Positions 1 through 64,000 of a stretch of DNA of 64,000 bases are shown here, piece after piece (positions within the stretch are counted from its first letter, which is position 1; each line of letters begins with the position of its first letter). The translations under genes were made by a program, and so were the position numbers. The DNA is from Pseudomonas sp. P5_109 (GTDB lineage: Bacteria; Pseudomonadota; Gammaproteobacteria; Pseudomonadales; Pseudomonadaceae), in the NCBI RefSeq assembly GCF_034009455.1, contig NZ_CP125380.1:1281001-1345000 (forward strand), read 5' to 3'. A model generated the notes under the pieces. The model ran no database searches. It saw only the letters and a list, made by a program, of their open reading frames with translations, and had not been told where the DNA came from.

Positions 1-325
1 AGCGCTTGCCCACCAGGCGACGGGCCCATGGGTACACGCCGCCGGAAATCGGGAACTGCGAAACCACTTCGCCGAAGATCAGGCATACCAGCAACTGGCC
101 GCAACCGACCAGCAGGTAAGCCCAGAACATCGGTGGTCCACCGGCGGCCAGGCACAGGCCGAACAGGGTATACACCCCGACGACCGGGGACAGGTAGGTG
201 AAGCCCAGGGCGAAGTTTTCCCACAGGCTCATGCTGCGATTGAAGTTGGAGGTGTAACCCAGTTTGCGTAGTTGCTCGGCATCGCTGTCGGCAAGGGCTG
301 TAGAGAGATCGGGTGATGCACTCAT
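1..325 (-). CDS. APC-family amino acid permease, N-terminal part
   Basis: The gene runs off the left edge; about 108 N-terminal residues are visible, starting at the ATG ending at 325. They contain the SPVVGVYTLFG membrane segment, a second hydrophobic segment (MFWAYLLVGCGQLLV) and the FGEVVSQFPISGG stretch typical of TM1-TM3 of APC-family amino acid/polyamine permeases. It lies on the same strand just downstream of a polyamine uptake and oxidation cluster, so transport of a polyamine product such as GABA or a related amine is plausible. The substrate cannot be read from this fragment. Confidence 0.85.
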   Translation of the reverse strand, partial: MSASPDLSTALADSDAEQLRKLGYTSNFNRSMSLWENFALGFTYLSPVVGVYTLFGLCLAAGGPPMFWAYLLVGCGQLLVCLIFGEVVSQFPISGGVYPWARRLVGKR

Positions 326-486
326 GTGTGTTTGCTCCGGAAAATCGGCAGATTTCGGATGTCCGAAACCGTGGCGGGGCCTTGGGAGCGCCGCCCGGAT
401 CGGTGGTTATTGTTTTGTCTTCTTTGGGGTGGAGCCTGGTGGTGCGTATTGCCGGTTTCTGCCTTGAAACCGAGGTGACCTCTTCG

Positions 487-588
487 CTGTAGGAGCGAGC
501 TTGCTCGCGAAAAATCTGAGGACACCGCGGGGCGTCAGGATCCCCGTGTCCTCGTTGACGTCCATCGCGAGCAAGCTCGCTCCTACAG
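487..588. repeat. REP/REPIN-like inverted pair
   Basis: CTGTAGGAGCGAGCTTGCTCGCGA and its near-exact inverted partner flank a spacer of about 50 bp. Each arm is itself an imperfect palindrome (GCGAGCTTGCTCGC). It lies between the permease and patD and could form a large cruciform or act as a bidirectional transcript-end structure. Confidence 0.85.
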
Positions 589-600
589 GCGATGCGTTTC

Positions 601-2025
601 TTAGTGCTTGAACATCACATGCCGAACCACGGTGTAGTCCTCCAGCCCATACATGGACATGTCCTTGCCATAACCGGACAGTTTCTGACCGCCGTGAGGC
701 ATTTCGCTGACCAGCATGAAGTGCGTATTCACCCAGGTGCAGCCGTACTGCAAACGCGCCGACAGGCGATGGGCGCGGCCGACGTCGGCGGTCCACACCG
801 ATGACGCCAGGCCATAGTCCGAGTCGTTGGCCCAGCCCAGCACTTGAGCTTCATCGCTGAACTTGGTCACCGACACCACCGGTCCGAACACTTCGCGGCG
901 GACAATTTCGTCGTCCTGCTGCGCGTCGGCCAGTACGGTCGGTTCGAAGAAGAAGCCGTTGCCTTCCACAGCCTTGCCGCCGGTGATCAAGCGGATGTGC
1001 GGCTGGGCGATGGCGCGCTCGACGAAACTGGCCACGCGGTCGCGGTGTTGTGCGGTGATCAGCGGGCCGAGTTCGGTCGATGGATCATCCTGCAAGCCGT
1101 ACTTGATGCTGCTGACGGCGGCGCCGAGCTTCTCGACGAACTTTTCGTAGATGCCTGCCTGGGCATAGATGCGGCAGGCCGCGGTGCAGTCCTGGCCGGC
1201 GTTGTAGAAACCGAAGGTGCGGATGCCTTCCACGGCGGCGTCGATGTCGGCGTCGTCGAAGATGATCACCGGGGCCTTGCCGCCCAGTTCCATGTGCATG
1301 CGTTTGACGCTGTCGGCGGTGCTGGAAATGATGTTCGAACCGGTGGCGATCGAACCGGTCAGCGACACCATGCGCACTTTCGGGTGAGTGACCAGCGGGC
1401 TGCCGACGCTAGGACCACGGCCGAACACCAGGTTGAGTACGCCGGCCGGGAAGATCTCCGACGCCAGTTCGGCCAGGCGCAGGGCGGTCAGCGGCGTCTG
1501 TTCCGACGGCTTGAGCACCACGGTATTACCGGCGGCCAGGGCCGGGGCGATTTTCCAGGCGACCATCATCAGCGGGTAGTTCCACGGCGCGATGGAGGCG
1601 ATCACGCCCACCGGATCGCGGCGGATCATCGAGGTGTGGCCGGGCAGGTACTCGCCACCGGCCGAACCGCTCATGCAACGGCTGGCGCCGGCGAAGAAGC
1701 GGAACACGTCGGCAATCGCCGGGATCTCGTCGTTCAGCGCGGCGCTGTAGGGCTTGCCGCAGTTGTCCGATTCCAGCTTGGCCAGTTCTTCGCCGTGGGC
1801 TTCGATGGCATCGGCGAGTTTGAGCAGTAGCAGGGAGCGCTCTTTCGGCGGGGTCTGCGACCAGCTGTCGAACGCGGCATCGGCGGCGCGCACGGCGGCA
1901 TCGACCTGGGCTTCGCTGGCTTCGTTGATTTCCACCAGCACACGGCCGAGCGCCGGGTTGAACACCGGTTGGGCGGGGCCTTCGCCGTCCTGCAGTTGGC
2001 CGTTGATCAGGAGTTTAGTTTGCAT
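601..2025 (-). CDS. patD: gamma-aminobutyraldehyde dehydrogenase (PatD/YdcW)
   Basis: NAD-dependent aldehyde dehydrogenase that oxidises 4-aminobutyraldehyde to GABA in putrescine breakdown. The 474-residue product is collinear with E. coli PatD as I recall it, with near-identical N-terminus ([10 protein letters not shown]) and C-terminus ([11 protein letters not shown]). ALDH hallmarks are visible: PWNYPL, the catalytic Glu in MELGGKAP (near residue 245) and the catalytic Cys in GQDCTAA (near 280). The ATG at 2025 is chosen because GAGGAC lies 8 nt upstream. An in-frame ATG at 2031 is too close to that site, and the still longer frame runs back into a REP repeat. It is the last gene of the ydcSTUV-patD block, separated from ydcV by a REPIN. 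Confidence 0.95.
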
Positions 2026-2072
2026 GTTCATGTCCTCTTTGGCGCTTTTATTGTTCTGTAGAAACCGGATCA

Positions 2073-2175
2073 CTGTAGGAGCGAGCCTGCTCGCGATGGA
2101 CGTGAACGATGACGCGTTCATCCAGGCAGCCCTCGTCATCGTTAACGTTTTTCGCGAGCGGGCTCGCTCCTACAG
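2073..2175. repeat. REP/REPIN-like inverted pair between ydcV and patD
   Basis: Two GTAGGAGCGAGC-type palindromes face each other (arms near 2073-2096 and 2150-2175) around a spacer that itself contains GATGACG/CGTCATC. It lies inside a same-strand gene cluster and may weaken or stabilise the transcript between ydcV and patD. Confidence 0.8.
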
Positions 2176-2192
2176 GAGATGTTGGTCGTCAG

Positions 2193-3002
2193 TTACTTCC
2201 CGCCACTGCCCGCAACGCTTTCGCCGCCACGGGTCAGGTAATAGGCGCCCAGAATCGGCAGCATGGTCACGATCATCACCAGCATCGCCACGACGTTGGT
2301 CACCGGCACGTCCCGTGGGCGGCTGAGCTGGTTGAGCAGCCACAGCGGCAGGGTGCGTTCATGGCCGGCGGTGAAGGTGGTGACGATGATCTCGTCGAAC
2401 GACAGCGCGAACGCCAACATGCCGCCAGCCAGCAACGCCGAGCCGAGGTTCGGCAGGATGATGTAGCGGAAGGTCTGCCAGCCGTCGGCGCCGAGGTCCA
2501 TCGAGGCCTCGATCAAGCTGTGGGAAGTGCGACGCAAGCGGGCGATGACGTTGTTGTAGACGATCACCACGCAGAAGGTCGCGTGGCCGACGATGATGGT
2601 GAACATCCCCGGCTCGATGCCCAGTGTCTTGAAGGTCGCCAGCAACGCGATCCCGGTGATGATCCCCGGCAGGGCAATCGGCAGGATCAGCATCAGCGAG
2701 ATGCCTTGCTTGCCGAAGAAGTCTCGGCGATACAGCGCGGCCGAAGCCAATGTGCCGAGGACCATGGCGATCAGCGTGGCAATCGAGGCGATCTGCAACG
2801 ACAGCTTGATGGCTTCGAGCACGTCCGGCCGCGAGAACGCCACGCCGATCCACTTCAGGGTGAAGCCCTTGGGCGGAAAGCTGAACGCTGCGTCTTCGGT
2901 GTTGAAGGCGTACAGGAAGATGATCAGGATCGGGAAGTGCAGGAACACTAACCCGCCCCAGGCGGCAATGCGCAGGCCCAAGGAAGCTTTTTCAGAGTGC
3001 AT
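2193..3002 (-). CDS. ydcV: polyamine ABC transporter permease YdcV
   Basis: Inner-membrane permease subunit of a putrescine/spermidine-type ABC importer (PotC family), 269 residues. Several membrane segments are evident (for example [17 protein letters not shown] near the N-terminus). The EAA-type cytoplasmic loop that docks the ATPase is the stretch around [17 protein letters not shown]. The start codon lies inside the 3' end of ydcU (11-nt overlap), indicating translational coupling. It works with YdcU, the ATPase YdcT and the binding protein YdcS. Confidence 0.93.
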
Positions 3003-3939
3003 CGAAGGCCCCCAGACGTTTGACGATGGACAGATAGATGGCGATCAGCACAATCGGCACCAGGGTGAACGCGGCGGCCATTGGCATGTTGCCGATCGCG
3101 CCTTGCTGGGCGTAGACCATGCTGCCGACGAAGTAGCCGGGTGGGCCCACCAGTTGCGGCACGATGAAGTCACCCAGGGTCAGCGAAAACGTGAAGATGG
3201 AACCGGCGGCGATGCCCGGGATCGACAGCGGCAGAATCACTTGCATGAAGGTCTGGCGCGGCTTGGCCCCGAGGTCGGCGGAGGCTTGCAGCAACGACGG
3301 CGGCAGGCGTTCCAGCGAAGCCTGGATCGGCAGGATCATGAACGGCAGCCAGATGTAGACGAACACCATGAAGCGCCCCAGGTGCGAGGTCGACAAGGTA
3401 CTGCCGCCAACCCCCGGAATGCCCAGCACGAATTGCAGGACCGGCTCCAGCCCCAGGTGCTGCACGAACCACTGCGCCACGCCGCCCTTGGCCAGCAGCA
3501 GCGTCCAGGCGTAGGCCTTGACGATGTAGCTGGCCCACATCGGCATCATCACTGCGATGTAGAAAAACGCCTTGGTCTTGCCTGTGGTGTAGCGCGCCAT
3601 GTAGTAGGCAATCGGGAACGCAACGATGGCGCTGGCAATCGACACGACAACCGCCATGCCCAGGGTGCGCAGGATGATGTCGAAGTTCGACGGTTGGAAC
3701 AGCGCGGCGAAGTTGGCCAGGGTCAGGTCGGGGGTGACCGCCATGGTGAAGTCATCGAAGGTGTAGAAACCTTGCCACAGCAGGGTCAGCAACGAGCCGA
3801 GATAGATCGCGCCGAACCAGATCAGCGGCGGCACCAGCAGCATCGACAGGTACAGGTTCGGCCGGCGATACAGCAGGTTGGAGAACCGGCGCAGCGGCGA
3901 GCCGCCCGACTGGTTTTGAGAGATAGCCAAGGTGTTCAT
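2992..3939 (-). CDS. ydcU: polyamine ABC transporter permease YdcU
   Basis: PotB-type inner-membrane permease, 315 residues from the ATG at 3939. A longer frame to 3957 overlaps the end of ydcT and lacks a better start. The N-terminal arm is followed by about six membrane helices. The EAA-type loop is visible near [16 protein letters not shown]. The start lies 2 nt after the ydcT stop and the gene overlaps ydcV at its 3' end, so T-U-V form one translationally coupled unit. It should pair with YdcV to form the channel. Confidence 0.93.
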
Positions 3940-3940
3940 G

Positions 3941-4978
3941 TCACACCCCGCCCGCAACGGTGTCGTGCAACGGGATCATGGCTTCGCGTGCCCAACGCGC
4001 GCTGATGCGCTGACCGGTCTGGTGTTGTGCGCTAGTGTCCAGCCACTGGTTGTTGGCCTTGCTGATGTTTAGGGTCTGGCCGTTTTCCAGTTTCAGTTCG
4101 TAGCGGGTGGCGCTGCCCTGGTACTGGATGTCATGCAGCAAACCGCTGACTTCGATTTCGTGGCTGGCCAGCGGGCCTTCGGCGAAACGCACGTGTTCCG
4201 GACGAATCGAGAACGGCTGCGGATTGCCGCTGAGCTGTTTTGCCAGGTCACCGCGGATCACGTTGGAGGTGCCGACGAATTCCGCGACGAAGGTAGTGGC
4301 CGGTTTCATGTACAGGTTGCGCGGGCTATCGACCTGTTCGATGCGGCCCTTGTTGAACACCGCCACGCGGTCGGACATCGACAGCGCTTCGGTCTGGTCG
4401 TGGGTGACGAAGATGAAGGTGATGCCGAGTTGGCGCTGCAGCTTCTTCAATTCGCTCTGCATTTGCTCGCGCAGCTTCAGGTCGAGGGCGCCGAGGGGTT
4501 CGTCGAGCAGCAGCACCCGTGGGCGATTGACCAGGGCACGGGCCAGGGCCACACGCTGGCGCTGGCCACCGGAGAGCTGCACGGGTTTGCGCTCGCCGTA
4601 GCCGCCGAGGGCGACCATCTCCAGGGATTCTTCGGCGCGCTTGAGGCGTTCAGCTTTGCCGATGCCTTTGACTTTCAAGCCGTAGGCGACGTTGTCGCGA
4701 ACGTTCATGTGCGGGAACAGCGCGTAATCCTGGAACACGGTGTTCACGTCGCGCTGGTACGGCGGCAGGCCGGCGGCCTCTTCGCCATGAATTCGGATGG
4801 AACCTGCGCTCGGCTGTTCAAAACCGGCGATCAGGCGCAAACAGGTGGTCTTGCCCGAGCCGGAAGGCCCCAGCATGGAGAAAAACTCGCCGTCCTGGAT
4901 GTCGATGGAAACCCGGTCTACGGCTTTCACTTCGCCGAACTGACGGGAAACGTTGGTGAACTGGACTGCAAGCGTCAT
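3941..4978 (-). CDS. ydcT: polyamine ABC transporter ATP-binding protein YdcT
   Basis: ATPase subunit (PotA family), 345 residues. Walker A GPSGSGKTT (about residues 39-47), Q-loop VFQDYALFP, signature LSGGQRQRV, Walker B VLLLDEPLGALD and the H-loop histidine in FVTHDQTEA are all present. A C-terminal TOBE-like domain follows. The ATG at 4978 is preceded by GGAG at a suitable distance; the upstream TTG-initiated extension adds only five residues that encode that ribosome-binding site. It energises YdcU/YdcV for uptake of the ligand bound by YdcS. Confidence 0.94.
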   Translation of the reverse strand: MTLAVQFTNVSRQFGEVKAVDRVSIDIQDGEFFSMLGPSGSGKTTCLRLIAGFEQPSAGSIRIHGEEAAGLPPYQRDVNTVFQDYALFPHMNVRDNVAYGLKVKGIGKAERLKRAEESLEMVALGGYGERKPVQLSGGQRQRVALARALVNRPRVLLLDEPLGALDLKLREQMQSELKKLQRQLGITFIFVTHDQTEALSMSDRVAVFNKGRIEQVDSPRNLYMKPATTFVAEFVGTSNVIRGDLAKQLSGNPQPFSIRPEHVRFAEGPLASHEIEVSGLLHDIQYQGSATRYELKLENGQTLNISKANNQWLDTSAQHQTGQRISARWAREAMIPLHDTVAGGV

Positions 4979-5073
4979 GGTGCGGTGCTCCAAAAAGGCG
5001 AAGGCCGTCGCAGCGGCCCTGCCTGGACTTCTGAAAAAACTGAATCGGTAGAGAAGAGCGCTTTGCGCTCTAT

Positions 5074-5132
5074 CGCTGGCAAGCCAGCTCCTACAGGGGT
5101 ACGCGGACTGTGTAGGAGCCGGCTTGCTGGCG
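5074..5132. repeat. REP pair, tail-to-tail
   Basis: CGCTGGCAAGCCAGCTCCTAC is followed after a short spacer by GTAGGAGCCGGCTTGCTGGCG, so the two palindromes face the opposite way from most REPINs in this window. It lies between ydcS and ydcT. Confidence 0.75.
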
Positions 5133-5157
5133 ATAAGGTCCGAAGGACCTTCAGGCG

Positions 5158-6309
5158 TTAACGGCCGCCCATGATCGCGATGTAGTCCTGGGTCCAGCGG
5201 CTGTACGGCACGAACTTGCCGCCTTCAGCCTGCGGGGTTTTCCAGAAGGCGATCTTGTCGAACTGGTCGAAACCGTTGGTCTTGCAGCCTTCGGCGCCGA
5301 GCAGTTCGCTCTCCTTGCACGCCGCCGGAACCGCTGGCAACGAGCCGAACCACGCCGCTACATCACCCTGGACTTTCGGTTGCAGCGACCAGTCCATCCA
5401 CTTGTAGGCGCAGTTAGGATGCTTGGCCTCGGTGTGCATCATGGTGGTGTCGGCCCAACCGGTGGCGCCTTCTTTCGGGATGGTCGAGGCGATTGGCTGC
5501 TTCTCGTTCATCAGGCCGTTGACCTGATAAGGCCATGCACCGGAGGCAACCACGCCTTCGTTCTTGAAGTCGCTCATTTGCACGGTGGTGTCATGCCAGT
5601 AGCGGTGGATCAGCGGCTGTTGGGCGCGCAGCAAATCGAGCACGGCCTTGTACTGGGCTTCGGTCAGTTCATACGGGTTCTGGATGCCCAGTTCCGGTTT
5701 GGTCGATTTCAGGTACAGCGCGGCGTCGGCGATGTAAATCGGACCGTCATAGGCCTGCACGCGACCCTTGTTCGACTTGCCATCGGGCAGGTCCTGCGGA
5801 TCGAACACGACGTTCCAGCTGGTCGGCGCGGCCTTGAATACGTTGGTGTTGTACATCAACACGTTCGGGCCCCACTGATACGGGGTGCCGTAGGTCTGCT
5901 TGTTGACCACGTACCACGGTGCATCCTTGAGGCGCGGGTCGAGGTTTTTCCAGTTCGGGATCAACGCGGTGTTGATCGGTTGCACACGCTTGCCGACGAT
6001 CAGGCGCAGGGAGGCGTCGCCGGATGCGGTGACCAGGTCATAACCACCCTTGGCCATCAGGCTGACCATTTCATCGGAGGTGGCGGCGGTCTTGACGTTG
6101 ACCTTGCAGCCGGTTTCCTTCTCGAAACCGGTCACCCAGTCGTAGGCCTTGTCGCTCTCGCCACGTTCGATGTAGCCGGGCCAGGCCACAATATCCAGTT
6201 GGCCTTCGCCCGCCCCGACAGCTTTGAGCGGCTCGGCGGCCTGGACAGCGGCGCTGGCCAGCAGCGCGGTGGTGATTGCACTGAGCAGTGCGGTCTTGTG
6301 CACGAACAT
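5158..6309 (-). CDS. ydcS: periplasmic polyamine-binding protein YdcS
   Basis: Extracellular solute-binding protein of the PotD/YdcS type, 383 residues, with a Sec signal peptide ending at about AAVQAAEP (residue 25). Shared landmarks with E. coli YdcS include WPGYIERG, YDWVTGFEKETGC, TPYQWGPNV and the C-terminal RWTQDYIAIMGGR. It delivers putrescine or a similar polyamine to YdcUV. GAGGG precedes the ATG. It heads the ydcSTUV-patD block. E. coli YdcS is also reported to have a polyhydroxybutyrate synthase activity; nothing here tests that. Confidence 0.95.
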   Translation of the reverse strand: MFVHKTALLSAITTALLASAAVQAAEPLKAVGAGEGQLDIVAWPGYIERGESDKAYDWVTGFEKETGCKVNVKTAATSDEMVSLMAKGGYDLVTASGDASLRLIVGKRVQPINTALIPNWKNLDPRLKDAPWYVVNKQTYGTPYQWGPNVLMYNTNVFKAAPTSWNVVFDPQDLPDGKSNKGRVQAYDGPIYIADAALYLKSTKPELGIQNPYELTEAQYKAVLDLLRAQQPLIHRYWHDTTVQMSDFKNEGVVASGAWPYQVNGLMNEKQPIASTIPKEGATGWADTTMMHTEAKHPNCAYKWMDWSLQPKVQGDVAAWFGSLPAVPAACKESELLGAEGCKTNGFDQFDKIAFWKTPQAEGGKFVPYSRWTQDYIAIMGGR

Positions 6310-6382
6310 GGGAATTCCCTCTTCTTTAATTATGGTCGGGGCAGTTTTTTCAACGTGGTTTCAACGTCGTAAACGCGGTCCT

Positions 6383-6466
6383 GTAGGAGCCGGCTTGCCG
6401 GCGATGAGTCCCTCAAACCTTGCGGTGTCCTGATGGACGCCTTCGCTGGCAAGCCAGCTCCTACAA
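6383..6466. repeat. REPIN-like inverted pair upstream of ydcS
   Basis: CTGTAGGAGCCGGCTTGCCGGCGA and the inverted CGCTGGCAAGCCAGCTCCTACA are separated by about 35 bp. It occupies the gap between ydcS and the upstream dehydrogenase gene. Confidence 0.8.
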
Positions 6467-6533
6467 GGGGACCGCTTTGTTCCAACGTTTCCACATCAAT
6501 GCCTTTACGGCTAATTGTTAGCGTAGTGCGATT

Positions 6534-8021
6534 TTATAAATGCTGTCCGTGGCGGGCCATGATGTGCCGCACCACGCTGTAGTCCTGAAGCGAATCGCTG
6601 GACAGGTCCTTGCCGTAGCCCGAACGCTTCAGGCCGCCATGGGGCATTTCGCTGACCAGCATGAAATGGCTGTTGATCCAGGTGCAGCCGTACTGCAAGC
6701 GCGCCGCGACCTGCATGGCCTTGTCGAGGTTCTGGGTCCAGACCGACGACGCCAGGCCGTATTCCGAATCGTTGGCCCAATCCACCGCTTGTGCCAGCTC
6801 ATCGAAGCGGGTCACGGTGACCACCGGCCCGAACACTTCGCGCTGGACGATCTCGTCGCCTTGCTTGCAACCGGCGAGCAATGTCGGCTGGTAATAGAAG
6901 CCGGCACCGGAATGCACGGCGGCACCGGTCACCCGCTCGATGTGCGGCTGGCCGAGGGCGCGTTCGACAAAACTGGCCACGCGGTCACGCTGGCGGGTGC
7001 TTATCAGCGGGCCGATTTCGTTGTCGGCGTCGCGTTTGCCGGCAAAGCGCAGACTGCTGACGGCCGCGCCGAGCTCGGCGACCAAACGGTCGTGAATCCC
7101 GGCCTGGGCATAAATGCGGCAAGCGGCGGTGCAATCCTGGCCGGCGTTGTAATAGCCGTAGGTGCGCACGCCTTCGACCACGGCCTGAATGTCGGCGTCG
7201 TTGCAGACGATCACCGGAGCCTTGCCACCGAGTTCGAGGTGGGTGCGTTTGAGGGTTTTCGAGGCGGCCTGGAGAATCTTCTGGCCGGTGACGATATCGC
7301 CGGTCAGCGACACCATGCGGATCTTGGGATGGCTGACCAAATGGCTGCCGACGCCTTCGCCACCGCCGCAAACGATGTTGATCACACCCCGTGGCAGGAT
7401 CTCGGCCAGCGCCGGTGCCAGGGCCAGGATCGACAGCGGCGTGTGTTCCGACGGCTTGAACACCAGGGTGTTGCCGGCGGCGAGGGCCGGGGCGATTTTC
7501 CACGCGGCCATCATGATCGGGTAGTTCCACGGCGCAATCGACGCCACCACCCCGATAGGATCGCGACGGACCATGCTGGTGTAGCCCGGCAGGTATTCGC
7601 CACTGAGCTGGCCGGTCTGGCAGCGCACGGCACCGGCGAAGAAGCGGAACACGTCCACCGTGGCATTCAGGTCATCCTGACGGGCCAGGTGCAACGGCTT
7701 GCCGCAGTTCATGGATTCGAGGCGGGCGAGCAGGTCGGCGTTTTTTTCGATGGCGTTGGCGATGTCCAGCAACAGGTTCGAACGCTGCTGAGGCGTGGTC
7801 CGTGACCAACCGGCAAAGGCGCGGTGGGCGGCGAGGATCGCGGCTTCGACCTGCTCGGTGCTGGCTTCGGCGATCTGCGTGATAACTTCGCCGGTGGCGG
7901 GGTTGAGAATCGGCTCGACGCAGCCTTGACCGGCGACTAATTCACCATCAATCAACAATGCGGTGAACAACGGGGTCTGCGCGCCAGCCATTTTTCGGGT
8001 TCTCTTTTCTTGTGTGGCCAT
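6534..8021 (-). CDS. PatD-like aminoaldehyde dehydrogenase (paralogue)
   Basis: Second aldehyde dehydrogenase of the PatD type, 495 residues, with the same landmarks as the patD product at 601-2025: PWNYPI, HLELGGKAP with the catalytic Glu, GQDCTAACR with the catalytic Cys, and SEMPHGG near the C-terminus. It carries an N-terminal extension of about 20 residues; an alternative ATG at 7991 would shorten this by ten. It is placed between a LysR gene and ydcS on the same strand, so it probably oxidises an aldehyde from another amine (for example from spermidine or cadaverine). The exact substrate is inference. Confidence 0.88.
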   Translation of the reverse strand: MATQEKRTRKMAGAQTPLFTALLIDGELVAGQGCVEPILNPATGEVITQIAEASTEQVEAAILAAHRAFAGWSRTTPQQRSNLLLDIANAIEKNADLLARLESMNCGKPLHLARQDDLNATVDVFRFFAGAVRCQTGQLSGEYLPGYTSMVRRDPIGVVASIAPWNYPIMMAAWKIAPALAAGNTLVFKPSEHTPLSILALAPALAEILPRGVINIVCGGGEGVGSHLVSHPKIRMVSLTGDIVTGQKILQAASKTLKRTHLELGGKAPVIVCNDADIQAVVEGVRTYGYYNAGQDCTAACRIYAQAGIHDRLVAELGAAVSSLRFAGKRDADNEIGPLISTRQRDRVASFVERALGQPHIERVTGAAVHSGAGFYYQPTLLAGCKQGDEIVQREVFGPVVTVTRFDELAQAVDWANDSEYGLASSVWTQNLDKAMQVAARLQYGCTWINSHFMLVSEMPHGGLKRSGYGKDLSSDSLQDYSVVRHIMARHGQHL

Positions 8022-8122
8022 GGTGTTCCCAGTGATGGGGTCCGGCCGTCTTATATAGATGTAACAAGACTAGTTCGCGGGCCCGAGGACGACAAATACT
8101 AAATACTGAAGGTGGCGTTCGA

Positions 8123-9037
8123 TTAAATAGATGGCTTGCGCCCGCCGTGGGGTTGTTCGCGTGCAACCGTGAGGAACGGATCCACCAGCGCCGGCCGCGC
8201 GGTGCCGCGACGCCAGGCGAGGCCGACGTCGAGGGTCTGGCTGAGGTCGGCAATCGTCCGCGCCTCGATGATGTCGCCCTCCAGAGACCACGGGCGATAC
8301 GTCATGTCGGGCTGGATCGACACGCCCAATCCGGCAGCCACCAGGCTTCGCACCGCTTCGGTCGAAGCGGTGCGCAGGGTGATGCGCGGTTGCAAGGAGG
8401 CTGCCGACCACATGCGCTGGGCGTTACGGTCCATTTCGTCGACGTTCAATTGAATCAGCGGCTCGCGGGCGACGTCGGCGAGGTTGATGCTGTCGTGTTC
8501 CAGTAGCGGGTGCTGGGCCGGCAGCCATAGCCGGTGCGGCGAGTGGGTCAGTACTTCGGTCTGCAGGGCGTGACGGTCTTCGAGGTTGGAGAGGATCAGC
8601 ACGCCGACATCGATCTCGCCGCTGACCAGCAAATGCTCGATGTACGGGCGCTCGTCTTCCATCACGCGGATTTCCACGTTGGGATAGGCGCGCTGGAAAC
8701 GGGTGAGCAAATCCGCCAGGTAGTAGCCGGCGACCAGGCTGGTCACGCCGACGATCAACTGCCCGGCGACCTGGTCGGTGCTCTGTTGCAGGCTGCGCTT
8801 GGCGTTATCCACGGTGGCCAGGATCAAGTGCGCCTGGCGCAGGAATTGATGGCCCTGGTGGGTCAGGGTCATGCCCTTGGCGTGGCGGCTGAACAGGCTG
8901 ACGCCGATTTCTTCCTCCAGTTGCTGGATCGCCAGGGTCAGGGTCGACTGGGAAATGAACGCGGTTTGCGCGGCGGCGGAGATCGAGCCGGTCTCGGCCA
9001 CGGCGATGAAATGACGGATCTGACGCAAGGTCATCAT
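8123..9037 (-). CDS. LysR-family transcriptional regulator
   Basis: 304 residues. The N-terminal winged helix-turn-helix (about residues 2-60: RHFIAVAETGSISAAA, then SQSTLTLAIQQLEEEIG) is followed by a LysR substrate-binding domain from about residue 90. It sits 100 bp upstream of the PatD-like dehydrogenase on the same strand and is the only regulator by the polyamine cluster, so it probably controls that gene or the cluster. Two ATGs overlap at the start (9037 and 9034). Confidence 0.88.
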   Translation of the reverse strand: MMTLRQIRHFIAVAETGSISAAAQTAFISQSTLTLAIQQLEEEIGVSLFSRHAKGMTLTHQGHQFLRQAHLILATVDNAKRSLQQSTDQVAGQLIVGVTSLVAGYYLADLLTRFQRAYPNVEIRVMEDERPYIEHLLVSGEIDVGVLILSNLEDRHALQTEVLTHSPHRLWLPAQHPLLEHDSINLADVAREPLIQLNVDEMDRNAQRMWSAASLQPRITLRTASTEAVRSLVAAGLGVSIQPDMTYRPWSLEGDIIEARTIADLSQTLDVGLAWRRGTARPALVDPFLTVAREQPHGGRKPSI

Positions 9038-9208
9038 GGGAAAGCACCCGGTGGGCTGTTTTTATCGATTCACGAGAGTCTATATCTTTTTTTTCGATAG
9101 GCAGCGTGTCAATGCAACATCTGGAAGCACTCTCGCGCACGGGGCGTGGGCACTTTCCAACTAGGCTGGTGGCCTTATTTCAGGTTAAACGTCCTGTGGA
9201 GGCGAAAA

Positions 9209-9901
9209 ATGAACACCCGTGGATTGCTCGATCAACTGCTCAAATCCGGTCAGGACCTGTTGCAGAACAAGACTGGCAGCTCTTCGCACAAAGGCGCGAG
9301 CGGCAGCACCGGTGCCCTCGGTGGTCTGCTCTCCGGCGCGAGTGGCGGGGCATTGGCGGCCGGCGCCATGGGCTTGCTGCTCGGCAGCAAAAAGGCCCGT
9401 AAGGTGGGGGGCAAGGTCGCTGTCTACGGCGGCCTCGCCGCGTTGGGCGTGCTGGCCTATAAAGCCTATGGCAACTGGCAGTCACAGCAGGGCGTTGCGG
9501 CCGGTACAGAGCCGCAAACCCTGGACCGCGTACCGCCCGCGCAAGTCGAGTTGCACAGTCAGGCGATTCTCAAGGCGCTGGTGGCGGCGGCCAAGGCTGA
9601 CGGTCATGTCGATGAGCGTGAGCGCGCCTTGATCGAGGGCGAATTCACCCGGCTCGACAGCGACCAGGAACTGCAGCACTGGCTGCACGCCGAGCTCAAC
9701 AAACCGCTGGACCCGAGCGATGTCGCCCGCGCTGCCCGCTCACCGGAAATCGCCGCCGAGATGTACATCGCCAGCGTGATGATGGTGGACGAGGAAAACT
9801 TCATGGAGAAGGCCTACCTCGACGAACTGGCGCGGCAGTTGAAGCTGGAGCCGGGGTTGAAAGCCGAGCTTGAGAAGCAGGTTCGCCAGGCTTCGCTGTA
9901 G
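9209..9901 (+). CDS. DUF533 (YebE-like) inner-membrane protein
   Basis: 230 residues, starting at the ATG preceded by GTGGAGG; a longer frame from 9146 has no such site. A serine/glycine-rich N-terminal part is followed by a Gly/Ala-rich hydrophobic segment (about residues 35-60) and a second short one (VYGGLAALGVLAYKAYG). The helical C-terminal domain with ADGHVDERERALIEGEF resembles TerB/DUF533 proteins. The function of this family is not established. It is a single gene flanked by repeats. Confidence 0.8.
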   Translation: MNTRGLLDQLLKSGQDLLQNKTGSSSHKGASGSTGALGGLLSGASGGALAAGAMGLLLGSKKARKVGGKVAVYGGLAALGVLAYKAYGNWQSQQGVAAGTEPQTLDRVPPAQVELHSQAILKALVAAAKADGHVDERERALIEGEFTRLDSDQELQHWLHAELNKPLDPSDVARAARSPEIAAEMYIASVMMVDEENFMEKAYLDELARQLKLEPGLKAELEKQVRQASL

Positions 9902-9952
9902 ACCTGCAGGAGCGGTCTTGCCCTTCAGTCAATAAATGGTTGTCTGGCACGA

Positions 9953-10052
9953 CGCCTTCGCGAGCAAGCCCGCTCCCACAGTGTTCCTTGCCAGGCTCAA
10001 GAATTGCCTACGACACCGATCAAATGTGGGAGCGGGCTTGCTCGCGAAGGCG
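9953..10052. repeat. REPIN-like pair upstream of wsp
   Basis: CGCCTTCGCGAGCAAGCCCGC and its inverted partner GCGGGCTTGCTCGCGAAGGCG flank about 58 bp; the outer 9 bp also match. The gap 9902-10261 holds this pair, a decayed REP half near 9905 (AGGAGCGGTCTTGCC), and then the region upstream of wspA. I see no other gene there. Confidence 0.8.
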
Positions 10053-10261
10053 TATTCAGCCACACCGCATCCTTAATGGCCGATCCGTCGCCCGTTTCTA
10101 CCCAATCACCGCTGGCACTCATCCCCTCAATTAACGGACAGTCCCCATCCAGAGCCCACCGGCTTGCCCGCGGGATGAGCGGCGGCGTGCATCCGTCTTA
10201 TAAATGAAACACCGCCCTCGGCTATACTCCCCGCATTTCGAATCAGGCCCGAGGATTGACT

Positions 10262-11884
10262 GTGAAGAACTGGACGTTGCGCCAACGCATTTTGGCGAGC
10301 TTTGCGGTAATTATCGCCATCATGTTGCTGATGGTGGTCCTCTCCTATTCGAGATTGCTGAAGATTGAAGAGAGCGAAGACAGCGTTCGGGATGACGCAT
10401 TGCCGGGGCTTTACTACAGCTCGATGATTCGCAGCGCCTGGAGCGACGCTTTCCTGCAGACGCAGGAAATGCTTGGTTTGAAAGAAGGGCAGGGCATCAG
10501 CAGCGAGGACGCCGCGGAGTTCAAGGCTTTCGAGGCGCGCCTGCTGGAGGAGATGAGCAACTATCGCAACACCGTCACGACGGATGAGGACAAGGTCGAA
10601 TACGCCGTTTTCGTACAAAAGCACGAGGAATTCAACAAGGTTCTGGCTGCTGTGCTCGAACTGCACAGCCGGAACCAGGAAGCTGAAGCGATCAAGTTGT
10701 TCACCGAGCAACTGACCCCGGTCTGGACTGCCGGCCGGATGAAGCTCAACGACATCATCCGCGAAAATAAAGCAGTGGCCGATCGTGACATCGCCGCCAT
10801 CGACGACGCGGTCATCGCGGCCAAGATCAGCATGGGCATTTCCCTGCTGGTGGCGGTGCTGGCCGCCGGCCTCTGCGGCCTGTTGCTGATGCGCGCCATC
10901 ATGGCGCCAATGAACCGCATCGTGAAGATTCTGGAAATCATGCGCACCGGTGACCTCAGCAATCGCCTGAACCTGGAGCGCAAGGACGAATTCGGCGCCG
11001 TGGAAACCGGCTTCAACGACATGATGACCGAGCTGACCTCGCTGGTGTCCCAGGCCCAGCGTTCGTCGGTGCAGGTGACCACGTCGGTGACCGAGATCGC
11101 CGCGACGTCCAAGCAGCAGCAAGCCACCGCCACCGAAACCGCCGCCACCACCACGGAGATCGGCGCGACCTCCCGTGAGATCGCCGCCACTTCCCGGGAT
11201 CTGGTGCGCACCATGACCGAAGTCTCCACCGCCGCCGACCAGGCTTCCGTGGCCGCCGGCTCCGGGCAACAGGGCCTGGCGCGCATGGAAGAAACCATGC
11301 ACTCGGTGATGGGCGCGGCCGATCTGGTCAATGCCAAGCTGGCGATCCTCAACGAGAAGGCCGGCAACATCAATCAGGTGGTGGTGACCATCGTCAAGGT
11401 CGCCGACCAGACCAACCTGTTGTCGCTCAACGCCGCCATCGAGGCCGAAAAGGCCGGCGAGTACGGACGCGGTTTTGCCGTGGTCGCCACCGAAGTTCGG
11501 CGCCTGGCGGACCAGACGGCCGTGGCCACCTACGACATCGAGCAAATGGTGCGCGAGATCCAGTCGGCGGTGTCAGCCGGGGTCATGGGCATGGACAAGT
11601 TCTCCGAAGAAGTGCGTCGCGGCATGTCCGAGGTGCAGCAGGTCGGCGAGCAGTTGTCGCAGATCATCCATCAGGTCCAGGCGCTGGCGCCGCGGGTGCT
11701 GATGGTCAACGAAGGCATGCAGGCCCAGGCCACCGGTGCCGAGCAGATCAACCACGCGCTGGTGCAGTTGGGCGATGCCAGCAGCCAGACGGTCGAGTCC
11801 CTGCGTCAGGCCAGTTTCGCCATCGATGAGCTGAGCCAGGTGGCCGTCGGGCTGCGCAGCGGCGTTTCGCGATTCAAAGTCTGA
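10262..11884 (+). CDS. wspA: WspA, membrane chemoreceptor of the Wsp surface-sensing system
   Basis: Methyl-accepting chemotaxis protein of 540 residues that senses surface contact and activates WspE. TM1 lies at about residues 10-30 (ASFAVIIAIMLLMVV), then a periplasmic four-helix-type domain, TM2 around 190-212, HAMP, and a long cytoplasmic coiled coil. The signalling tip contains NLLSLNAAIEAEKAGEYGRG. The GTG at 10262 (MKNWTLRQR) is preferred because GAGGA lies 6 nt upstream; the TTG at 10256 would overlap that site. It is the first gene of wspABCDEFR and overlaps wspB at TGATG. Confidence 0.95.
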   Translation: MKNWTLRQRILASFAVIIAIMLLMVVLSYSRLLKIEESEDSVRDDALPGLYYSSMIRSAWSDAFLQTQEMLGLKEGQGISSEDAAEFKAFEARLLEEMSNYRNTVTTDEDKVEYAVFVQKHEEFNKVLAAVLELHSRNQEAEAIKLFTEQLTPVWTAGRMKLNDIIRENKAVADRDIAAIDDAVIAAKISMGISLLVAVLAAGLCGLLLMRAIMAPMNRIVKILEIMRTGDLSNRLNLERKDEFGAVETGFNDMMTELTSLVSQAQRSSVQVTTSVTEIAATSKQQQATATETAATTTEIGATSREIAATSRDLVRTMTEVSTAADQASVAAGSGQQGLARMEETMHSVMGAADLVNAKLAILNEKAGNINQVVVTIVKVADQTNLLSLNAAIEAEKAGEYGRGFAVVATEVRRLADQTAVATYDIEQMVREIQSAVSAGVMGMDKFSEEVRRGMSEVQQVGEQLSQIIHQVQALAPRVLMVNEGMQAQATGAEQINHALVQLGDASSQTVESLRQASFAIDELSQVAVGLRSGVSRFKV

Positions 11885-12420
11885 TGAGTGAAATCACGGC
11901 CAAACGCTCTGCCGTGAAGCAGGCGCTGCATGCATTGTTCCTGGTGTTTCGCATCGGCAACGAGCGCTATGCCTTGAAGGCTATCGAAGTGGCGGAAGTG
12001 CTGCCGCGCCTGCCCTTGAAGCCCATTGCCCATGCCCCCGCCTGGGTCGCCGGGGTGTTCGCCTATCGCGGCACCGTGGTGCCGGTGATCGATTTGAGCG
12101 CACTGACCTTTGGGACGCCGGCACAGGCCCGTACCAGCACGCGACTGGTGCTGGTCAACTATCGCCCGGATGAAACTGCCGAGACACAGCTGCTCGGGCT
12201 GATTCTGGAACAGGCGACCGATACCTTGCGCTGCGACCCGGCGGATTTTCAGCCCTACGGCCTGGACAATCGGCAGGCGCCTTACCTCGGGCCGGTGCGC
12301 AAGGATGAGCAGGGCTTGCTGCAATGGGTACGGGTCAGCGATCTGCTGGACGACCAGGTTCGCGCCTTGTTATTCCCCTCGCCGCCACTGGATCCGGTGC
12401 TGCTGGAGGAACGCTCATGA
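11884..12420 (+). CDS. wspB: WspB, CheW-like coupling protein
   Basis: A 178-residue single CheW domain (FLVFRIGNERYALKAIEVAEV near the N-terminus, then GVFAYRGTVVPVIDL). It is one of two coupling proteins that tether WspE to the receptor WspA. The start overlaps the wspA stop (TGATG) and the stop overlaps the wspC start (ATGA), so translation is coupled. Its place between wspA and wspC is the standard Wsp order. Confidence 0.94.
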   Translation: MSEITAKRSAVKQALHALFLVFRIGNERYALKAIEVAEVLPRLPLKPIAHAPAWVAGVFAYRGTVVPVIDLSALTFGTPAQARTSTRLVLVNYRPDETAETQLLGLILEQATDTLRCDPADFQPYGLDNRQAPYLGPVRKDEQGLLQWVRVSDLLDDQVRALLFPSPPLDPVLLEERS

Positions 12421-13688
12421 ACAGCGATCAGCGTTTTTTCGACTTCCTCAAGGAACGTATCGGCCTCGACGTGGCTTCCGTGGGGCCGGCGATCATCGAG
12501 CGCGCAGTGCGCCAGCGCAGCATCGCTGCACAAGCATCCTCGGCCGATGACTATTGGCGCACCTTGCAGGGTTCCCGGGACGAGCAACAGGCATTGATCG
12601 AAGCGGTGATCGTTCCGGAGACCTGGTTCTTCCGCTATCCGGAGTCCTTCGCCACCCTGGCGAAACTGGCGAGCAAACGCCTGGCCGAGATCAACAACCT
12701 GCGCGCACTGCGGATTCTCAGCCTGCCGTGTTCCACCGGTGAAGAGCCTTACTCGATCGCCATGGCGTTGCTCGATGCCGGGCTCAAGCCGCACCAGTTC
12801 AAGGTCGACGGCATGGACGTCAGCCCGCTGTCGGTGGAAAAAGCCAGGCGCGCCTTGTACGGCAAGAACTCCTTCCGGGGCGACGACATTGCGTATCGCG
12901 ACCGTCATTTTACGGCCGAGGGTGACGGCTATCGCCTGGACCCGCGTGTGCAGGAGCAGGTGCGCTTGCAGGTCGGCAATCTGCTGGATCCGGCCTTGCT
13001 GGCCGGTGAACCGCCGTTCGACTTCGTGTTTTGTCGCAACCTGCTGATCTATTTCGACCAGCCGACCCAGAAGCAAGTCTTCGACGTGCTCAAGCGCCTG
13101 ACCCACGATGACGGCGTGCTGTTTATCGGTCCGGCCGAAGGCAGTCTGCTGGGACGCCTGGGGATGCGCTCGATCGGTATCGCGCAGTCCTTCGCGTTCA
13201 GTCGACAAGGGACTGCGGACCCTGAACCCTTGCCGGTGTTCGTTCCAGCCCCCTTGCCTGTGCCGCAACCGTTGCGCAATCCGCCGCCTGCACCCGTGCG
13301 CAGGCGCCCATTCGCCAGTGTCGTGCCGCTGGCTTCTGTAGCGCCAACGTCCGGCGCCGATACGGCCGTGCTGCTGGCGAACATCGCCACGCTGGCCAAC
13401 GAAGGTAAAAGCGCCGAGGCAAGGGCGGCGTGTGAAAGCTATTTGCGCAGTCATGAACCGGTAGCCCAGGTGTTCTATTGGCTGGGACTGCTCAGCGATG
13501 TCGCCGGCAACGTCCTGGAAGCCCAGGGCTTTTATCGCAAGGTGCTGTACCTCGAACCGCAACATTCCGAAGCGTTGATGCACCTGGCCGCATTGCTGCA
13601 GGCCCAGGGTGACGCGACGGGGGCCAGACGATTGCAGGAGCGTGCCGCCCGTAGCGGGCGCGCCGCCGACAGTGAGCGTAAACGATGA
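12417..13688 (+). CDS. wspC: WspC, CheR-type methyltransferase with C-terminal TPR
   Basis: S-adenosylmethionine-dependent glutamate methyltransferase that methylates WspA, 423 residues. The CheR domain covers about residues 1-270, with SLPCSTGEEPYS as the SAM site and FVFCRNLLIYFD downstream. A proline-rich linker (about 275-310) leads to TPR-like helices (around 335-410: VFYWLGLLSDVAGNVLEAQGF). The ATG at 12417 overlaps the wspB stop. The extra upstream frame back to 12324 is out-of-frame wspB sequence. Confidence 0.94.
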   Translation: MNSDQRFFDFLKERIGLDVASVGPAIIERAVRQRSIAAQASSADDYWRTLQGSRDEQQALIEAVIVPETWFFRYPESFATLAKLASKRLAEINNLRALRILSLPCSTGEEPYSIAMALLDAGLKPHQFKVDGMDVSPLSVEKARRALYGKNSFRGDDIAYRDRHFTAEGDGYRLDPRVQEQVRLQVGNLLDPALLAGEPPFDFVFCRNLLIYFDQPTQKQVFDVLKRLTHDDGVLFIGPAEGSLLGRLGMRSIGIAQSFAFSRQGTADPEPLPVFVPAPLPVPQPLRNPPPAPVRRRPFASVVPLASVAPTSGADTAVLLANIATLANEGKSAEARAACESYLRSHEPVAQVFYWLGLLSDVAGNVLEAQGFYRKVLYLEPQHSEALMHLAALLQAQGDATGARRLQERAARSGRAADSERKR

Positions 13689-14365
13689 TCGCCTCCGACA
13701 CCTTTAGCGTCACCCGGGATGCCCAGGCCATCGACGACTGCTGGAACCGCATCGGTATCCACGGCGACAAGTCCTGCCCGCTGCTGGCCGAGCATATTCA
13801 CTGCCGCAATTGTGCGGTGTATTCGGCGGCCGCCACACGCTTGCTCGATCGCTATGCGTTGCAGCAGGAAGATCGCGGGCCAGCGTCCGTCGCGGTCGAG
13901 AACGAGGTGAAAACCCGTTCGCTGCTGATGTTCCGCCTGGGTGAAGAATGGCTGGCTCTCGCGACCCGCAGTCTGGTCGAGGTAGCGCCACTGCAAGCGA
14001 TTCACTCCTTGCCGCACCAGCGCTCCCGGGCCTTGCTCGGCGTGGCGAATGTGCGCGGCGCGCTGGTTGCCTGCCTGTCGCTGGTGGAGTTGCTGGGGCT
14101 CGACGACATCGTCAGCGCGGTGTCCGGCACGCGGGTCATGCCACGCATGCTGATCATCGCGGCCCACGGCGGGCCGGTGGTGGTGCCGGTGGACGAAGTC
14201 GACGGGATTCACGCCATCGACGAGCGCATCCTCGATGCCGCATCGCGTTCGGGTGCCCAGGCCAGCGCCAAATACACCCGTGGCGTGTTGCAATTCAAAG
14301 GTCGCAGCCTGCGTTGGCTGGATGAAGAACAGCTGCTGTCCGCCGTGACCCGGAGCCTTACATGA
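13685..14365 (+). CDS. wspD: WspD, second CheW-like coupling protein
   Basis: 226 residues. An N-terminal segment of about 70 residues contains four cysteines (DDCWNRIG, KSCPLL, HCRNCAVY). It precedes a CheW domain (LLMFRLGEEWLALATRSLVEV, then GVANVRGALVACLSL). Start and stop both overlap neighbours by 4 nt. It has the same scaffold role as WspB, linking WspA and WspE. The purpose of the Cys-containing N-terminal extension is not known to me. Confidence 0.93.
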   Translation: MIASDTFSVTRDAQAIDDCWNRIGIHGDKSCPLLAEHIHCRNCAVYSAAATRLLDRYALQQEDRGPASVAVENEVKTRSLLMFRLGEEWLALATRSLVEVAPLQAIHSLPHQRSRALLGVANVRGALVACLSLVELLGLDDIVSAVSGTRVMPRMLIIAAHGGPVVVPVDEVDGIHAIDERILDAASRSGAQASAKYTRGVLQFKGRSLRWLDEEQLLSAVTRSLT

Positions 14366-16641
14366 CCCCCGAGCAAATGCGCGACGCCTCTTTGCTGGAG
14401 CTGTTCAGCCTGGAGGCCGAAGCCCAGACCCAGGTGTTGAGCGCCGGCCTGCTGGCGCTTGAGCGCGACCCGACATTGGCCGATCAACTCGAATCGTGCA
14501 TGCGTGCGGCGCACTCGCTCAAAGGCGCGGCGCGGATCGTCGGCGTCGATGCCGGGGTCAGCGTTGCCCATGTGATGGAAGATTGCCTGGTCAGTGCCCA
14601 GGAAGGGCGCTTGTTGTTGCGCCCCGAACACATCGATGCGCTGCTGCAAGGTACCGATTTGCTGATGCGCATCGCCACGCCGGGCAACAACCCGGAGGCC
14701 GCGGATATCGCGGCCTACGAGGCGTTGATGGCGCGCTTGCTGGACCCGGCGGCCCCGCTGATTGCGCCTGCCGCACCGGTGATGGCCGAACTTCAACTTG
14801 AAGCACCTGCGTCCAAGGTCGAGGCACCGGTACCTGTCGTCGAGCCCACATCGACCGCAGTCCCACGCAAGACCAAACGCACCACCGAAAATGGCGAGCG
14901 CGTGCTGCGTGTCACCGCCGAGCGCCTGAACAGCTTGCTCGATCTGTCGAGCAAATCCCTGGTGGAAACCCAGCGGCTCAAACCGCACCTGGCGACCATG
15001 CAGCGCCTCAAGCGCATGCAGAGCAACAGCCTGCGAGCCCTGGAGAGTCTTAACGTTCACCTCAAGGATCACGCCTTGAGCCTGGAAGCCCAGGAAGTTC
15101 TCGAGGATGCGCGGCGCTTGCTGGCGCAATCCCAGCAACTGCTCATGGAAAAGAACGCCGAACTCGATGAGTTCGCCTGGCATGCCAGCCAGCGGGCGCA
15201 GGTGTTGTACGACACGGCGCTGGCTTGTCGCATGCGGCCGTTTGCCGATGTGCTGACCGGGCAGGTGCGCATGGTCCGGGATCTGGGGCGCGACCTGGGC
15301 AAACAGGTGCGGCTGGAAATCGAAGGCGAGAAGACTCAGGTCGATCGCGACGTCCTGGAAAAGCTCGAAGCGCCGCTGACTCACCTGTTGCGCAACGCAG
15401 TCGACCACGGCATCGAAACTCCGGAACAGCGCCTGCTGGCGGGCAAGCCAGCTGAAGGTTTGATTCGCTTGCGCGCCTCTCATCAAGCCGGTTTGCTGGT
15501 GCTTGAATTGAGCGATGACGGTAATGGCGTGGATCTGGAAAAGGTCCGTCGCAGTATCGTCGAGCGGAGTTTGTCGCCCGCGCAAACCGCCGCGCAGTTG
15601 AGCGAAGAAGAGCTGCTGACGTTCCTGTTCCTGCCTGGCTTCAGTCTGCGCGACACGGTCACCGAGGTGTCCGGTCGCGGTGTCGGCCTGGATGCGGTGC
15701 AGCACATGGTCCGGCAGTTGCGCGGCGCAGTGGTGCTGGAACAGACGGCGGGCGAGGGCAGTCGTTTCCACCTCGAAGTGCCGCTGACCCTGTCGGTGGT
15801 GCGCAGTCTGGTCGTGGAAGTCGGCGACGAAGCCTATGCCTTCCCGCTGGCGCACATCGAGCGCATGTGTGATCTGGAGCCGGAGGATATCGTGCAGGTC
15901 GAAGGCCGCCAGCACTTCTGGCACGAAGGCCGGCATGTCGGCCTGGTCGCGGCCAGCCAACTGCTGCAACGTCCGGCCAGCCAGAACAGCGGGCAAACCC
16001 TGAAAGTCGTGGTGATTCGCGAGCGCGATGCGATCTACGGCGTGGCGGTGGAACGGTTTGTCGGTGAGCGGACGCTGGTGGTGCTGCCGCTGGATGAGCG
16101 TCTGGGCAAGGTGCAGGACATTTCCGCCGGGGCCCTGCTCGACGACGGCTCGGTGGTGCTGATCGTTGATGTCGAAGACATGCTGCGTTCGGTGGAAAAA
16201 CTGCTCAACACCGGTCGACTGGAGCGCATTGCCCGTCACAGCAATCAGGTGGTCGAGGCGGCCCGCAAGCGAATTCTGGTGGTGGACGATTCCCTGACCG
16301 TGCGAGAGTTGGAGCGCAAGCTGTTGCTCAATCGCGGTTACGACGTGGCGGTTGCGGTAGACGGCATGGACGGCTGGAACGCGCTGCGTTCGGAGGATTT
16401 CGATCTGTTGATCACCGACATTGATATGCCGCGCATGGATGGCATCGAACTGGTCACGTTGCTGCGTCGCGACACTCGCCTGCAATCGTTGCCGGTGATG
16501 GTGGTGTCTTATAAGGATCGTGAAGAGGACCGGCGTCGTGGACTGGATGCCGGAGCCGACTATTATCTAGCCAAGGCCAGTTTTCATGACGACGCCTTGC
16601 TCGATGCAGTGGTCGAGCTCATCGGAGGAGCGCGGGCATGA
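14362..16641 (+). CDS. wspE: WspE, hybrid CheA-type histidine kinase/response regulator
   Basis: 759 residues. An N-terminal HPt domain has the phosphoacceptor His at about residue 51 (AAHSLKGAAR). Then follow a Pro/Ala linker, dimerisation helices, a HATPase with LLRNAVDHGIE and DDGNGVDLEKV, a CheW-like regulatory domain, and a C-terminal receiver (ILVVDDSLTVRELE; acceptor Asp in LLITDIDMPRMDG). It autophosphorylates in response to WspA and passes phosphate to WspR and WspF. It overlaps wspD and wspF by 4 nt each. Confidence 0.95.
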   Translation: MTPEQMRDASLLELFSLEAEAQTQVLSAGLLALERDPTLADQLESCMRAAHSLKGAARIVGVDAGVSVAHVMEDCLVSAQEGRLLLRPEHIDALLQGTDLLMRIATPGNNPEAADIAAYEALMARLLDPAAPLIAPAAPVMAELQLEAPASKVEAPVPVVEPTSTAVPRKTKRTTENGERVLRVTAERLNSLLDLSSKSLVETQRLKPHLATMQRLKRMQSNSLRALESLNVHLKDHALSLEAQEVLEDARRLLAQSQQLLMEKNAELDEFAWHASQRAQVLYDTALACRMRPFADVLTGQVRMVRDLGRDLGKQVRLEIEGEKTQVDRDVLEKLEAPLTHLLRNAVDHGIETPEQRLLAGKPAEGLIRLRASHQAGLLVLELSDDGNGVDLEKVRRSIVERSLSPAQTAAQLSEEELLTFLFLPGFSLRDTVTEVSGRGVGLDAVQHMVRQLRGAVVLEQTAGEGSRFHLEVPLTLSVVRSLVVEVGDEAYAFPLAHIERMCDLEPEDIVQVEGRQHFWHEGRHVGLVAASQLLQRPASQNSGQTLKVVVIRERDAIYGVAVERFVGERTLVVLPLDERLGKVQDISAGALLDDGSVVLIVDVEDMLRSVEKLLNTGRLERIARHSNQVVEAARKRILVVDDSLTVRELERKLLLNRGYDVAVAVDGMDGWNALRSEDFDLLITDIDMPRMDGIELVTLLRRDTRLQSLPVMVVSYKDREEDRRRGLDAGADYYLAKASFHDDALLDAVVELIGGARA

Positions 16642-17648
16642 GGATTGCTATCGTCAACGACATGCCCATGGCGGTGGAGGCCCTGCGCCGCGCCCTGGCA
16701 TTCGAGCCGACACACGAGGTGGTCTGGGTCGCCGGCAATGGCGCCGAGGCGGTGCGCCAGTGCGCGCAAGACACGCCGGACCTGATTCTGATGGACCTGA
16801 TCATGCCGGTGATGGATGGCGTCGAGGCCACGCGACGGATCATGGCCGAGACCCCGTGCGCCATTGTCATCGTCACCGTGGATCGCCAGCAGAACGTGCA
16901 CCGGGTGTTCGAGGCCATGGGCCATGGTGCGCTGGACGTGGTCGACACCCCGGCCCTCGGCGCCGGCAATGCCCAGGAAGCGGCTGCGCCGTTGTTGCGC
17001 AAGATCATGAACATCGGTTGGCTGATCGGCGACAAGGGCAACCGTCCGCGCCCGGCGCCGGCACCGTTGCGCAATTCGGGCTCACGCCAGAGCCTGATCG
17101 CCATTGGCTCATCCGCCGGTGGGCCGGCGGCGCTGGAAGTCTTGCTCAAGGGGTTGCCGCGTGATTTCTCGCCAGCCATCGTACTGGTGCAACATGTTGA
17201 CCAGGTGTTTGCCGCCGGCATGGCTGAATGGCTCGGCAGTGCCAGCGGCCTCGACGTGCGGCTGGCCCAGCAAGGCGAGCCGCCGCAAAGCGGCAAGGTA
17301 TTGCTGGCCGGCACCAATCACCATATTCGCTTGCTGAAAAACGGCACGCTGGCCTACACCGCCGAACCGGTCAACGAGATCTACCGGCCCTCCATCGATG
17401 TGTTCTTCGAGAGTGTGGCCAGCTACTGGAATGGTGACGCCGTGGGGGTTTTGCTCACCGGCATGGGGCGTGATGGCGCCCAGGGGCTTAAACTCATGCG
17501 CCAACAGGGCTACCTGACCATCGCACAAGACCAGGGCAGCAGTGCGGTGTATGGCATGCCAAAGGCGGCCGCGGCCATCGACGCTGCCGTGGAGATTCGC
17601 CCGCTGGACAAGATAGCGCCACGATTGCTGGAGATTTTTGCCAAATGA
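16638..17648 (+). CDS. wspF: WspF, CheB-type methylesterase (negative regulator)
   Basis: 336 residues. The receiver domain has its acceptor Asp near residue 53 (LILMDLIMPVMDG). The C-terminal CheB esterase domain shows the catalytic Ser (AIGSSAGGP), His (VLVQHVDQ) and Asp (TGMGRDGAQG). It demethylates WspA and resets signalling. Loss-of-function mutations in wspF are a classic route to wrinkly-spreader colonies through high c-di-GMP. The gene appears intact, with all catalytic residues, so no constitutive activation is predicted. Confidence 0.95.
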   Translation: MRIAIVNDMPMAVEALRRALAFEPTHEVVWVAGNGAEAVRQCAQDTPDLILMDLIMPVMDGVEATRRIMAETPCAIVIVTVDRQQNVHRVFEAMGHGALDVVDTPALGAGNAQEAAAPLLRKIMNIGWLIGDKGNRPRPAPAPLRNSGSRQSLIAIGSSAGGPAALEVLLKGLPRDFSPAIVLVQHVDQVFAAGMAEWLGSASGLDVRLAQQGEPPQSGKVLLAGTNHHIRLLKNGTLAYTAEPVNEIYRPSIDVFFESVASYWNGDAVGVLLTGMGRDGAQGLKLMRQQGYLTIAQDQGSSAVYGMPKAAAAIDAAVEIRPLDKIAPRLLEIFAK

Positions 17649-17696
17649 GCAGCTTTTCCCGCATTCCTGGCCCAGGCAGTACTCAGGTGACCGCAC

Positions 17697-18698
17697 ATGA
17701 ATGAATTACAGCTCGACGACTTCAAGACCGACGAAAACGCCGCCATGGTATTGCTGGTAGACGATCAGGCCATGATCGGCGAAGCCGTGCGCCGCGGCCT
17801 GGCGAATGAAGATAATATCGATTTCCACTTCTGCGCCGACCCGCACCAGGCCATCGCCCATGCGGTGCGCATCAAGCCAACGGTGATCCTGCAGGATCTG
17901 GTCATGCCCGGCCTCGACGGCCTGAGCCTGGTGCGCGAATACCGCAATCACCCGGCGACCAAGGACATTCCGATCATCGTCCTGTCGACCAAGGAAGATC
18001 CGCTGATCAAGAGCGCGGCCTTCGCGGCCGGGGCGAACGATTACCTGGTCAAGCTGCCGGACAACATCGAACTGGTCGCGCGCATCCGCTATCACTCGCG
18101 CTCCTACATGACCCTGCTGCAACGGGACGCGGCCTACCGCGCGTTGCGGGTCAGCCAGCAGCAACTGCTCGACACCAACCTGGTGCTGCAACGCCTGATG
18201 AACTCCGATGGCTTGACGGGTTTGTCTAACCGTCGGCACTTCGACGAATACATGGAACTGGAGTGGCGCCGTTCACTGCGTGAGCAGAGCCAGTTGTCGT
18301 TGCTGATGATCGACGTCGACTACTTCAAGGCCTACAACGACAGTTTCGGCCACCTGGAAGGCGATGAAGCCCTGCGCAAGGTCGCCTCGGCGATCCGCGA
18401 CGCCAGCGCCCGGCCTTCGGACCTGCCGGCCCGCTACGGCGGCGAAGAGTTCGCCCTGGTGCTGCCCAACACCTCGCCAGGTGGTGCGCGGCTGGTGGCC
18501 GAGAAGCTGCGCCAGACCGTGGCAGCCCTGAAGATCCCGCACAACTCGCCGAATGAAGGGTCGAGCCTGACCATCAGCATCGGCCTCTCGACCATCACCC
18601 CGACAGCCGGCAGCAATTGCCGGGAGCTGATCTCGGCGGCGGACAAGGGGCTGTATTCGGCGAAGAACAATGGGCGTAATCAGGTGGGGGTTGAGTAG
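17697..18698 (+). CDS. wspR: WspR, receiver-GGDEF diguanylate cyclase
   Basis: 333 residues. A receiver domain (acceptor Asp about residue 67 in [10 protein letters not shown]) joins through a helical stalk to a GGDEF domain. The active site reads GGEEF, and an RPSD inhibitory I-site lies five residues upstream. Phosphorylation by WspE promotes c-di-GMP synthesis and biofilm formation. It lies 48 bp after wspF rather than overlapping. Its last 122 bp recur at 20211-20332 with 13 differences, so the present 3' end may derive from a recombination event. Confidence 0.95.
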
Positions 18699-18725
18699 GG
18701 GCGTGCGCACCGATGGTTGATTAGA

Positions 18726-18777
18726 AATAGCTGACAAGCTTATTTTTGATGGAGTAAAAATAAACCTGTCAGCTATT
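18726..18777. terminator. 22-bp inverted repeat just after wspR
   Basis: AATAGCTGACA...TTATTTTT at 18726-18747 pairs with 18756-18777 with two mismatches across an 8-nt loop (GATGGAGT). It could terminate wspR transcription, but there is no clean U-tract after the stem. It may instead mark the edge of the acquired patch that begins here. Confidence 0.5.
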
Positions 18778-18924
18778 CGTATGTTTTACGGAGTCTGCGC
18801 CTGCGTTCGCCGCCCAATGACGTTCTTCAATCGCAGCTGTCTCGCAGCGGGATGGTAAGTACAAGAGCGAAGTCGTGCAGGACGACGACTTCGTTGCGGA
18901 TCTCCTCGCGTGCATGTCCCGAGT

Positions 18925-19263
18925 AACTTCCGTTTCATAAAGACGTCACTGGTCCTCTTTGTTGGTCCCCCAATAGTCGTTGAGCTATTCCTGCCGCACC
19001 AACCACGCGGTTTGTCTTTGCGACGCAATTCGCACTCAAGTTCCTGAACGCTATTTTTAGCTTTGCGGGACTGCTCCCGATTTTCATTTTGCCGGATTTT
19101 TTTCGAACACTGCACTTCATTCAGAACCAAGCCGCTTGCTCCACTTTGACAAAGAATTTCGCTGATCTCTTCCGCCGGGAAGTCATGGCCTTCGACCGGT
19201 TACGCGTAGAAGCAAAATCCTGAGCAATGCGGCTTTACGTTTAGGTGAAAAGCGCGGCACGAA
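18925..19263 (-). pseudogene. decayed IS3-family OrfA (helper transposase) remnant
   Basis: On the minus strand, pieces of an IS3-type OrfA are scattered over different frames. PRFSPKRKAALL lies near 19258-19220. NSVQELECELRRKDK lies near 19054-19010 and matches the ELRRKDKALAEAA coiled-coil signature, with GAAG after a shift. LNDYWGTNKEDQ lies near 18980-18945, as at the C-terminus of such proteins. Several stops and frameshifts separate the pieces and no OrfB was seen. The family call is by motif memory. Confidence 0.6.
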
Positions 19264-19627
19264 TAAACGCAATCGGTACACAATATGAATTTTAGGAAAG
19301 TTCGATGAATCGACAAATTGTCCTGAGTCCAGGAGCTATAGAAATACGTTTGGGGTAAGCGTTTTGTTTGTAGCTTGTTGATAGCAATCTCTACAGTTTA
19401 AGAATCGTCTCTCTTGCATATAGTCCCGGTCCTACACGGAAAAATATTGATCAATTGTGTCGTGGGGGTTACAACTAATCCCGTCATTGCAAGTTGATGG
19501 CATGTGTTCAGATAGCTGGTGCTAGCAGTTTCAGCTCCTATGTCAAATAAGGAGTGGCAAGAGTGATTTAACTCTTGGGTGAAGTGCAGGGCTAGGGCAC
19601 CCTAGTCTTGAATAATAAGGAGATAGT
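19264..19627. other. AT-rich intergenic DNA before the acetyltransferase
   Basis: No open frame with coding character is visible on either strand. Composition is clearly more AT-rich than the flanking core genes and similar to the acetyltransferase that follows. The end holds AATAAGGAGATAGT, a strong ribosome-binding site for the next gene. Confidence 0.6.
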
Positions 19628-20167
19628 ATGCGAGAGCTTAACTTTAATGTAGGTCATGTCGCAGTCGTAGATTTTTCAGAATCCAATTCACAGTCTGTTG
19701 CGGAATATTTTTCTAGAAATCAGAAGCATCTAGAAGCTTCTATGCCGAAACGTCCTTCTGAATTTTATACACAAGCGTTCTGGCAGGAACAATTGTCACG
19801 CTACCAATTATCACGCGCCGCTGGTAACGAGTTGCGGTTCGCTCTTGTCGATAGCGGAAAGGTAGTAGGTATAATAAGTTATGATCAAATAGTAAAAGGT
19901 CCTTTTCGAGCTTGCTATTTAGGTTATAGCATCGATAGAGAGTACCAAGGAAAAGGGTTAATGAGAGAGGCACTGTCACAAACAATTAGCTATGTGTTGG
20001 ATGAGTTAAATATGAATAGGGTGATGGCAAACTATGAACCGTCAAATCAACGAAGTGCCAAATTGTTGAAGTCACTAGGGTTTGAGCGTGAAGGGTACGC
20101 CAGGAAGTATTTGAAGTTGAATGGCATGTGGCGGGATCATATTTTAACAAGCTTAATTTCAGATTAG
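19628..20167 (+). CDS. GNAT acetyltransferase, RimJ/RimL type, acquired
   Basis: 179 residues resembling ribosomal-protein N-acetyltransferases. The acetyl-CoA-binding motif is seen as YQGKGLMREAL, preceded by LGYSIDREYQG, and the C-terminal NQRSAKLLKSLGFEREGYARKY is typical of the family. AAGGAG lies 6 nt before the ATG. Base composition and codons (many AAT, TTA, ATA, AGA) differ strongly from neighbours, indicating recent transfer. It stands alone between wspR and prfB, flanked by an IS remnant and a second copy of the wspR 3' end. The natural substrate is unknown; small molecules or antibiotics are also possible. Confidence 0.85.
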   Translation: MRELNFNVGHVAVVDFSESNSQSVAEYFSRNQKHLEASMPKRPSEFYTQAFWQEQLSRYQLSRAAGNELRFALVDSGKVVGIISYDQIVKGPFRACYLGYSIDREYQGKGLMREALSQTISYVLDELNMNRVMANYEPSNQRSAKLLKSLGFEREGYARKYLKLNGMWRDHILTSLISD

Positions 20168-20210
20168 GAATCGTTGAAAGGATGAGAGTATGGAACCGAT
20201 ACATCCGACT

Positions 20211-20332
20211 GCATCGGTCTGTCGACCATCCCCCCGAAAGCGGGCAGCAATTGCCGCGACCTGATCCTGGCGGCGGACAAGGGGCTGTATTCGGCGAAGA
20301 AAAATGGGCGCAATCAGGTGGGGGTTGGGTAA
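20211..20332 (+). pseudogene. second copy of the wspR 3' end
   Basis: These 122 bp align without gaps to 18577-18698 of wspR with 13 differences (about 89% identity). Read in the wspR frame they encode the last 40 residues, ending [13 protein letters not shown] and a stop. Similarity ends abruptly on the left at about 20210, next to the acetyltransferase. There is no start, so this is a fragment left by recombination or insertion at the wspR end. Confidence 0.9.
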
Positions 20333-20355
20333 CGCTCGACTTGATGGTGATGAAC

Positions 20356-20504
20356 CTGTGGCGAGGGGGCTTGTCGGATCGCCGCACCGCCCCGTTGGGT
20401 CGCGAAGCGGCCCCGAAACTGCCGCCTATGTCTGCCAGACATACCGCATTGACTGGTTTTACGACTGCTTCGCAGTCGAACGGGGGCAAGCCCCCTCGCC
20501 ACAG
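20356..20504. repeat. second-class REPIN (CTGTGGCGAGGGGGCTTG type)
   Basis: CTGTGGCGAGGGGGCTTG and its inverted partner CAAGCCCCCTCGCCACAG enclose about 110 bp. The interior holds further inverted pairs (GACTGCTTCGCAGTC, CTGCCGCCTATGTCTGCCAG). It is the same class as 24191-24325. Together with the wspR fragment it fills the 483-bp gap before prfB. Confidence 0.8.
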
Positions 20505-20650
20505 GTGGGTGGTGACTGCTTGATTTGCAGTTGGCAGGTGGCCGCTGACTGAAACCATTCGCCGGTAAACCCGCCATGCGGGCTGCCGGGATCGCTTGAT
20601 TACGGTATACTCGCCGGCTTTCAAAAGTTCGCCAACGAGTGCTGCCCGTC

Positions 20651-21746
20651 ATGGAAATCAACCCGATCCTGAACACCATCAAGGACCTGTCCGAGCGCTC
20701 CGAAACTATTCGGGGGTATCTTTGACTACGATCAAAAGCATGAGCGTCTGACCGAAGTCAATCGCGAGCTTGAAGATCCGAGTGTCTGGAACAAACCTGA
20801 ATACGCCCAGGAGCTGGGCCGCGAGCGCGCTGCGCTGGCGCAGATCGTCGATACCCTCGACGAACTGAACACCGGTCTGGCCGATTGCCGTGACCTGTTG
20901 GACATGGCCGTTGAAGAGAACGACGAAGGCGCAGTGGGCGATGTCGTCGCCGAGCTGGCCCGTCTCGAGGAAAACCTCGCCAAGCTTGAATTCCGCCGCA
21001 TGTTCAGCCACGAAATGGACCCGAACAACGCCTACCTGGACATCCAGGCCGGTTCCGGCGGCACCGAAGCCCAGGACTGGGCCAACATCTTGCTGCGCAT
21101 GTACCTGCGCTGGGCCGACAAACGCGGCTTCGACGCGACCATCATGGAACTGTCCGCCGGTGAAGTCGCCGGGATCAAGGGCGCGACCGTGCACATCAAG
21201 GGCGAATACGCCTTTGGCTGGTTGCGCACCGAGATCGGCGTGCACCGCCTGGTGCGCAAGAGCCCGTTCGACTCCGGCAACCGTCGCCACACCTCTTTCT
21301 CCGCGGTGTTCGTTTCCCCCGAGATCGATGACAAGGTGGAGATCGAGATCAACCCGGCAGACCTGCGGATCGACACCTATCGTTCTTCCGGTGCCGGTGG
21401 TCAGCACGTAAACACCACCGACTCGGCCGTACGTATCACCCACGTACCGACCAACACCGTGGTCAGCTGCCAGAACGAACGTTCCCAGCACGCCAACAAG
21501 GACACCGCCATGAAAATGCTGCGGGCCAAGTTGTACGAGCAGGAAATGCAGAAGCGCAACGCGGCGTCCCAGGCGCTGGAAGACACCAAGTCCGATATCG
21601 GCTGGGGTCACCAGATCCGTTCGTACGTGCTCGATGCCTCGCGGATCAAGGATCTGCGCACCAACATCGAACGCAGCGACTGTGACAAGGTGCTCGATGG
21701 CGACATCGACGAATACCTGGAAGCGAGCCTGAAATCGGGGCTGTAA
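20651..21746 (+). CDS. prfB: peptide chain release factor 2 (programmed +1 frameshift)
   Basis: RF2 terminates translation at UGA and UAA. The ATG at 20651 opens 24 codons ([13 protein letters not shown]...) that end at an in-frame TGA at 20723. A +1 shift at CTT-T resumes at GAC (20724) and continues to 21746, giving 364 residues, the usual RF2 length. The peptidyl-hydrolysis motif GGQ is in [12 protein letters not shown] and the stop-codon recognition SPF motif is in [10 protein letters not shown]. It precedes lysS, the standard order. Without the frameshift only an internal fragment from 20898 would be called. Confidence 0.96.
20711..20726 (+). promoter_or_regulatory. prfB: RF2 autoregulatory +1 recoding site
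   Basis: CGG GGG TAT CTT TGA C: a Shine-Dalgarno-like GGGGG three bases before the slippery CTT, followed by TGA and C, a weak termination context. Low RF2 lets the ribosome slip +1 on CTT and make full-length RF2. The usual enteric form has AGG GGG; here the first codon is CGG. Confidence 0.95.
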
Positions 21747-21768
21747 TACACTGACACACCGCGCCCCC

Positions 21769-21813
21769 CTGTAGGAGCCGGCTTGCCGGCGATCCCCGGC
21801 CGAAGGCCGGGGA
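21769..21813. repeat. REP plus GC-rich hairpin between prfB and lysS
   Basis: A single REP half (CTGTAGGAGCCGGCTTGCCGGCGA) is followed directly by CCCCGGCCGAAGGCCGGGG, a strong hairpin with no T-tract. It may attenuate or stabilise the prfB-lysS message. Confidence 0.7.
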
Positions 21814-21841
21814 CAACGAACCAGATGGAATATTTAAAGAC

Positions 21842-23344
21842 ATGAGCGACCAAGAACTCGACCCGCAAGCCCTGCAACAGGAAGAAAACTCCCTGATCGC
21901 CCTGCGCAAGGAAAAGCTTGCTGCCGAGCGCGCCAAGGGCAATGCCTTCCCGAATGACTTCCGCCGCGAAAACTACTGCGAGCAACTGCAGAAACGGTAC
22001 GCGGACAAGACCAAGGAAGAGCTCGCAGAAGCTGCAATCCCGGTCAAGGTTGCCGGTCGCATCATGCTCAACCGTGGCTCGTTCATGGTGATCCAGGACA
22101 TGACCGGGCGCATTCAGGTCTACGTCAACCGCAAGACCCTGTCCGAAGAAACCCTGGCCGCGGTGAAAACCTGGGACATGGGCGACATCATTGCCGCCGA
22201 AGGCACCCTGGCCCGTTCCGGCAAGGGCGACCTGTACGTTGAAATGACCAACGTGCGCCTGCTGACCAAATCCCTGCGCCCGCTGCCGGACAAGCACCAC
22301 GGCCTGACCGACACCGAGCAGCGCTATCGCCAGCGCTACGTTGACCTGATCGTCAACGAAGACGTGCGCCAGACTTTCCGCGTGCGTTCGCAAGTCATCG
22401 CGCACATCCGCAGCTTCCTGATGCAGCGTGACTTCCTGGAAGTGGAAACGCCGATGCTGCAGACCATTCCTGGCGGCGCGGCAGCCAAGCCGTTCGAGAC
22501 TCACCACAACGCCCTGGACATGGGCATGTTCTTGCGCATTGCGCCGGAGTTGTACCTCAAGCGGCTTGTTGTCGGCGGCTTCGAGAAAGTGTTCGAGATC
22601 AACCGCAACTTCCGTAACGAGGGCGTTTCGACTCGTCACAACCCTGAATTCACCATGTTGGAGTTCTACCAAGCCTACGCCGACTACGAAGACAACATGG
22701 ACCTGACCGAAGAGCTGTTCCGCGAACTGGCTCAGCTGGTTCTGGGCAGCACCGACGTGCCATACGGCGACAAGGTGTTCCACTTCGGCGAGCCGTTCGT
22801 GCGTCTGTCGGTGTTCGACTCGATCCTCAAGTACAACCCCGAGCTGACCGCTGACGACCTGAACGACATCGACAAGGCCCGCGCCATCGCGAAGAAGGCC
22901 GGGGCCAAGGTGCTGGGCTTCGAAGGCCTGGGCAAACTGCAGGTGATGATTTTCGAAGAGCTGGTCGAGCACAAGCTGGAGCAGCCGCACTTCATTACCC
23001 AGTACCCGTTCGAAGTGTCGCCGCTGGCCCGTCGCAACGACGACAACCCGAACGTCACCGACCGCTTCGAGCTGTTCATCGGTGGTCGTGAAATCGCCAA
23101 CGCCTACTCCGAGTTGAACGACGCGGAAGACCAGGCCGAGCGCTTCATGGCCCAGGTGGCCGACAAGGACGCTGGCGACGACGAAGCCATGCACTACGAC
23201 GCCGACTTCGTGCGTGCGCTGGAGTACGGCATGCCGCCAACGGCGGGTGAAGGCATCGGCATCGACCGTCTGGTGATGCTGCTGACCAACTCCCCGTCGA
23301 TCCGCGACGTGATCCTGTTCCCGCACATGCGGCCGCAAGCGTAA
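21842..23344 (+). CDS. lysS: lysyl-tRNA synthetase (class II)
   Basis: 500 residues, the normal LysS length. An N-terminal OB-fold anticodon-binding domain (about residues 60-170) precedes the class II catalytic core. Motif 2 is near [18 protein letters not shown] and motif 3 is [12 protein letters not shown] close to the C-terminus. It charges tRNA-Lys in the cytoplasm. It lies 95 bp after prfB, as in many proteobacteria, and is closed by a strong terminator. Confidence 0.97.
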
Positions 23345-23355
23345 GTGTTTCAAAT

Positions 23356-23382
23356 AAAAAGCCGCCTTTGAGGCGGCTTTTT
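23356..23382 (+). terminator. Rho-independent terminator of lysS
   Basis: AAAAAGCCGCCT-TTG-AGGCGGCTTTTT, a 12-bp perfect stem with a T-tract, starts about 12 nt after the lysS stop. Confidence 0.93.
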
Positions 23383-23442
23383 ATTGCCTGTCTGGTACAA
23401 ACGTATCAACTTGTTACTTTCATCTGAGAGGAAATACCTGTC

Positions 23443-24159
23443 GTGATTCGTGCAATAGCTCAAGAAGGTGCAGCGGGTATCGCCACTGCGGTCGCTGAAA
23501 GTGTTCAGTACCAGGGCCGCAAGGCCAGCCGACAGGGCAGTGAGCAGCGTCGACAGGACATTCTCGACGCCGCCATGCGTATTGTCGTGCGCGATGGCGT
23601 GCGCGCCGTACGACATCGCGCGGTGGCCGCCGAGGCGCAAGTGCCGTTGTCGGCGACCACTTACTATTTCAAGGATATCGATGACCTGCTCACCGATACC
23701 TTCGCCCAATACGTGGAGCGCAGTGCCGCGTACATGGGCAAGTTGTGGGTAAACAACGAAGGCCTGCTGCGCGACATGATCGCCAGTGGCGATGGCAGCC
23801 CGCAGGCGCGCTCGACACTGGCGGACGACATTGCCCGGCTGATGACCGATTACGTTCACCGGCAACTGGTCAATCGCCGCGAGCATTTGATGGCCGAGCA
23901 GGCGTTCCGCCAGGAGGCTTTGCTCAACCCGCGCCTGGCCGAACTGGTGCGCTCGCATCAGCAAATCCTGCTGCAGGGCTCTTGCCAGCTGTTCCAGGTG
24001 CTGGGCTCGCGCGAGCCGCATCAGGATGCCAAGGTGTTGACGGCGATTATCGGGCGGATGGAATATCAGGGGCTGCTCAACGTAGACGAACCGGCCGCCG
24101 AAGAGGAAATGCTCGGCATCCTCAAGCGCTACATGCACCTGGTGCTGGCGTCGGTGTAG
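23443..24159 (+). CDS. TetR-family transcriptional regulator
   Basis: 238 residues starting at a GTG with AGAGGAAA upstream. A basic arm of about 30 residues leads to the TetR helix-turn-helix (RRQDILDAAMRIVVRDGVRAVRHRAVAAEAQ, then SATTYYFKDIDDLLTDTF; about residues 30-80). The C-terminal ligand domain is helical and gives no hint of ligand. A TetR gene next to lysS is conserved in pseudomonads as I recall. Its targets are unknown; the downstream lipoprotein gene is separated from it by a REPIN. Confidence 0.88.
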   Translation: MIRAIAQEGAAGIATAVAESVQYQGRKASRQGSEQRRQDILDAAMRIVVRDGVRAVRHRAVAAEAQVPLSATTYYFKDIDDLLTDTFAQYVERSAAYMGKLWVNNEGLLRDMIASGDGSPQARSTLADDIARLMTDYVHRQLVNRREHLMAEQAFRQEALLNPRLAELVRSHQQILLQGSCQLFQVLGSREPHQDAKVLTAIIGRMEYQGLLNVDEPAAEEEMLGILKRYMHLVLASV

Positions 24160-24190
24160 CCCGGTTGGTGCATGACCTGTGGGAACTGGC

Positions 24191-24325
24191 CTGTGGCGAG
24201 GGGGTTTGCCCCCGTTGGGTGGCGAAGCCGCCCCAAAACCAGTGACCTCGGTGAGACAGTCAGTCCGGATGCGCTGGTTTTACGACTGCTTCGCAGCCGA
24301 ACGGGGGCAAGCCCCCTCGCCACAG
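24191..24325. repeat. second-class REPIN (CTGTGGCGAGGGGGTTTG type)
   Basis: CTGTGGCGAGGGGGTTTGCCCC and inverted GGGGGCAAGCCCCCTCGCCACAG, with ACGACTGCTTCGCAGC inside, are closely related to 20356-20504. Confidence 0.8.
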
Positions 24326-24372
24326 AAGGCGCTGTGCATCTGAGGGCGAAGCGTGTTCATAGGGAGTGTTGA

Positions 24373-24927
24373 ATGAAAGCCTGGCGTGTCGTTGTGATCG
24401 CCTTGTCGTTCCTGCTGCTCAGTGGCTGTCTGGTAACCTTCAAGGAGCCGCTGCCCACAAGCGAACCCGCGCCTAAAGGATTGCTCGGCAAATGGACCAG
24501 CACCAATGCCTGGGGCGAGGCGCTCAACCTCGAACTGAGGCACATCGGTGACAACCGCTATCAGGCCGTCAGCTATTACCGGGCCAGGCCCTGGGAGCGG
24601 GAGGCCTATCCTTTCACAGTGTCACGCCATGGCAACCGCTGGTATCTGTCGGCGAAGGTGCCGGCGCAGTTCGGTGGGCATTTCACCCTGGGCGGTTTTG
24701 AGCTGACCGACAAACATGAGTTGGTGGTCTACAACCTCGATCTCGATCAGATCAACCAGGCCATCAAGCAGAAAGCCCTGAGCGGTGAAAGCTTCCAGAC
24801 CGGCGACGGCGATGGCGTAATGATCGACAGCAACATGGACCAAGTCGCCGCCTACCTCGACGACCCGGCCAATTCCGATGTGTTCGTCGAAGCGGTGCGC
24901 TATCAGCGTCAGGCCAAGGCCAAATAA
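24373..24927 (+). CDS. putative lipoprotein
   Basis: 184 residues with a lipoprotein signal: MKAWRVVVIALSFLLLSGC, lipobox LSGC with the acylated Cys at residue 19. The mature part is hydrophilic, with no domain I recognise (LLGKWTSTNAWGEALNLEL suggests a beta-rich fold). It lies 33 bp upstream of the QEGLA-motif gene, probably in one operon. The residue after Cys is Leu, not Asp, so outer-membrane sorting is expected. Confidence 0.78.
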   Translation: MKAWRVVVIALSFLLLSGCLVTFKEPLPTSEPAPKGLLGKWTSTNAWGEALNLELRHIGDNRYQAVSYYRARPWEREAYPFTVSRHGNRWYLSAKVPAQFGGHFTLGGFELTDKHELVVYNLDLDQINQAIKQKALSGESFQTGDGDGVMIDSNMDQVAAYLDDPANSDVFVEAVRYQRQAKAK

Positions 24928-24959
24928 CCGGCATCAACAGGTTTCTACAGGAGTTTCGC

Positions 24960-26237
24960 GTGGACGATTACCAACAGTCGATACGCATTTTGTCCGATCG
25001 CATCGTGCTGGCGCAGACGCCGATCCGCGTACTCGATGCGGTCAAATGGGACGACAATATTCGCAAGGGTTTCCTCAAGGCCAAGGGCAAGGAAATGCCG
25101 GCGGTGGACCGCGACTACTACCTCAACCGGCCGCTGGCGTTCGATTCCAGCAAGGTGAAGCTGGAGTTCCAGAACATCGAGCGCGACATCACCCGCCAGC
25201 TCGGCCAGTTCAACCCGGTCGGCCAGATCATGCGGCGCATGTGCAAGGAATACCGCATGGTGATCCGCATGCTCGAAGCCCGTGGCACCGAGGATTTCGG
25301 CCTGATTTCCCAGGAGCTGTACGGCGCCGCCTCCGATGCGTTCCACGCTGGCGACCCGACCCTTTCCGACCTGGGCATGATGCTGTCCGAATACCTGAAC
25401 AACATCGATGGCCGTGGCGACCTCAAGGACGAACCGAAGACACTGACGGCCAAGGATGCGGTCGACATGTTGCAGCATCGCTTGAACAAGGTGTTTGGCG
25501 AAGCCGAGGAAACCATTCGGGTGTTCGAGTCCGATGGCATCGTCGCCGACGCGGCGGCCGGCGCCGACTACATCAAGATCCGCTCCGACGCGATGTTCAA
25601 CAACCGCGATGTGCGCGCCCTGGAAGTCCATGAAGGGCTGGTACACGTCGGCACCACCCTCAACGGTCTGAACCAGCCGATCTGCACCTTCCTGGCCAAA
25701 GGGCCGCCCTCGTCGACGGTGACCCAGGAAGGCCTGGCGATCCTGATGGAAATCATCACCTTCGCCTCGTACCCGAGCCGCCTGCGCAAACTCACCAACC
25801 GCACCCGCGCCATTCACATGGTGGAGGAGGGCGCGGACTTCCTGCAGGTGTTCGAGTTCTTCCGCGAGCAAGGTTTCGAGATGCCCGAGAGCTACAGCAA
25901 CGCCAGTCGCGTTTTCCGCGGCTCGGTGCCGACAGGTCTGCCATTTACCAAAGACTTGTCCTACCTCAAGGGCTTCATCATGATTTACAACTACATTCAA
26001 CTGGCCGTGCGCAAAGGCAAGCTGGAGCAGATACCGCTGTTGTTCTGCGGCAAGACCACCTTGGAAGACATGCGTACCTTGCGCCAGTTGGTGGACGAAG
26101 GCCTGGTGGTGCCGCCCAAGTACCTGCCGGAACAGTTCCGCGACATGAACGCGTTGTCGGCGTGGATGTGCTTCTCCAACTTCCTCAACCACCTGAGCCT
26201 GGACCGGATCGAGGCGGATTACTCGAATATCCTGTAA
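24960..26237 (+). CDS. QEGLA-motif protein (DUF1704), putative metallopeptidase
   Basis: 425 residues, starting at a GTG preceded by ACAGGAG. It belongs to the family named 'flavohemoglobin expression-modulating QEGLA motif protein' (DUF1704). HEGLVH (about residue 223) matches HExxxH, and the QEGLA Glu follows about 30 residues later. This is the metal-site layout of DUF1704 peptidases such as the eukaryotic tubulin tyrosine carboxypeptidase MATCAP. A peptidase role is therefore a reasonable inference, while the flavohemoglobin label is historic. No signal peptide is seen, so it is cytosolic, and its partner is unknown. Confidence 0.85.
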   Translation: MDDYQQSIRILSDRIVLAQTPIRVLDAVKWDDNIRKGFLKAKGKEMPAVDRDYYLNRPLAFDSSKVKLEFQNIERDITRQLGQFNPVGQIMRRMCKEYRMVIRMLEARGTEDFGLISQELYGAASDAFHAGDPTLSDLGMMLSEYLNNIDGRGDLKDEPKTLTAKDAVDMLQHRLNKVFGEAEETIRVFESDGIVADAAAGADYIKIRSDAMFNNRDVRALEVHEGLVHVGTTLNGLNQPICTFLAKGPPSSTVTQEGLAILMEIITFASYPSRLRKLTNRTRAIHMVEEGADFLQVFEFFREQGFEMPESYSNASRVFRGSVPTGLPFTKDLSYLKGFIMIYNYIQLAVRKGKLEQIPLLFCGKTTLEDMRTLRQLVDEGLVVPPKYLPEQFRDMNALSAWMCFSNFLNHLSLDRIEADYSNIL

Positions 26238-26255
26238 GGGCTGGTGAGATCCAAA

Positions 26256-26346
26256 TGTGGGAGCGGGCTTGCTCGCGAAAGCGGTGTGTCAGCCAACTGA
26301 GATGTTGAATGTCAGACCGCATTCGCGAGCAAGCCCGCTCCCACAG
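26256..26346. repeat. REPIN-like pair (TGTGGGAGCGGGCTTGCTCGCGAA type)
   Basis: Near-perfect arms TGTGGGAGCGGGCTTGCTCG and the inverse enclose about 45 bp including GCGGT...ACCGC. The same subtype recurs at 27656, 29290, 52173, 54738 and 61936. Confidence 0.85.
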
Positions 26347-26385
26347 GGGGTATGTATTCCAATCGTCAAAGCGAGGTTTCAACGG

Positions 26386-27300
26386 ATGAGAATCCTCGGC
26401 ATCGTCTGCCTTCTCCTGGCCTTGAACGGTTGCAGCTCACTGCTGTTCTACCCCGAACCCGGCCAGCTGTTCACCCCGCAAAAGGCCGGGCTCGAATACC
26501 GCACCGTCACCCTGATCACTGCCGATGGCCTCAAGCTCAATGCCTGGTGGCTGCCAGCGAAGCAGGGAGTCGAGGTCAAAGGCACAGTGCTGCACCTGCA
26601 CGGCAATGGCGGAAACCTGCCCATGCACCTCGGCGGCAGCTTTTGGTTGCCGGAAAATGGTTACCAGGTGTTGCTTGTTGATTATCGCGGTTATGGCCTG
26701 TCCGAAGGCGAACCAAGCCTGCCAGCGATCTATCAGGACATCGATGCGGCGTTCGCCTGGCTGGACCGGGCGCCAGAGGTTCAAGGCAAGCCGCTGATCC
26801 TGCTCGGCCAGAGCCTCGGTGGCTCGATGGCCGTGCATTACCTGGTCCAGCACCCGCAACGGCAGAAGCAACTCAAGGCCATCGTGCTCGATGGCGTACC
26901 CGCCAGCTACCGCAGCGTCGGTCAGTATGCGTTGAGCCATTCATGGGTGTTCTGGACGTTCCAGGTGCCGTTGTCATGGCTGGTGCCGGATGGCGACAGC
27001 GCGATCAACGCCATGGCGCAGCTTAAAGATGTGCCGAAACTGCTCTACCACAGCATCGACGATCCGATCGTGCCTCTTTCCAACGGCATCCGACTGTATC
27101 AAGCTGCGCCGCCGCCGCGGGTGCTGCAACTGACCCGTGGCGGTCATGTGCAGACGTTCGCCGACCCGGTCTGGCGCACAGTCATGCTGCGTTACCTCGA
27201 TGACCCGCAGCATTTCAACGGCCTGCGCCGCCTGGGTGAAATCCCCAATTACCCGGCACCGCCGAATTCTGAAGATGAACCACCAGAGAGTCCGCAATGA
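26386..27300 (+). CDS. alpha/beta-hydrolase lipoprotein
   Basis: 304 residues from the ATG at 26386 (GCGAGG upstream); the longer frame from 26257 runs through a REPIN. Signal MRILGIVCLLLALNGC has a lipobox Cys at residue 16. The serine-hydrolase nucleophile elbow is GQSLGG, with the oxyanion region HLHGNGGN upstream and the likely catalytic His in RGGHVQTF. It resembles the BEM46/YfhR-like esterase group; the substrate is unknown. It overlaps the next gene by ATGA. Confidence 0.87.
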   Translation: MRILGIVCLLLALNGCSSLLFYPEPGQLFTPQKAGLEYRTVTLITADGLKLNAWWLPAKQGVEVKGTVLHLHGNGGNLPMHLGGSFWLPENGYQVLLVDYRGYGLSEGEPSLPAIYQDIDAAFAWLDRAPEVQGKPLILLGQSLGGSMAVHYLVQHPQRQKQLKAIVLDGVPASYRSVGQYALSHSWVFWTFQVPLSWLVPDGDSAINAMAQLKDVPKLLYHSIDDPIVPLSNGIRLYQAAPPPRVLQLTRGGHVQTFADPVWRTVMLRYLDDPQHFNGLRRLGEIPNYPAPPNSEDEPPESPQ

Positions 27301-27626
27301 GTGAAGAACGTAACGCCATCCCGCTGATCATCACCGGTATCTGCAGCATCCTCGGCACCGTGGGGGCCCTGTGGTGGTACGGCTACCTGCACTTCGCCAA
27401 GCCTGAAGATGCGTTGCTGCTCAACGAATTCACCATGCTCAAGACCGTTCCGGGCGAAGACTACAAAGTCTCCCTGGAACCGGCCGCGCAAGTGGCGCAG
27501 TGCATTGATGGCGTGCTGGTGCTGTTCGACATGGAACAGAAGGGCCTGACCGGTGTGCTGGTCGACAGCAAGAAGAAAGCCGTGCGCTGCATGGGGCAGG
27601 AAACGCCGCAGAAGCTGGAGCAATAA
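27297..27626 (+). CDS. small membrane protein, unknown function
   Basis: 109 residues with one N-terminal membrane helix (about residues 8-30: IPLIITGICSILGTVGALWWYG) and a soluble C-terminal part with two Cys (QCIDG, VRCMG). Its start overlaps the hydrolase stop (ATGA), so the two are co-translated and may act together at the envelope. I recognise no family. Confidence 0.75.
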   Translation: MSEERNAIPLIITGICSILGTVGALWWYGYLHFAKPEDALLLNEFTMLKTVPGEDYKVSLEPAAQVAQCIDGVLVLFDMEQKGLTGVLVDSKKKAVRCMGQETPQKLEQ

Positions 27627-27655
27627 ACCGGTCCTGACCAACAACACAAATCCAA

Positions 27656-27746
27656 TGTGGGAGCGGGCTTGCTCGCGAAAGCGGAGTGTCAGTCAACATT
27701 GATGCTGAATGTTCCACCGCATTCGCGAGCAAGCCCGCTCCCACAG
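27656..27746. repeat. REPIN-like pair
   Basis: TGTGGGAGCGGGCTTGCTCG and inverse enclose about 45 bp. It is nearly the same as 26256-26346, and separates two convergent genes. Confidence 0.85.
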
Positions 27747-27764
27747 GGGGAGTGATGCGGCCGA

Positions 27765-28562
27765 TTATTGCGTGTTGGCGCTAATCGCCGAACGCGGCAC
27801 TACCGGCTGATTGTCATTGGAAATCGTCACCTCCACCCGACGATTCATCGCCCGGCCCGAGGTGCTGGCGTTATCCGCCACCGGATACTCCTTGCCGTAC
27901 CCCTGCGCCACGATCCGCGCTGGATCGACGCCCATCTTCACCAGCGCAGCCCGCACGGAGTCCGCGCGACGTTCCGACAGCGACTGGTTGTGCGACGCCG
28001 TGCCGGTGCTGTCGGTATAACCTTCGACAATCACTTTGCGGTCGGGGTTTTCCTGGAGGTACTGCGCCAGTTTGTTGATGTTCATCAGGCCGTTGGATTT
28101 CAGCTCGGCCTTGTCCGTGGCGAACAGCACATCGCCAAAGGTCACCAGTGTCCCGCGATCGGTCTGCCTGGCGTTGAGACTGTCCTTGAGTTGTTTGATC
28201 TGCTGATCCCGGCCTTCCAGGCGGGCCTCGGCCCGTTGTGCCGAGGTGTTTTTCAGATTGGCTTCGGCGGTGCGCAGGGCAATGGTCTGCTTGGCCACTT
28301 CAACCCGCTGGTTGGTCAGATAGGCAAGCTGGTCGACCTTGGCCGCGTCCTCCTTGTCCCGATAGGCCTGATCGGCCTTGTCCAGATAATCGCTGGCTTC
28401 CTTGGTTTCCAGGGCGGCGACCTTGGCCGCTTGCGGGTCGGCCTGCAGCCCCGTGTAGTTGGTGCGGGCCTGTTCGAGGTTGGCGTTGGGTGGTGTGGAA
28501 CAGGCCGCCAGGGCTACGGTGACAGCCAGCAGGGCAGGGATCATCAGTTGATTGGGTTTCAT
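27765..28562 (-). CDS. lptF: OmpA-family lipoprotein (LptF-like)
   Basis: 265 residues. The signal ends at a lipobox (VALAAC, Cys about residue 21). An N-terminal helical DUF4398-like region (about 25-130, rich in Ala/Glu/Lys and likely coiled coil) precedes a C-terminal OmpA peptidoglycan-binding domain: VLFATDKAELKSNG, then VEGYTDSTG and LSERRADSVRAAL. It anchors the outer membrane to peptidoglycan. It follows the DUF4398 gene by 45 bp, probably in one operon. The match to P. aeruginosa LptF is from memory. Confidence 0.82.
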   Translation of the reverse strand: MKPNQLMIPALLAVTVALAACSTPPNANLEQARTNYTGLQADPQAAKVAALETKEASDYLDKADQAYRDKEDAAKVDQLAYLTNQRVEVAKQTIALRTAEANLKNTSAQRAEARLEGRDQQIKQLKDSLNARQTDRGTLVTFGDVLFATDKAELKSNGLMNINKLAQYLQENPDRKVIVEGYTDSTGTASHNQSLSERRADSVRAALVKMGVDPARIVAQGYGKEYPVADNASTSGRAMNRRVEVTISNDNQPVVPRSAISANTQ

Positions 28563-28607
28563 GATTTCGTCCTTTTAGTCGAGTGGGAATGCGTGGCGCC
28601 GCGCCGA

Positions 28608-29021
28608 TTACTGAAGGGTGCGCTGGCTTTCCTGACGCAATTCCTGAACGCCTTTCTGCGCGTCCTTCACGGATTGTTCGGTCTTCATCGCCTGGGCCTT
28701 GCGCTCGGCCACGCGAGCGTCCCACTCGGCCTGTTCGGCGAGCGTCCGGGCCTGGTCATATTGTTTGTCGTGCATGGCGATTTCGGCTTGCTTGAGCTTG
28801 TCCTGGGCCGACTTCATTTCCACGGCGGCGAATTCGGTGCCGCCGGCACTCACGGCGTCGTTGACGGCCGATTGGGTCACCGCGTATTGCTCGGTTGGCG
28901 GGTTGCCGGCACAACCGGACAGGATCAGGCTGGTACCGAGGGCCAGCGCCGCCAGTTGGAGGCCGCGCGCATGAGTGAACGAGGATGTGCCGGTTCGGGT
29001 TTTCATGGTCTTCAACTCCAT
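28608..29021 (-). CDS. DUF4398 lipoprotein
   Basis: 137 residues from the ATG at 29021 (AGGAG 8 nt upstream); an ATG at 29006 with GGAG is equally usable. The signal peptide ends at lipobox ILSGC. The mature protein is Ala/Glu/Gln-rich helix (AEQAEWDARVAERKAQA) typical of DUF4398, matching the N-terminal half of the adjacent OmpA-family protein. The two are probably partners in the envelope. Confidence 0.8.
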   Translation of the reverse strand: MELKTMKTRTGTSSFTHARGLQLAALALGTSLILSGCAGNPPTEQYAVTQSAVNDAVSAGGTEFAAVEMKSAQDKLKQAEIAMHDKQYDQARTLAEQAEWDARVAERKAQAMKTEQSVKDAQKGVQELRQESQRTLQ

Positions 29022-29289
29022 TGGGCTAACTCCTGAAAGCGTTGAATCCATCCTGGGCTGGGCGCTGAAGCCATCAATTGCGGGGCATTTTGAAACGCTC
29101 GTCCCAGGCGTGGTTACTTGGGTTGACCCGAGGCTTTTTTTGAAAGTTCAGAGAAATTAGCCGGCTATCGAAAAAAACGGGTTCGAATGGGCAGGCCTCT
29201 AAGGCGGGGTTTTGCGTCACGCAAAGCACTATGCCGGACCTCTTGCAGGCCCGGAGAAACGCAATTTTTCAAACTGAAATACGGGCCAA

Positions 29290-29394
29290 TGTGGGAGCGG
29301 GCTTGCTCGCGAAAGCGGTGTATCAGTCAACGTAGATGTCGAATGCCAGACCGCTTTCGTCGGATCGCCGCCCGGAGCAAGCCCGCTCCCACAG
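29290..29394. repeat. REPIN-like pair, right arm altered
   Basis: The left arm TGTGGGAGCGGGCTTGCTCGCGAA is intact. The right arm reads CGTCGGATCGCCGCCCGGAGCAAGCCCGCTCCCACA, an interrupted form. The rest of the 29022-29408 gap shows no gene. Confidence 0.75.
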
Positions 29395-29408
29395 GGTTCA
29401 ATGCAAAT

Positions 29409-29753
29409 TCAGTGTTTCTGTTTGTCCTCAGGCATCGACAAATCGTGCAGATGCCGACGGGACAGCGCCAGGAAACGCGGGGTCGGCCCGATGTCTTCGT
29501 ACAGCGGATCACCTTCTTCGTCAGTGGCAACCACGGTCGAGCCCTTGACGTACGGGAAGCTTCTTTCCAGCTCTTCCAGCGCGGCGCCGATCAGATCGCC
29601 GAGCAGTTCTTCGGGATGTCGTTTGGGGTACATCTCGACGATCGCGGCCAGCCGTGCGGCGGACTCCATATCCAAATGAATCGAGTAGCCGGTATCGGTC
29701 AGGCGACCCTTGGCGTTTTCTTCCCAGTGGTGGGCAAGCTCGCGGATTTTCAT
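29409..29753 (-). CDS. conserved small protein of unknown function
   Basis: 114 residues (MKIRELAHHWEENAKGRL...), acidic, no signal peptide or membrane segment. It contains a helical centre (EELLGDLIGAALEELERSF) and a conserved-looking GPTPRFLALSRRHL near the C-terminus. I recall similar pseudomonad proteins being labelled 'type 1 pili tip component' or 'pilin assembly protein', but nothing in the sequence supports a pilus role. It is divergent from ppc. Confidence 0.7.
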   Translation of the reverse strand: MKIRELAHHWEENAKGRLTDTGYSIHLDMESAARLAAIVEMYPKRHPEELLGDLIGAALEELERSFPYVKGSTVVATDEEGDPLYEDIGPTPRFLALSRRHLHDLSMPEDKQKH

Positions 29754-29942
29754 ATTGACCTCATTGCGCTCCCGCTCGTGGCAGGCAGGGTGAGTGTGAC
29801 GACAGCCATTGTGCGGCTTCTCTTCAGACTAGCTTCTACAGGCAAGGTTTACAGGCCCTTCGTCGTCTTGCTTGTAAGAACCGGTCTGGGGCGGCACTCT
29901 CTAGGTTCGTAGCCGCCCGGATTTTTTGCTGGAGACCTGCTG

Positions 29943-32573
29943 ATGACTGATATTGATGCACGCTTGCGCGAGGACGTTCACCTGCTGGGTGAGCTGTTGG
30001 GCAATACCATTCGTGAACAATATGGCGACGATTTCCTCGACAAGATCGAGCAGATCCGCAAGGGCGCCAAGGCTGACCGGCGCGGTTCCATGGACGCCGA
30101 ACTCAGCGCCAGCCTCAATCAGTTGTCCGAAGACGAATTGCTGCCGGTGGCGCGGGCGTTCAACCAGTTTCTCAACCTGGCCAACATCGCCGAGCAATAC
30201 CAGTTGATTCACCGTCGCGAGGAATCCCAGGAGGCGCCGTTCGAGGCCAGGGTGCTGCCGGAGTTGCTCGCGCGCCTGCGCGCCGAGGGGCATGGCGCCG
30301 AGGCGCTGGCCCGGCAACTGGGCCGGCTGGAGATCGAGTTGGTATTGACCGCGCACCCGACCGAAGTGGCACGCCGCACACTGATCCAGAAGTACGACGC
30401 CATCGCCGCGCAACTGGCGGCCCTGGATCACCGCGACCTGACCAGCGCCGAGCGCGAGCAGATCAAGACCACCTTGCAGCGCCTGATCGCTGAGGCCTGG
30501 CACACCGAAGAAATCCGCCGCACGCGTCCGACACCGGTGGATGAAGCCAAGTGGGGTTTCGCGGTGATCGAGCATTCGCTGTGGCAGGCCATTCCCAATT
30601 ACCTGCGCAAGGCCGACCAGGCCCTGCACGACGCCACCGGCCTGCGCCTGCCACTGGAGGCGGCGCCGATTCGCTTTGCCTCGTGGATGGGCGGTGACCG
30701 CGACGGCAACCCGAACGTGACGGCGGCGGTTACCCGTGAAGTGCTGCTGTTGGCGCGCTGGATGGCGGCTGATTTGTACCTGCGCGATGTCGATCACCTG
30801 GCGGCTGAGCTGTCGATGCAGCAAGCCAGCGATGAACTGAAGGCCAAGGCTGGCGACAGTGCCGAGCCTTACCGGGCCGTGCTCAAACAGCTGCGCGAAC
30901 GCCTGCGGGCGACACGCAACTGGGCACACGCCGCCTTGTCGACGTCGATCCCGGCACCGAGCGATGTACTGCAAAACAATCGCGAACTGCTCGATCCGCT
31001 GGAGCTTTGCTACCACTCGTTGCACGAGTGCGGCATGGGTGTGATTGCCGACGGGCCGTTGCTCGATTGCCTGCGCCGTGCGGTGACCTTCGGCCTGTTC
31101 CTGGTGCGTCTGGATGTGCGCCAGGATTCGTCGCGGCACACCGCGGCGATGACCGAAATCACCGACTACCTTGGCCTCGGTCGCTACGAGGACTGGAGTG
31201 AAGAAGAGCGCATCGCCTTCCTGATGCGTGAATTGAGCAATCGTCGTCCCTTGTTGCCGGCGTACTTCAAGCCATCCGCCGACACCGCCGAAGTGCTGGC
31301 GACCTGTCGGGAAATCGCCGCTGCACCGGGGGCATCCCTCGGTTCCTACGTGATTTCCATGGCCGGCGCGGCTTCCGATGTACTCGCCGTGCAATTGCTG
31401 CTCAAAGAGTCCGGTGTATTGCGACCGATGCGCGTGGTGCCGCTGTTCGAAACCCTGGCCGACCTCGACAACGCGGGTCCGGTGATCGAGAAACTGTTGC
31501 TGTTGCCGGGTTATCGCGCGCGCCTGCAAGGGCCGCAGGAAGTGATGATCGGCTACTCCGACTCGGCCAAGGACGCCGGCACCACTGCGGCGGCCTGGGC
31601 GCAGTACCGGGCGCAGGAGCGACTGGTGGACATCTGCCGTGAACAACAAGTGGAGCTGCTGTTGTTCCACGGTCGCGGTGGCACCGTGGGACGTGGCGGC
31701 GGTCCGGCCCACGCGGCGATCCTGTCGCAGCCACCGGGTTCGGTGGCGGGGCGTTTCCGTACCACCGAACAGGGCGAAATGATTCGCTTCAAATTCGGCC
31801 TGCCGGACATTGCCGAGCAAAACCTCAACCTGTACCTGGCCGCCGTGCTTGAGGCGACCTTGCTGCCGCCACCACCACCCACGCCTGAGTGGCGCCATTT
31901 GATGGACGAACTGGCCGCGGACGGTGTCAGCGCCTACCGCGCCGTGGTGCGGGAGAACCCCCAATTCGTGGAGTATTTCCGTCAGTCGACGCCGGAGCAG
32001 GAGCTCGGGCGCTTGCCGCTGGGCAGTCGTCCGGCCAAGCGTCGGGCCGGAGGAATCGAAAGCCTGCGGGCGATTCCGTGGATCTTCGGCTGGACCCAAA
32101 CGCGCCTGATGTTGCCCGCCTGGCTGGGTTGGGAGGCGGCCTTGAGCAAGGCGCTGGAGCGTGGCGAAGGGGAGCTGCTGGGGCAGATGCGTGAGCAGTG
32201 GCCATTCTTCCGCACCCGCATCGACATGCTGGAAATGGTCCTGGCCAAGGCCGATGCCGACATTGCGCGGTCCTACGATGAGCGTCTGGTAGAGCCGAAT
32301 CTGCTGCCATTGGGTGCGCACTTACGCGACCTATTGTCGCAGGCGTGCACCATCGTTCTCGGCCTGACCGGGCAGTCGCAGCTGCTGGCACATAGCCCAG
32401 CGACCCTTGAGTTCATCCGCTTGCGCAACACTTACCTCGACCCTCTTCATCTATTGCAGGCCGAGTTGCTGGCCCGTTCAAGAGTACAGGACGTGGCGCA
32501 GGGCAGCCCGGTAGAACAGGCCTTGCTGGTGTCTGTGGCGGGGATTGCCGCCGGTTTGCGTAACACCGGCTAA
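29943..32573 (+). CDS. ppc: phosphoenolpyruvate carboxylase
   Basis: 876 residues. It fixes bicarbonate onto PEP to give oxaloacetate, replenishing the TCA cycle. The catalytic His lies in [12 protein letters not shown] (about residue 138), and the second signature is [16 protein letters not shown] (about 570-590). The C-terminus ends in RNTG, matching the conserved C-terminal Gly at the allosteric site. It has its own upstream region and is followed by about 290 bp without a gene before adk. Confidence 0.97.
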
Positions 32574-33509
<936 letters not shown>

Positions 33510-33533
33510 AAAACCTGATTCGCTGCATCATCC

Positions 33534-33553
33534 ACGGCCCGCTTGCGGGCCGT
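33534..33553 (+). terminator. Rho-independent terminator of adk
   Basis: ACGGCCCGC-TT-GCGGGCCGT, followed by TGTTGTTT. A compact GC-rich stem 25 nt after the adk stop. Confidence 0.85.
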
Positions 33554-33602
33554 TGTTGTTTATACTGACGCACTTTTTCTGACCTCTTTTACGGAAACAT
33601 CA

Positions 33603-34277
33603 ATGAGCACCTTGCTGGCCCTGGACACCGCGACTGAAGCTTGCTCCGTTGCCTTGCTGCATGACGGCAAGGTCACGAGTCATTACGAGGTGATCCCGCG
33701 CCTGCACGCGCAGAAGCTGTTGCCGATGATCAAGCAACTGCTGGCCGATGCTGGCACCACACTGCAAGCGGTCGATGCCATTGCGTTCGGCCGTGGCCCG
33801 GGGGCCTTCACCGGCGTGCGCATTGCCATCGGCGTGGTGCAAGGCCTGGCGTTTGCCCTGGAGCGCCCGGTGCTGCCGGTATCGAACCTGGCCGTGCTGG
33901 CGCAACGTGCGCTGCGCGAACACGGTGCCACTCAGGTCGCCGCGGCCATCGACGCGCGGATGGACGAAGTGTATTGGGGGTGCTACCGCGAAACGGCTGG
34001 GGAGATGCGTCTGGTGGGTGCGGAAGCGGTATTGCCGCCGGAGTCGGCTGCATTGCCGGCCGATGCCAGTGGTGAATGGTTTGGCGCGGGCACCGGGTGG
34101 GGTTATGGCGAGCGCATCGCCGTCAGCCTGAGCGGGCAGGACGCGGGCATGTTGCCCCACGCAGAAGACCTGCTGACCCTGGCGCGATTTGCCTGGGAAC
34201 GCGGCGAGGCGATCGTGGCCGACGAGGCGCAGCCGGTTTATCTGCGCGATAAAGTGGCGACGCCTAAAGCGCGTTGA
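33603..34277 (+). CDS. tsaB: TsaB, tRNA t6A biosynthesis partner
   Basis: 224 residues, starting MSTLLALDTATEACSVAL; the frame upstream to 33543 runs through the adk terminator. The ASKHA-fold N-terminal motif (LALDTATEA) and FGRGPGAFTGVRIA identify YeaZ/TsaB. It is a scaffold and activator of TsaD in making threonylcarbamoyladenosine at tRNA position 37. The order adk-tsaB is standard for the genus. Confidence 0.94.
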   Translation: MSTLLALDTATEACSVALLHDGKVTSHYEVIPRLHAQKLLPMIKQLLADAGTTLQAVDAIAFGRGPGAFTGVRIAIGVVQGLAFALERPVLPVSNLAVLAQRALREHGATQVAAAIDARMDEVYWGCYRETAGEMRLVGAEAVLPPESAALPADASGEWFGAGTGWGYGERIAVSLSGQDAGMLPHAEDLLTLARFAWERGEAIVADEAQPVYLRDKVATPKAR

Positions 34278-34445
34278 TTCACGCAGTACCTGTGGGATAG
34301 TGTTCTGCTCTAATTCTGCCAATCATCAGTTTCTAACCCCAGCTTTTAAACCTTTTGCCTTTTATGTGTTCTAGTTATCACTCGGCGGTTTGCGAAGTGG
34401 GTATTGCGCCACTAAACTGCCATCACTGATTCCGAGCATGCACCT

Positions 34446-34751
34446 ATGCGTATAGACGGCGTTTCCTCTCAGTCCTACTCCATCAAGCGCAAGCCAAGCA
34501 AAGGCCGAGTGGTGGAAGACGACGCCATTGATATCGAAGGCGAGCTGGAATTCCCGACTGAAGAGCAGCTGGCTGCCCGCGCCGCCAAAGCCTCTGCGCA
34601 AAAACTGAGCAACCTTCCCGCCCGCCAACAAGACATGCTTTACCACCGTGCCATGAGCAAAAGTGTGGCGATGGCCCTGGCCAGCTACCTGAGCACCGCC
34701 GGTTTCGTCGACTGGGAAGCGGATGTGCTGGGTCTCGACCTGTACATCTGA
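34446..34751 (+). CDS. conserved small protein of unknown function
   Basis: 101 residues with a basic N-terminus (YSIKRKPSKGRVVEDDAIDIEGE), an alanine-rich middle with predicted helix (EEQLAARAAKASAQKL), and a conserved-looking end (MALASYLSTAGFVDWEADVLGLDLYI). No signal peptide. Its stop overlaps the start of the DUF72 gene (TGATG), so they are co-translated. I recognise no domain. Confidence 0.75.
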   Translation: MRIDGVSSQSYSIKRKPSKGRVVEDDAIDIEGELEFPTEEQLAARAAKASAQKLSNLPARQQDMLYHRAMSKSVAMALASYLSTAGFVDWEADVLGLDLYI

Positions 34752-35611
34752 TGTTGCTGCCGTATTACCTTGGTTGTCCTTCGTGGAGCGAAAACGCCTG
34801 GCGTGATTACCTGTATCCGCCGGACGCCAGGACTGCCGATTTTCTTGCTCTCTATTCCCAGGTTTTCAATGCCGTGGAAGGCAACACGACCTTCTACGCG
34901 AGCCCGGCTGCCAGCACTGTGCAGCGTTGGGCCGAGACCATGCCCGAACACTTTCGCTTCACTGCCAAGTTTCCCGGTGAGATCAGCCACGGTGGCGATC
35001 TGCGCGAGCAACTGACCGCCGCCGAAACCTTCCTGCAATTGCTCAGCCCGCTCGGCGAGCGAGTGTCGCCGTTGTGGTTGCAGCTGTCGAAAAGCTTCAC
35101 GCCGCAACGCTTGCCCGAACTGGCCGGATTCATCGATGCCCTGCAGCGGCCGCTGGCCGTGGAAGTGCGGCATGACGAGTTTTTCGCCAAGGGTGACAGC
35201 GAGCGAATGCTCAATCGTTTGCTGCTCGATCGCGGAGTCGAACGCATCTGTCTCGATTCCCGGGCGTTGTTCAGTTGCACCTCGACCGAGCCCTCGGTGC
35301 TCCACGCCCAAGCAAAGAAACCCCGTGTGCCACCGCGTCCAACGGCCTTTACGTCTTTTCCGCAGGTGCGTTTTATCGGCCATCCGACGCTTGAGGCCAA
35401 CGACAGGTTCCTGGAACCCTGGGTCGAAAAAATCGCCCTGTGGATCGAAGAAGGCCGCACGCCGTACATCTTCCTGCACACGGCCGACAACCTGCTGGCG
35501 GCAAAACTGGCGCAGCGCTTTCACGCCCGGCTGATGCTGCGTTTGCCTGGCTTGCCGGCGCTGCCTGAGCTATACAGAGAACCCGTCGCCGAGCAACTTG
35601 GCCTGCTCTGA
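34751..35611 (+). CDS. DUF72 family protein (YecE-like)
   Basis: 286 residues with the DUF72 TIM-barrel landmarks: YYLGCPSWSENAWRDYLYP at the N-terminus, FNAVEGNTTFYASP, and FRFTAKFPGEISH. The family is common in bacteria but has no established biochemical role. It is translationally coupled to the upstream small gene. Confidence 0.88.
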   Translation: MLLPYYLGCPSWSENAWRDYLYPPDARTADFLALYSQVFNAVEGNTTFYASPAASTVQRWAETMPEHFRFTAKFPGEISHGGDLREQLTAAETFLQLLSPLGERVSPLWLQLSKSFTPQRLPELAGFIDALQRPLAVEVRHDEFFAKGDSERMLNRLLLDRGVERICLDSRALFSCTSTEPSVLHAQAKKPRVPPRPTAFTSFPQVRFIGHPTLEANDRFLEPWVEKIALWIEEGRTPYIFLHTADNLLAAKLAQRFHARLMLRLPGLPALPELYREPVAEQLGLL

Positions 35612-35645
35612 GGCGGATTCTTTCCCCTCTTCAGGAGCCTGCCAA

Positions 35646-36467
35646 ATGGATGCGCAAACCCTTCGAGCCCAGGCGTTCAAAGCCCTTCACGAACGCCCGG
35701 GGGCTTTTGTGATTCCCAATCCGTGGGATGCCGGCTCGGCGAAAATGCTCGCCAGCCTTGGCTTCGAGGCGCTGGCGACCACCAGTGCCGGTTATGCCTT
35801 TTCCCTGGGCCGCGCCGATGGCGGATTGACCCTCGACGACACCCTGTTGAACGTCAAGGCGATTGTCGCCGCCACCGACTTGCCGGTTGCAGTCGACCTG
35901 GAAAACGGCTTTGCCGACAACCCGGCTGATTGCGCCAAAAGCATCTTGCGCGCAGCCGAGGCCGGGGCCGTCGGTGGTTCGATTGAAGATGCCACCGGCC
36001 GCGAAGAAGGCCCTATCTATTGTTTCGAGCACGCTGTGGCGCGCATTGAAGCCGCTGTGGCTGCCGCTCGCAGTTTGCCGTTCGACTTTACGTTGACTGC
36101 CCGTGCGGAAAACTTCCTGCACGGCAATCCCGATCTGGACGACACCATCCGCCGTTTGCAGGCATTCGCCGAAGCCGGTGCCGATGTGCTCTATGCACCG
36201 GGTCTGCGTAGCGCCGAGGATGTGCTGGCGGTGGTGCGCGCCGTGGCGCCAAAACCGGTGAATGTGTTGATGTCGGGCGGCTTGAAGCTGACGGTCGCGC
36301 AGTTGGGGGAAATGGGGGTCAAACGTATCAGCGTCGGTTCGGCGCTGGCATTGGCGGCCTATGGTGAATTCTTCCGCGCCGCCGAGGAAATCCAGACATC
36401 GGGCACGTTTGGTTTCACTTCCCGTTCGATGCCGTACCAGAAGGCCAATCAGTTCTTCAAAGGCTGA
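35646..36467 (+). CDS. isocitrate lyase/PEP mutase family protein
   Basis: 273 residues from the ATG at 35646 (CAGGAGCC upstream); the frame upstream to 35598 overlaps the DUF72 gene. PEP mutase/ICL superfamily signatures: PNPWDAGSAKML, LPVAVDLENGFAD (metal-binding Asp/Glu), GGSIEDATG and FTLTARAENFL. The KKCGH motif of true isocitrate lyase is absent, so it is probably a 2-methylisocitrate-lyase-like C-C lyase or oxaloacetate hydrolase/decarboxylase; the substrate is unknown. It is convergent with the next gene. Confidence 0.87.
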   Translation: MDAQTLRAQAFKALHERPGAFVIPNPWDAGSAKMLASLGFEALATTSAGYAFSLGRADGGLTLDDTLLNVKAIVAATDLPVAVDLENGFADNPADCAKSILRAAEAGAVGGSIEDATGREEGPIYCFEHAVARIEAAVAAARSLPFDFTLTARAENFLHGNPDLDDTIRRLQAFAEAGADVLYAPGLRSAEDVLAVVRAVAPKPVNVLMSGGLKLTVAQLGEMGVKRISVGSALALAAYGEFFRAAEEIQTSGTFGFTSRSMPYQKANQFFKG

Positions 36468-36470
36468 GGA

Positions 36471-37091
36471 TCAGGCGGCGATACGCAGGTTTTGCAGGAT
36501 GATCGGGCGTGCCCAGCCGTTATCGAAATCGAGCTGTTTCTGCTGCGCCACCAGCTCTTGCGGCGAGAACGGCGGGAACGGCTTGTCGAGCAGGTCGAGT
36601 TCGAACTCGGCGATGGGCAGGTGCAGCGAACGCGGTTGCGGGGCAGGGCCAGCTTCTGGCACCGGCTGACCGGCGTTCAATACGATCGGGCGAACCCAGC
36701 CGCTTTCGAAGTCCTGCTGCTTTTGCTGGGCGACGATTTCGTCCGCCGGGAACGGTGGGAACGGCTTGTCGGCCAGGTCCATTTCGAATTCGGCAATCGG
36801 CAGGAACAGCGGCTCGGGTGGGCGGACTTCGTTGTCCTTCACGTCGCATTCGCGCTGGGACACGATGTGGGCCAGCAGGTCGCTGCCGACAGTGGGTTCA
36901 ACCGGGCTTTCGAGGTCGACCGGTGGAAAATTCAGAGATTCAGGTAGCACTTCACCCGACTGTTCGGCCAGCGCTCGGGCAAAGAAATCCTGCCAGATGT
37001 GGCTGACGCCGCTCAGTGCCTGGGTGTTTCGCAGGTTGTAGTCGCCGTAGGGCGAGATAAAACCTGTGATTGTGGGTTGAATGTCTGACAT
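36471..37091 (-). CDS. unknown protein with a duplicated 44-residue module
   Basis: 206 residues, no signal peptide or membrane helix. Residues 95-138 and 156-199 are two copies of one module (core LPIAEFE-DL-DKPFPPF, then VAQQKQ-DF and GW-RPI-L) that match at 32 of 44 positions. A Pro-rich linker separates them. Proteins like this are sometimes labelled TonB because of proline content, but the TonB membrane anchor and C-terminal domain are not present. It is divergent from rsmJ. Confidence 0.75.
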   Translation of the reverse strand: MSDIQPTITGFISPYGDYNLRNTQALSGVSHIWQDFFARALAEQSGEVLPESLNFPPVDLESPVEPTVGSDLLAHIVSQRECDVKDNEVRPPEPLFLPIAEFEMDLADKPFPPFPADEIVAQQKQQDFESGWVRPIVLNAGQPVPEAGPAPQPRSLHLPIAEFELDLLDKPFPPFSPQELVAQQKQLDFDNGWARPIILQNLRIAA

Positions 37092-37184
37092 TTCTCTCGG
37101 TCGACGCTCAGCTCTGGCAAAATGCTCGATAGTTTTGTTATCGGCAGTTTTTGCCGATCATTAATTTTTTGAGCGTGTTTTCCG

Positions 37185-37967
37185 ATGATTGATCAACCTG
37201 CGGCCTGCCGTATCCATGTCCAGGCCCTGGACGCGGCTTTCGAACCACAAGCCGAGCAATGGGCCGAGCGCCTGGGCTTGCCGATGCAAGTGGCGGACGG
37301 CGAGTTTGCCCTGCAGGTGGGCGACCAGGGCTTGCAGTTGCAGCAGCTGGGGCCGGATGCACCGGGGCCGGTGCGGGTAGACTTCGTCGAGGGCGGTGCG
37401 GCCCATCGCCGGTTGTACGGCGGTGGCAGCGGGCAGATGATCGCCAAGGCTGTTGGCGTCGCCCAAGGCGTGCGCCCGCGAGTACTGGATGCCACGGCAG
37501 GGCTGGGCAAGGATGCGTTCGTGCTGGCCAGTCTCGGTTGCGAGATGAGCCTGATCGAGCGTCAACCGCTGATCGGCGCCTTGCTGGAGGATGGCCTGGC
37601 CCGTGGCGCGGAAGATTTCGACGTGGCGCCGATCGTGGCGCGCATGCGCTTGCTCAAGGGCAACTCGATCGAGGTCATGCGCAATTGGGAGGGCGAGCCG
37701 CCGCAGGTGATCTACCTTGACCCGATGTTCCCGCATCGCGAGAAAACCGCGCTGGTGAAGAAAGAGATGCGCCTGTTCCGACCGCTGGTGGGCGATGACC
37801 CGGATGCGCCGGCACTGCTCGAAGCCGCCTTGGCCCTGGCCAGCCACCGGGTGGTGGTCAAGCGTCCGCGCAAGGCGCCTTGCATCGAAGGGCCGAAGCC
37901 GAGTCATGCGCTGGATGGCAAGTCCAGTCGGTATGACATTTATCCGAAGAAGGCGCTCAAGCCTTAA
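37185..37967 (+). CDS. rsmJ: 16S rRNA m2G1516 methyltransferase
   Basis: 260 residues. RsmJ (formerly YhiQ) methylates G1516 of 16S rRNA with SAM. The SAM motif is [20 protein letters not shown] and the catalytic-site loop is YLDPMFPHR, both diagnostic for the family; the [13 protein letters not shown] stretch also fits. It stands alone, divergent from the duplicated-module gene. Confidence 0.93.
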
Positions 37968-37981
37968 GACCGGGTCGCCTG

Positions 37982-38065
37982 CTTCGCGAGCAAGCCCGCT
38001 CCCACATTTGACCGCGTTCTGCCTGACGGAACCGGGTCACCTGTGGGAGCGGGCTTGCTCGCGAA
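37982..38065. repeat. REP pair, tail-to-tail
   Basis: CTTCGCGAGCAAGCCCGCTCCCACA is followed by TGTGGGAGCGGGCTTGCTCGCGAA, separated by about 34 bp, with stems facing outward. It sits between convergent rsmJ and mexL. Confidence 0.85.
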
Positions 38066-38098
38066 TACGCCCGCCCAATCGCCACAAACTCATCTGCC

Positions 38099-38737
38099 TC
38101 ATTCCGGCCGATAAGCCCGCATGAACAACCCCACCACTTCCCGCACATGGCTCTCCGCCGCCTCGCCCACCGGCGGCTCGCCGCAGCCATACAGCAAGCG
38201 AAAATTCCCTGCGCCCTTGAGCAGGCAAAAGAAGTGCTCGGCCGCGTTGTGCGGTTTGTCGATGTGCAGCACGCCGCTTTCATCGATCTTGCTCAGCAGG
38301 CGTTCCATGCCATGCAGCATGCGCTCCGGCCCGGCTTCGAAGAATATCTGCGACAGCTTAGGGTCCTGGCTGCCCAGGGTCATCATCAAGCGGTGCAAGT
38401 TCACTGATTCATCACTGTTGATCAGGTGATGAAAACCGCGCGCGATGTTCAGCAGCACGGTTTCCACCGCCACGCCTTCCGGCAATTCGAAGAACAGCGG
38501 CGGCAACTGCTCCTCGCACTTGGCCATCACGGCCGCGGAGAACAGCGTCTCCTTGTCGTTGAAGTGGCTGTAGACCGTCAACTTCGACACACCGGCCTCG
38601 GCCGCGACGGCATCCATGCTGGTATTGGCATAACCCTTACTCAGAAACAGCGTTTTCGCCGCATCGAGGATCGCCTGGCGCTTGACCAGATCCTTGGGTC
38701 TGCCTGGGCCATTAGGTGCTGAAGGATAGTTTGGCAT
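38099..38737 (-). CDS. mexL: MexL, TetR-type repressor of mexJK
   Basis: 212 residues from the ATG at 38737, the same length as I recall for P. aeruginosa MexL; the longer frame to 38803 would cover the operator region. The helix-turn-helix lies at about residues 18-62 (RQAILDAAKTLFLSKGYANTS, SKLTVYSHFNDKETLF). It is divergent from mexJ with a shared 93-bp control region. It represses the MexJK efflux genes and probably itself. Confidence 0.88.
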   Translation of the reverse strand: MPNYPSAPNGPGRPKDLVKRQAILDAAKTLFLSKGYANTSMDAVAAEAGVSKLTVYSHFNDKETLFSAAVMAKCEEQLPPLFFELPEGVAVETVLLNIARGFHHLINSDESVNLHRLMMTLGSQDPKLSQIFFEAGPERMLHGMERLLSKIDESGVLHIDKPHNAAEHFFCLLKGAGNFRLLYGCGEPPVGEAAESHVREVVGLFMRAYRPE

Positions 38738-38765
38738 ATTCGTTTTTATTACTGGACTGGTGAGT

Positions 38766-38796
38766 TTGGTATTAATAACATACTGCTCAGTATAAT
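38766..38796 (+). promoter_or_regulatory. mexJK promoter with overlapping palindrome (likely MexL operator)
   Basis: ATACTG-CT-CAGTAT (38780-38793) is a perfect 6+6 inverted repeat overlapping a TATAAT -10 box (38791-38796). TTGGTA at 38766 is a possible -35 with a long 19-bp spacer. A second weaker palindrome, GTATTAATAAC, lies just upstream. The position fits repression by a TetR dimer. Confidence 0.65.
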
Positions 38797-38830
38797 TATT
38801 CAAAGCACCATTAGCGAAAGGTCCTTCACC

Positions 38831-39931
38831 ATGTTCCGCTATGCCTTGCCCCTCGCGTTGCCAGTCACCCTGGCTTTTTTATTGTCTGCGTGTGGTCACG
38901 AAGAGGTGCCGCAAGCCAGCGTGCGCCCGGCCATGGTGGTTCAGCCAGAGCCTTCGGCGCAGTCCATGGAAAGCTATCCCGGTGAAGTTCGTGCACGTTA
39001 TGAGCCGGACCTGGCGTTCCGCATCGGCGGTAAAGTCAGCCGACGACTGGTGGATGAGGGGCAGCGGGTCAAGGCCGATCAACCCTTGGCGGAGCTCGAT
39101 CCGCAGGACGTGCGCCTGCAACTGGAGGCCACTCGCGCCCAGGTCGCCGCCGCTGAAGCCAATTTGAGCATGGTGCGTGCCGAGCGTGATCGCTATAAAA
39201 CCCTCATGGAACGTCAGCTGGTCAGCCGTTCGCAATACGACAACCACGAAAACCTTTACCGTTCCGGTGAAGCGCGCCTCAAGCAAATAAAAGCCGAGTT
39301 CAACGTCTCCAATAACCAGGCCAGCTATGCCGTGTTGCGTGCGCCGCAGGACGGCGTCGTGGCCAAGCGTCTGGTGGAGGTCGGGCAGGTCGTGGCCGCC
39401 GGGCAAACGGTGTTCACCCTGGCGACCGATGGCGCGCGTGAAGTGTTGATCAGTCTGCCGGAGCAGAATTTCGGTCGTTTCAAGGTCGGTGGGCCGGTGG
39501 CGGTGGAGCTCTGGACCCAGCCCAACCAGCGTTTCGAAGGGCGCATCCGTGAACTGTCGCCGTCAGCCGACCCCAAGTCGCGTACCTTCGCGGCGCGTAT
39601 CGCCTTCAACGCCGGCACAGTGCCTGTCGAACTGGGCCAGAGTGCCCGGGTGTTCGTGCAGGCCGCCGATATGGTGCCTCTGTCCGTTCCGCTCTCAGCG
39701 CTAACGGCGGAAAACGGCGTGACCTATGTCTGGGTCGTCAGCGCCAACAACACCTTGAAAAAGACCCCGGTACGCGTCGGTGCTTTCGGCGAGAAAACCG
39801 TACCGGTGCTTGAGGGACTCAACGCCAGCGACTGGGTAGTGGCCGCCGGCGTTCATGTGCTACTCGAAGGGCAGCAGGTGCGCCCGGTGGATCGCTCCAA
39901 TCGCGTGGTCAATCTGGCGGACAAGGAGTAA
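38831..39931 (+). CDS. mexJ: MexJ, RND efflux periplasmic adaptor
   Basis: 366-residue membrane fusion protein with a lipoprotein signal (FLLSAC, Cys about residue 21). It has the usual hairpin, lipoyl and beta-barrel parts: YPGEVRARYEPDLAFRIGGK, the coiled-coil hairpin around residues 95-155, and VLRAPQDGVVAKRLVEVGQVV in the lipoyl half. It bridges the MexK pump to an outer-membrane channel. No channel gene is present here; in P. aeruginosa MexJK borrows OprM or OpmH. It is followed 6 bp later by mexK. Confidence 0.92.
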   Translation: MFRYALPLALPVTLAFLLSACGHEEVPQASVRPAMVVQPEPSAQSMESYPGEVRARYEPDLAFRIGGKVSRRLVDEGQRVKADQPLAELDPQDVRLQLEATRAQVAAAEANLSMVRAERDRYKTLMERQLVSRSQYDNHENLYRSGEARLKQIKAEFNVSNNQASYAVLRAPQDGVVAKRLVEVGQVVAAGQTVFTLATDGAREVLISLPEQNFGRFKVGGPVAVELWTQPNQRFEGRIRELSPSADPKSRTFAARIAFNAGTVPVELGQSARVFVQAADMVPLSVPLSALTAENGVTYVWVVSANNTLKKTPVRVGAFGEKTVPVLEGLNASDWVVAAGVHVLLEGQQVRPVDRSNRVVNLADKE

Positions 39932-39937
39932 GCCCCG

Positions 39938-42900
39938 ATGCGCTTCAACGTTTCCGAATGGGCGCTGCGTAATCGCCAGATCGTCCTGTTCCTGATGCTG
40001 TTACTGGCCATCGTCGGCGCAATTTCCTACACCAAGCTCGGCCAGAGCGAAGACCCGCCGTTCACCTTCAAGGCCATGGTGATTCGCACCAACTGGCCGG
40101 GTGCGACCGCCGAGGAAGTCTCGCGCCAGGTCACCGAACGCATCGAAAAAAAGCTGATGGAAACCGGCGAGTACGAACGCATTATGTCGTTCTCGCGACC
40201 CGGGGAATCCCAGGTCACCTTCATTGCGCGTGATTCCATGCACTCGGCAGAGATCCCGGAGCTCTGGTATCAGGTGCGCAAGAAGATCAGCGACATCCGC
40301 CATACCCTGCCGCCGGGGATCCAGGGGCCGTTCTTCAACGATGAATTCGGCACCACCTTCGGCAACATCTATGCCCTGACCGGCTCTGGTTTCGACTACG
40401 CCGTGCTCAAGGATTACGCCGACCGCATCCAGATCCAGCTGCAACGGGTCAAGGATGTGGGCAAGGTCGAGCTGCTGGGGTTGCAGGACGAGAAAATCTG
40501 GATCGAACTCTCCAACGTCAAGCTCGCCACCCTCGGCTTGCCGCTGGCGGCTGTCCAGCAAGCCCTTGAAGAACAGAACGCGGTGTCCACGGCAGGCTTC
40601 TTCGAAACCAGCAGCGAGCGATTGCAGCTACGGGTGACGGGGAATTTTCAGACGGTCGACGAGATCAAGAACTTCCCGATTCGTGTCGGTGATCGCACTT
40701 TCCGCATCTCCGATGTGGCCGATGTGCGCCGTGGTTTCAATGACCCACCGGCGCCGCGCATGCGCTTCATGGCGCAGGACGCCATCGGCCTGGCGGTGGC
40801 GATGAAGGACGGCGGTGACATTCTGGTGCTGGGCAAGGCGCTGGAAGTCGAATTCGCCCGCATCCAGAAAAACCTCCCGGCCGGTATGGAGCTGCGCAAA
40901 GTCTCCGACCAGCCGGCTGCGGTGAAAACAGGCGTTGGCGAGTTCGTGCAAGTGCTGGTCGAGGCGCTGGCCATCGTGTTGCTGGTGAGCTTCTTCTCCC
41001 TCGGCGTGCGCACCGGCATGGTGGTGGCGCTGGCGATCCCGCTGGTGCTGGCGATGACGTTTGCCAGCATGTATTACCTGGGCATCGGCCTGCACAAGAT
41101 TTCACTCGGCGCTTTGGTTCTGGCGCTGGGCTTGCTGGTGGACGACGCGATCATCGCCGTGGAAATGATGGCGATCAAAATGGAGCAGGGTTTCGACCGG
41201 GTCAAAGCCGCGAGTTATGCCTGGACCAGCACCGCGTTCCCGATGCTCACCGGTACGCTGATCACCGCGGCCGGCTTCCTGCCGATTGCCACGGCGCAAT
41301 CGGGCACCGGCGAATACACCCGTTCGATCTTCGAGGTGGTCACCATCGCGCTACTGGCATCGTGGGTGGCCGCGGTGGTTTTCGTACCGTATCTCGGGGA
41401 AAAACTCCTGCCGGACCTGGCGAAAATTCACGCGGCCAAGCACGGTGCCGGCCAGCCCGATCCGTATGGCACGCCGTTTTACCAGCGCGTCCGGCGCCTG
41501 GTGGAGTGGTGCGTGCGCTGGCGCAAAACCGTGATCGCGGCAACCGTGGTGTTGTTCATCGCCTCTATCGTGCTGTTCAAGTTTGTCCCGCAGCAGTTCT
41601 TCCCGGCATCGGGTCGCCTGGAGTTGATGGTCGACCTGAAACTGGCCGAAGGCGCTTCGCTGAGCAACACCGCCGATGAGGTCAAACGCCTCGAAGCGCT
41701 GCTCAAGGACAAGGCCGGGATCGACAATTACGTGGCTTACGTCGGTACCGGTTCGCCGCGCTTCTACTTGCCACTGGATCAGCAACTGCCGGCGGCGAGC
41801 TTCGCCCAGTTTGTCGTCCTGGCGAAAACCATCGAGGAGCGCGAAGCCCTGCGCACCTGGTTGATCGCCACCCTCAACGAGCAGTTCCCGGCGCTGCGCT
41901 CGCGGGTCACGCGTCTGGAAAACGGTCCGCCGGTTGGCTACCCGGTGCAGTTTCGCGTGACGGGTGAGCACATCGAGGAGGTCCGGGCGCTGGCGCGCAA
42001 GGTCGCGGCCAAGGTTCGCGAGAACCCGCACGTGGTCAACGTCCACCTGGATTGGGAAGAACCGAGCAAGGTGGTGTACCTGAACATCGATCAGGACCGC
42101 GCGCGGGCCTTGGGCGTGAGCACGGCGAACCTGTCGAAGTTCCTGCAAAGCTCCCTGACCGGTTCCAGCGTCAGCCAATACCGTGAAGACAACGAGTTGA
42201 TCGAGATCCTGCTGCGCGGCACCTTGCATGAGCGCACCGAGCTGTCGTTGTTGCCGAGCCTGGCGGTGCCGACCGATAACGGTCGCAGCGTCGCGCTGTC
42301 GCAGATCGCGACCCTGGAGTACGGCTTTGAAGAGGGCATCATCTGGCACCGCAATCGCCTGCCCAACGTGACGGTGCGTGCCGACATCTATGACAAGCAG
42401 CAACCGGCGACGCTGGTGCAGCAGATCATGCCGACCCTCGATCCGATCCGCGCTGAATTGCCGGATGGCTACTTGTTGGATGTCGGCGGCACGGTGGAAG
42501 ACTCGGCGCGCGGGCAGAACTCGGTGAAGGCCGGGGTGCCGTTGTTCATCGTGGTGGTGTTGACCTTGCTGATGCTGCAGCTGCGAAGTTTTTCGCGTAC
42601 GGCGATGGTGTTTCTGACGGCGCCGCTTGGGCTGATTGGGGTGACGTTGTTTTTGTTGGTGTTCCGTCAGCCGTTCGGGTTTGTCGCGATGCTGGGGACT
42701 ATCGCGTTGTCCGGGATGATCATGCGTAACTCGGTGATTCTGGTGGATCAGATCGAGCAGGATATCGCGGCCGGGTTGAAGCCTTGGCAGGCGATCATCG
42801 AGGCTACGGTGCGGCGGTTTCGGCCGATTGTGTTGACGGCACTTGCCGCCGTTTTGGCGATGATTCCGTTGTCGCGCAGTGTGTTTTTTGGGCCGATGGC

Positions 42901-43003
42901 GGTGGCGATCATGGGGGGGTTGATTGTGGCCACTGCGTTGACGCTGCTGTTTTTGCCTGCGCTGTATGCGGCTTGGTTTCGGGTCAGGAAGGAGGCTGTT
43001 TGA
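39938..43003 (+). CDS. mexK: MexK, RND multidrug efflux transporter
   Basis: 1021-residue proton-driven inner-membrane pump. The N-terminal helix (LFLMLLLAIVGAISYTKLG) is followed by a large periplasmic loop. TM4 carries the proton-relay pair in LGLLVDDAIIAVEMM, then a second periplasmic loop and six C-terminal helices with GTIALSGMIMRNSVILVDQIE. MexJK of P. aeruginosa exports triclosan and erythromycin; the same range here is inference. It is co-transcribed with mexJ under MexL. Confidence 0.94.
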   Translation: MRFNVSEWALRNRQIVLFLMLLLAIVGAISYTKLGQSEDPPFTFKAMVIRTNWPGATAEEVSRQVTERIEKKLMETGEYERIMSFSRPGESQVTFIARDSMHSAEIPELWYQVRKKISDIRHTLPPGIQGPFFNDEFGTTFGNIYALTGSGFDYAVLKDYADRIQIQLQRVKDVGKVELLGLQDEKIWIELSNVKLATLGLPLAAVQQALEEQNAVSTAGFFETSSERLQLRVTGNFQTVDEIKNFPIRVGDRTFRISDVADVRRGFNDPPAPRMRFMAQDAIGLAVAMKDGGDILVLGKALEVEFARIQKNLPAGMELRKVSDQPAAVKTGVGEFVQVLVEALAIVLLVSFFSLGVRTGMVVALAIPLVLAMTFASMYYLGIGLHKISLGALVLALGLLVDDAIIAVEMMAIKMEQGFDRVKAASYAWTSTAFPMLTGTLITAAGFLPIATAQSGTGEYTRSIFEVVTIALLASWVAAVVFVPYLGEKLLPDLAKIHAAKHGAGQPDPYGTPFYQRVRRLVEWCVRWRKTVIAATVVLFIASIVLFKFVPQQFFPASGRLELMVDLKLAEGASLSNTADEVKRLEALLKDKAGIDNYVAYVGTGSPRFYLPLDQQLPAASFAQFVVLAKTIEEREALRTWLIATLNEQFPALRSRVTRLENGPPVGYPVQFRVTGEHIEEVRALARKVAAKVRENPHVVNVHLDWEEPSKVVYLNIDQDRARALGVSTANLSKFLQSSLTGSSVSQYREDNELIEILLRGTLHERTELSLLPSLAVPTDNGRSVALSQIATLEYGFEEGIIWHRNRLPNVTVRADIYDKQQPATLVQQIMPTLDPIRAELPDGYLLDVGGTVEDSARGQNSVKAGVPLFIVVVLTLLMLQLRSFSRTAMVFLTAPLGLIGVTLFLLVFRQPFGFVAMLGTIALSGMIMRNSVILVDQIEQDIAAGLKPWQAIIEATVRRFRPIVLTALAAVLAMIPLSRSVFFGPMAVAIMGGLIVATALTLLFLPALYAAWFRVRKEAV

Positions 43004-43017
43004 CCGGGTGTATATCC

Positions 43018-43330
43018 ATTTCTTCGGTAACGGCGGCTTATGGTTTCGCCCTTACGGCGAGTCCCTTTTGGCAAACGCCCCAAAAGGAACCAAAAGGTCT
43101 CGCCCCTTGCGTACGGCCCCTCGCTGAGGCTCGGGGTTCCTTCGCTCCGGTATCCATCCGGGGACACTGCCCTCCGGTCGGCTTCGCTTCGACCTACATG
43201 CAGCGTGTTCGACTGCGTCGAACGGCGCTGCGCGCCCATCCCCGGATGAACACCTCCACTCAGCCTCCCGAGGGGGCGGGTGGATCAAGATCAAGAGCTG
43301 CAGGCGAGCTAACGCTCGGCCTGATGAGTG
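43018..43330. repeat. dispersed pseudomonad-type intergenic repeat
   Basis: The stretch with CTTACGGCGAGTCCCTTTTGG, CCCCAAAAGGAACCAAAAGG, CGGCCCCTCGCTGAGGCTCGG and TTCGACTGCGTCGAA has the look of a noncoding repeat family I remember from many pseudomonad genomes. The open frames across it are not convincing genes. It fills the gap between mexK and the REP array. Confidence 0.55.
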
Positions 43331-43655
43331 GTGAAGAGCATGGGGGTACGCCGATCAACTGTAGGAGCTGGCTTGCCAGCGAAGGCGGCCTGCCAGCCGA
43401 CCAATCTCTTGCAGGCATACCCGGATCAACTGTAGGAGCGGGCTTGCCCGCGATGGCGGCCTCACAGCCAACCAATCTCTTGCAGGCATACCCGGATCAA
43501 CTGTAGGAGCTGGCTTGCTAGCGATGGCGGCCTGCCAGCCAACCAATTCCTCACAGATGTATCCAATCCCCTGTAATTGGATGGACTCGCCCAAGCCGAG
43601 GCGTCAATGCGCCACGGTGGCAGTCTAAACAGCCAACGACAGCGAGGGCGAGTCC

Positions 43656-44760
43656 ATGAAAAATCATAGTTCGTTTGATCAATCCGTGTCTTCTTCCGAT
43701 TTGTCGGCCTGCACAACCTTGGCGGTCGACTTGGCCAAACAGGTCTTTCAGGTCGCCGGTGAAGATATCCTCGGCCAGGTGCTCTACGAGCAGCGGATCA
43801 AGTCGCGCGAGGCGTTTTATGATTTTCTCCGACAGTTGCCGGCGCATGTCGTGGTTTTGATGGAGACCGGTCCGGGTGCCCAGGCCTGGGCCCGGCAGCT
43901 GCAAGAGCAAGGTAATCCGGTGCGGATTCTTCCAGCCGGTTTTGGTGGCCACACATCGCAGCGGGCCTAAAAATGATCGCAACGATGCGCTGGCGATTCT
44001 GCGGGCCAATCGCGATGAAAAAATCTGCGCAGTACCGGTCAAAAGCGTTGCGGCGCTGGCAATGCAGGCGTTGCATCGCGCCCGCCAGGGCTATGTGCGT
44101 CGACGCACGGCCCTCAGTAATCAGATGCGCGGCCTGCTGCTTGAGCACGGCGTAGCCTTGGCACAGGGCGATGTTGCGATCAGCCAGAAAATCCCGCGGG
44201 TGCTGGAAGATGCCACCCAGCCGGTGCCGGGCCTGCTGCGTGAGCTGATCGACGAACTGTTGGCCGAGTGGCGCCATTTGGGCGAGCGCATCAGCGTACT
44301 GACGGGACGCCTGGAAGTGGCCGCCAACGCTGACATGACGGCGAAGCGGCTAATGACTGTACGCGGCATCGGCCCGGTCACTGCCACGGCACTGGTGGCC
44401 AAGGAAACCAAGCCTGAGCGCTTTCCCAATGCCCGCAAGTTTGCCGCGTACTTTGGCATGGTGCCTGACCAGCACAGCAGCGGGGAGACGGTCCGGTTGG
44501 GGGGCATGACCAAGCGCGGTGATGCTTATTTACGCAGCCTGATGATCCAGGGGGCCCATGCGGTGCTGCAACAACTACGACCTGATTCCCAGCAACCCGA
44601 TGACCGCCGCTTGTTGCACTGGATGAGCCGGTTGGGCCGTAAGGAGGCTGCGATCAGGCTAGCCAACCGCAACCTGCGAATCGTCTGGGTGCTTCTACAG
44701 AATGACCAGACTTATCGTCGCCACGCGGGTGATGGCCAGCCAGCGACGATGGGCCACTGA
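43656..44760 (+). pseudogene. IS110/IS1111 family transposase, one-base frameshift
   Basis: The first frame (43656-43970) encodes the N-terminal DEDD RuvC-like part (TTLAVDLAKQVFQV, VLMETGPGAQAWARQL). The second (to 44760) resumes at VLVATHRSGPKNDRNDALA and holds the C-terminal domain with GIGPVTATALVA and the likely nucleophilic serine in QHSSGETVRLGG. Joining RILPA to VLVATHR requires removing one base near 43938, giving about 367 residues, a normal length. IS110 transposases are single-frame, so this copy is probably inactivated. Confidence 0.88.
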
Positions 44761-44799
44761 GCGACAGAGTTCTGCCACCGAGGTACTAACCGTCTGACC

Positions 44800-44997
44800 C
44801 TCTGCTGAAAAAAATTGACCCCAGGTAAGACCGGCGTGGATTGATGCCTAAGCTCCTACTGGCCTTCGAGGCCTGACTGTAATCGGCATACCACGAGCTT
44901 TTCCAATTTTGGCCAGAAGCCGAAGACGGCTTCCACGAATAGGCCTAATACATAGATGCAACGGGGCAGCGGTTTTTCAAAAGCGGGTAGACAGTGG
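44800..44997 (+). ncRNA. candidate bridge RNA of the IS1111-type element
   Basis: The noncoding right end can fold two hairpin-capped loops. Loop 1: AGCTCCTAC (44851-44859), hairpin GGCC-TTCGA-GGCC (44861-44873), ACTGTA (44876-44881). AGCTCCTAC is complementary to GTAGGAGCT, and ACTGTA matches the left half of the REP target. Loop 2: CCAATT (44903-44908), hairpin AAGCCG-AAGA-CGGCTT (44917-44932), ATACATAG (44948-44955). CCAATT is complementary to AATTGG at the left end, and ATACATAG is identical to the right end (45008-45015). The ends of the RNA are not defined. Confidence 0.6.
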
Positions 44998-45489
44998 GGG
45001 CGAGTCCATACATAGGAGCTGGCTTGCCAGCGATGGCGGCCTCACAGCCAACCAATCTCTTGCAGGCATACCCGGATCAACTGTAGGAGCTGGCTTGCTA
45101 GCGATGGCGGCCTGCCAGCCAACCAATTCCTCACAGATGTACCCAATCCCCTGTAGGAGCTGGCTTGCCAGCAATAGCGGCCTCACAGCCAACCAATCTC
45201 TTGCAGGCATACCCGGATCAACTGTAGGAGCTGGCTTGCCAGCGATGGCGGCCTGCCAGCCAACCAATCTCTTGCAGGCATACCCGGATCAACTGTAGGA
45301 GCCGGCTTGCCAGCGATGGCGGCCTGCCAGCCAACCAACTCCTCACAGATGTACCCAATCCCCTGTGGGAGCGGGCTTGCCCGCGAAGGCTGCCCAACAG
45401 TCAAAAATGTTTATCGCCAATGCTAACCATTCAGACCATTCCCACAACACTTTCAGCTTGCCCGTCGGAAGCACGATCTCTAGCCTTTG

Positions 45490-45516
45490 CCCGTCGCTGC
45501 CAATGCAGCGACCGGG
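45490..45516 (+). promoter_or_regulatory. structured leader hairpin upstream of small gene
   Basis: CCC-GTCGCTGC-CAAT-GCAGCGAC-C-GGG: an 8-bp perfect stem with a 4-nt loop, extended by 3 GC pairs over a one-base bulge. It lies about 50 nt before the start of the next gene and is followed by GCAAGCCCGCGAATAGTCG. I have the impression that similar leaders precede this gene family elsewhere in pseudomonads, but have not verified it. Confidence 0.5.
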
Positions 45517-45565
45517 ACTGCAAGCCCGCGAATAGTCGTTAGGCGCCTACTTTGGGAGCTTCGCA

Positions 45566-45847
45566 ATGATCAATGACAGTCCTGATGACTCTACTTCCGA
45601 ATCCGGAAAGCAAACGAGAACTTCATACCGCCCCTGCCCAATTTTCACCATCCGCCCAGGCATCAATTCCGAAACCCTCCTTGTGCATGCCTACGAAACC
45701 CTTGCCTCTGCGAATGTAATGGCAACCGAACTGTCATCCATCCTGACCGGCCCAACCTGCAATCTGGCGCTCGGCATTCAGCAGATGATCGTCCTGGCAC
45801 AGCTATCGGTGAATCGCGTCCTCGATCAGCTGGATCCGCAGCAATAG
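45566..45847 (+). CDS. small pseudomonad protein (DUF6124/DUF3077-like)
   Basis: 93 residues, no signal peptide. The N-terminal third is polar and probably disordered. The rest (PIFTIRPGINSETLLVHAYETLASANVMA, then LALGIQQMIVLAQLSVNRVLD) is helical and resembles the DUF3077/DUF6124 families of small Pseudomonas proteins with no known role. GGGAG precedes the ATG, and a terminator hairpin follows at once, so it is a single-gene unit with a structured leader. Confidence 0.75.
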   Translation: MINDSPDDSTSESGKQTRTSYRPCPIFTIRPGINSETLLVHAYETLASANVMATELSSILTGPTCNLALGIQQMIVLAQLSVNRVLDQLDPQQ

Positions 45848-45859
45848 TAAAAGGAAAAA

Positions 45860-45888
45860 GCCCGCTGAACCTGTACCAACCAGCGGGC
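45860..45888 (+). terminator. terminator of the small gene
   Basis: GCCCGCTG-AACCTGTACCAAC-CAGCGGGC, 8-bp stem, 12 nt after the stop; the following CTCCATTGTT is only moderately T-rich. Confidence 0.7.
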
Positions 45889-45989
45889 CTCCATTGTTCC
45901 TACATCTATCTCGGACCTGTCTGATATTGAGGCTGAAAAGCTCAGGTGTTGTACTCAGCGCCCGGTTTCACGCTTGTTGGGACAGCGCC

Positions 45990-47336
45990 ATGAAAAATCC
46001 ACCCACATTGAGGGGCCGGTCCGATCCGGTGTTTGATCGGCTGTTGCGATCGCCCCATAAGGAGTGCCTTTCGCAATACCTCGCGTTGCTCAAGCCCCTG
46101 GACGATCAGGGGCGTTACCTGCCGTTCGATTCATTGCGTTATCGATGGGCGCCGGGACTGGATTCGAATCTGTGCTGGGCCTTGGTCAAGAAAGCGCGGA
46201 CTGCACAGTACTCGAACCTTTTGCCATTGGGTGAACCGGCGTGCTGGCTGAAATTCATGCTGACGCCACAGGCACAAAAAGCGATTTCAGTTGTGGATCG
46301 TCAGGCGACAACCGCAGTGCTGGAGTACATGACCGGCCAGATTGGCGAGCGCGCTCATTTCAGCTATTTGCTCAATGATCTGATCGAAGACGAGGCCATC
46401 AGCAGCAGCCAGCTTGAAGGTGCGGCCACCACGACGCGGGTGGCCAAGGACATGCTCAAGCGCCATCGCTTGCCGCGCACGCCGGATGAACGAATGGTCA
46501 TCGGTAACTACAAGATGATGAACTTCGCCTGGGAGCAGCGTTACGAGCCACTGAGCGTTGAGCTGATTGCAGCCATGCATCGGGTTGGCGTCGAAGGGAT
46601 CGACGATTCGCGGTACTCGCCTGGAGCATTCAGGACCAACGATGACGTCGTCGTCCAGGATGGCGAGGGCAACACTGTGCATTCGCCACCGCCTGCAGCA
46701 GGGCTTGTGTCACGTTTGCAGGTGCTGACCCAGTGGATCAACCAAACCCACAACAACCTTCATCAAGCGGACTACCTTCACCCATTGATCAAAGCCATCG
46801 CGCTGCATTTTGTCCTGGGTTACGAGCATCCTTTTCGTGACGGCAACGGTCGGGTGGCACGCGCGTTGTTTTACTGGTTCATGTTCAAAAATGATTACTC
46901 AGCATTTCGCTATATCGCCATCAGTGTCTTGTTGCGCAATGCGCCGTTGAAGTACGGGCGGTCGTATTTGAATACCGAGGCGGATGACCTGGATCTGACG
47001 TACTTCATCGATTTCCAGTGTTCGGTGGTGTTGCGCGCTGTGGGCAGTTTTACCGAGGCGTATCGGAAAAGTCTGAGCGATGCGCAGCTATTTGATTGCT
47101 GGTTGCGTGAAAGTGGTTTTCTGAACCGGCTCACCGAGAAACAGCGGGCGTTGTTTCAAGTGGCCAGGAGCGGAATGGCCAAGGAGTTCACGGCGGTCAA
47201 TGTGAAGGAGAATCTGGGTTGTTCTTACAACACAGCATCAGCCACGCTCAATGGACTGGTAGCGTTGGAGCTGTTCGAGAAACGCAAGATGGGGCGGGAG
47301 TGGGTGTTTTTTCTACGACCGGTCTCGGCAACCTGA
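45990..47336 (+). CDS. Fic-domain AMP-transferase (N-terminal inhibitory motif)
   Basis: 448 residues from the ATG at 45990; the longer frame to 45894 overlaps the preceding terminator. The Fic core motif HPFRDGNGRVAR is at 280-291, with catalytic His280. An inhibitory (S/T)xxxE(G/N) motif, SSQLEG, at 139-144 places Glu143 to block ATP, so it is a class II Fic with an N-terminal helix. A C-terminal winged-helix-like region (TAVNVKENLGCSYNTASATLNGLVALELFEKR) probably binds DNA. Fic enzymes AMPylate proteins; the target is unknown. No antitoxin gene adjoins. Confidence 0.9.
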   Translation: MKNPPTLRGRSDPVFDRLLRSPHKECLSQYLALLKPLDDQGRYLPFDSLRYRWAPGLDSNLCWALVKKARTAQYSNLLPLGEPACWLKFMLTPQAQKAISVVDRQATTAVLEYMTGQIGERAHFSYLLNDLIEDEAISSSQLEGAATTTRVAKDMLKRHRLPRTPDERMVIGNYKMMNFAWEQRYEPLSVELIAAMHRVGVEGIDDSRYSPGAFRTNDDVVVQDGEGNTVHSPPPAAGLVSRLQVLTQWINQTHNNLHQADYLHPLIKAIALHFVLGYEHPFRDGNGRVARALFYWFMFKNDYSAFRYIAISVLLRNAPLKYGRSYLNTEADDLDLTYFIDFQCSVVLRAVGSFTEAYRKSLSDAQLFDCWLRESGFLNRLTEKQRALFQVARSGMAKEFTAVNVKENLGCSYNTASATLNGLVALELFEKRKMGREWVFFLRPVSAT

Positions 47337-47340
47337 TTCC

Positions 47341-47432
47341 TTGTAGGAGCGAGCTTGCTCGCGATTGCGCAATAACAGCCAGCATCGATGCCGACTGACA
47401 CGACCTCATCGCGAGCAAGCTCGCTCCTACAA
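47341..47432. repeat. REPIN-like pair
   Basis: TTGTAGGAGCGAGCTTGCTCGCGAT and its exact inverse enclose about 42 bp. It sits between the convergent Fic and DUF4197 genes. Confidence 0.85.
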
Positions 47433-47446
47433 GGATTGCACGTGGC

Positions 47447-48136
47447 CTAGAGCGTGCCAAACACCTTCTTCGCCAAACTGGTCGCCGCAGCCGCCGGGTT
47501 CTGGCGGATGGTTTCTTCCTGTTTGCCGATCATTTCGAACAAGCCATTCAACGCCTGTTCGGTGACGTAGTTTTCGACGTTGGCATTCTTCGCATCCACG
47601 ACACCCATGGTCGCCGCTTGGCCGGCGAAGGAGTTGTACTGTTGGGCCAGGCCAACCTTGTCAGTGGCTTGCTTGACGATTGGCAGGAACTTGGCGCGGA
47701 TCTGTTCGCGGCTGGTCTTGTTCAGGTATTGGGTGGCCGAGTCGTTGCCGCCGCTGAGAATGCCTTTGGCGTCTTCCACGGTCATTTTCTTCACGGCGTC
47801 GACAAGGATTGGCTGGGCCTGGGTCACGGCGGTTTCCGCCGCTTTGTTCATGCTGGCTTCCAGCTCATCGACCTGGTCACCCATGCCGAACTGTTTCATT
47901 TTGCTGGCGACCTTGCCCAGTTTGCCCGGCAGTTCGATTTTCACGTCGGGGTTGTTGCTGAAACCGCCCGGGGTGCCGAGTTGTTTGACTGCCAATTGTG
48001 CACCTTGGGTCAGTGCGTCCTTGAGCCCGCCGGTGGCGTCTTTCTGCGACAGGTCGCTGAGGGACAGCGCCAGGGCGCTGGCAGAAATCATCAAACCTGC
48101 ACACAGGCCGGCGAAACGAAGGGTAGGGCGAAACAT
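47447..48136 (-). CDS. DUF4197 periplasmic protein
   Basis: 229 residues from the ATG at 48136 (AAGGAAG upstream); the nine-residue longer frame reads the ribosome-binding site. A Sec signal (FAGLCAGLMISASALALS, cleavage near residue 24) is followed by the DUF4197 domain: LSQKDATGGLKDALTQGA, VEDAKGILSGGNDSATQYL, and NAFFEM-like LNGLFEMIGKQE near the C-terminus. Function is not established. The YbaY-like lipoprotein gene lies upstream by 27 bp, suggesting co-transcription. Confidence 0.87.
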   Translation of the reverse strand: MFRPTLRFAGLCAGLMISASALALSLSDLSQKDATGGLKDALTQGAQLAVKQLGTPGGFSNNPDVKIELPGKLGKVASKMKQFGMGDQVDELEASMNKAAETAVTQAQPILVDAVKKMTVEDAKGILSGGNDSATQYLNKTSREQIRAKFLPIVKQATDKVGLAQQYNSFAGQAATMGVVDAKNANVENYVTEQALNGLFEMIGKQEETIRQNPAAAATSLAKKVFGTL

Positions 48137-48163
48137 GGCAACTTCCTTTTTCGAAAAAGACAC

Positions 48164-48565
48164 TTAGTAGCGGGCCGGGTCGACACGGACCTTCAGCGGC
48201 TGTGGATCGGTGCCGTCCAGGCGCACGGCATGATTCTCGGTGGTGATGAACATCAGTTTGCCGTCGACTTCAATGCGCGCGCTCACCGAGTAACGGTGGT
48301 TGGGCTCTACCTTCAGCGGGTCGTAGCTGAGATGGAAGGCCAGCGGCACCTGGCCTTTGACCGGGCCGCGCTGTTCGTCGATGACCTTTGCCGGGGCGTC
48401 GGCGAGTGAGATGTCCTGCAGGCTGACGCTGAGGATCGCCGTCGGAGGCAGGGCGATGCGTTGCAAGTAGAAGACTTCGCCGTCGAGGCTGGTTTTGGCG
48501 GTGGGTTGTATGGACTGGCAGGCTCCGAGCAAAACAGTAAGCCCAAGGAGAGAGAGTTTTTTCAT
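48164..48565 (-). CDS. YbaY-family lipoprotein
   Basis: 133 residues. Lipoprotein signal MKKLSLLGLTVLLGAC (Cys at residue 16). The mature part has the YbaY beta-sandwich pattern: GEVFYLQRIALPPTAILSVSLQD, then FHLSYDP and YSVSARIEVDGKLMFIT. Function unknown. It is close to the DUF4197 gene and next to a related cytosolic paralogue upstream. Confidence 0.85.
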   Translation of the reverse strand: MKKLSLLGLTVLLGACQSIQPTAKTSLDGEVFYLQRIALPPTAILSVSLQDISLADAPAKVIDEQRGPVKGQVPLAFHLSYDPLKVEPNHRYSVSARIEVDGKLMFITTENHAVRLDGTDPQPLKVRVDPARY

Positions 48566-48659
48566 GAGTTGAATCCCTGTCGTTGGCGCCCGAAGAAGAC
48601 TGGCGCCACCGACAATTTAGCGGATTTTGCTGGCAATATCCCCCGGCAACTTGTCGCGC

Positions 48660-49037
48660 TTATGGGCGATCCGGGTTACGGGTGCCGCAGGGGCGTCCGT
48701 CGTAGGCGCGGACCAGCACTTTCTGATTAGCCAGGTCGGTGCCGTCCAGTGTTACCGGGTGATGTGGGATGGTTTTAAAAATCAGCTTATCGTCGCTTTT
48801 GATATGGGCACTGATTGCATACTGGTGTCCAGGCATGACGTCTTCTTCACGATACGCCAATAAAAAGCTCAGCCCCCTTTCTGCATCACGGACAACTTCC
48901 TGGAAGAGTAATTTTCCGGGGACATCTGGTACAGAGACATCTTGTAAGCTGACGTAAAGTGTCGAGTTCGGCGCAAGTTCAATCTCTTCGAGGTAATGCA
49001 CTTCGCCGCTGATGGTCCAGACGGATTCACTGCTCAT
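48660..49037 (-). CDS. YbaY-like protein without signal peptide
   Basis: 125 residues aligning with the neighbouring lipoprotein: GEVHYLEEIELAPNSTLYVSLQDVSV, then FLLAYREEDVMPGHQYAISAHI and LDGTDLANQKVLV. There is no signal peptide or lipobox; the ATG is preceded by AAGGAAAT. It is probably a tandem duplicate that lost its export signal, or a cytosolic version. Function unknown. Confidence 0.8.
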   Translation of the reverse strand: MSSESVWTISGEVHYLEEIELAPNSTLYVSLQDVSVPDVPGKLLFQEVVRDAERGLSFLLAYREEDVMPGHQYAISAHIKSDDKLIFKTIPHHPVTLDGTDLANQKVLVRAYDGRPCGTRNPDRP

Positions 49038-49207
49038 TTTGATTTCCTTATCAAAAAAATCTTCGGAATTGACGAGCTTTCAGAATGGGGGCAATGCCAC
49101 GATTTCTATGTAGGTGAATTCCCATGATCCGGAGCGAAGCTGGAGTGGTATGAGTCAGAAGCATCCTTGCTTCAGCCACAAACTTAGCGCGCAGTGATCT
49201 AGATGGA

Positions 49208-51700
49208 TCAGGCCGGCGCTACCAACTCCGCGGCATCCTCACTGCGATGCAACGCCACCTGCCGAATCGACAAACGGATCTCCGCCGGCAACACCCGTTT
49301 GGCCGCGCCTTCGGCCAGTTCGCCGAGCAGTTCGTGATAGCTCAGCTTGCCCGCTTCGTCGCGCTTGAGCACTTCGAGGTCGAGCATCGTCTGGATGAAA
49401 TGGCGGAACAGGCTCTTGTCGAAGAACTCCGGGGCGTTCAGGCCGTGCAGGATCGACAGGCGCTGGGCCATGACCGTGCACAGGTCTTCCAGTTCTTCGG
49501 CACTGATGCTGTTCTGGCCGCTGTTGAGCAGCAGCGACACGGTCATGTAGAAGCGCTGCAAAGTCTGGGCGATGCTTTTCGACAGCAGGGTCAGCAACAC
49601 GAAATGCCGTGAGCTTGGCGCCGGACGCAGGTACACGTTGTTCTCGAAACGCAGCAGGCCTTGCTCGACGAAGGCCTCCAGCCACTGGTCGATCACCGCA
49701 TCGAGCTCGTCCAGCGACCAGCGAATGAACAGCTCCGCTTGCAGGTACGGATACAGCGCGCGGGCGTAGCGCAGGATCTGTTCGCGGCTCATGCGCGAGG
49801 CGCTCTGGAAGAAGCTCGCGAGCAGTGCCGGCAGGGCGAAGATGTGCAATACGTTGTTGCGGTAGTAGGTCATCAGGACGGCGTTCTGCTCGTCCAGATA
49901 CAAGATCTTGCCCAGGGCATCGCTCTGCTCGGACAGCAGGTCCATGTCCTTCACGTGCTCGATCAACGCGCGGCCGTCACCTTCCGGCAGGGTGGTGTGC
50001 GGTGAGTACGGCACTTTGCGCAGCAGCGCCAGGTACAGATCCAGCACCCGCGCCATCGCTCGGTCGTCCAGGGCCAGGCGACTGGTAGACAGCAGGGCCA
50101 GTGCAACGAGGTTGACCGGGTTGATCGCCGCCGCTTCGTTCAGGTGCTGCGCAACTTTTTCGCCGAGGCGATTGGTAGTTTCGTTGAGCCAGGCCGGCCT
50201 GAATTGCGGGCCGAGCTCCTGTTTGCGCCAGTCGGGCTGTTCGCTGTCGAGGAATTCCGCCAGTTTGATCGGCTCGCCGAAGTTCACCGCCACCTGGCCG
50301 AAGCGCTGTTTGAGCGCGCCGATGACTTTGAAAATATCGAAGATCGACTCTTTCTTCTTGGCCGCGCCGCGCAATTCGCCAAGGTAGGTCCGGCCTTCCA
50401 GTACGCGCTCGTAGCCGATGTACACAGGGACGAAGACGATCGGCATGCGCGACGAACGCAGGAAGCTGCGCAGGGTGATCGCCAGCATCCCGGTCTTCGG
50501 TTGCAGCATGCGTCCGGTGCGCGAACGGCCGCCTTCGACGAAGTACTCCACCGGGAAGCCCTTGGTGAACAGGGTGTGCAGGTATTCGTTGAACACCGAG
50601 GTGTACAGCGGGGTGCCCTTGAACGTACGGCGCATGAAAAACGCGCCGCCGCGACGCAGCAGGCCGCCGATCACCGGCATGTTCAGGTTGATGCCAGCGG
50701 CAATGTGCGGCGGGGTCAGGCCGTTGCGGAACAGCAGATAGGACAGCAGCAGATAGTCGATGTGGCTGCGGTGGCACGGCACGTAGATCACTTCGTGACC
50801 CTGGGCGACCTTCTGCACGCCTTCGATGTGGTTGACCTTGATGCCGTCGTAGATCTTGTTCCAGAACCAGCTCAGCACCACTTCCATGAAACGGATTGCG
50901 GTGTAGGTGTAGTCCGAGGCGATTTCGTTGCCATAGCGCAGGGCCTGGGCCTTGGCTTTTTCCGGGGAGATGTTCTCGCGCTCGGCTTCGTCGAGGATCG
51001 CTTGCTTGACCATCGGCTGGTTCAGCAGGCCTTTGACCAGGTTGCGCCGGTGGGAAATGTCCGGGCCGATGACCGCAGCCTTCAGGTTGCGGAAGTGCAC
51101 CCGCAGGATGCGTTGGGCCATGCGCACGGTGCGCTCGTGGCCCTTGTTGTGATCGATCAGTTCGCGCAGGTGGATCGGCGCGGAGAACTGCACGCGGGTC
51201 TTGCGCCCCAGCACGATGATGCTGAGCAGGCGACGCAGACGTCCGGTCACCGCCCAACTGTCGGCGAACAGGAGTTTCCACGGGCTGTTTTCGCTGTCCG
51301 GCGACTGGCCCCAGAACACGCTGACCGGGATGATCTGTGCATCTTCGGCGGCGTTCTGGCTCAGGGCGCTGACCAGGCGGGTCAAGGTCGGCGGCGCGCC
51401 GCGCTTGTCCTGGCGGCCGAGCCAGTCCGGGTCCGGTGTCAGGTAGAAGAACGCGGCAGGTTCGAGCAGGTTGCCCACCGATACCGGCAGCACCGGGCGT
51501 GGCAGGCCAGCTTTGCTGCATTCGGTGTCGACCACGGCGAGGTCGGTCAGCGAAGGGTTTTGCAGGACGTAGAACACCGGACGACTGCGGTCGAGGTCAA
51601 GGGTGAACGACGACTGGTTGATCGTCTCCGAGCGAACCCAGAGGTACAGCAGTCGGCGCAGGGTGCCAAACACAAGACGGCGGAACGGGGAACGGGTCAT
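49208..51700 (-). CDS. plsB: glycerol-3-phosphate O-acyltransferase
   Basis: 830 residues, the usual PlsB length. It acylates sn-glycerol-3-phosphate from acyl-ACP or acyl-CoA at the inner membrane, the first step of phospholipid synthesis. The acyltransferase motifs are [12 protein letters not shown] (catalytic H-x4-D), [22 protein letters not shown] and [15 protein letters not shown], in that order. The ribosome-binding site before the ATG is weak. It is divergent from the cold-shock gene. Confidence 0.96.
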
Positions 51701-51802
51701 ACGGCTTCTGCGTGAGTGAATAAAACCGAGCGTTTGCTCGGGAGGCCGATAGTGTGCCGTATTCGCTTAAAATCGGCAAAAAAGCGCCGAAGTAATCTCC
51801 TG

Positions 51803-51830
51803 TTGAGAGTTTTAACGTCTGTCATATACT
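51803..51830 (+). promoter_or_regulatory. sigma70-type promoter of the cold-shock gene
   Basis: TTGAGA (51803-51808), a 16-bp spacer, then TATACT (51825-51830). This leaves a 5' leader of about 100 nt with a CCC-TTATA-GGG hairpin, consistent with the long leaders of cold-shock mRNAs. Confidence 0.6.
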
Positions 51831-51936
51831 CGGCCGTCTGTCGTCGGTGCCCTTATAGGGACGTCGCGCGCAGATAGACGTTCCCGAGGCTTTCCTGCGA
51901 AAAGCCCGATCAATAATAAAAAGGGAGTATGAACAA

Positions 51937-52146
51937 ATGGCAACACGCGAAACCGGCAACGTGAAGTGGTTCAACGACGCCAAGGGCTACGGCTTCATCC
52001 AGCGCGAGGACGGGGTGGACGTGTTCGTGCACTACCGCGCGATTCGCGGTGAAGGCCACCGTTCGCTGACCGAAGGCCAGCAGGTTGAATACGCGGTGGT
52101 GGAAGGGCAGAAGGGCTTGCAGGCTGAGGATGTGGTGGGGTTGTAA
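51937..52146 (+). CDS. CspA-family cold-shock protein
   Basis: 69-residue single cold-shock domain. RNP1 is KGYGFIQRE and RNP2 is [10 protein letters not shown], with the usual start [14 protein letters not shown]. It binds single-stranded RNA/DNA and opens RNA structure. It is divergent from plsB and preceded by a long leader. Which Csp paralogue this is cannot be decided from the sequence. Confidence 0.95.
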
Positions 52147-52172
52147 ACCACTCTTCAGGTCACGCAAACCAT

Positions 52173-52262
52173 TGTGGGAGCGGGCCTGCTCGCGAAAGCG
52201 GTGTGTCAGTCAAAGCTGATGTCGACTGATGTACCGCTTTCGCGAGCAAGCCCGCTCCCACA
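52173..52262. repeat. REPIN-like pair
   Basis: TGTGGGAGCGGGCCTGCTCGCGAA and inverse enclose about 42 bp with GCGGT...ACCGC. It separates two convergent genes. Confidence 0.85.
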
Positions 52263-52283
52263 TTTGGTCGGTGTCGCTTGGTG

Positions 52284-52661
52284 TTATGCAGTTTTCCAGG
52301 TGATCTCTTCTTCACCATCGGCGCTGATGCGAATCCAGCGGTCTGCGGTTTCCTCACCTTCTTCCTCGACCCAGGTGCCCGGTGCGCAACGTACTTCCAC
52401 GTTCAGCGCGGCAAACGCGGCGCGGGCGCAGGCGATGTCGTCGTCCCATGGGGTCTGGTCGCTTTCCAGGTACAGGCTGTTCCACTTGCCGACGGCTTTT
52501 GGCAGCCAGGTCACTGGCACGTTGCCGGCCTTGCACTTGTAGGTCTGACCCTTCTGCACCCAATCCGTGCACGGGCCCAATGCCACACCGAGCCAGGCGG
52601 AAACGGCCTTGTGGTCGACGTCGGCGTCTTTCAGGTAAATCTCGATATCCGGTTGGCGCAT
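52284..52661 (-). CDS. conserved small protein of unknown function
   Basis: 125 residues from the ATG at 52661, which GAGGAC precedes; the longer frame to 52733 has no such site. It is cytosolic and acidic, with a start MRQPDIEIYLKDADVDHKAV and three Cys (GPCTDW, YKCKAG, VRCAPG). I recognise no domain. It lies between the cold-shock gene and rlmA, an order I remember as conserved in pseudomonads. Confidence 0.72.
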   Translation of the reverse strand: MRQPDIEIYLKDADVDHKAVSAWLGVALGPCTDWVQKGQTYKCKAGNVPVTWLPKAVGKWNSLYLESDQTPWDDDIACARAAFAALNVEVRCAPGTWVEEEGEETADRWIRISADGEEEITWKTA

Positions 52662-52736
52662 GGATGTCCTCACTGCGGGTCTGAAAAATCCATTCGCGGA
52701 TTTAGCCGGTTTCGGGCACTCGCCCGGAACCAAAAG

Positions 52737-53546
52737 TTATTGAAGAACGAAATAATCGTAGCGCATTGAAACGGTGGTCTCGAACGGCTCGGCCTGTTCG
52801 ATCACCGCCGCACGACGCTCGGCACTGGCACGCCAGCCGTGGGGTGTCATCGCCAGCAGGTTGGCGCGGTCCTGCGGCTTGTCCAGCGTCAGCTTGAACG
52901 TCAAAGTCTCGCTGTGCGCCAGTGCCATGCCTTCCGGCACCAGGTCCAGATGCTTGTCGTCAATGTACTCGCGGACTTCGTCATACAGCCGCTCACGCAA
53001 TTCCATCAGGTGGCCGCTGGTCGGCCCGACTTTCATCAGGCCGCCGCCGATGCTCAACAGGCGTTTGGCTTCGTCCCAGTCCAGCGGGCTGAAGACGCTG
53101 GCCAGAAACTGACAGCTGCCGGAAGCCAACGGCACCCGCGCCATGCTGGCGATCAACCAGGTCAACTGCGGGTCGCGTTTGCACGCGCGTTTGACCGCTT
53201 CTTTGGAAATATCCAGCGCGTAGCCTTCGGCATTCGGCAGGGCCTCGGCGATTTGCGCGGTGTAGTAACCCTCGCCACAGCCGATGTCGAGCCAGCGCTG
53301 CGGCGCATAGCTGGCCGCCAGTTCCGCCAGCCGCTTGGCCACCGGCGCGTAATGACCGGCGTTCAAGAAGTCGCGGCGAGCCTCGACCATGGCCTGGTTA
53401 TCCCCAGGATCGCGACTGTTCTTGTGCTGCACCGGCAACAGGTTCAAGTAACCCTGGCGCGCACGGTCGAACCGATGCCCGGCGGGGCAGACCACGCCGT
53501 TGTCCACCGCATTCAGCGGCTCACTGCAGATCGGGCACGCGAGCAT
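52737..53546 (-). CDS. rlmA: 23S rRNA (guanine-N1) methyltransferase, RlmA type
   Basis: 269 residues. The N-terminal zinc site has Cys4, Cys7, Cys20 and His24 (CPIC...CPAGH). The SAM-binding domain begins at WLDIGCGEGYYT. RlmA methylates a guanine in 23S rRNA helix 35 (G745 in E. coli). The start shares one base with the dapE stop (TGATG), so it is translationally coupled. Confidence 0.9.
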   Translation of the reverse strand: MLACPICSEPLNAVDNGVVCPAGHRFDRARQGYLNLLPVQHKNSRDPGDNQAMVEARRDFLNAGHYAPVAKRLAELAASYAPQRWLDIGCGEGYYTAQIAEALPNAEGYALDISKEAVKRACKRDPQLTWLIASMARVPLASGSCQFLASVFSPLDWDEAKRLLSIGGGLMKVGPTSGHLMELRERLYDEVREYIDDKHLDLVPEGMALAHSETLTFKLTLDKPQDRANLLAMTPHGWRASAERRAAVIEQAEPFETTVSMRYDYFVLQ

Positions 53547-54697
53547 CAGGCGAGCAACTTGATCAGGGTCTGGTAGTAGATCTCGGTCAGTACGTCGAGG
53601 TCCGCTGCCAGCACGCGCTCGTTGACCTGGTGGATGGTCGCGTTGACCGGGCCCAGTTCAACCACTTGCGTGCCCATGGTCGCGATGAAGCGCCCGTCGG
53701 AGGTGCCGCCGCTGGTGGACGCCTTGGTGTCGCGGCCGGTGATGTCCTTGATGCTCGCCGATACCGCGTCGAGCAGCGCACCCGGTTCGGTAAGGAACGG
53801 CAGGCCAGACAGCGCCCAGTCGACGTGCCAGTCCAGGCCGTGCTTGTCGAGGATGTCGGCGACGCGCTTTTGCAAGCCTTCGACAGTGGACTCGGTGGAG
53901 AAACGGAAGTTGAACACCGCCACCAGGTCACCCGGGATCACGTTGGTCGCGCCGGTGCCGGAGTTGACGTTGGAGATCTGGAAACTGGTCGGCGGGAAGA
54001 AATCGTTGCCATGGTCCCAGTGCTCGGCAGCCAATTCGGCGAGGGCCGGGGCGGCGAGGTGGATCGGGTTCTTCGCCAGGTGCGGATAAGCCACGTGGCC
54101 CTGTACGCCGCGCACGGTCAGCTTGGCGCCGAGGGATCCACGACGGCCGTTCTTGACCACGTCACCCACCAGAGTGGTGCTCGACGGTTCGCCGACGATG
54201 CACCAGTCCAGACGCTCCTTGCGCGCGGCCAGGCGCTCGACCACGGCCTTGGTGCCGTGGTGCGCCGGGCCTTCTTCGTCGCTGGTGATCAGGAAGGCGA
54301 CCTTGCCCTTGTGGTTCGGGTAGTCGGCTACGAAACGCTCGGAGGCGACAGTCATGGCGGCGAGGCTGCCTTTCATGTCGGCCGCGCCACGGCCGCAGAG
54401 CATGCCGTGTTCGTCGATCAGGGCGTTGAACGGTTCGATCTGCCAGGCCGCCACCGGACCGGTCGGGACCACATCGGTGTGGCCGGCGAAGCACAGCACC
54501 GGACCGTCGTCCTGACCGTGGGTGGCCCAGAAGTTATCCACATCTTCGATGCGCATCGGTTCCAGGGTGAAACCGGCATCGCCCAGGCGCTGCATCATCT
54601 GCTTCTGGCAATCGGCGTCGATCGGCGTCACGGACGGACGGCGGATCAGGTCGATGGCGAGTTGGAGGGTCGGCGAAAGGTCGGCGTGGGCCGTCAT
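53546..54697 (-). CDS. dapE: succinyl-diaminopimelate desuccinylase
   Basis: 383-residue M20 metallohydrolase of lysine and cell-wall diaminopimelate synthesis. Metal and catalytic residues lie in [20 protein letters not shown] and [12 protein letters not shown] (catalytic Glu); the C-terminal zinc His is in [16 protein letters not shown] lies 6 nt before the ATG. It uses the same succinylase branch as dapD (60431-61465) and dapC (63844 on) in this window. Confidence 0.95.
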
Positions 54698-54737
54698 GGA
54701 AAACTCCGGAATCGTAAGATATGGGCTTGGGCTTCAA

Positions 54738-54828
54738 TGTGGGAGCGGGCTTGCTCGCGAATGCGGTGTGTCAGTCAACATATACGTTGATTGTTACACC
54801 GCATTCGCGAGCAAGCCCGCTCCCACAG
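54738..54828. repeat. REPIN-like pair
   Basis: TGTGGGAGCGGGCTTGCTCG and inverse enclose about 45 bp (GCGGTGTGTCAGTCAACATA ... TACACCGC). Confidence 0.85.
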
Positions 54829-54890
54829 GAATTGGGTTCGATCGGTAAACCGCGACATGCCCAAGCCCCGCAAAATGGCGGTTATCTTAA

Positions 54891-54919
54891 AGCAAAACGG
54901 CGACCATTGGCCGCCGTTT
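54891..54919 (-). terminator. Rho-independent terminator of ndvB
   Basis: On the minus strand, AAACGGCG and CGCCGTTT form an 8-bp stem around a 9-nt loop, followed by TTGCTTTAAG. It lies 18 nt beyond the ndvB stop. Confidence 0.7.
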
Positions 54920-54936
54920 AGTGCATCCGCAGAGAT

Positions 54937-57528
54937 TTAGACCGCTGGTGCCGTTTCAGTCTCGACCGACGGTTTCGGCAGCGACGAGAGGAACGCCATG
55001 ATCAGCGCCGCCAGGTACGGCAGCGACTGCACCAGCAGCATGGTCACCCAGAAGCGCATGTCATTGCTCGGCATGCCGTTCACCAGGAAGATCCCCAAGG
55101 CCGCGCTCCACAACAGCAGCATGATGAACATCTCTTCCCGGGCTTCCGAAATCGCCACCCAGAAGCCGTGGTTGTCGGCGTTTTTCGGTGTGCGGAAGAA
55201 CGGAATGCTGCTGGTGAAGAAGCCGTACAGCACCGCTTTGGCGATGGTGTGGGACAACGCCAGGCCGGCCAGCGCCGCGCAGAAGGCATCTTTCAAGTTC
55301 ACTCCAACCGCACGGCGGTAGAGGAAAATGATCTTGGCGACCTTGAACACGAACAGAGCCAGTGGCGGGATTGCGAAGATCAGCAGCGGCGGATCGACCC
55401 GTTGCGGCACGATGATCATCGCCGCCGACCACAACAGTGCGCCGACGGTGAAGAAGATGTTCATGCCGTCCGCGACCCACGGCAACCAGCCCGCGAGGAA
55501 GTGGTAACGCTGGCCCCGGGTCAGTTCGGTGTCCTTGCCGCGCAGCAGGCTGGCGGTATGGCGCTTGATGATCTGAATCGCTCCGTAGGCCCAGCGGAAA
55601 CGCTGCTTCTTGAAGTCGATAAAGGTATCGGGCATCAGGCCCTTGCCATAGCTGGTGTGGTAATACGCCGCCGACAGGCCTTTCTCGAACACGCGCAGGC
55701 CCAGTTCGGCGTCTTCACAGATGCACCAGTCGGCCCAGCCCAGTTCCTCGAGCACCGAGCGACGGGTCATGGTCATGGTGCCGTGCTGGATGATCGCGTC
55801 ACGGTCGTTGCGGGTGACCATGCCGATGTGGAAGAAACCTTTGTATTCCGCGTAGCAGAGCTTCTTGAAGGTGCTTTCGTTCTGGTCGCGGTAATCCTGC
55901 GGCGACTGCACCACGGCGATTTTCGGGTCGGCGAAGTGCGGCACCATGTGCTTGAGCCAGTTGCGGTCGACGCAGTAGTCCGAGTCGATCACGGCAATGA
56001 CTTCGGCATCCTTGGCGGTGTGCGGGATCAAGTAGTTCAGCGCGCCACCCTTGAAGCCGGCCAGCGGTGCCACGTGGAAGAATTTGAAGCGCGGACCGAG
56101 GGTTGCGCAGTAGTCGCGCACCGGTTCCCAGACCGCCGGGTCCTTGGTGTTGTTGTCGATGATCAGGACTTCGAAGTCCGGATAGTCGAGGTTGGCCAGG
56201 GCGTTGAGGGTCTGTTTGACCATCTCCGGCGGCTCGTTGTAGCAGGGCACGTGAATCGACACTTTCGGGCGGTAGCTGGAATCGCCCTCCACCGGCAGGA
56301 ATTCGCGGCGGCGCTTGTGCACCCACACCGCTTCGGCCAGTTCATGGGCTTCGGTCAGCAATACGATAAACACCCCGAGCGCGCCGAGGGCGAGCAAGAA
56401 GCCCACCGTCAGGCTGAACCAGGTGCTGTATTGCTGGCTGTAGTCGTAACCGATCCACACCAGCACCGAACCACACAGGAACGCAATGAAGGTCAGGAAG
56501 GTGCGGCCACGCTGGCGCAGGGCCGAGCCGTCGATCATCAGCAGGGTCAGCGACAACAGCGCCAGCACCACCGAACCGATGGCCAATACGCGCCACTGCG
56601 GAATCGCCACCACCGGGCCTTCGAAGTTGAACTTCTGCTGGCGCGCGGCGTTGAACACGCCCCAGTAGGCGCCGACGGAACCTTCGTCACTGGCCTTCCA
56701 CGGCTGGTCAAACGCTTCGATCACGAAGTAGTTGAAGCCCTGGCGGTTGAGCTTGTTGACCAGGGTTCGCAGGTAGATCGCCTGGTCTGCCGGTGAGGCA
56801 TCGGCGCCACCGCGCATGCGGCCGTTGCTCGGCCAGCCCACCTCGGACAGCAGCAGCGGCTTTTTCGGGAACATTTTTTTCAAGTCGCGGGCGCGGTCCA
56901 GAACGAACTGCTGGGCCTTGTCCACCGGGATAAATTCCCAGTACGGAAGGACGTGCGCGGCGATCAGGTCGACGTGCTTGGCCAATTCCGGGTGTTCTTC
57001 CCAGACGTGCCACTGTTCGGACGTGGTGACCGGTACTTTCACGGCAGCACGGACACGGTCGAGCATCACGCTCAGTTCGGCGGCGGTAATTTCCTTGCGG
57101 AAGATCGCTTCGTTGCCGACCACCACACGCACGACGCTGCGCGAGGAATTGGCGATTTCAATGGCGCGGGTGATTTCCCGCTCGTTGCGTTCCTGGTCAG
57201 GGCTGATCCAGATGCCCAGGGTCACCCGTAAGCCGAACTCTTCGGCGAGTTTCGGGATGTCTTGCAGGGTGCCATCGACCGAGTAGATGCGGATGTTGTC
57301 CGTCAGCTTGCTCATGATCTCCAGGTCGCGACGCATTTGATCGTCGGTCGGGTACTGGTCTTTCTGCGGGAACTGGCCCTGCTGGAATGGCGAGTACGAG
57401 AAGCCGGAGATCTGTTCAGGCCAGTTGGGGGCGGTGACCGGGCGGTTGATCAGCGCCCAGAAGCCGGTAAACAAGGCAGCGATGGCGAGCACCACGACCA
57501 GGTTGAGTCCAAATTTACGCGATGACAT
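54937..57528 (-). CDS. ndvB: NdvB-type beta-1,3-glucan synthase (GH17 plus GT2)
   Basis: 863 residues from the ATG at 57528; the longer frame has no better start. N-terminal membrane anchor (LVVVLAIAALFTGFWAL), then a GH17-like periplasmic domain (about 40-310, with VVVGNEAI and LLLSEVGWPSNG), membrane helices, and a cytoplasmic GT2 domain (about 430-680). GT2 marks are DSDYCVDRNW and QRFRW. C-terminal membrane helices follow. P. aeruginosa NdvB makes cyclic beta-1,3-glucans linked to biofilm antibiotic tolerance. The same role here is inferred from domain order and neighbours. Confidence 0.9.
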   Translation of the reverse strand: MSSRKFGLNLVVVLAIAALFTGFWALINRPVTAPNWPEQISGFSYSPFQQGQFPQKDQYPTDDQMRRDLEIMSKLTDNIRIYSVDGTLQDIPKLAEEFGLRVTLGIWISPDQERNEREITRAIEIANSSRSVVRVVVGNEAIFRKEITAAELSVMLDRVRAAVKVPVTTSEQWHVWEEHPELAKHVDLIAAHVLPYWEFIPVDKAQQFVLDRARDLKKMFPKKPLLLSEVGWPSNGRMRGGADASPADQAIYLRTLVNKLNRQGFNYFVIEAFDQPWKASDEGSVGAYWGVFNAARQQKFNFEGPVVAIPQWRVLAIGSVVLALLSLTLLMIDGSALRQRGRTFLTFIAFLCGSVLVWIGYDYSQQYSTWFSLTVGFLLALGALGVFIVLLTEAHELAEAVWVHKRRREFLPVEGDSSYRPKVSIHVPCYNEPPEMVKQTLNALANLDYPDFEVLIIDNNTKDPAVWEPVRDYCATLGPRFKFFHVAPLAGFKGGALNYLIPHTAKDAEVIAVIDSDYCVDRNWLKHMVPHFADPKIAVVQSPQDYRDQNESTFKKLCYAEYKGFFHIGMVTRNDRDAIIQHGTMTMTRRSVLEELGWADWCICEDAELGLRVFEKGLSAAYYHTSYGKGLMPDTFIDFKKQRFRWAYGAIQIIKRHTASLLRGKDTELTRGQRYHFLAGWLPWVADGMNIFFTVGALLWSAAMIIVPQRVDPPLLIFAIPPLALFVFKVAKIIFLYRRAVGVNLKDAFCAALAGLALSHTIAKAVLYGFFTSSIPFFRTPKNADNHGFWVAISEAREEMFIMLLLWSAALGIFLVNGMPSNDMRFWVTMLLVQSLPYLAALIMAFLSSLPKPSVETETAPAV

Positions 57529-57690
57529 GGCTATTTCGGGTTCCAAAGACTGTGGAACGAAGGAACGGTTGGCTGTCGCCAAGGGGCGCGCATCCTACAC
57601 CGGGCATTCTCTGCTCGTACAGCGGACAGGGAATTGCACGACATTGGGCAGTTAACTTTCACATAAGTTCTTACACTTGCAGCTTGAAGC

Positions 57691-57720
57691 TTAAAACTTG
57701 TCGCTGCGTAGCCCTATAAT
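57691..57720 (+). promoter_or_regulatory. possible promoter of tcdA
   Basis: A consensus TATAAT at 57715-57720 lies 26 nt before the tcdA ATG. TTAAAA at 57691, 18 bp upstream, is only a weak -35. Confidence 0.4.
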
Positions 57721-57746
57721 GCGCGCCGGTTTTTGAGGTGTTGGTC

Positions 57747-58559
57747 ATGAGTACAGAAGATCCGCGGTTTGCCGGCATCGCCCGTTTGTATGGCATCGAA
57801 GGCCTTGAGCGCCTGAAGGCGGCCCATGTGGCGATCGTCGGCGTCGGTGGCGTCGGTTCCTGGGCGGCGGAAGCCATGGCCCGCTGTGGCGTGGGCGAAA
57901 TTTCGCTGTTCGACCTGGACGACGTCTGCGTGAGCAACGCCAACCGCCAGTTGCACGCGCTGGACAGCACGGTGGGCAAGCCCAAGGTCGAGGTGATGGC
58001 CGAGCGTCTGCGTGGGATCAACCCGGACTGCACAGTGCACGCGGTGCCGGACTTCGTTACTCGCGACACCATGGCCGAGTACATCACGCCGAATATCGAC
58101 TGCGTGATCGACTGCATCGACAGCGTCAACGCCAAGGCGGCGCTGATCGCCTGGTGCAAGCGTCGCAAGATCCAGATCATCACCACCGGCGGCGCGGGCG
58201 GGCAGATTGACCCGACGCTGATCCAGGTCTGCGACCTGAATCGCACGTTCAACGATCCGCTGGCTTCGAAAGTGCGCTCCACTTTGCGCCGCGACTACGG
58301 CTTCTCACGCACCGTGACCCGCCATTACAGCGTGCCGTGCGTGTTTTCCACCGAGCAGTTGCGCTACCCGAAACCAGACGGCAGCATTTGCCTGCAGAAG
58401 AGTTTTGTCGGCGATGGGGTGAAGCTTGACTGCGCCGGCGGGTTTGGCGCGGTGATGATGGTGACGGCGACCTTCGGCATGGTCGCGGCAACCAAGGCTG
58501 TGGACAAGATTGTCGCGGGCGTGCGGCGGCCGGCGGAGCGGGTCAAGCCTCAAGTTTGA
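57747..58559 (+). CDS. tcdA: tRNA threonylcarbamoyladenosine dehydratase
   Basis: 270 residues from the ATG at 57747 (GAGGTG upstream). The E1/MoeB-like ATP-binding fold has HVAIVGVGGVGSWAAEAMARCG, FDLDDVCVSNANRQ and the DCIDSVNAKAAL region. TcdA (CsdL) cyclises t6A37 of tRNA to ct6A with ATP, and works with the CsdA/CsdE sulfur relay encoded just downstream on the other strand. It also depends on t6A made by the TsaB pathway (33603). Confidence 0.93.
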   Translation: MSTEDPRFAGIARLYGIEGLERLKAAHVAIVGVGGVGSWAAEAMARCGVGEISLFDLDDVCVSNANRQLHALDSTVGKPKVEVMAERLRGINPDCTVHAVPDFVTRDTMAEYITPNIDCVIDCIDSVNAKAALIAWCKRRKIQIITTGGAGGQIDPTLIQVCDLNRTFNDPLASKVRSTLRRDYGFSRTVTRHYSVPCVFSTEQLRYPKPDGSICLQKSFVGDGVKLDCAGGFGAVMMVTATFGMVAATKAVDKIVAGVRRPAERVKPQV

Positions 58560-58577
58560 GGTGGCTGCTGATGGCCT

Positions 58578-58674
58578 CTTCGCGAGCAAGCCCGCTCCCA
58601 CATTTGATCTTCAGTGAATACAGTTTTTGTGTAGGACCGAAATCCAATGTGGGAGCGGGCTTGCTCGCGAAGGC
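58578..58674. repeat. REP pair, tail-to-tail
   Basis: CTTCGCGAGCAAGCCCGCTCCCACA and TGTGGGAGCGGGCTTGCTCGCGAAG face outward, about 48 bp apart. It lies between convergent tcdA and csdE. Confidence 0.85.
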
Positions 58675-58676
58675 GA

Positions 58677-59081
58677 TTAACCAGCCAACTCATTCATCCG
58701 CTGAAGCACCGCATTCAAGCCATTGCTGCGCGACTCGGACAACTGCCGCCCCAGCCCAAGCTGATTGAACCAGTCCGGCAAATCCATCTGCTTCAACTCA
58801 ATCGCCGACAAGCCGTTGACCCGCGCCAGCAGCAACGCCACCAACCCGCGAATCAACCGCGCATCGCTGTTGGCGCTGAACTGCCAATGGCCATCGCGCA
58901 ACTCGCCCACCAGCCACACCTGGCTTTCACAGCCGTGCACCCGGTTGGCATCACACATCTGCGCATCGCTCAACGCGGGCAGGCGCTCGCCCCATTGCAT
59001 CAGCAGGCGGGCGCGTTGTTCCCAGCCGGCGGCTTTCTGAAAGGTCTCGAGCGCCGTCACGGCATCGGCAGGCAAGCTCAT
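58677..59081 (-). CDS. csdE: SufE/CsdE-family sulfur acceptor
   Basis: 134 residues. SufE fold; the persulfide-accepting Cys lies in RVHGCESQVW (about residue 50). It takes sulfane sulfur from the cysteine desulfurase encoded immediately upstream, with which it overlaps by 4 nt (ATGA). It probably supports TcdA and Fe-S assembly. Confidence 0.9.
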   Translation of the reverse strand: MSLPADAVTALETFQKAAGWEQRARLLMQWGERLPALSDAQMCDANRVHGCESQVWLVGELRDGHWQFSANSDARLIRGLVALLLARVNGLSAIELKQMDLPDWFNQLGLGRQLSESRSNGLNAVLQRMNELAG

Positions 59082-60283
59082 CGCAATAGCTCCAGTGCCT
59101 GATCCAGGGCTTGAAAGAACCGCTCCAGGTCTTCGGAGTCGTTGTACAGCGCCAACGACACCCGAATCGCTCCGGCCAGTTCAAAGCGTTTAAGCAGCGG
59201 CATGGCGCAGTGATGGCCGGCACGCACTGCGATCCCTTGTTCGGTCAGCAAATGCGCCAGGTCGGAGTTATGCACACCTTCGACGGTGAAGCTGGCCAGT
59301 GCCACCTGCGGCTTGCCCAGCAGGCGAATGCCGTTGCGCGCTTCAAGACCCTTGAGCAGGCAGGCATGCAGTGCCGCTTCATGGGCGGACAAGGCGTCCT
59401 GATCGAGCCCGGCGAGGTAATCCAGGGTCGCTCCCAGGCCGATCACACTGGACACTGGCGGCGTCCCGGCCTCGAAACCCAGCGGGGCCGGGCGAAAGCG
59501 TGCGTCGTGATAATTGGCATCCAGCACCATCTCACCGCCGAACTGCCAGGGACGCAGCTGTTGCAGCGCGGTATTGCGCCCGAACAGCACGCCCAGGCCA
59601 TCGGGACCGTAGAGCTTGTGGCTCGAGAACACATAGAAATCGCAGCCCAATGCTTGCACGTCGTGGCGGCCGTGGACCACGCCCTGGGCGCCGTCGATTA
59701 CGGTCAGGGCGTTGTGCTCCTTGGCCAGTGCCAGCAATTCGGGCAGCGGCTGCCAGGCGCCAATCACGTTGGACAACTGGCTGACGGCCAACAGGCGTGT
59801 GCGTGGGCCGATCAAATCGGCGGCCGCTGCAAGGTCGATCACGCCGTCGGCATCCAGCGGCAGGATCACCAGTTTAAGGTCGCGACGGTGCGCCAGTTGC
59901 TGCCACGGCAGCAGGTTGGCGTGATGCTCCAGGGCGCTGATGACAATCTCGTCGCCCGGATTGAAAAGATGTTCCAGGCCGTAGGCCAGGAGATTCAGCG
60001 CGGACGTCGCGCCGTGGGTAAAAATGATCTGGCCACAATCGCCAGCATTGAGCCATTGCGCGACTTTGCGGCGACTGTCCTCGAAGGCCTGGGTGGCGTG
60101 GGCGCCGGGCAAATGCTGCGCCCGATGCACGTTGGCCGCGCCGTTGGCGTAGTAATGCGCCAAGGCATCCAGCAGGGCTTGAGGTTTTTGCGTGGTGGCG
60201 GCGTTGTCCAGATAGGTCTGGCCTTGCCGTTGCAGGGCGGCGATGGCCGGGAAATCGGCGCGCCAGGGGGAGAGCATCATCAT
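59078..60283 (-). CDS. csdA: cysteine desulfurase CsdA
   Basis: PLP-dependent class V aminotransferase fold, 401 residues from the first of three tandem ATGs (60283, 60280, 60277); the frame further upstream is REP sequence. The PLP-binding Lys is in FSSHKLYGPDG and the catalytic Cys in GHHCAMPLL. YLDNAATTQKPQ at the N-terminus is typical of the SufS/CsdA group. It converts Cys to Ala plus a persulfide passed to CsdE. Confidence 0.92.
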   Translation of the reverse strand: MMMLSPWRADFPAIAALQRQGQTYLDNAATTQKPQALLDALAHYYANGAANVHRAQHLPGAHATQAFEDSRRKVAQWLNAGDCGQIIFTHGATSALNLLAYGLEHLFNPGDEIVISALEHHANLLPWQQLAHRRDLKLVILPLDADGVIDLAAAADLIGPRTRLLAVSQLSNVIGAWQPLPELLALAKEHNALTVIDGAQGVVHGRHDVQALGCDFYVFSSHKLYGPDGLGVLFGRNTALQQLRPWQFGGEMVLDANYHDARFRPAPLGFEAGTPPVSSVIGLGATLDYLAGLDQDALSAHEAALHACLLKGLEARNGIRLLGKPQVALASFTVEGVHNSDLAHLLTEQGIAVRAGHHCAMPLLKRFELAGAIRVSLALYNDSEDLERFFQALDQALELLR

Positions 60284-60307
60284 GGTGTTCGCCTGTACGC
60301 CTGCCCC

Positions 60308-60409
60308 CTGTAGGAGCGAGCTTGCTCGCGATGGACGCGTGGACGACACGGGCTGTCTGATGCCGCGCGTTATCGTTGACGTCCATCGCGAGCAAGCTCG
60401 CTCCTACAG
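60308..60409. repeat. REPIN-like pair
   Basis: CTGTAGGAGCGAGCTTGCTCGCGATGGACG and inverse enclose about 40 bp; the GATGGACG/CGTCCATC extension is shared with 2073-2175. It lies between dapD and csdA. Confidence 0.85.
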
Positions 60410-60430
60410 AGGTGCGGGTGGTCGTGTGGC

Positions 60431-61465
60431 TTAGTTGTGAGCGTGCAGCGCTTCGTTCAGTTCGATCGCCGATTTGTGGGTTTTGCATTCCACGGCACCG
60501 GTTTCCGAATTGCGACGGAACAGCAGGTCCGGCTGGCCAGCCAGTTCACGGGCCTTGACCACTTTGACCAGCTGATTGTTTTCGTCCAGCAGCGCGACTT
60601 TGGTGCCGGCGGTCACGTACAGGCCCGACTCGACGGTGTTGCGGTCGCCCAACGGAATGCCGATACCGGCATTGGCGCCGATCAGGCAGCCTTCGCCGAC
60701 CTTGATCACGATGTTGCCGCCGCCCGACAGGGTGCCCATGGTCGAGCAGCCGCCGCCCAGGTCCGAACCCTTGCCGACGAATACGCCAGCGGATACGCGG
60801 CCTTCGATCATGCCCGGGCCTTCGGTGCCGGCGTTGAAGTTGATGAAGCCTTCGTGCATCACGGTGGTGCCTTCGCCCACGTAAGCGCCCAGGCGCAGAC
60901 GCGCGGCGTCAGCGATACGCACGCCGGCCGGAACCACGTAGTCGGTCATTTTCGGGAACTTGTCCACCGAGAACACTTCCAGCAGTTCGCCGCGCAGACG
61001 GGCTTCGAGTTGCAGCTCGGCCAGTTCGCTCAGGTCGACAGCGCCCTGGCTGGTCCAGGCCACGTTCGGCAGCAGCGGGAAGATCCCGGCCAGGTTCAGG
61101 CCGTGGGGCTTGACCAGGCGATGGCTCAGCAGGTGCAGCTTGAGGTAGGCCTCGGGAGTGGACGACAGCTGGGCATCTTCGGCCAGCAGTGTGGCGACCA
61201 GTGGCTTGTGGCTTTCGGCCAGGCGGGTCAGCAGGGCAGCCTGGGCAGCGTCGACGCCTTTGAGCGCTTCGGCCAGTTGCGAGGCTTGGGCAGTGCTGAA
61301 CGCGATGGCCTGATTGCCTTCGGTGTAGCCCAGGATCGGGGCGATAGCGGCGACGACCTCAGCCGAAGGCTTGAGAACCGGGGCGGCGTAGAACACTTCC
61401 AGCCATGCGCCTTGACGGTTTTGAGTGCCGACGCCGAAGGCCAGGCTGAACAGGGTAGTAGACAT
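60431..61465 (-). CDS. dapD: tetrahydrodipicolinate N-succinyltransferase
   Basis: 344 residues. It succinylates tetrahydrodipicolinate in the DAP/lysine pathway. This is the long type of DapD, with an N-terminal domain and a left-handed beta-helix of hexapeptide repeats (about 190-300: VRIADAARLRLGAYVGEGTTV, VFVGKGSDLGGGCST, LIGANAGIGIPLG). GAGG precedes the ATG. It is 32 bp after the ArsC-like gene and probably co-transcribed with it. Confidence 0.95.
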   Translation of the reverse strand: MSTTLFSLAFGVGTQNRQGAWLEVFYAAPVLKPSAEVVAAIAPILGYTEGNQAIAFSTAQASQLAEALKGVDAAQAALLTRLAESHKPLVATLLAEDAQLSSTPEAYLKLHLLSHRLVKPHGLNLAGIFPLLPNVAWTSQGAVDLSELAELQLEARLRGELLEVFSVDKFPKMTDYVVPAGVRIADAARLRLGAYVGEGTTVMHEGFINFNAGTEGPGMIEGRVSAGVFVGKGSDLGGGCSTMGTLSGGGNIVIKVGEGCLIGANAGIGIPLGDRNTVESGLYVTAGTKVALLDENNQLVKVVKARELAGQPDLLFRRNSETGAVECKTHKSAIELNEALHAHN

Positions 61466-61497
61466 GTTGATACCTCTAACAAAATGGAACGGGCTGC

Positions 61498-61860
61498 TTA
61501 CTTGAGCGCGGCCGCGTAGATATCTGGCTTGAAGCCAATCAGGGTTCGGTCACCGAGATCGAGCACCGGGCGCTTGATCATCGAGGGTTGTGCGAGCATC
61601 AGTTCGATGGCTTTCGACTGGTCGAGATCGGCTTTACGTTCGTCTTCGAGCTTGCGAAAGGTCGTGCCTGCACGGTTCAACACCACTTCCCAGCCGTGCT
61701 CGTTGCACCATTGGGTCAGGTGTTCACGGTCGATACCGACCGCTTTGTAATCATGAAAGTCATAGCTGACAGCGTGTTCATCGAGCCAGGTGCGCGCCTT
61801 TTTCATGGTGTCGCAGGCTTTGATGCCGAAAAGGTGCAACGTTTTGCTTGAAACGGTCAA
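61498..61860 (-). CDS. ArsC/YffB (Spx-like) family protein
   Basis: About 120 residues. No ATG fits; the best start is the TTG at 61860 with AAGGGGG 7 nt upstream (LTVSSKTLHLFG...). The thioredoxin-like fold has a single active-site Cys in FGIKACDTMKKARTWL, then RAGTTFRKL and MIKRPVLDLGDRTLIGF. This matches the YffB subgroup, not arsenate reductases proper. Function is unclear (possibly a glutathione-dependent thiol reductase). It is directly upstream of dapD, as in other pseudomonads from memory. Confidence 0.88.
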   Translation of the reverse strand: MTVSSKTLHLFGIKACDTMKKARTWLDEHAVSYDFHDYKAVGIDREHLTQWCNEHGWEVVLNRAGTTFRKLEDERKADLDQSKAIELMLAQPSMIKRPVLDLGDRTLIGFKPDIYAAALK

Positions 61861-61935
61861 GGAATTGCCCCCTTTGCAGGTGCCGTAAATAAAAGGTGAC
61901 GGATTATGCCATGGCCACTCGGGTAAAGCGCAAAC

Positions 61936-62027
61936 CTGTGGGAGCGGGCTTGCTCGCGAAGACGGCGTGTCAGGCGATGCAGGTGTCGACGGGTACACCG
62001 TCTTCGCGAGCAGGCCCGCCCCCACAG
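61936..62027. repeat. REPIN-like pair
   Basis: CTGTGGGAGCGGGCTTGCTCGCGAAGACGG and inverse (CCGTCTTCGCGAGCAGGCCC...) enclose about 32 bp. Confidence 0.85.
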
Positions 62028-62124
62028 GATGAAAACAGTGTTTCAGGGTGCGACATAGGTGCAAGGGTCACCGGCAGTCTAAGCGGCTAATATGGCACTT
62101 CAATGCGTCCGGGAATCCTGCTCA

Positions 62125-63756
62125 ATGCAAACCGCTTACACCGTCCTGATCCTGTTGATGCTGGTCGGCGTTTCGCGCCTGATCGGACGGGTGATTCCGT
62201 TGCCGTTGCCGCTGGTGCAAATCGCCGCAGGGGCCTTGCTCGCCTGGCCGACGCTGGGTTTGCATGTGGCCCTGGATCCCGAGTTGTTCCTGTTTCTGTT
62301 CCTGCCGCCGCTGTTGTTCTCCGACGGCTGGCGCATGCCCAAGCGCGAATTCTGGCACCTGCGCGGCCCGATCCTGACCCTGGCGGTGGGCCTGGTGCTG
62401 TTTACCGTGGTCGGCGCCGGGTATTTCATTCATTGGCTACTGCCCGGCGTGCCGTTGCCGGTAGCGTTTGCCCTGGCGGCCGTGCTGTCGCCGACGGATG
62501 CGGTGGCGGTGTCGGCCATCTCCCGCAATAGGCTGCCCACACCTTTGATGCACATCTTGCAGGGCGAGGCGCTGATGAACGATGCCTCGGGCCTGGTGAC
62601 GTTCAAGTTTGCGCTGGTGGCGGCGGTGACCGGTGTGTTCTCGCTGGCCAATGCCAGCCTGACGTTTGTGCTGGTGGCGGTGGGCGGCCTGGCCGTGGGG
62701 GTGGCCTTGAGCTGGCTGGTTGGCCGTCTGCGCGCATGGATGATTGCCCGTGGTTGGGATGATCCGGCGACGCACGTGGTGTTCATGTTGCTGCTGCCGT
62801 TTGCCGCCTACGTGCTGGCCGAACGCATGGAAGTGTCGGGCATCCTCTCGGCGGTGGCGGCGGGGATGATGCAGAGCTGGCTCGATCTGTTGCCGCGCCA
62901 GACCAATACGCGTTTGCTCAACCGAAGTGTCTGGTCACTGCTGGAGTTCGCCTTCAACGGCTTGATCTTCCTGCTGTTGGGCCTGCAGTTGCCGGACATC
63001 ATCAAGGCCGTGGCCAGTCACGAAACCTCGCTATGGCCAACGTTGCTGTATCGCGGGCTGGACGTGGTGGCGATTTTCCTGGTGCTGCTGGCCTTGCGCT
63101 TCGTCTGGGTGCAGAGCATCTGGCGTTTGTCGGTGCTGCTGCGGCGTTTGCGCGGCAAGGGCGAAGTGACCCAGGTGCCGACAGCGCGATCCTGTTGGTT
63201 GCTGACCGTGGGCGGCGTGCGCGGGGCCGTGACGCTGGCGGGTGTGATGTCGGTGCCGTTGTTGATGGGCGGGGAAGTGTTTCCTGAGCGCGACCTGCTG
63301 ATCTTCATCGCTGCCGGGGTGATTCTTTTGTCGCTGATCGCTGCGTGCATCGCGTTGCCGATGTTGCTGCGGGGCATCGAAGCAAGCCCCGATGACAAGC
63401 GGCGTAATGAGGTGCGCGACGCCTGGCGCAAAACCGCCGAAGCGGCCATTCATGCCCTTGAGGCAGAAGAGGTCAACCCGCAGGACGCCGCTCAGTCCGC
63501 GCTGGCCGCTGAGCTAAAGGCACGGATAATGTCTGAATATCGGCACCAGTTGGAGGTGTTCAACGATTCCGCTGAAGCCCAGGCCCTGGCCTTTCAGATG
63601 GACTTGCTGGAGCGCCGTCTGCGTTTGAAGGCGTTGCGGGCGCAACGCCTGGAGTTGTACAGCCTCAGCCGTCATCACCAGATCGGCGATGACGTGTTGC
63701 GTGAGGTGTTGGGGGAACTGGATCTGAGTGAGGCGAAACTTGGCCAGGTGAAATAA
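62125..63756 (+). CDS. Na+/H+ antiporter (CPA1/NhaP type)
   Basis: 543 residues from the ATG at 62125 (MQTAYTVLILLMLVG); an upstream ATG at 62092 would add 11 polar residues before the first helix. About 12 membrane helices cover residues 1-420. The CPA1 hallmarks are FLPPLLFSDGWRM, SPTDAVAVSAI and GEALMNDASGLV, with the ion-binding Asp, then GGVRGAVTLAG. A C-terminal cytosolic helical tail (about 430-543) may regulate pH response. It exchanges Na+ or K+ for H+; the cation is not determined. Confidence 0.9.
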   Translation: MQTAYTVLILLMLVGVSRLIGRVIPLPLPLVQIAAGALLAWPTLGLHVALDPELFLFLFLPPLLFSDGWRMPKREFWHLRGPILTLAVGLVLFTVVGAGYFIHWLLPGVPLPVAFALAAVLSPTDAVAVSAISRNRLPTPLMHILQGEALMNDASGLVTFKFALVAAVTGVFSLANASLTFVLVAVGGLAVGVALSWLVGRLRAWMIARGWDDPATHVVFMLLLPFAAYVLAERMEVSGILSAVAAGMMQSWLDLLPRQTNTRLLNRSVWSLLEFAFNGLIFLLLGLQLPDIIKAVASHETSLWPTLLYRGLDVVAIFLVLLALRFVWVQSIWRLSVLLRRLRGKGEVTQVPTARSCWLLTVGGVRGAVTLAGVMSVPLLMGGEVFPERDLLIFIAAGVILLSLIAACIALPMLLRGIEASPDDKRRNEVRDAWRKTAEAAIHALEAEEVNPQDAAQSALAAELKARIMSEYRHQLEVFNDSAEAQALAFQMDLLERRLRLKALRAQRLELYSLSRHHQIGDDVLREVLGELDLSEAKLGQVK

Positions 63757-63764
63757 CTGCTGCT

Positions 63765-63835
63765 CTTGCAGGAGCCCGGCTTGCCGGCGATGGCGTCCTG
63801 CAAATGGCCATTGCCGGCAAGCCGGACTCCTACAG
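63765..63835. repeat. REPIN-like pair
   Basis: TTGCAGGAGCCCGGCTTGCCGGCGATGG and inverse (CCATTGCCGGCAAGCCGGACTCCTACA) enclose about 15 bp; arms are slightly degenerate. Confidence 0.75.
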
Positions 63836-63843
63836 GTCTGCGG

Positions 63844-64000
63844 TTATTTGCGACGTTGAATGAAGTCGCGAATGCGCTCTGCAGCTTCGACACACTCGGC
63901 AAGCGGCGCAACCAGCGCCATGCGCACGCGCCCGGCACCCGGGTTGACGCCATCCACATCCCGCGACAGGTAAGAACCCGGCACCACGGTCACGTGTTCC
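63844..64000 (-). CDS. dapC: succinyldiaminopimelate transaminase, C-terminal end
   Basis: The last 51 residues are visible: EHVTVVPGSYLSRDVDGVNPG, then AGRVRMALVAPLAECVEAAERI and a stop. This is the small-domain end of a fold-type I aminotransferase and matches pseudomonad DapC as I recall it. DapC acts between DapD and DapE in the succinylase pathway, both encoded in this window. The gene continues beyond the right edge. Confidence 0.82.
   Translation of the reverse strand, partial: EHVTVVPGSYLSRDVDGVNPGAGRVRMALVAPLAECVEAAERIRDFIQRRK

Follow-up and report, generated by a model that had tools for sequence, protein, structure and literature searches.

Targeting of REP sequences by the IS110 family was described in 2006 (PMC1525189), and seek or bridge RNAs of the IS1111 group, that of the REP-targeting ISPa11 included, were shown or predicted in 2024 (PMC11187229, PMC11208160). 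For ISPa11, which targets the P. aeruginosa REP, the seekRNA was demonstrated experimentally (PMC11187229). Seek/bridge RNAs and REP targeting are therefore known already, and the element described here is a further case of a known kind.

We analyzed a 64,000-nucleotide stretch of Pseudomonas sp. P5_109 (contig NZ_CP125380.1, positions 1,281,001 to 1,345,000; referred to as the window) that carries an IS1111-type element within a REP unit. The best explanation as a whole, to which we assign a probability of about 0.93, is that an IS1111-type seekRNA/bridge RNA is encoded in the right end of the element, with guides that pair with the REP edge and with the element's own ends. We establish the anatomy of the element, its insertion sites and the conserved structure of the RNA region, and we show that three of the four guides covary with the sequences they match (for the donor guides, in distant relatives).

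The window element resembles ISPa11 in its IS1111 membership, its REP target, the position of the RNA downstream of the transposase gene, and its two target matches, one to the top strand followed by one to the bottom strand (PMC11187229). ISPa11 differs in its insertion point, which is described as lying after REP base six and before base seven (PMC1525189; compared by description rather than by sequence). The feature that distinguishes the window element is an apparent one-sided reading of the target at the REP edge, a property of its group that the excerpted description of ISPa11 does not mention (PMC11187229). IS621, which targets the E. coli REP, likewise combines an RNA with target and donor loops and a REP target, and it uses a circle intermediate of the kind predicted for the window element (PMC11208160). 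As a member of the IS110 group, IS621 carries its RNA in the left end, whereas the window element has 12-bp subterminal inverted repeats (sTIRs) and the RNA in the right end. As with the IS1111 elements ISEc11 and ISXne4, a changed guide in a relative goes with a correspondingly changed target (PMC11187229); here, however, eight guide/target pairs occur in one close group, in which only changes in the right-half guide are matched. Beyond the known cases, this element and its relatives offer a large natural series of guide/target pairs, support by comparison for the IS1111 donor loop, and the one-sided target reading. Among the matches listed in a search of literature titles, none concerned this element or one-sided target guides.

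The element and its insertion sites

The ends of the 1,439-bp element were set from 13 genomic copies that share them (Table 1). The noncoding region downstream of the transposase gene (44761-45012) is longer than that upstream (43574-43655), the sTIRs are 12 bp (usual length in IS1111 elements, 11-13 bp), and the DEDD transposase has PF01548 and PF02371 in both the window copy and an intact copy (L015), all traits of the IS1111 group. Outside the sTIRs lie extensions of 7 bp on the left (TAATTGG) and 3 bp on the right (ACA), the lengths reported for IS1111 elements (PMC11187229); the TA core is common to target and element.

Table 1. Features of the element, its target and its right-end RNA region (window coordinates)
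Feature	Coordinates	Strand	Remarks
IS1111-type element	43574..45012	+	
Interrupted REP target, left part	43571..43575	+	CTG + TA core
Left sTIR	43581..43592	+	ATGGACTCGCCC; repeat also in relatives
Transposase gene	43656..44760	+	DEDD_Tnp_IS110 + Transposase_20; frameshifted in window copy
Conserved candidate seekRNA/bridge RNA region (model R1)	44820..44968	+	
Outer target-loop stem, 5' arm	44835..44839	+	pairs with 44891-44895; double changes in 4/5 pairs
Inner target-loop stem, 5' arm	44844..44848	+	pairs with 44885-44889
5' target guide	44851..44859	+	AGCTCCTAC; complementary to GTAGGAGCT
Target-loop capping hairpin	44861..44873	+	GGCC/GGCC
3' target guide	44876..44881	+	ACTGTA; consistent match at G-TA only
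Outer target-loop stem, 3' arm	44891..44895	+	
5' donor guide	44903..44907	+	CCAAT; complementary to ATTGG of left end, 43576-43580
Donor-loop capping hairpin	44911..44945	+	GGCC/GGCC and GAAGCC/GGCTTC
3' donor guide	44948..44954	+	ATACATA; identical to right end plus core, 45008-45014
-35-like sequence	44988..44993	+	TAGACA; spacing 17 to CATAAT, which would form when ends join in circle
Right sTIR	44998..45009	-	GGGCGAGTCCAT; repeat also in relatives
TA core + target right half	45013..45020	+	TAGGAGCT

A one-base frameshift interrupts the transposase gene in the window copy only, the other 12 copies being without it; a long open frame (376 codons stop to stop) is kept in 6 of the 13. The intact protein carries the NCBIfam name 'IS110 family RNA-guided transposase'. 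The intact L015 transposase (L015:1127-2227) also has a sub-cut-off match to the NCBIfam TIGR-Tas endonuclease model (28.8 vs 100 bits). A search of plasmids for the nearest named element gave at most ~42% identity, with ISPa25 the sole element named among the 25 matches listed, and the best 120 of 1116 matches in a large protein set bore generic names only.

The window element splits a REP unit between CTG-TA and GGAGCT, and intact REP units neighbouring the insertion read CTGTAGGAGC. A genome search recovered 13 copies of the right end, all of which interrupt a REP at the same point and in the same orientation, between G-TA and GGAGC. Visual comparison of the wider flanks groups six of the 13 sites together and a further two together, so the copies are not all independent. 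The bases to the right of TA are GGAGCT in 12 insertions and GGAGCC in one, yet GGAGCT, with T at the ninth guide position, makes up only 335 of the 811 intact REP units of the form searched. The corresponding binomial value within this genome, 2e-4, is lower than it should be because some of the sites have their wider flanks in common. ACTG precedes TA at none of the 13 insertions.

A conserved RNA fold in the right end

The preliminary description placed four segments, AGCTCCTAC (44851-44859), ACTGTA (44876-44881), CCAATT (44903-44908) and ATACATAG (44948-44955), in two hairpin-capped loops of the noncoding right end. The segments are present at these positions, and RNAalifold applied to 21 relatives with no structure supplied recovered two hairpin-capped loops with the guide segments inside them. 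In the structure as written out for the 21 rows, 99.0% of cells pair. Changes on both sides occur in six pairs (shuffled 2.4) and 18 cells (shuffled 3.3), and shifting the partner by one to three columns lowers the paired share to 20.6-48.4%. The right-end RNA fold is conserved in relatives, with compensatory changes; the preliminary description had counted a lack of conserved structure in homologous right ends as evidence against itself. Single-sequence folding of the RNA was no better than shuffles (z = -0.40).

A covariance model, a check that the preliminary description had proposed, was searched against 55 distant loci and located the RNA after the transposase gene in 28 of them, with E up to 0.013; several of the 28 are copies of one element, so the loci are not all independent. 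A search of the RNA region against Rfam gave one chance partial match, below its threshold (E 0.059).

The 5' target guide follows the right half of the target

We compared the 5' target guide with the right half of the target in 24 genomes. The set was compiled by hand with one row per genome and comprises 16 of a first set of 25 genomes plus eight further genomes. Some genomes coincide, namely G129 with TH41, G230 with GM80 and probably G022 with GR12-2, G336 is like s3h14, and there may be more overlap. The nine omitted genomes have a contig or copy without a readable guide (L039-L047), L186, L187, L196 and L198 were unused, and L197 repeats the G336 junction. Protein matches covered 142 of 398 genomes in the genus and 110 of 369 in the class, from which the returned loci and 60 fetched stretches were used.

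In 23 of the 24 genomes (shuffled mean 4.5), the guide and the target's right half are exact complements, with 143 of 144 guide bases matched overall (shuffled mean 108.3); in tests that treat rows without regard to relatedness, neither value was reached in any of 100000 shuffles. The exception (G046) is a single copy whose transposase match spans residues 1-295 only. Eight guide types face eight targets: AGCTCC/GGAGCT, AGCTGC/GCAGCT, GGCTCC/GGAGCC, CGCTCC/GGAGCG, CGCTCT/AGAGCG, CCCTCC/GGAGGG, CCAACC/GGTTGG and CGGTCC/GGACCG (guide/target). Equally good pairing arises in 1 of the 40320 permutations of these types. Outside the six bases counted, the G336 guide has G instead of the last C. Counted by junction (88 distinct, of which 11 without a readable guide were left out), the match is exact in 72 of 77; of the remaining five, four have a single mismatch and the fifth stems from a partial, internal duplication of the right end. 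These counts bear out the preliminary description, in which the 5' guide of the first loop was complementary to the REP.

On a tree of the remaining RNA, guide type requires 12 changes (11 of 18 inner branches are unresolved, and support is weak), and agreement of guide and target through a single shared inheritance is therefore unlikely. Among 22 distant elements, the 5' target guide covaries with the target in 18, the other four having no usable segment. The series of natural guide/target pairs within one close group constitutes independent evidence for the IS1111 base-pairing rule.

Homologues with other targets would have spoken against a guide had they kept the same loop; instead they carry the matching one. 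The five fetched copies in G264 lie in a different dispersed repeat, reading AGAGCG in four cases and AAAGCG in one, and the G264 guide is CGCTCT. Allowing up to two mismatches, the pattern of this repeat has 87 matches in G264 and 28 in the genome of the window element. In two assemblies, one from a Rhodanobacter and one betaproteobacterial, a palindrome starting GGTTGGGG forms the right flank and the guide is CCAACC.

These data bear on whether the transposase protein itself recognizes the REP, as sequence or as hairpin, with the RNA segments resembling element and target DNA by coincidence or as ancestral copies. The palindromic REP targets and the conservation of the protein in the group would suit such recognition, but eight targets follow eight guides (and 72 of 77 junctions agree), and the G264 copies occupy a different repeat with a matching guide. 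Recognition by protein alone is disfavoured because of the eight guide/target pairs, and we consider it highly improbable.

In one G255 copy that lies near another copy (L118), the right end is partly duplicated, perhaps as a result of unusual recombination.

In this group the left half of the target is matched at little beyond G-TA

According to the preliminary description, ACTGTA in the first loop matches the left half of the target. Within this group, the 3' target guide matches 35 of 64 left-half bases in 8 rows, where shuffling gives 36.4 on average. All of 61 copies match at the base adjoining TA, 46 at the second base (shuffled 47.6) and 30 at the third (28.6), and the two bases beyond match in 6 and 5 copies (8.0 and 5.9). 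ACTGTA as a left-half selector in this group was rejected, there being no covariation beyond the invariant G-TA. The accompanying statement that most other REP units read ACTGTA holds for several units of the local array and fails more widely (10 of ~100 REPs by hand count, from the best ~100 of 300).

Distant relatives gave a different result: in 15 elements (seven of the 22 had no usable segment), the 3' target guide matches 92 of 120 left-flank bases against 59.7 shuffled, a value reached in 0 of 5000 shuffles. The lack of left-half covariation in the close group is understandable because this group inserts at the REP edge, so that what lies to the left is ordinary flanking DNA.

Selection in this group thus falls almost entirely to the right half of the target, and the left half needs little beyond the G before TA. 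Tentatively, and at slightly less than even odds, we suggest that choice of the repeat-edge target depends solely on the core-spanning 9-nt 5' guide and that the 3' target guide has been freed, so that single-base guide changes would allow the element to keep up with REP drift across hosts or to move to another dispersed repeat (as in G264). The question raised is whether half of the target guide can suffice for target choice, although ISEc11 excision required target sequence on both sides (PMC11187229).

Donor guides follow the element ends in distant relatives

Donor guides were compared with element ends in 22 distant elements drawn from the 28 loci with a model match. We excluded L080, L155, L156, L159 and L066, which duplicate or nearly duplicate other loci (L160 was taken in place of L159), and also L079 and L084, which had no clean sTIR. 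In five of the 22 rows (L088, L109, L154, L160 and L090), the guide register was set by hand after the sequences had been seen.

The 3' donor guide matches the right end plus core at 147 of 154 bases (shuffled 123.7), in keeping with the identity noted in the preliminary description, and the 5' donor guide matches the five bases adjoining the left sTIR at 100 of 110 (shuffled 82.4); neither value was reached in 20000 shuffles. The variable base of the right extension is tracked by the donor guide in 22 of 22 elements (shuffled mean 13.7). At the core positions, the 5' donor guide matches 21 of 44, against 20.9 shuffled. The complementarity first proposed between CCAATT and the left-end AATTGG therefore holds for the five bases adjoining the sTIR, and coverage of the core by the 5' donor guide was rejected, its core matches occurring at the shuffled rate. 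Likewise, the overlap of both guide pairs at the TA core applies to the target guides and does not extend in general to the 5' donor guide. Judged by sequence, the donor loop matches both element ends across the 22 distant elements.

Within the close group, where the right end is invariant in the nine rows tested, the 5' donor guide covaries weakly, with 39 of 45 bases matched vs 35.6 shuffled (413 of 20000 shuffles reach 39). One compensated change was found (G104, TAATCGG with CCGAT). Mismatches occur in L054 (G255), P. helleri (L185), G230 and G139; three of five donor bases match in L054 and P. helleri, and four of five in L034 and L060. The G012 element, outside the nine-row test, is identical to that of G255 in left end and RNA, and the G204 left end, on another contig, fits its donor guide poorly.

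That the RNA acts as a seekRNA for target choice only, with the donor matches arising from another constraint such as transposase binding to RNA and ends, and with no donor pairing, draws on this weak 5' donor covariation within the close group and on the report that a short, 82-nt seekRNA supported ISEc11 movement (PMC11187229). Against it, each donor guide in the 22 distant elements matches the ends of its own element far more often than shuffled rows do, and the variable base is tracked in every one; we regard it as unlikely. Donor pairing is the preferred reading, and the comparison supports a working donor loop in IS1111 RNAs, for which a shorter RNA was enough according to one of the two 2024 papers.

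A regulatory RNA, as proposed for the small RNAs of ISPpu9, would leave the guide-like matches to chance. The ISPpu9 transposase is reported to be regulated by small RNAs (PMC8450116), but a regulator would not be expected to covary with targets and ends, and we give this explanation very little weight. For the guide-RNA reading, the preliminary description had asked that loop segments co-vary with insertion sites and termini: the 5' target guide and, in distant relatives, both donor guides do so, and ACTGTA in this group does not. Its bridge-RNA interpretation of REP targeting is supported, except for left-half selection by ACTGTA and the core in the 5' donor guide.

One genomic copy (L023) has a base missing inside the 5' donor guide, for which the guide rule predicts weaker donor pairing.

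Circle junction and proposed mechanism

The inserted window element has CATAGG in place of CATAAT, and the promoter-like combination TAGACA-17-CATAAT is present only when the ends are joined. This predicted circle-junction promoter agrees with the one reported for ISEc11 (PMC11187229). Promoter-like pairs occur in the joined ends of most relatives and are weak in L109 and L154.

Very probably, the element makes a small RNA that reads one REP edge and the element's own ends. In the proposed mechanism, the element would leave as a circle, as its relatives suggest, and the joined ends would create the promoter, reading through the transposase gene into the RNA. The 9-nt 5' target guide would pair with G-TA-GGAGCT at the outer edge of the REP, one donor guide would pair with ATTGG at the left end of the element and the other with ATACATA at its right end, and circle and target would then be joined at TA. 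By analogy with relatives, ISPa11 among them (PMC11187229), the RNA is presumably transcribed, bound by the transposase and used, with a circle as the likely intermediate.

Repeats around the insertion

A REP array with units ~70 bp apart surrounds the insertion (window 43358-43540 and 45015-45390). Another dispersed repeat family, one end of which reads GCCGTAAGGGCGAAACCATA, is present at window 43039-43058 (minus strand) and recurs in the genome. In G264, many matches to this family form inverted pairs ~600 bases apart, and a variant of the repeat serves there as the target for a relative of the element.
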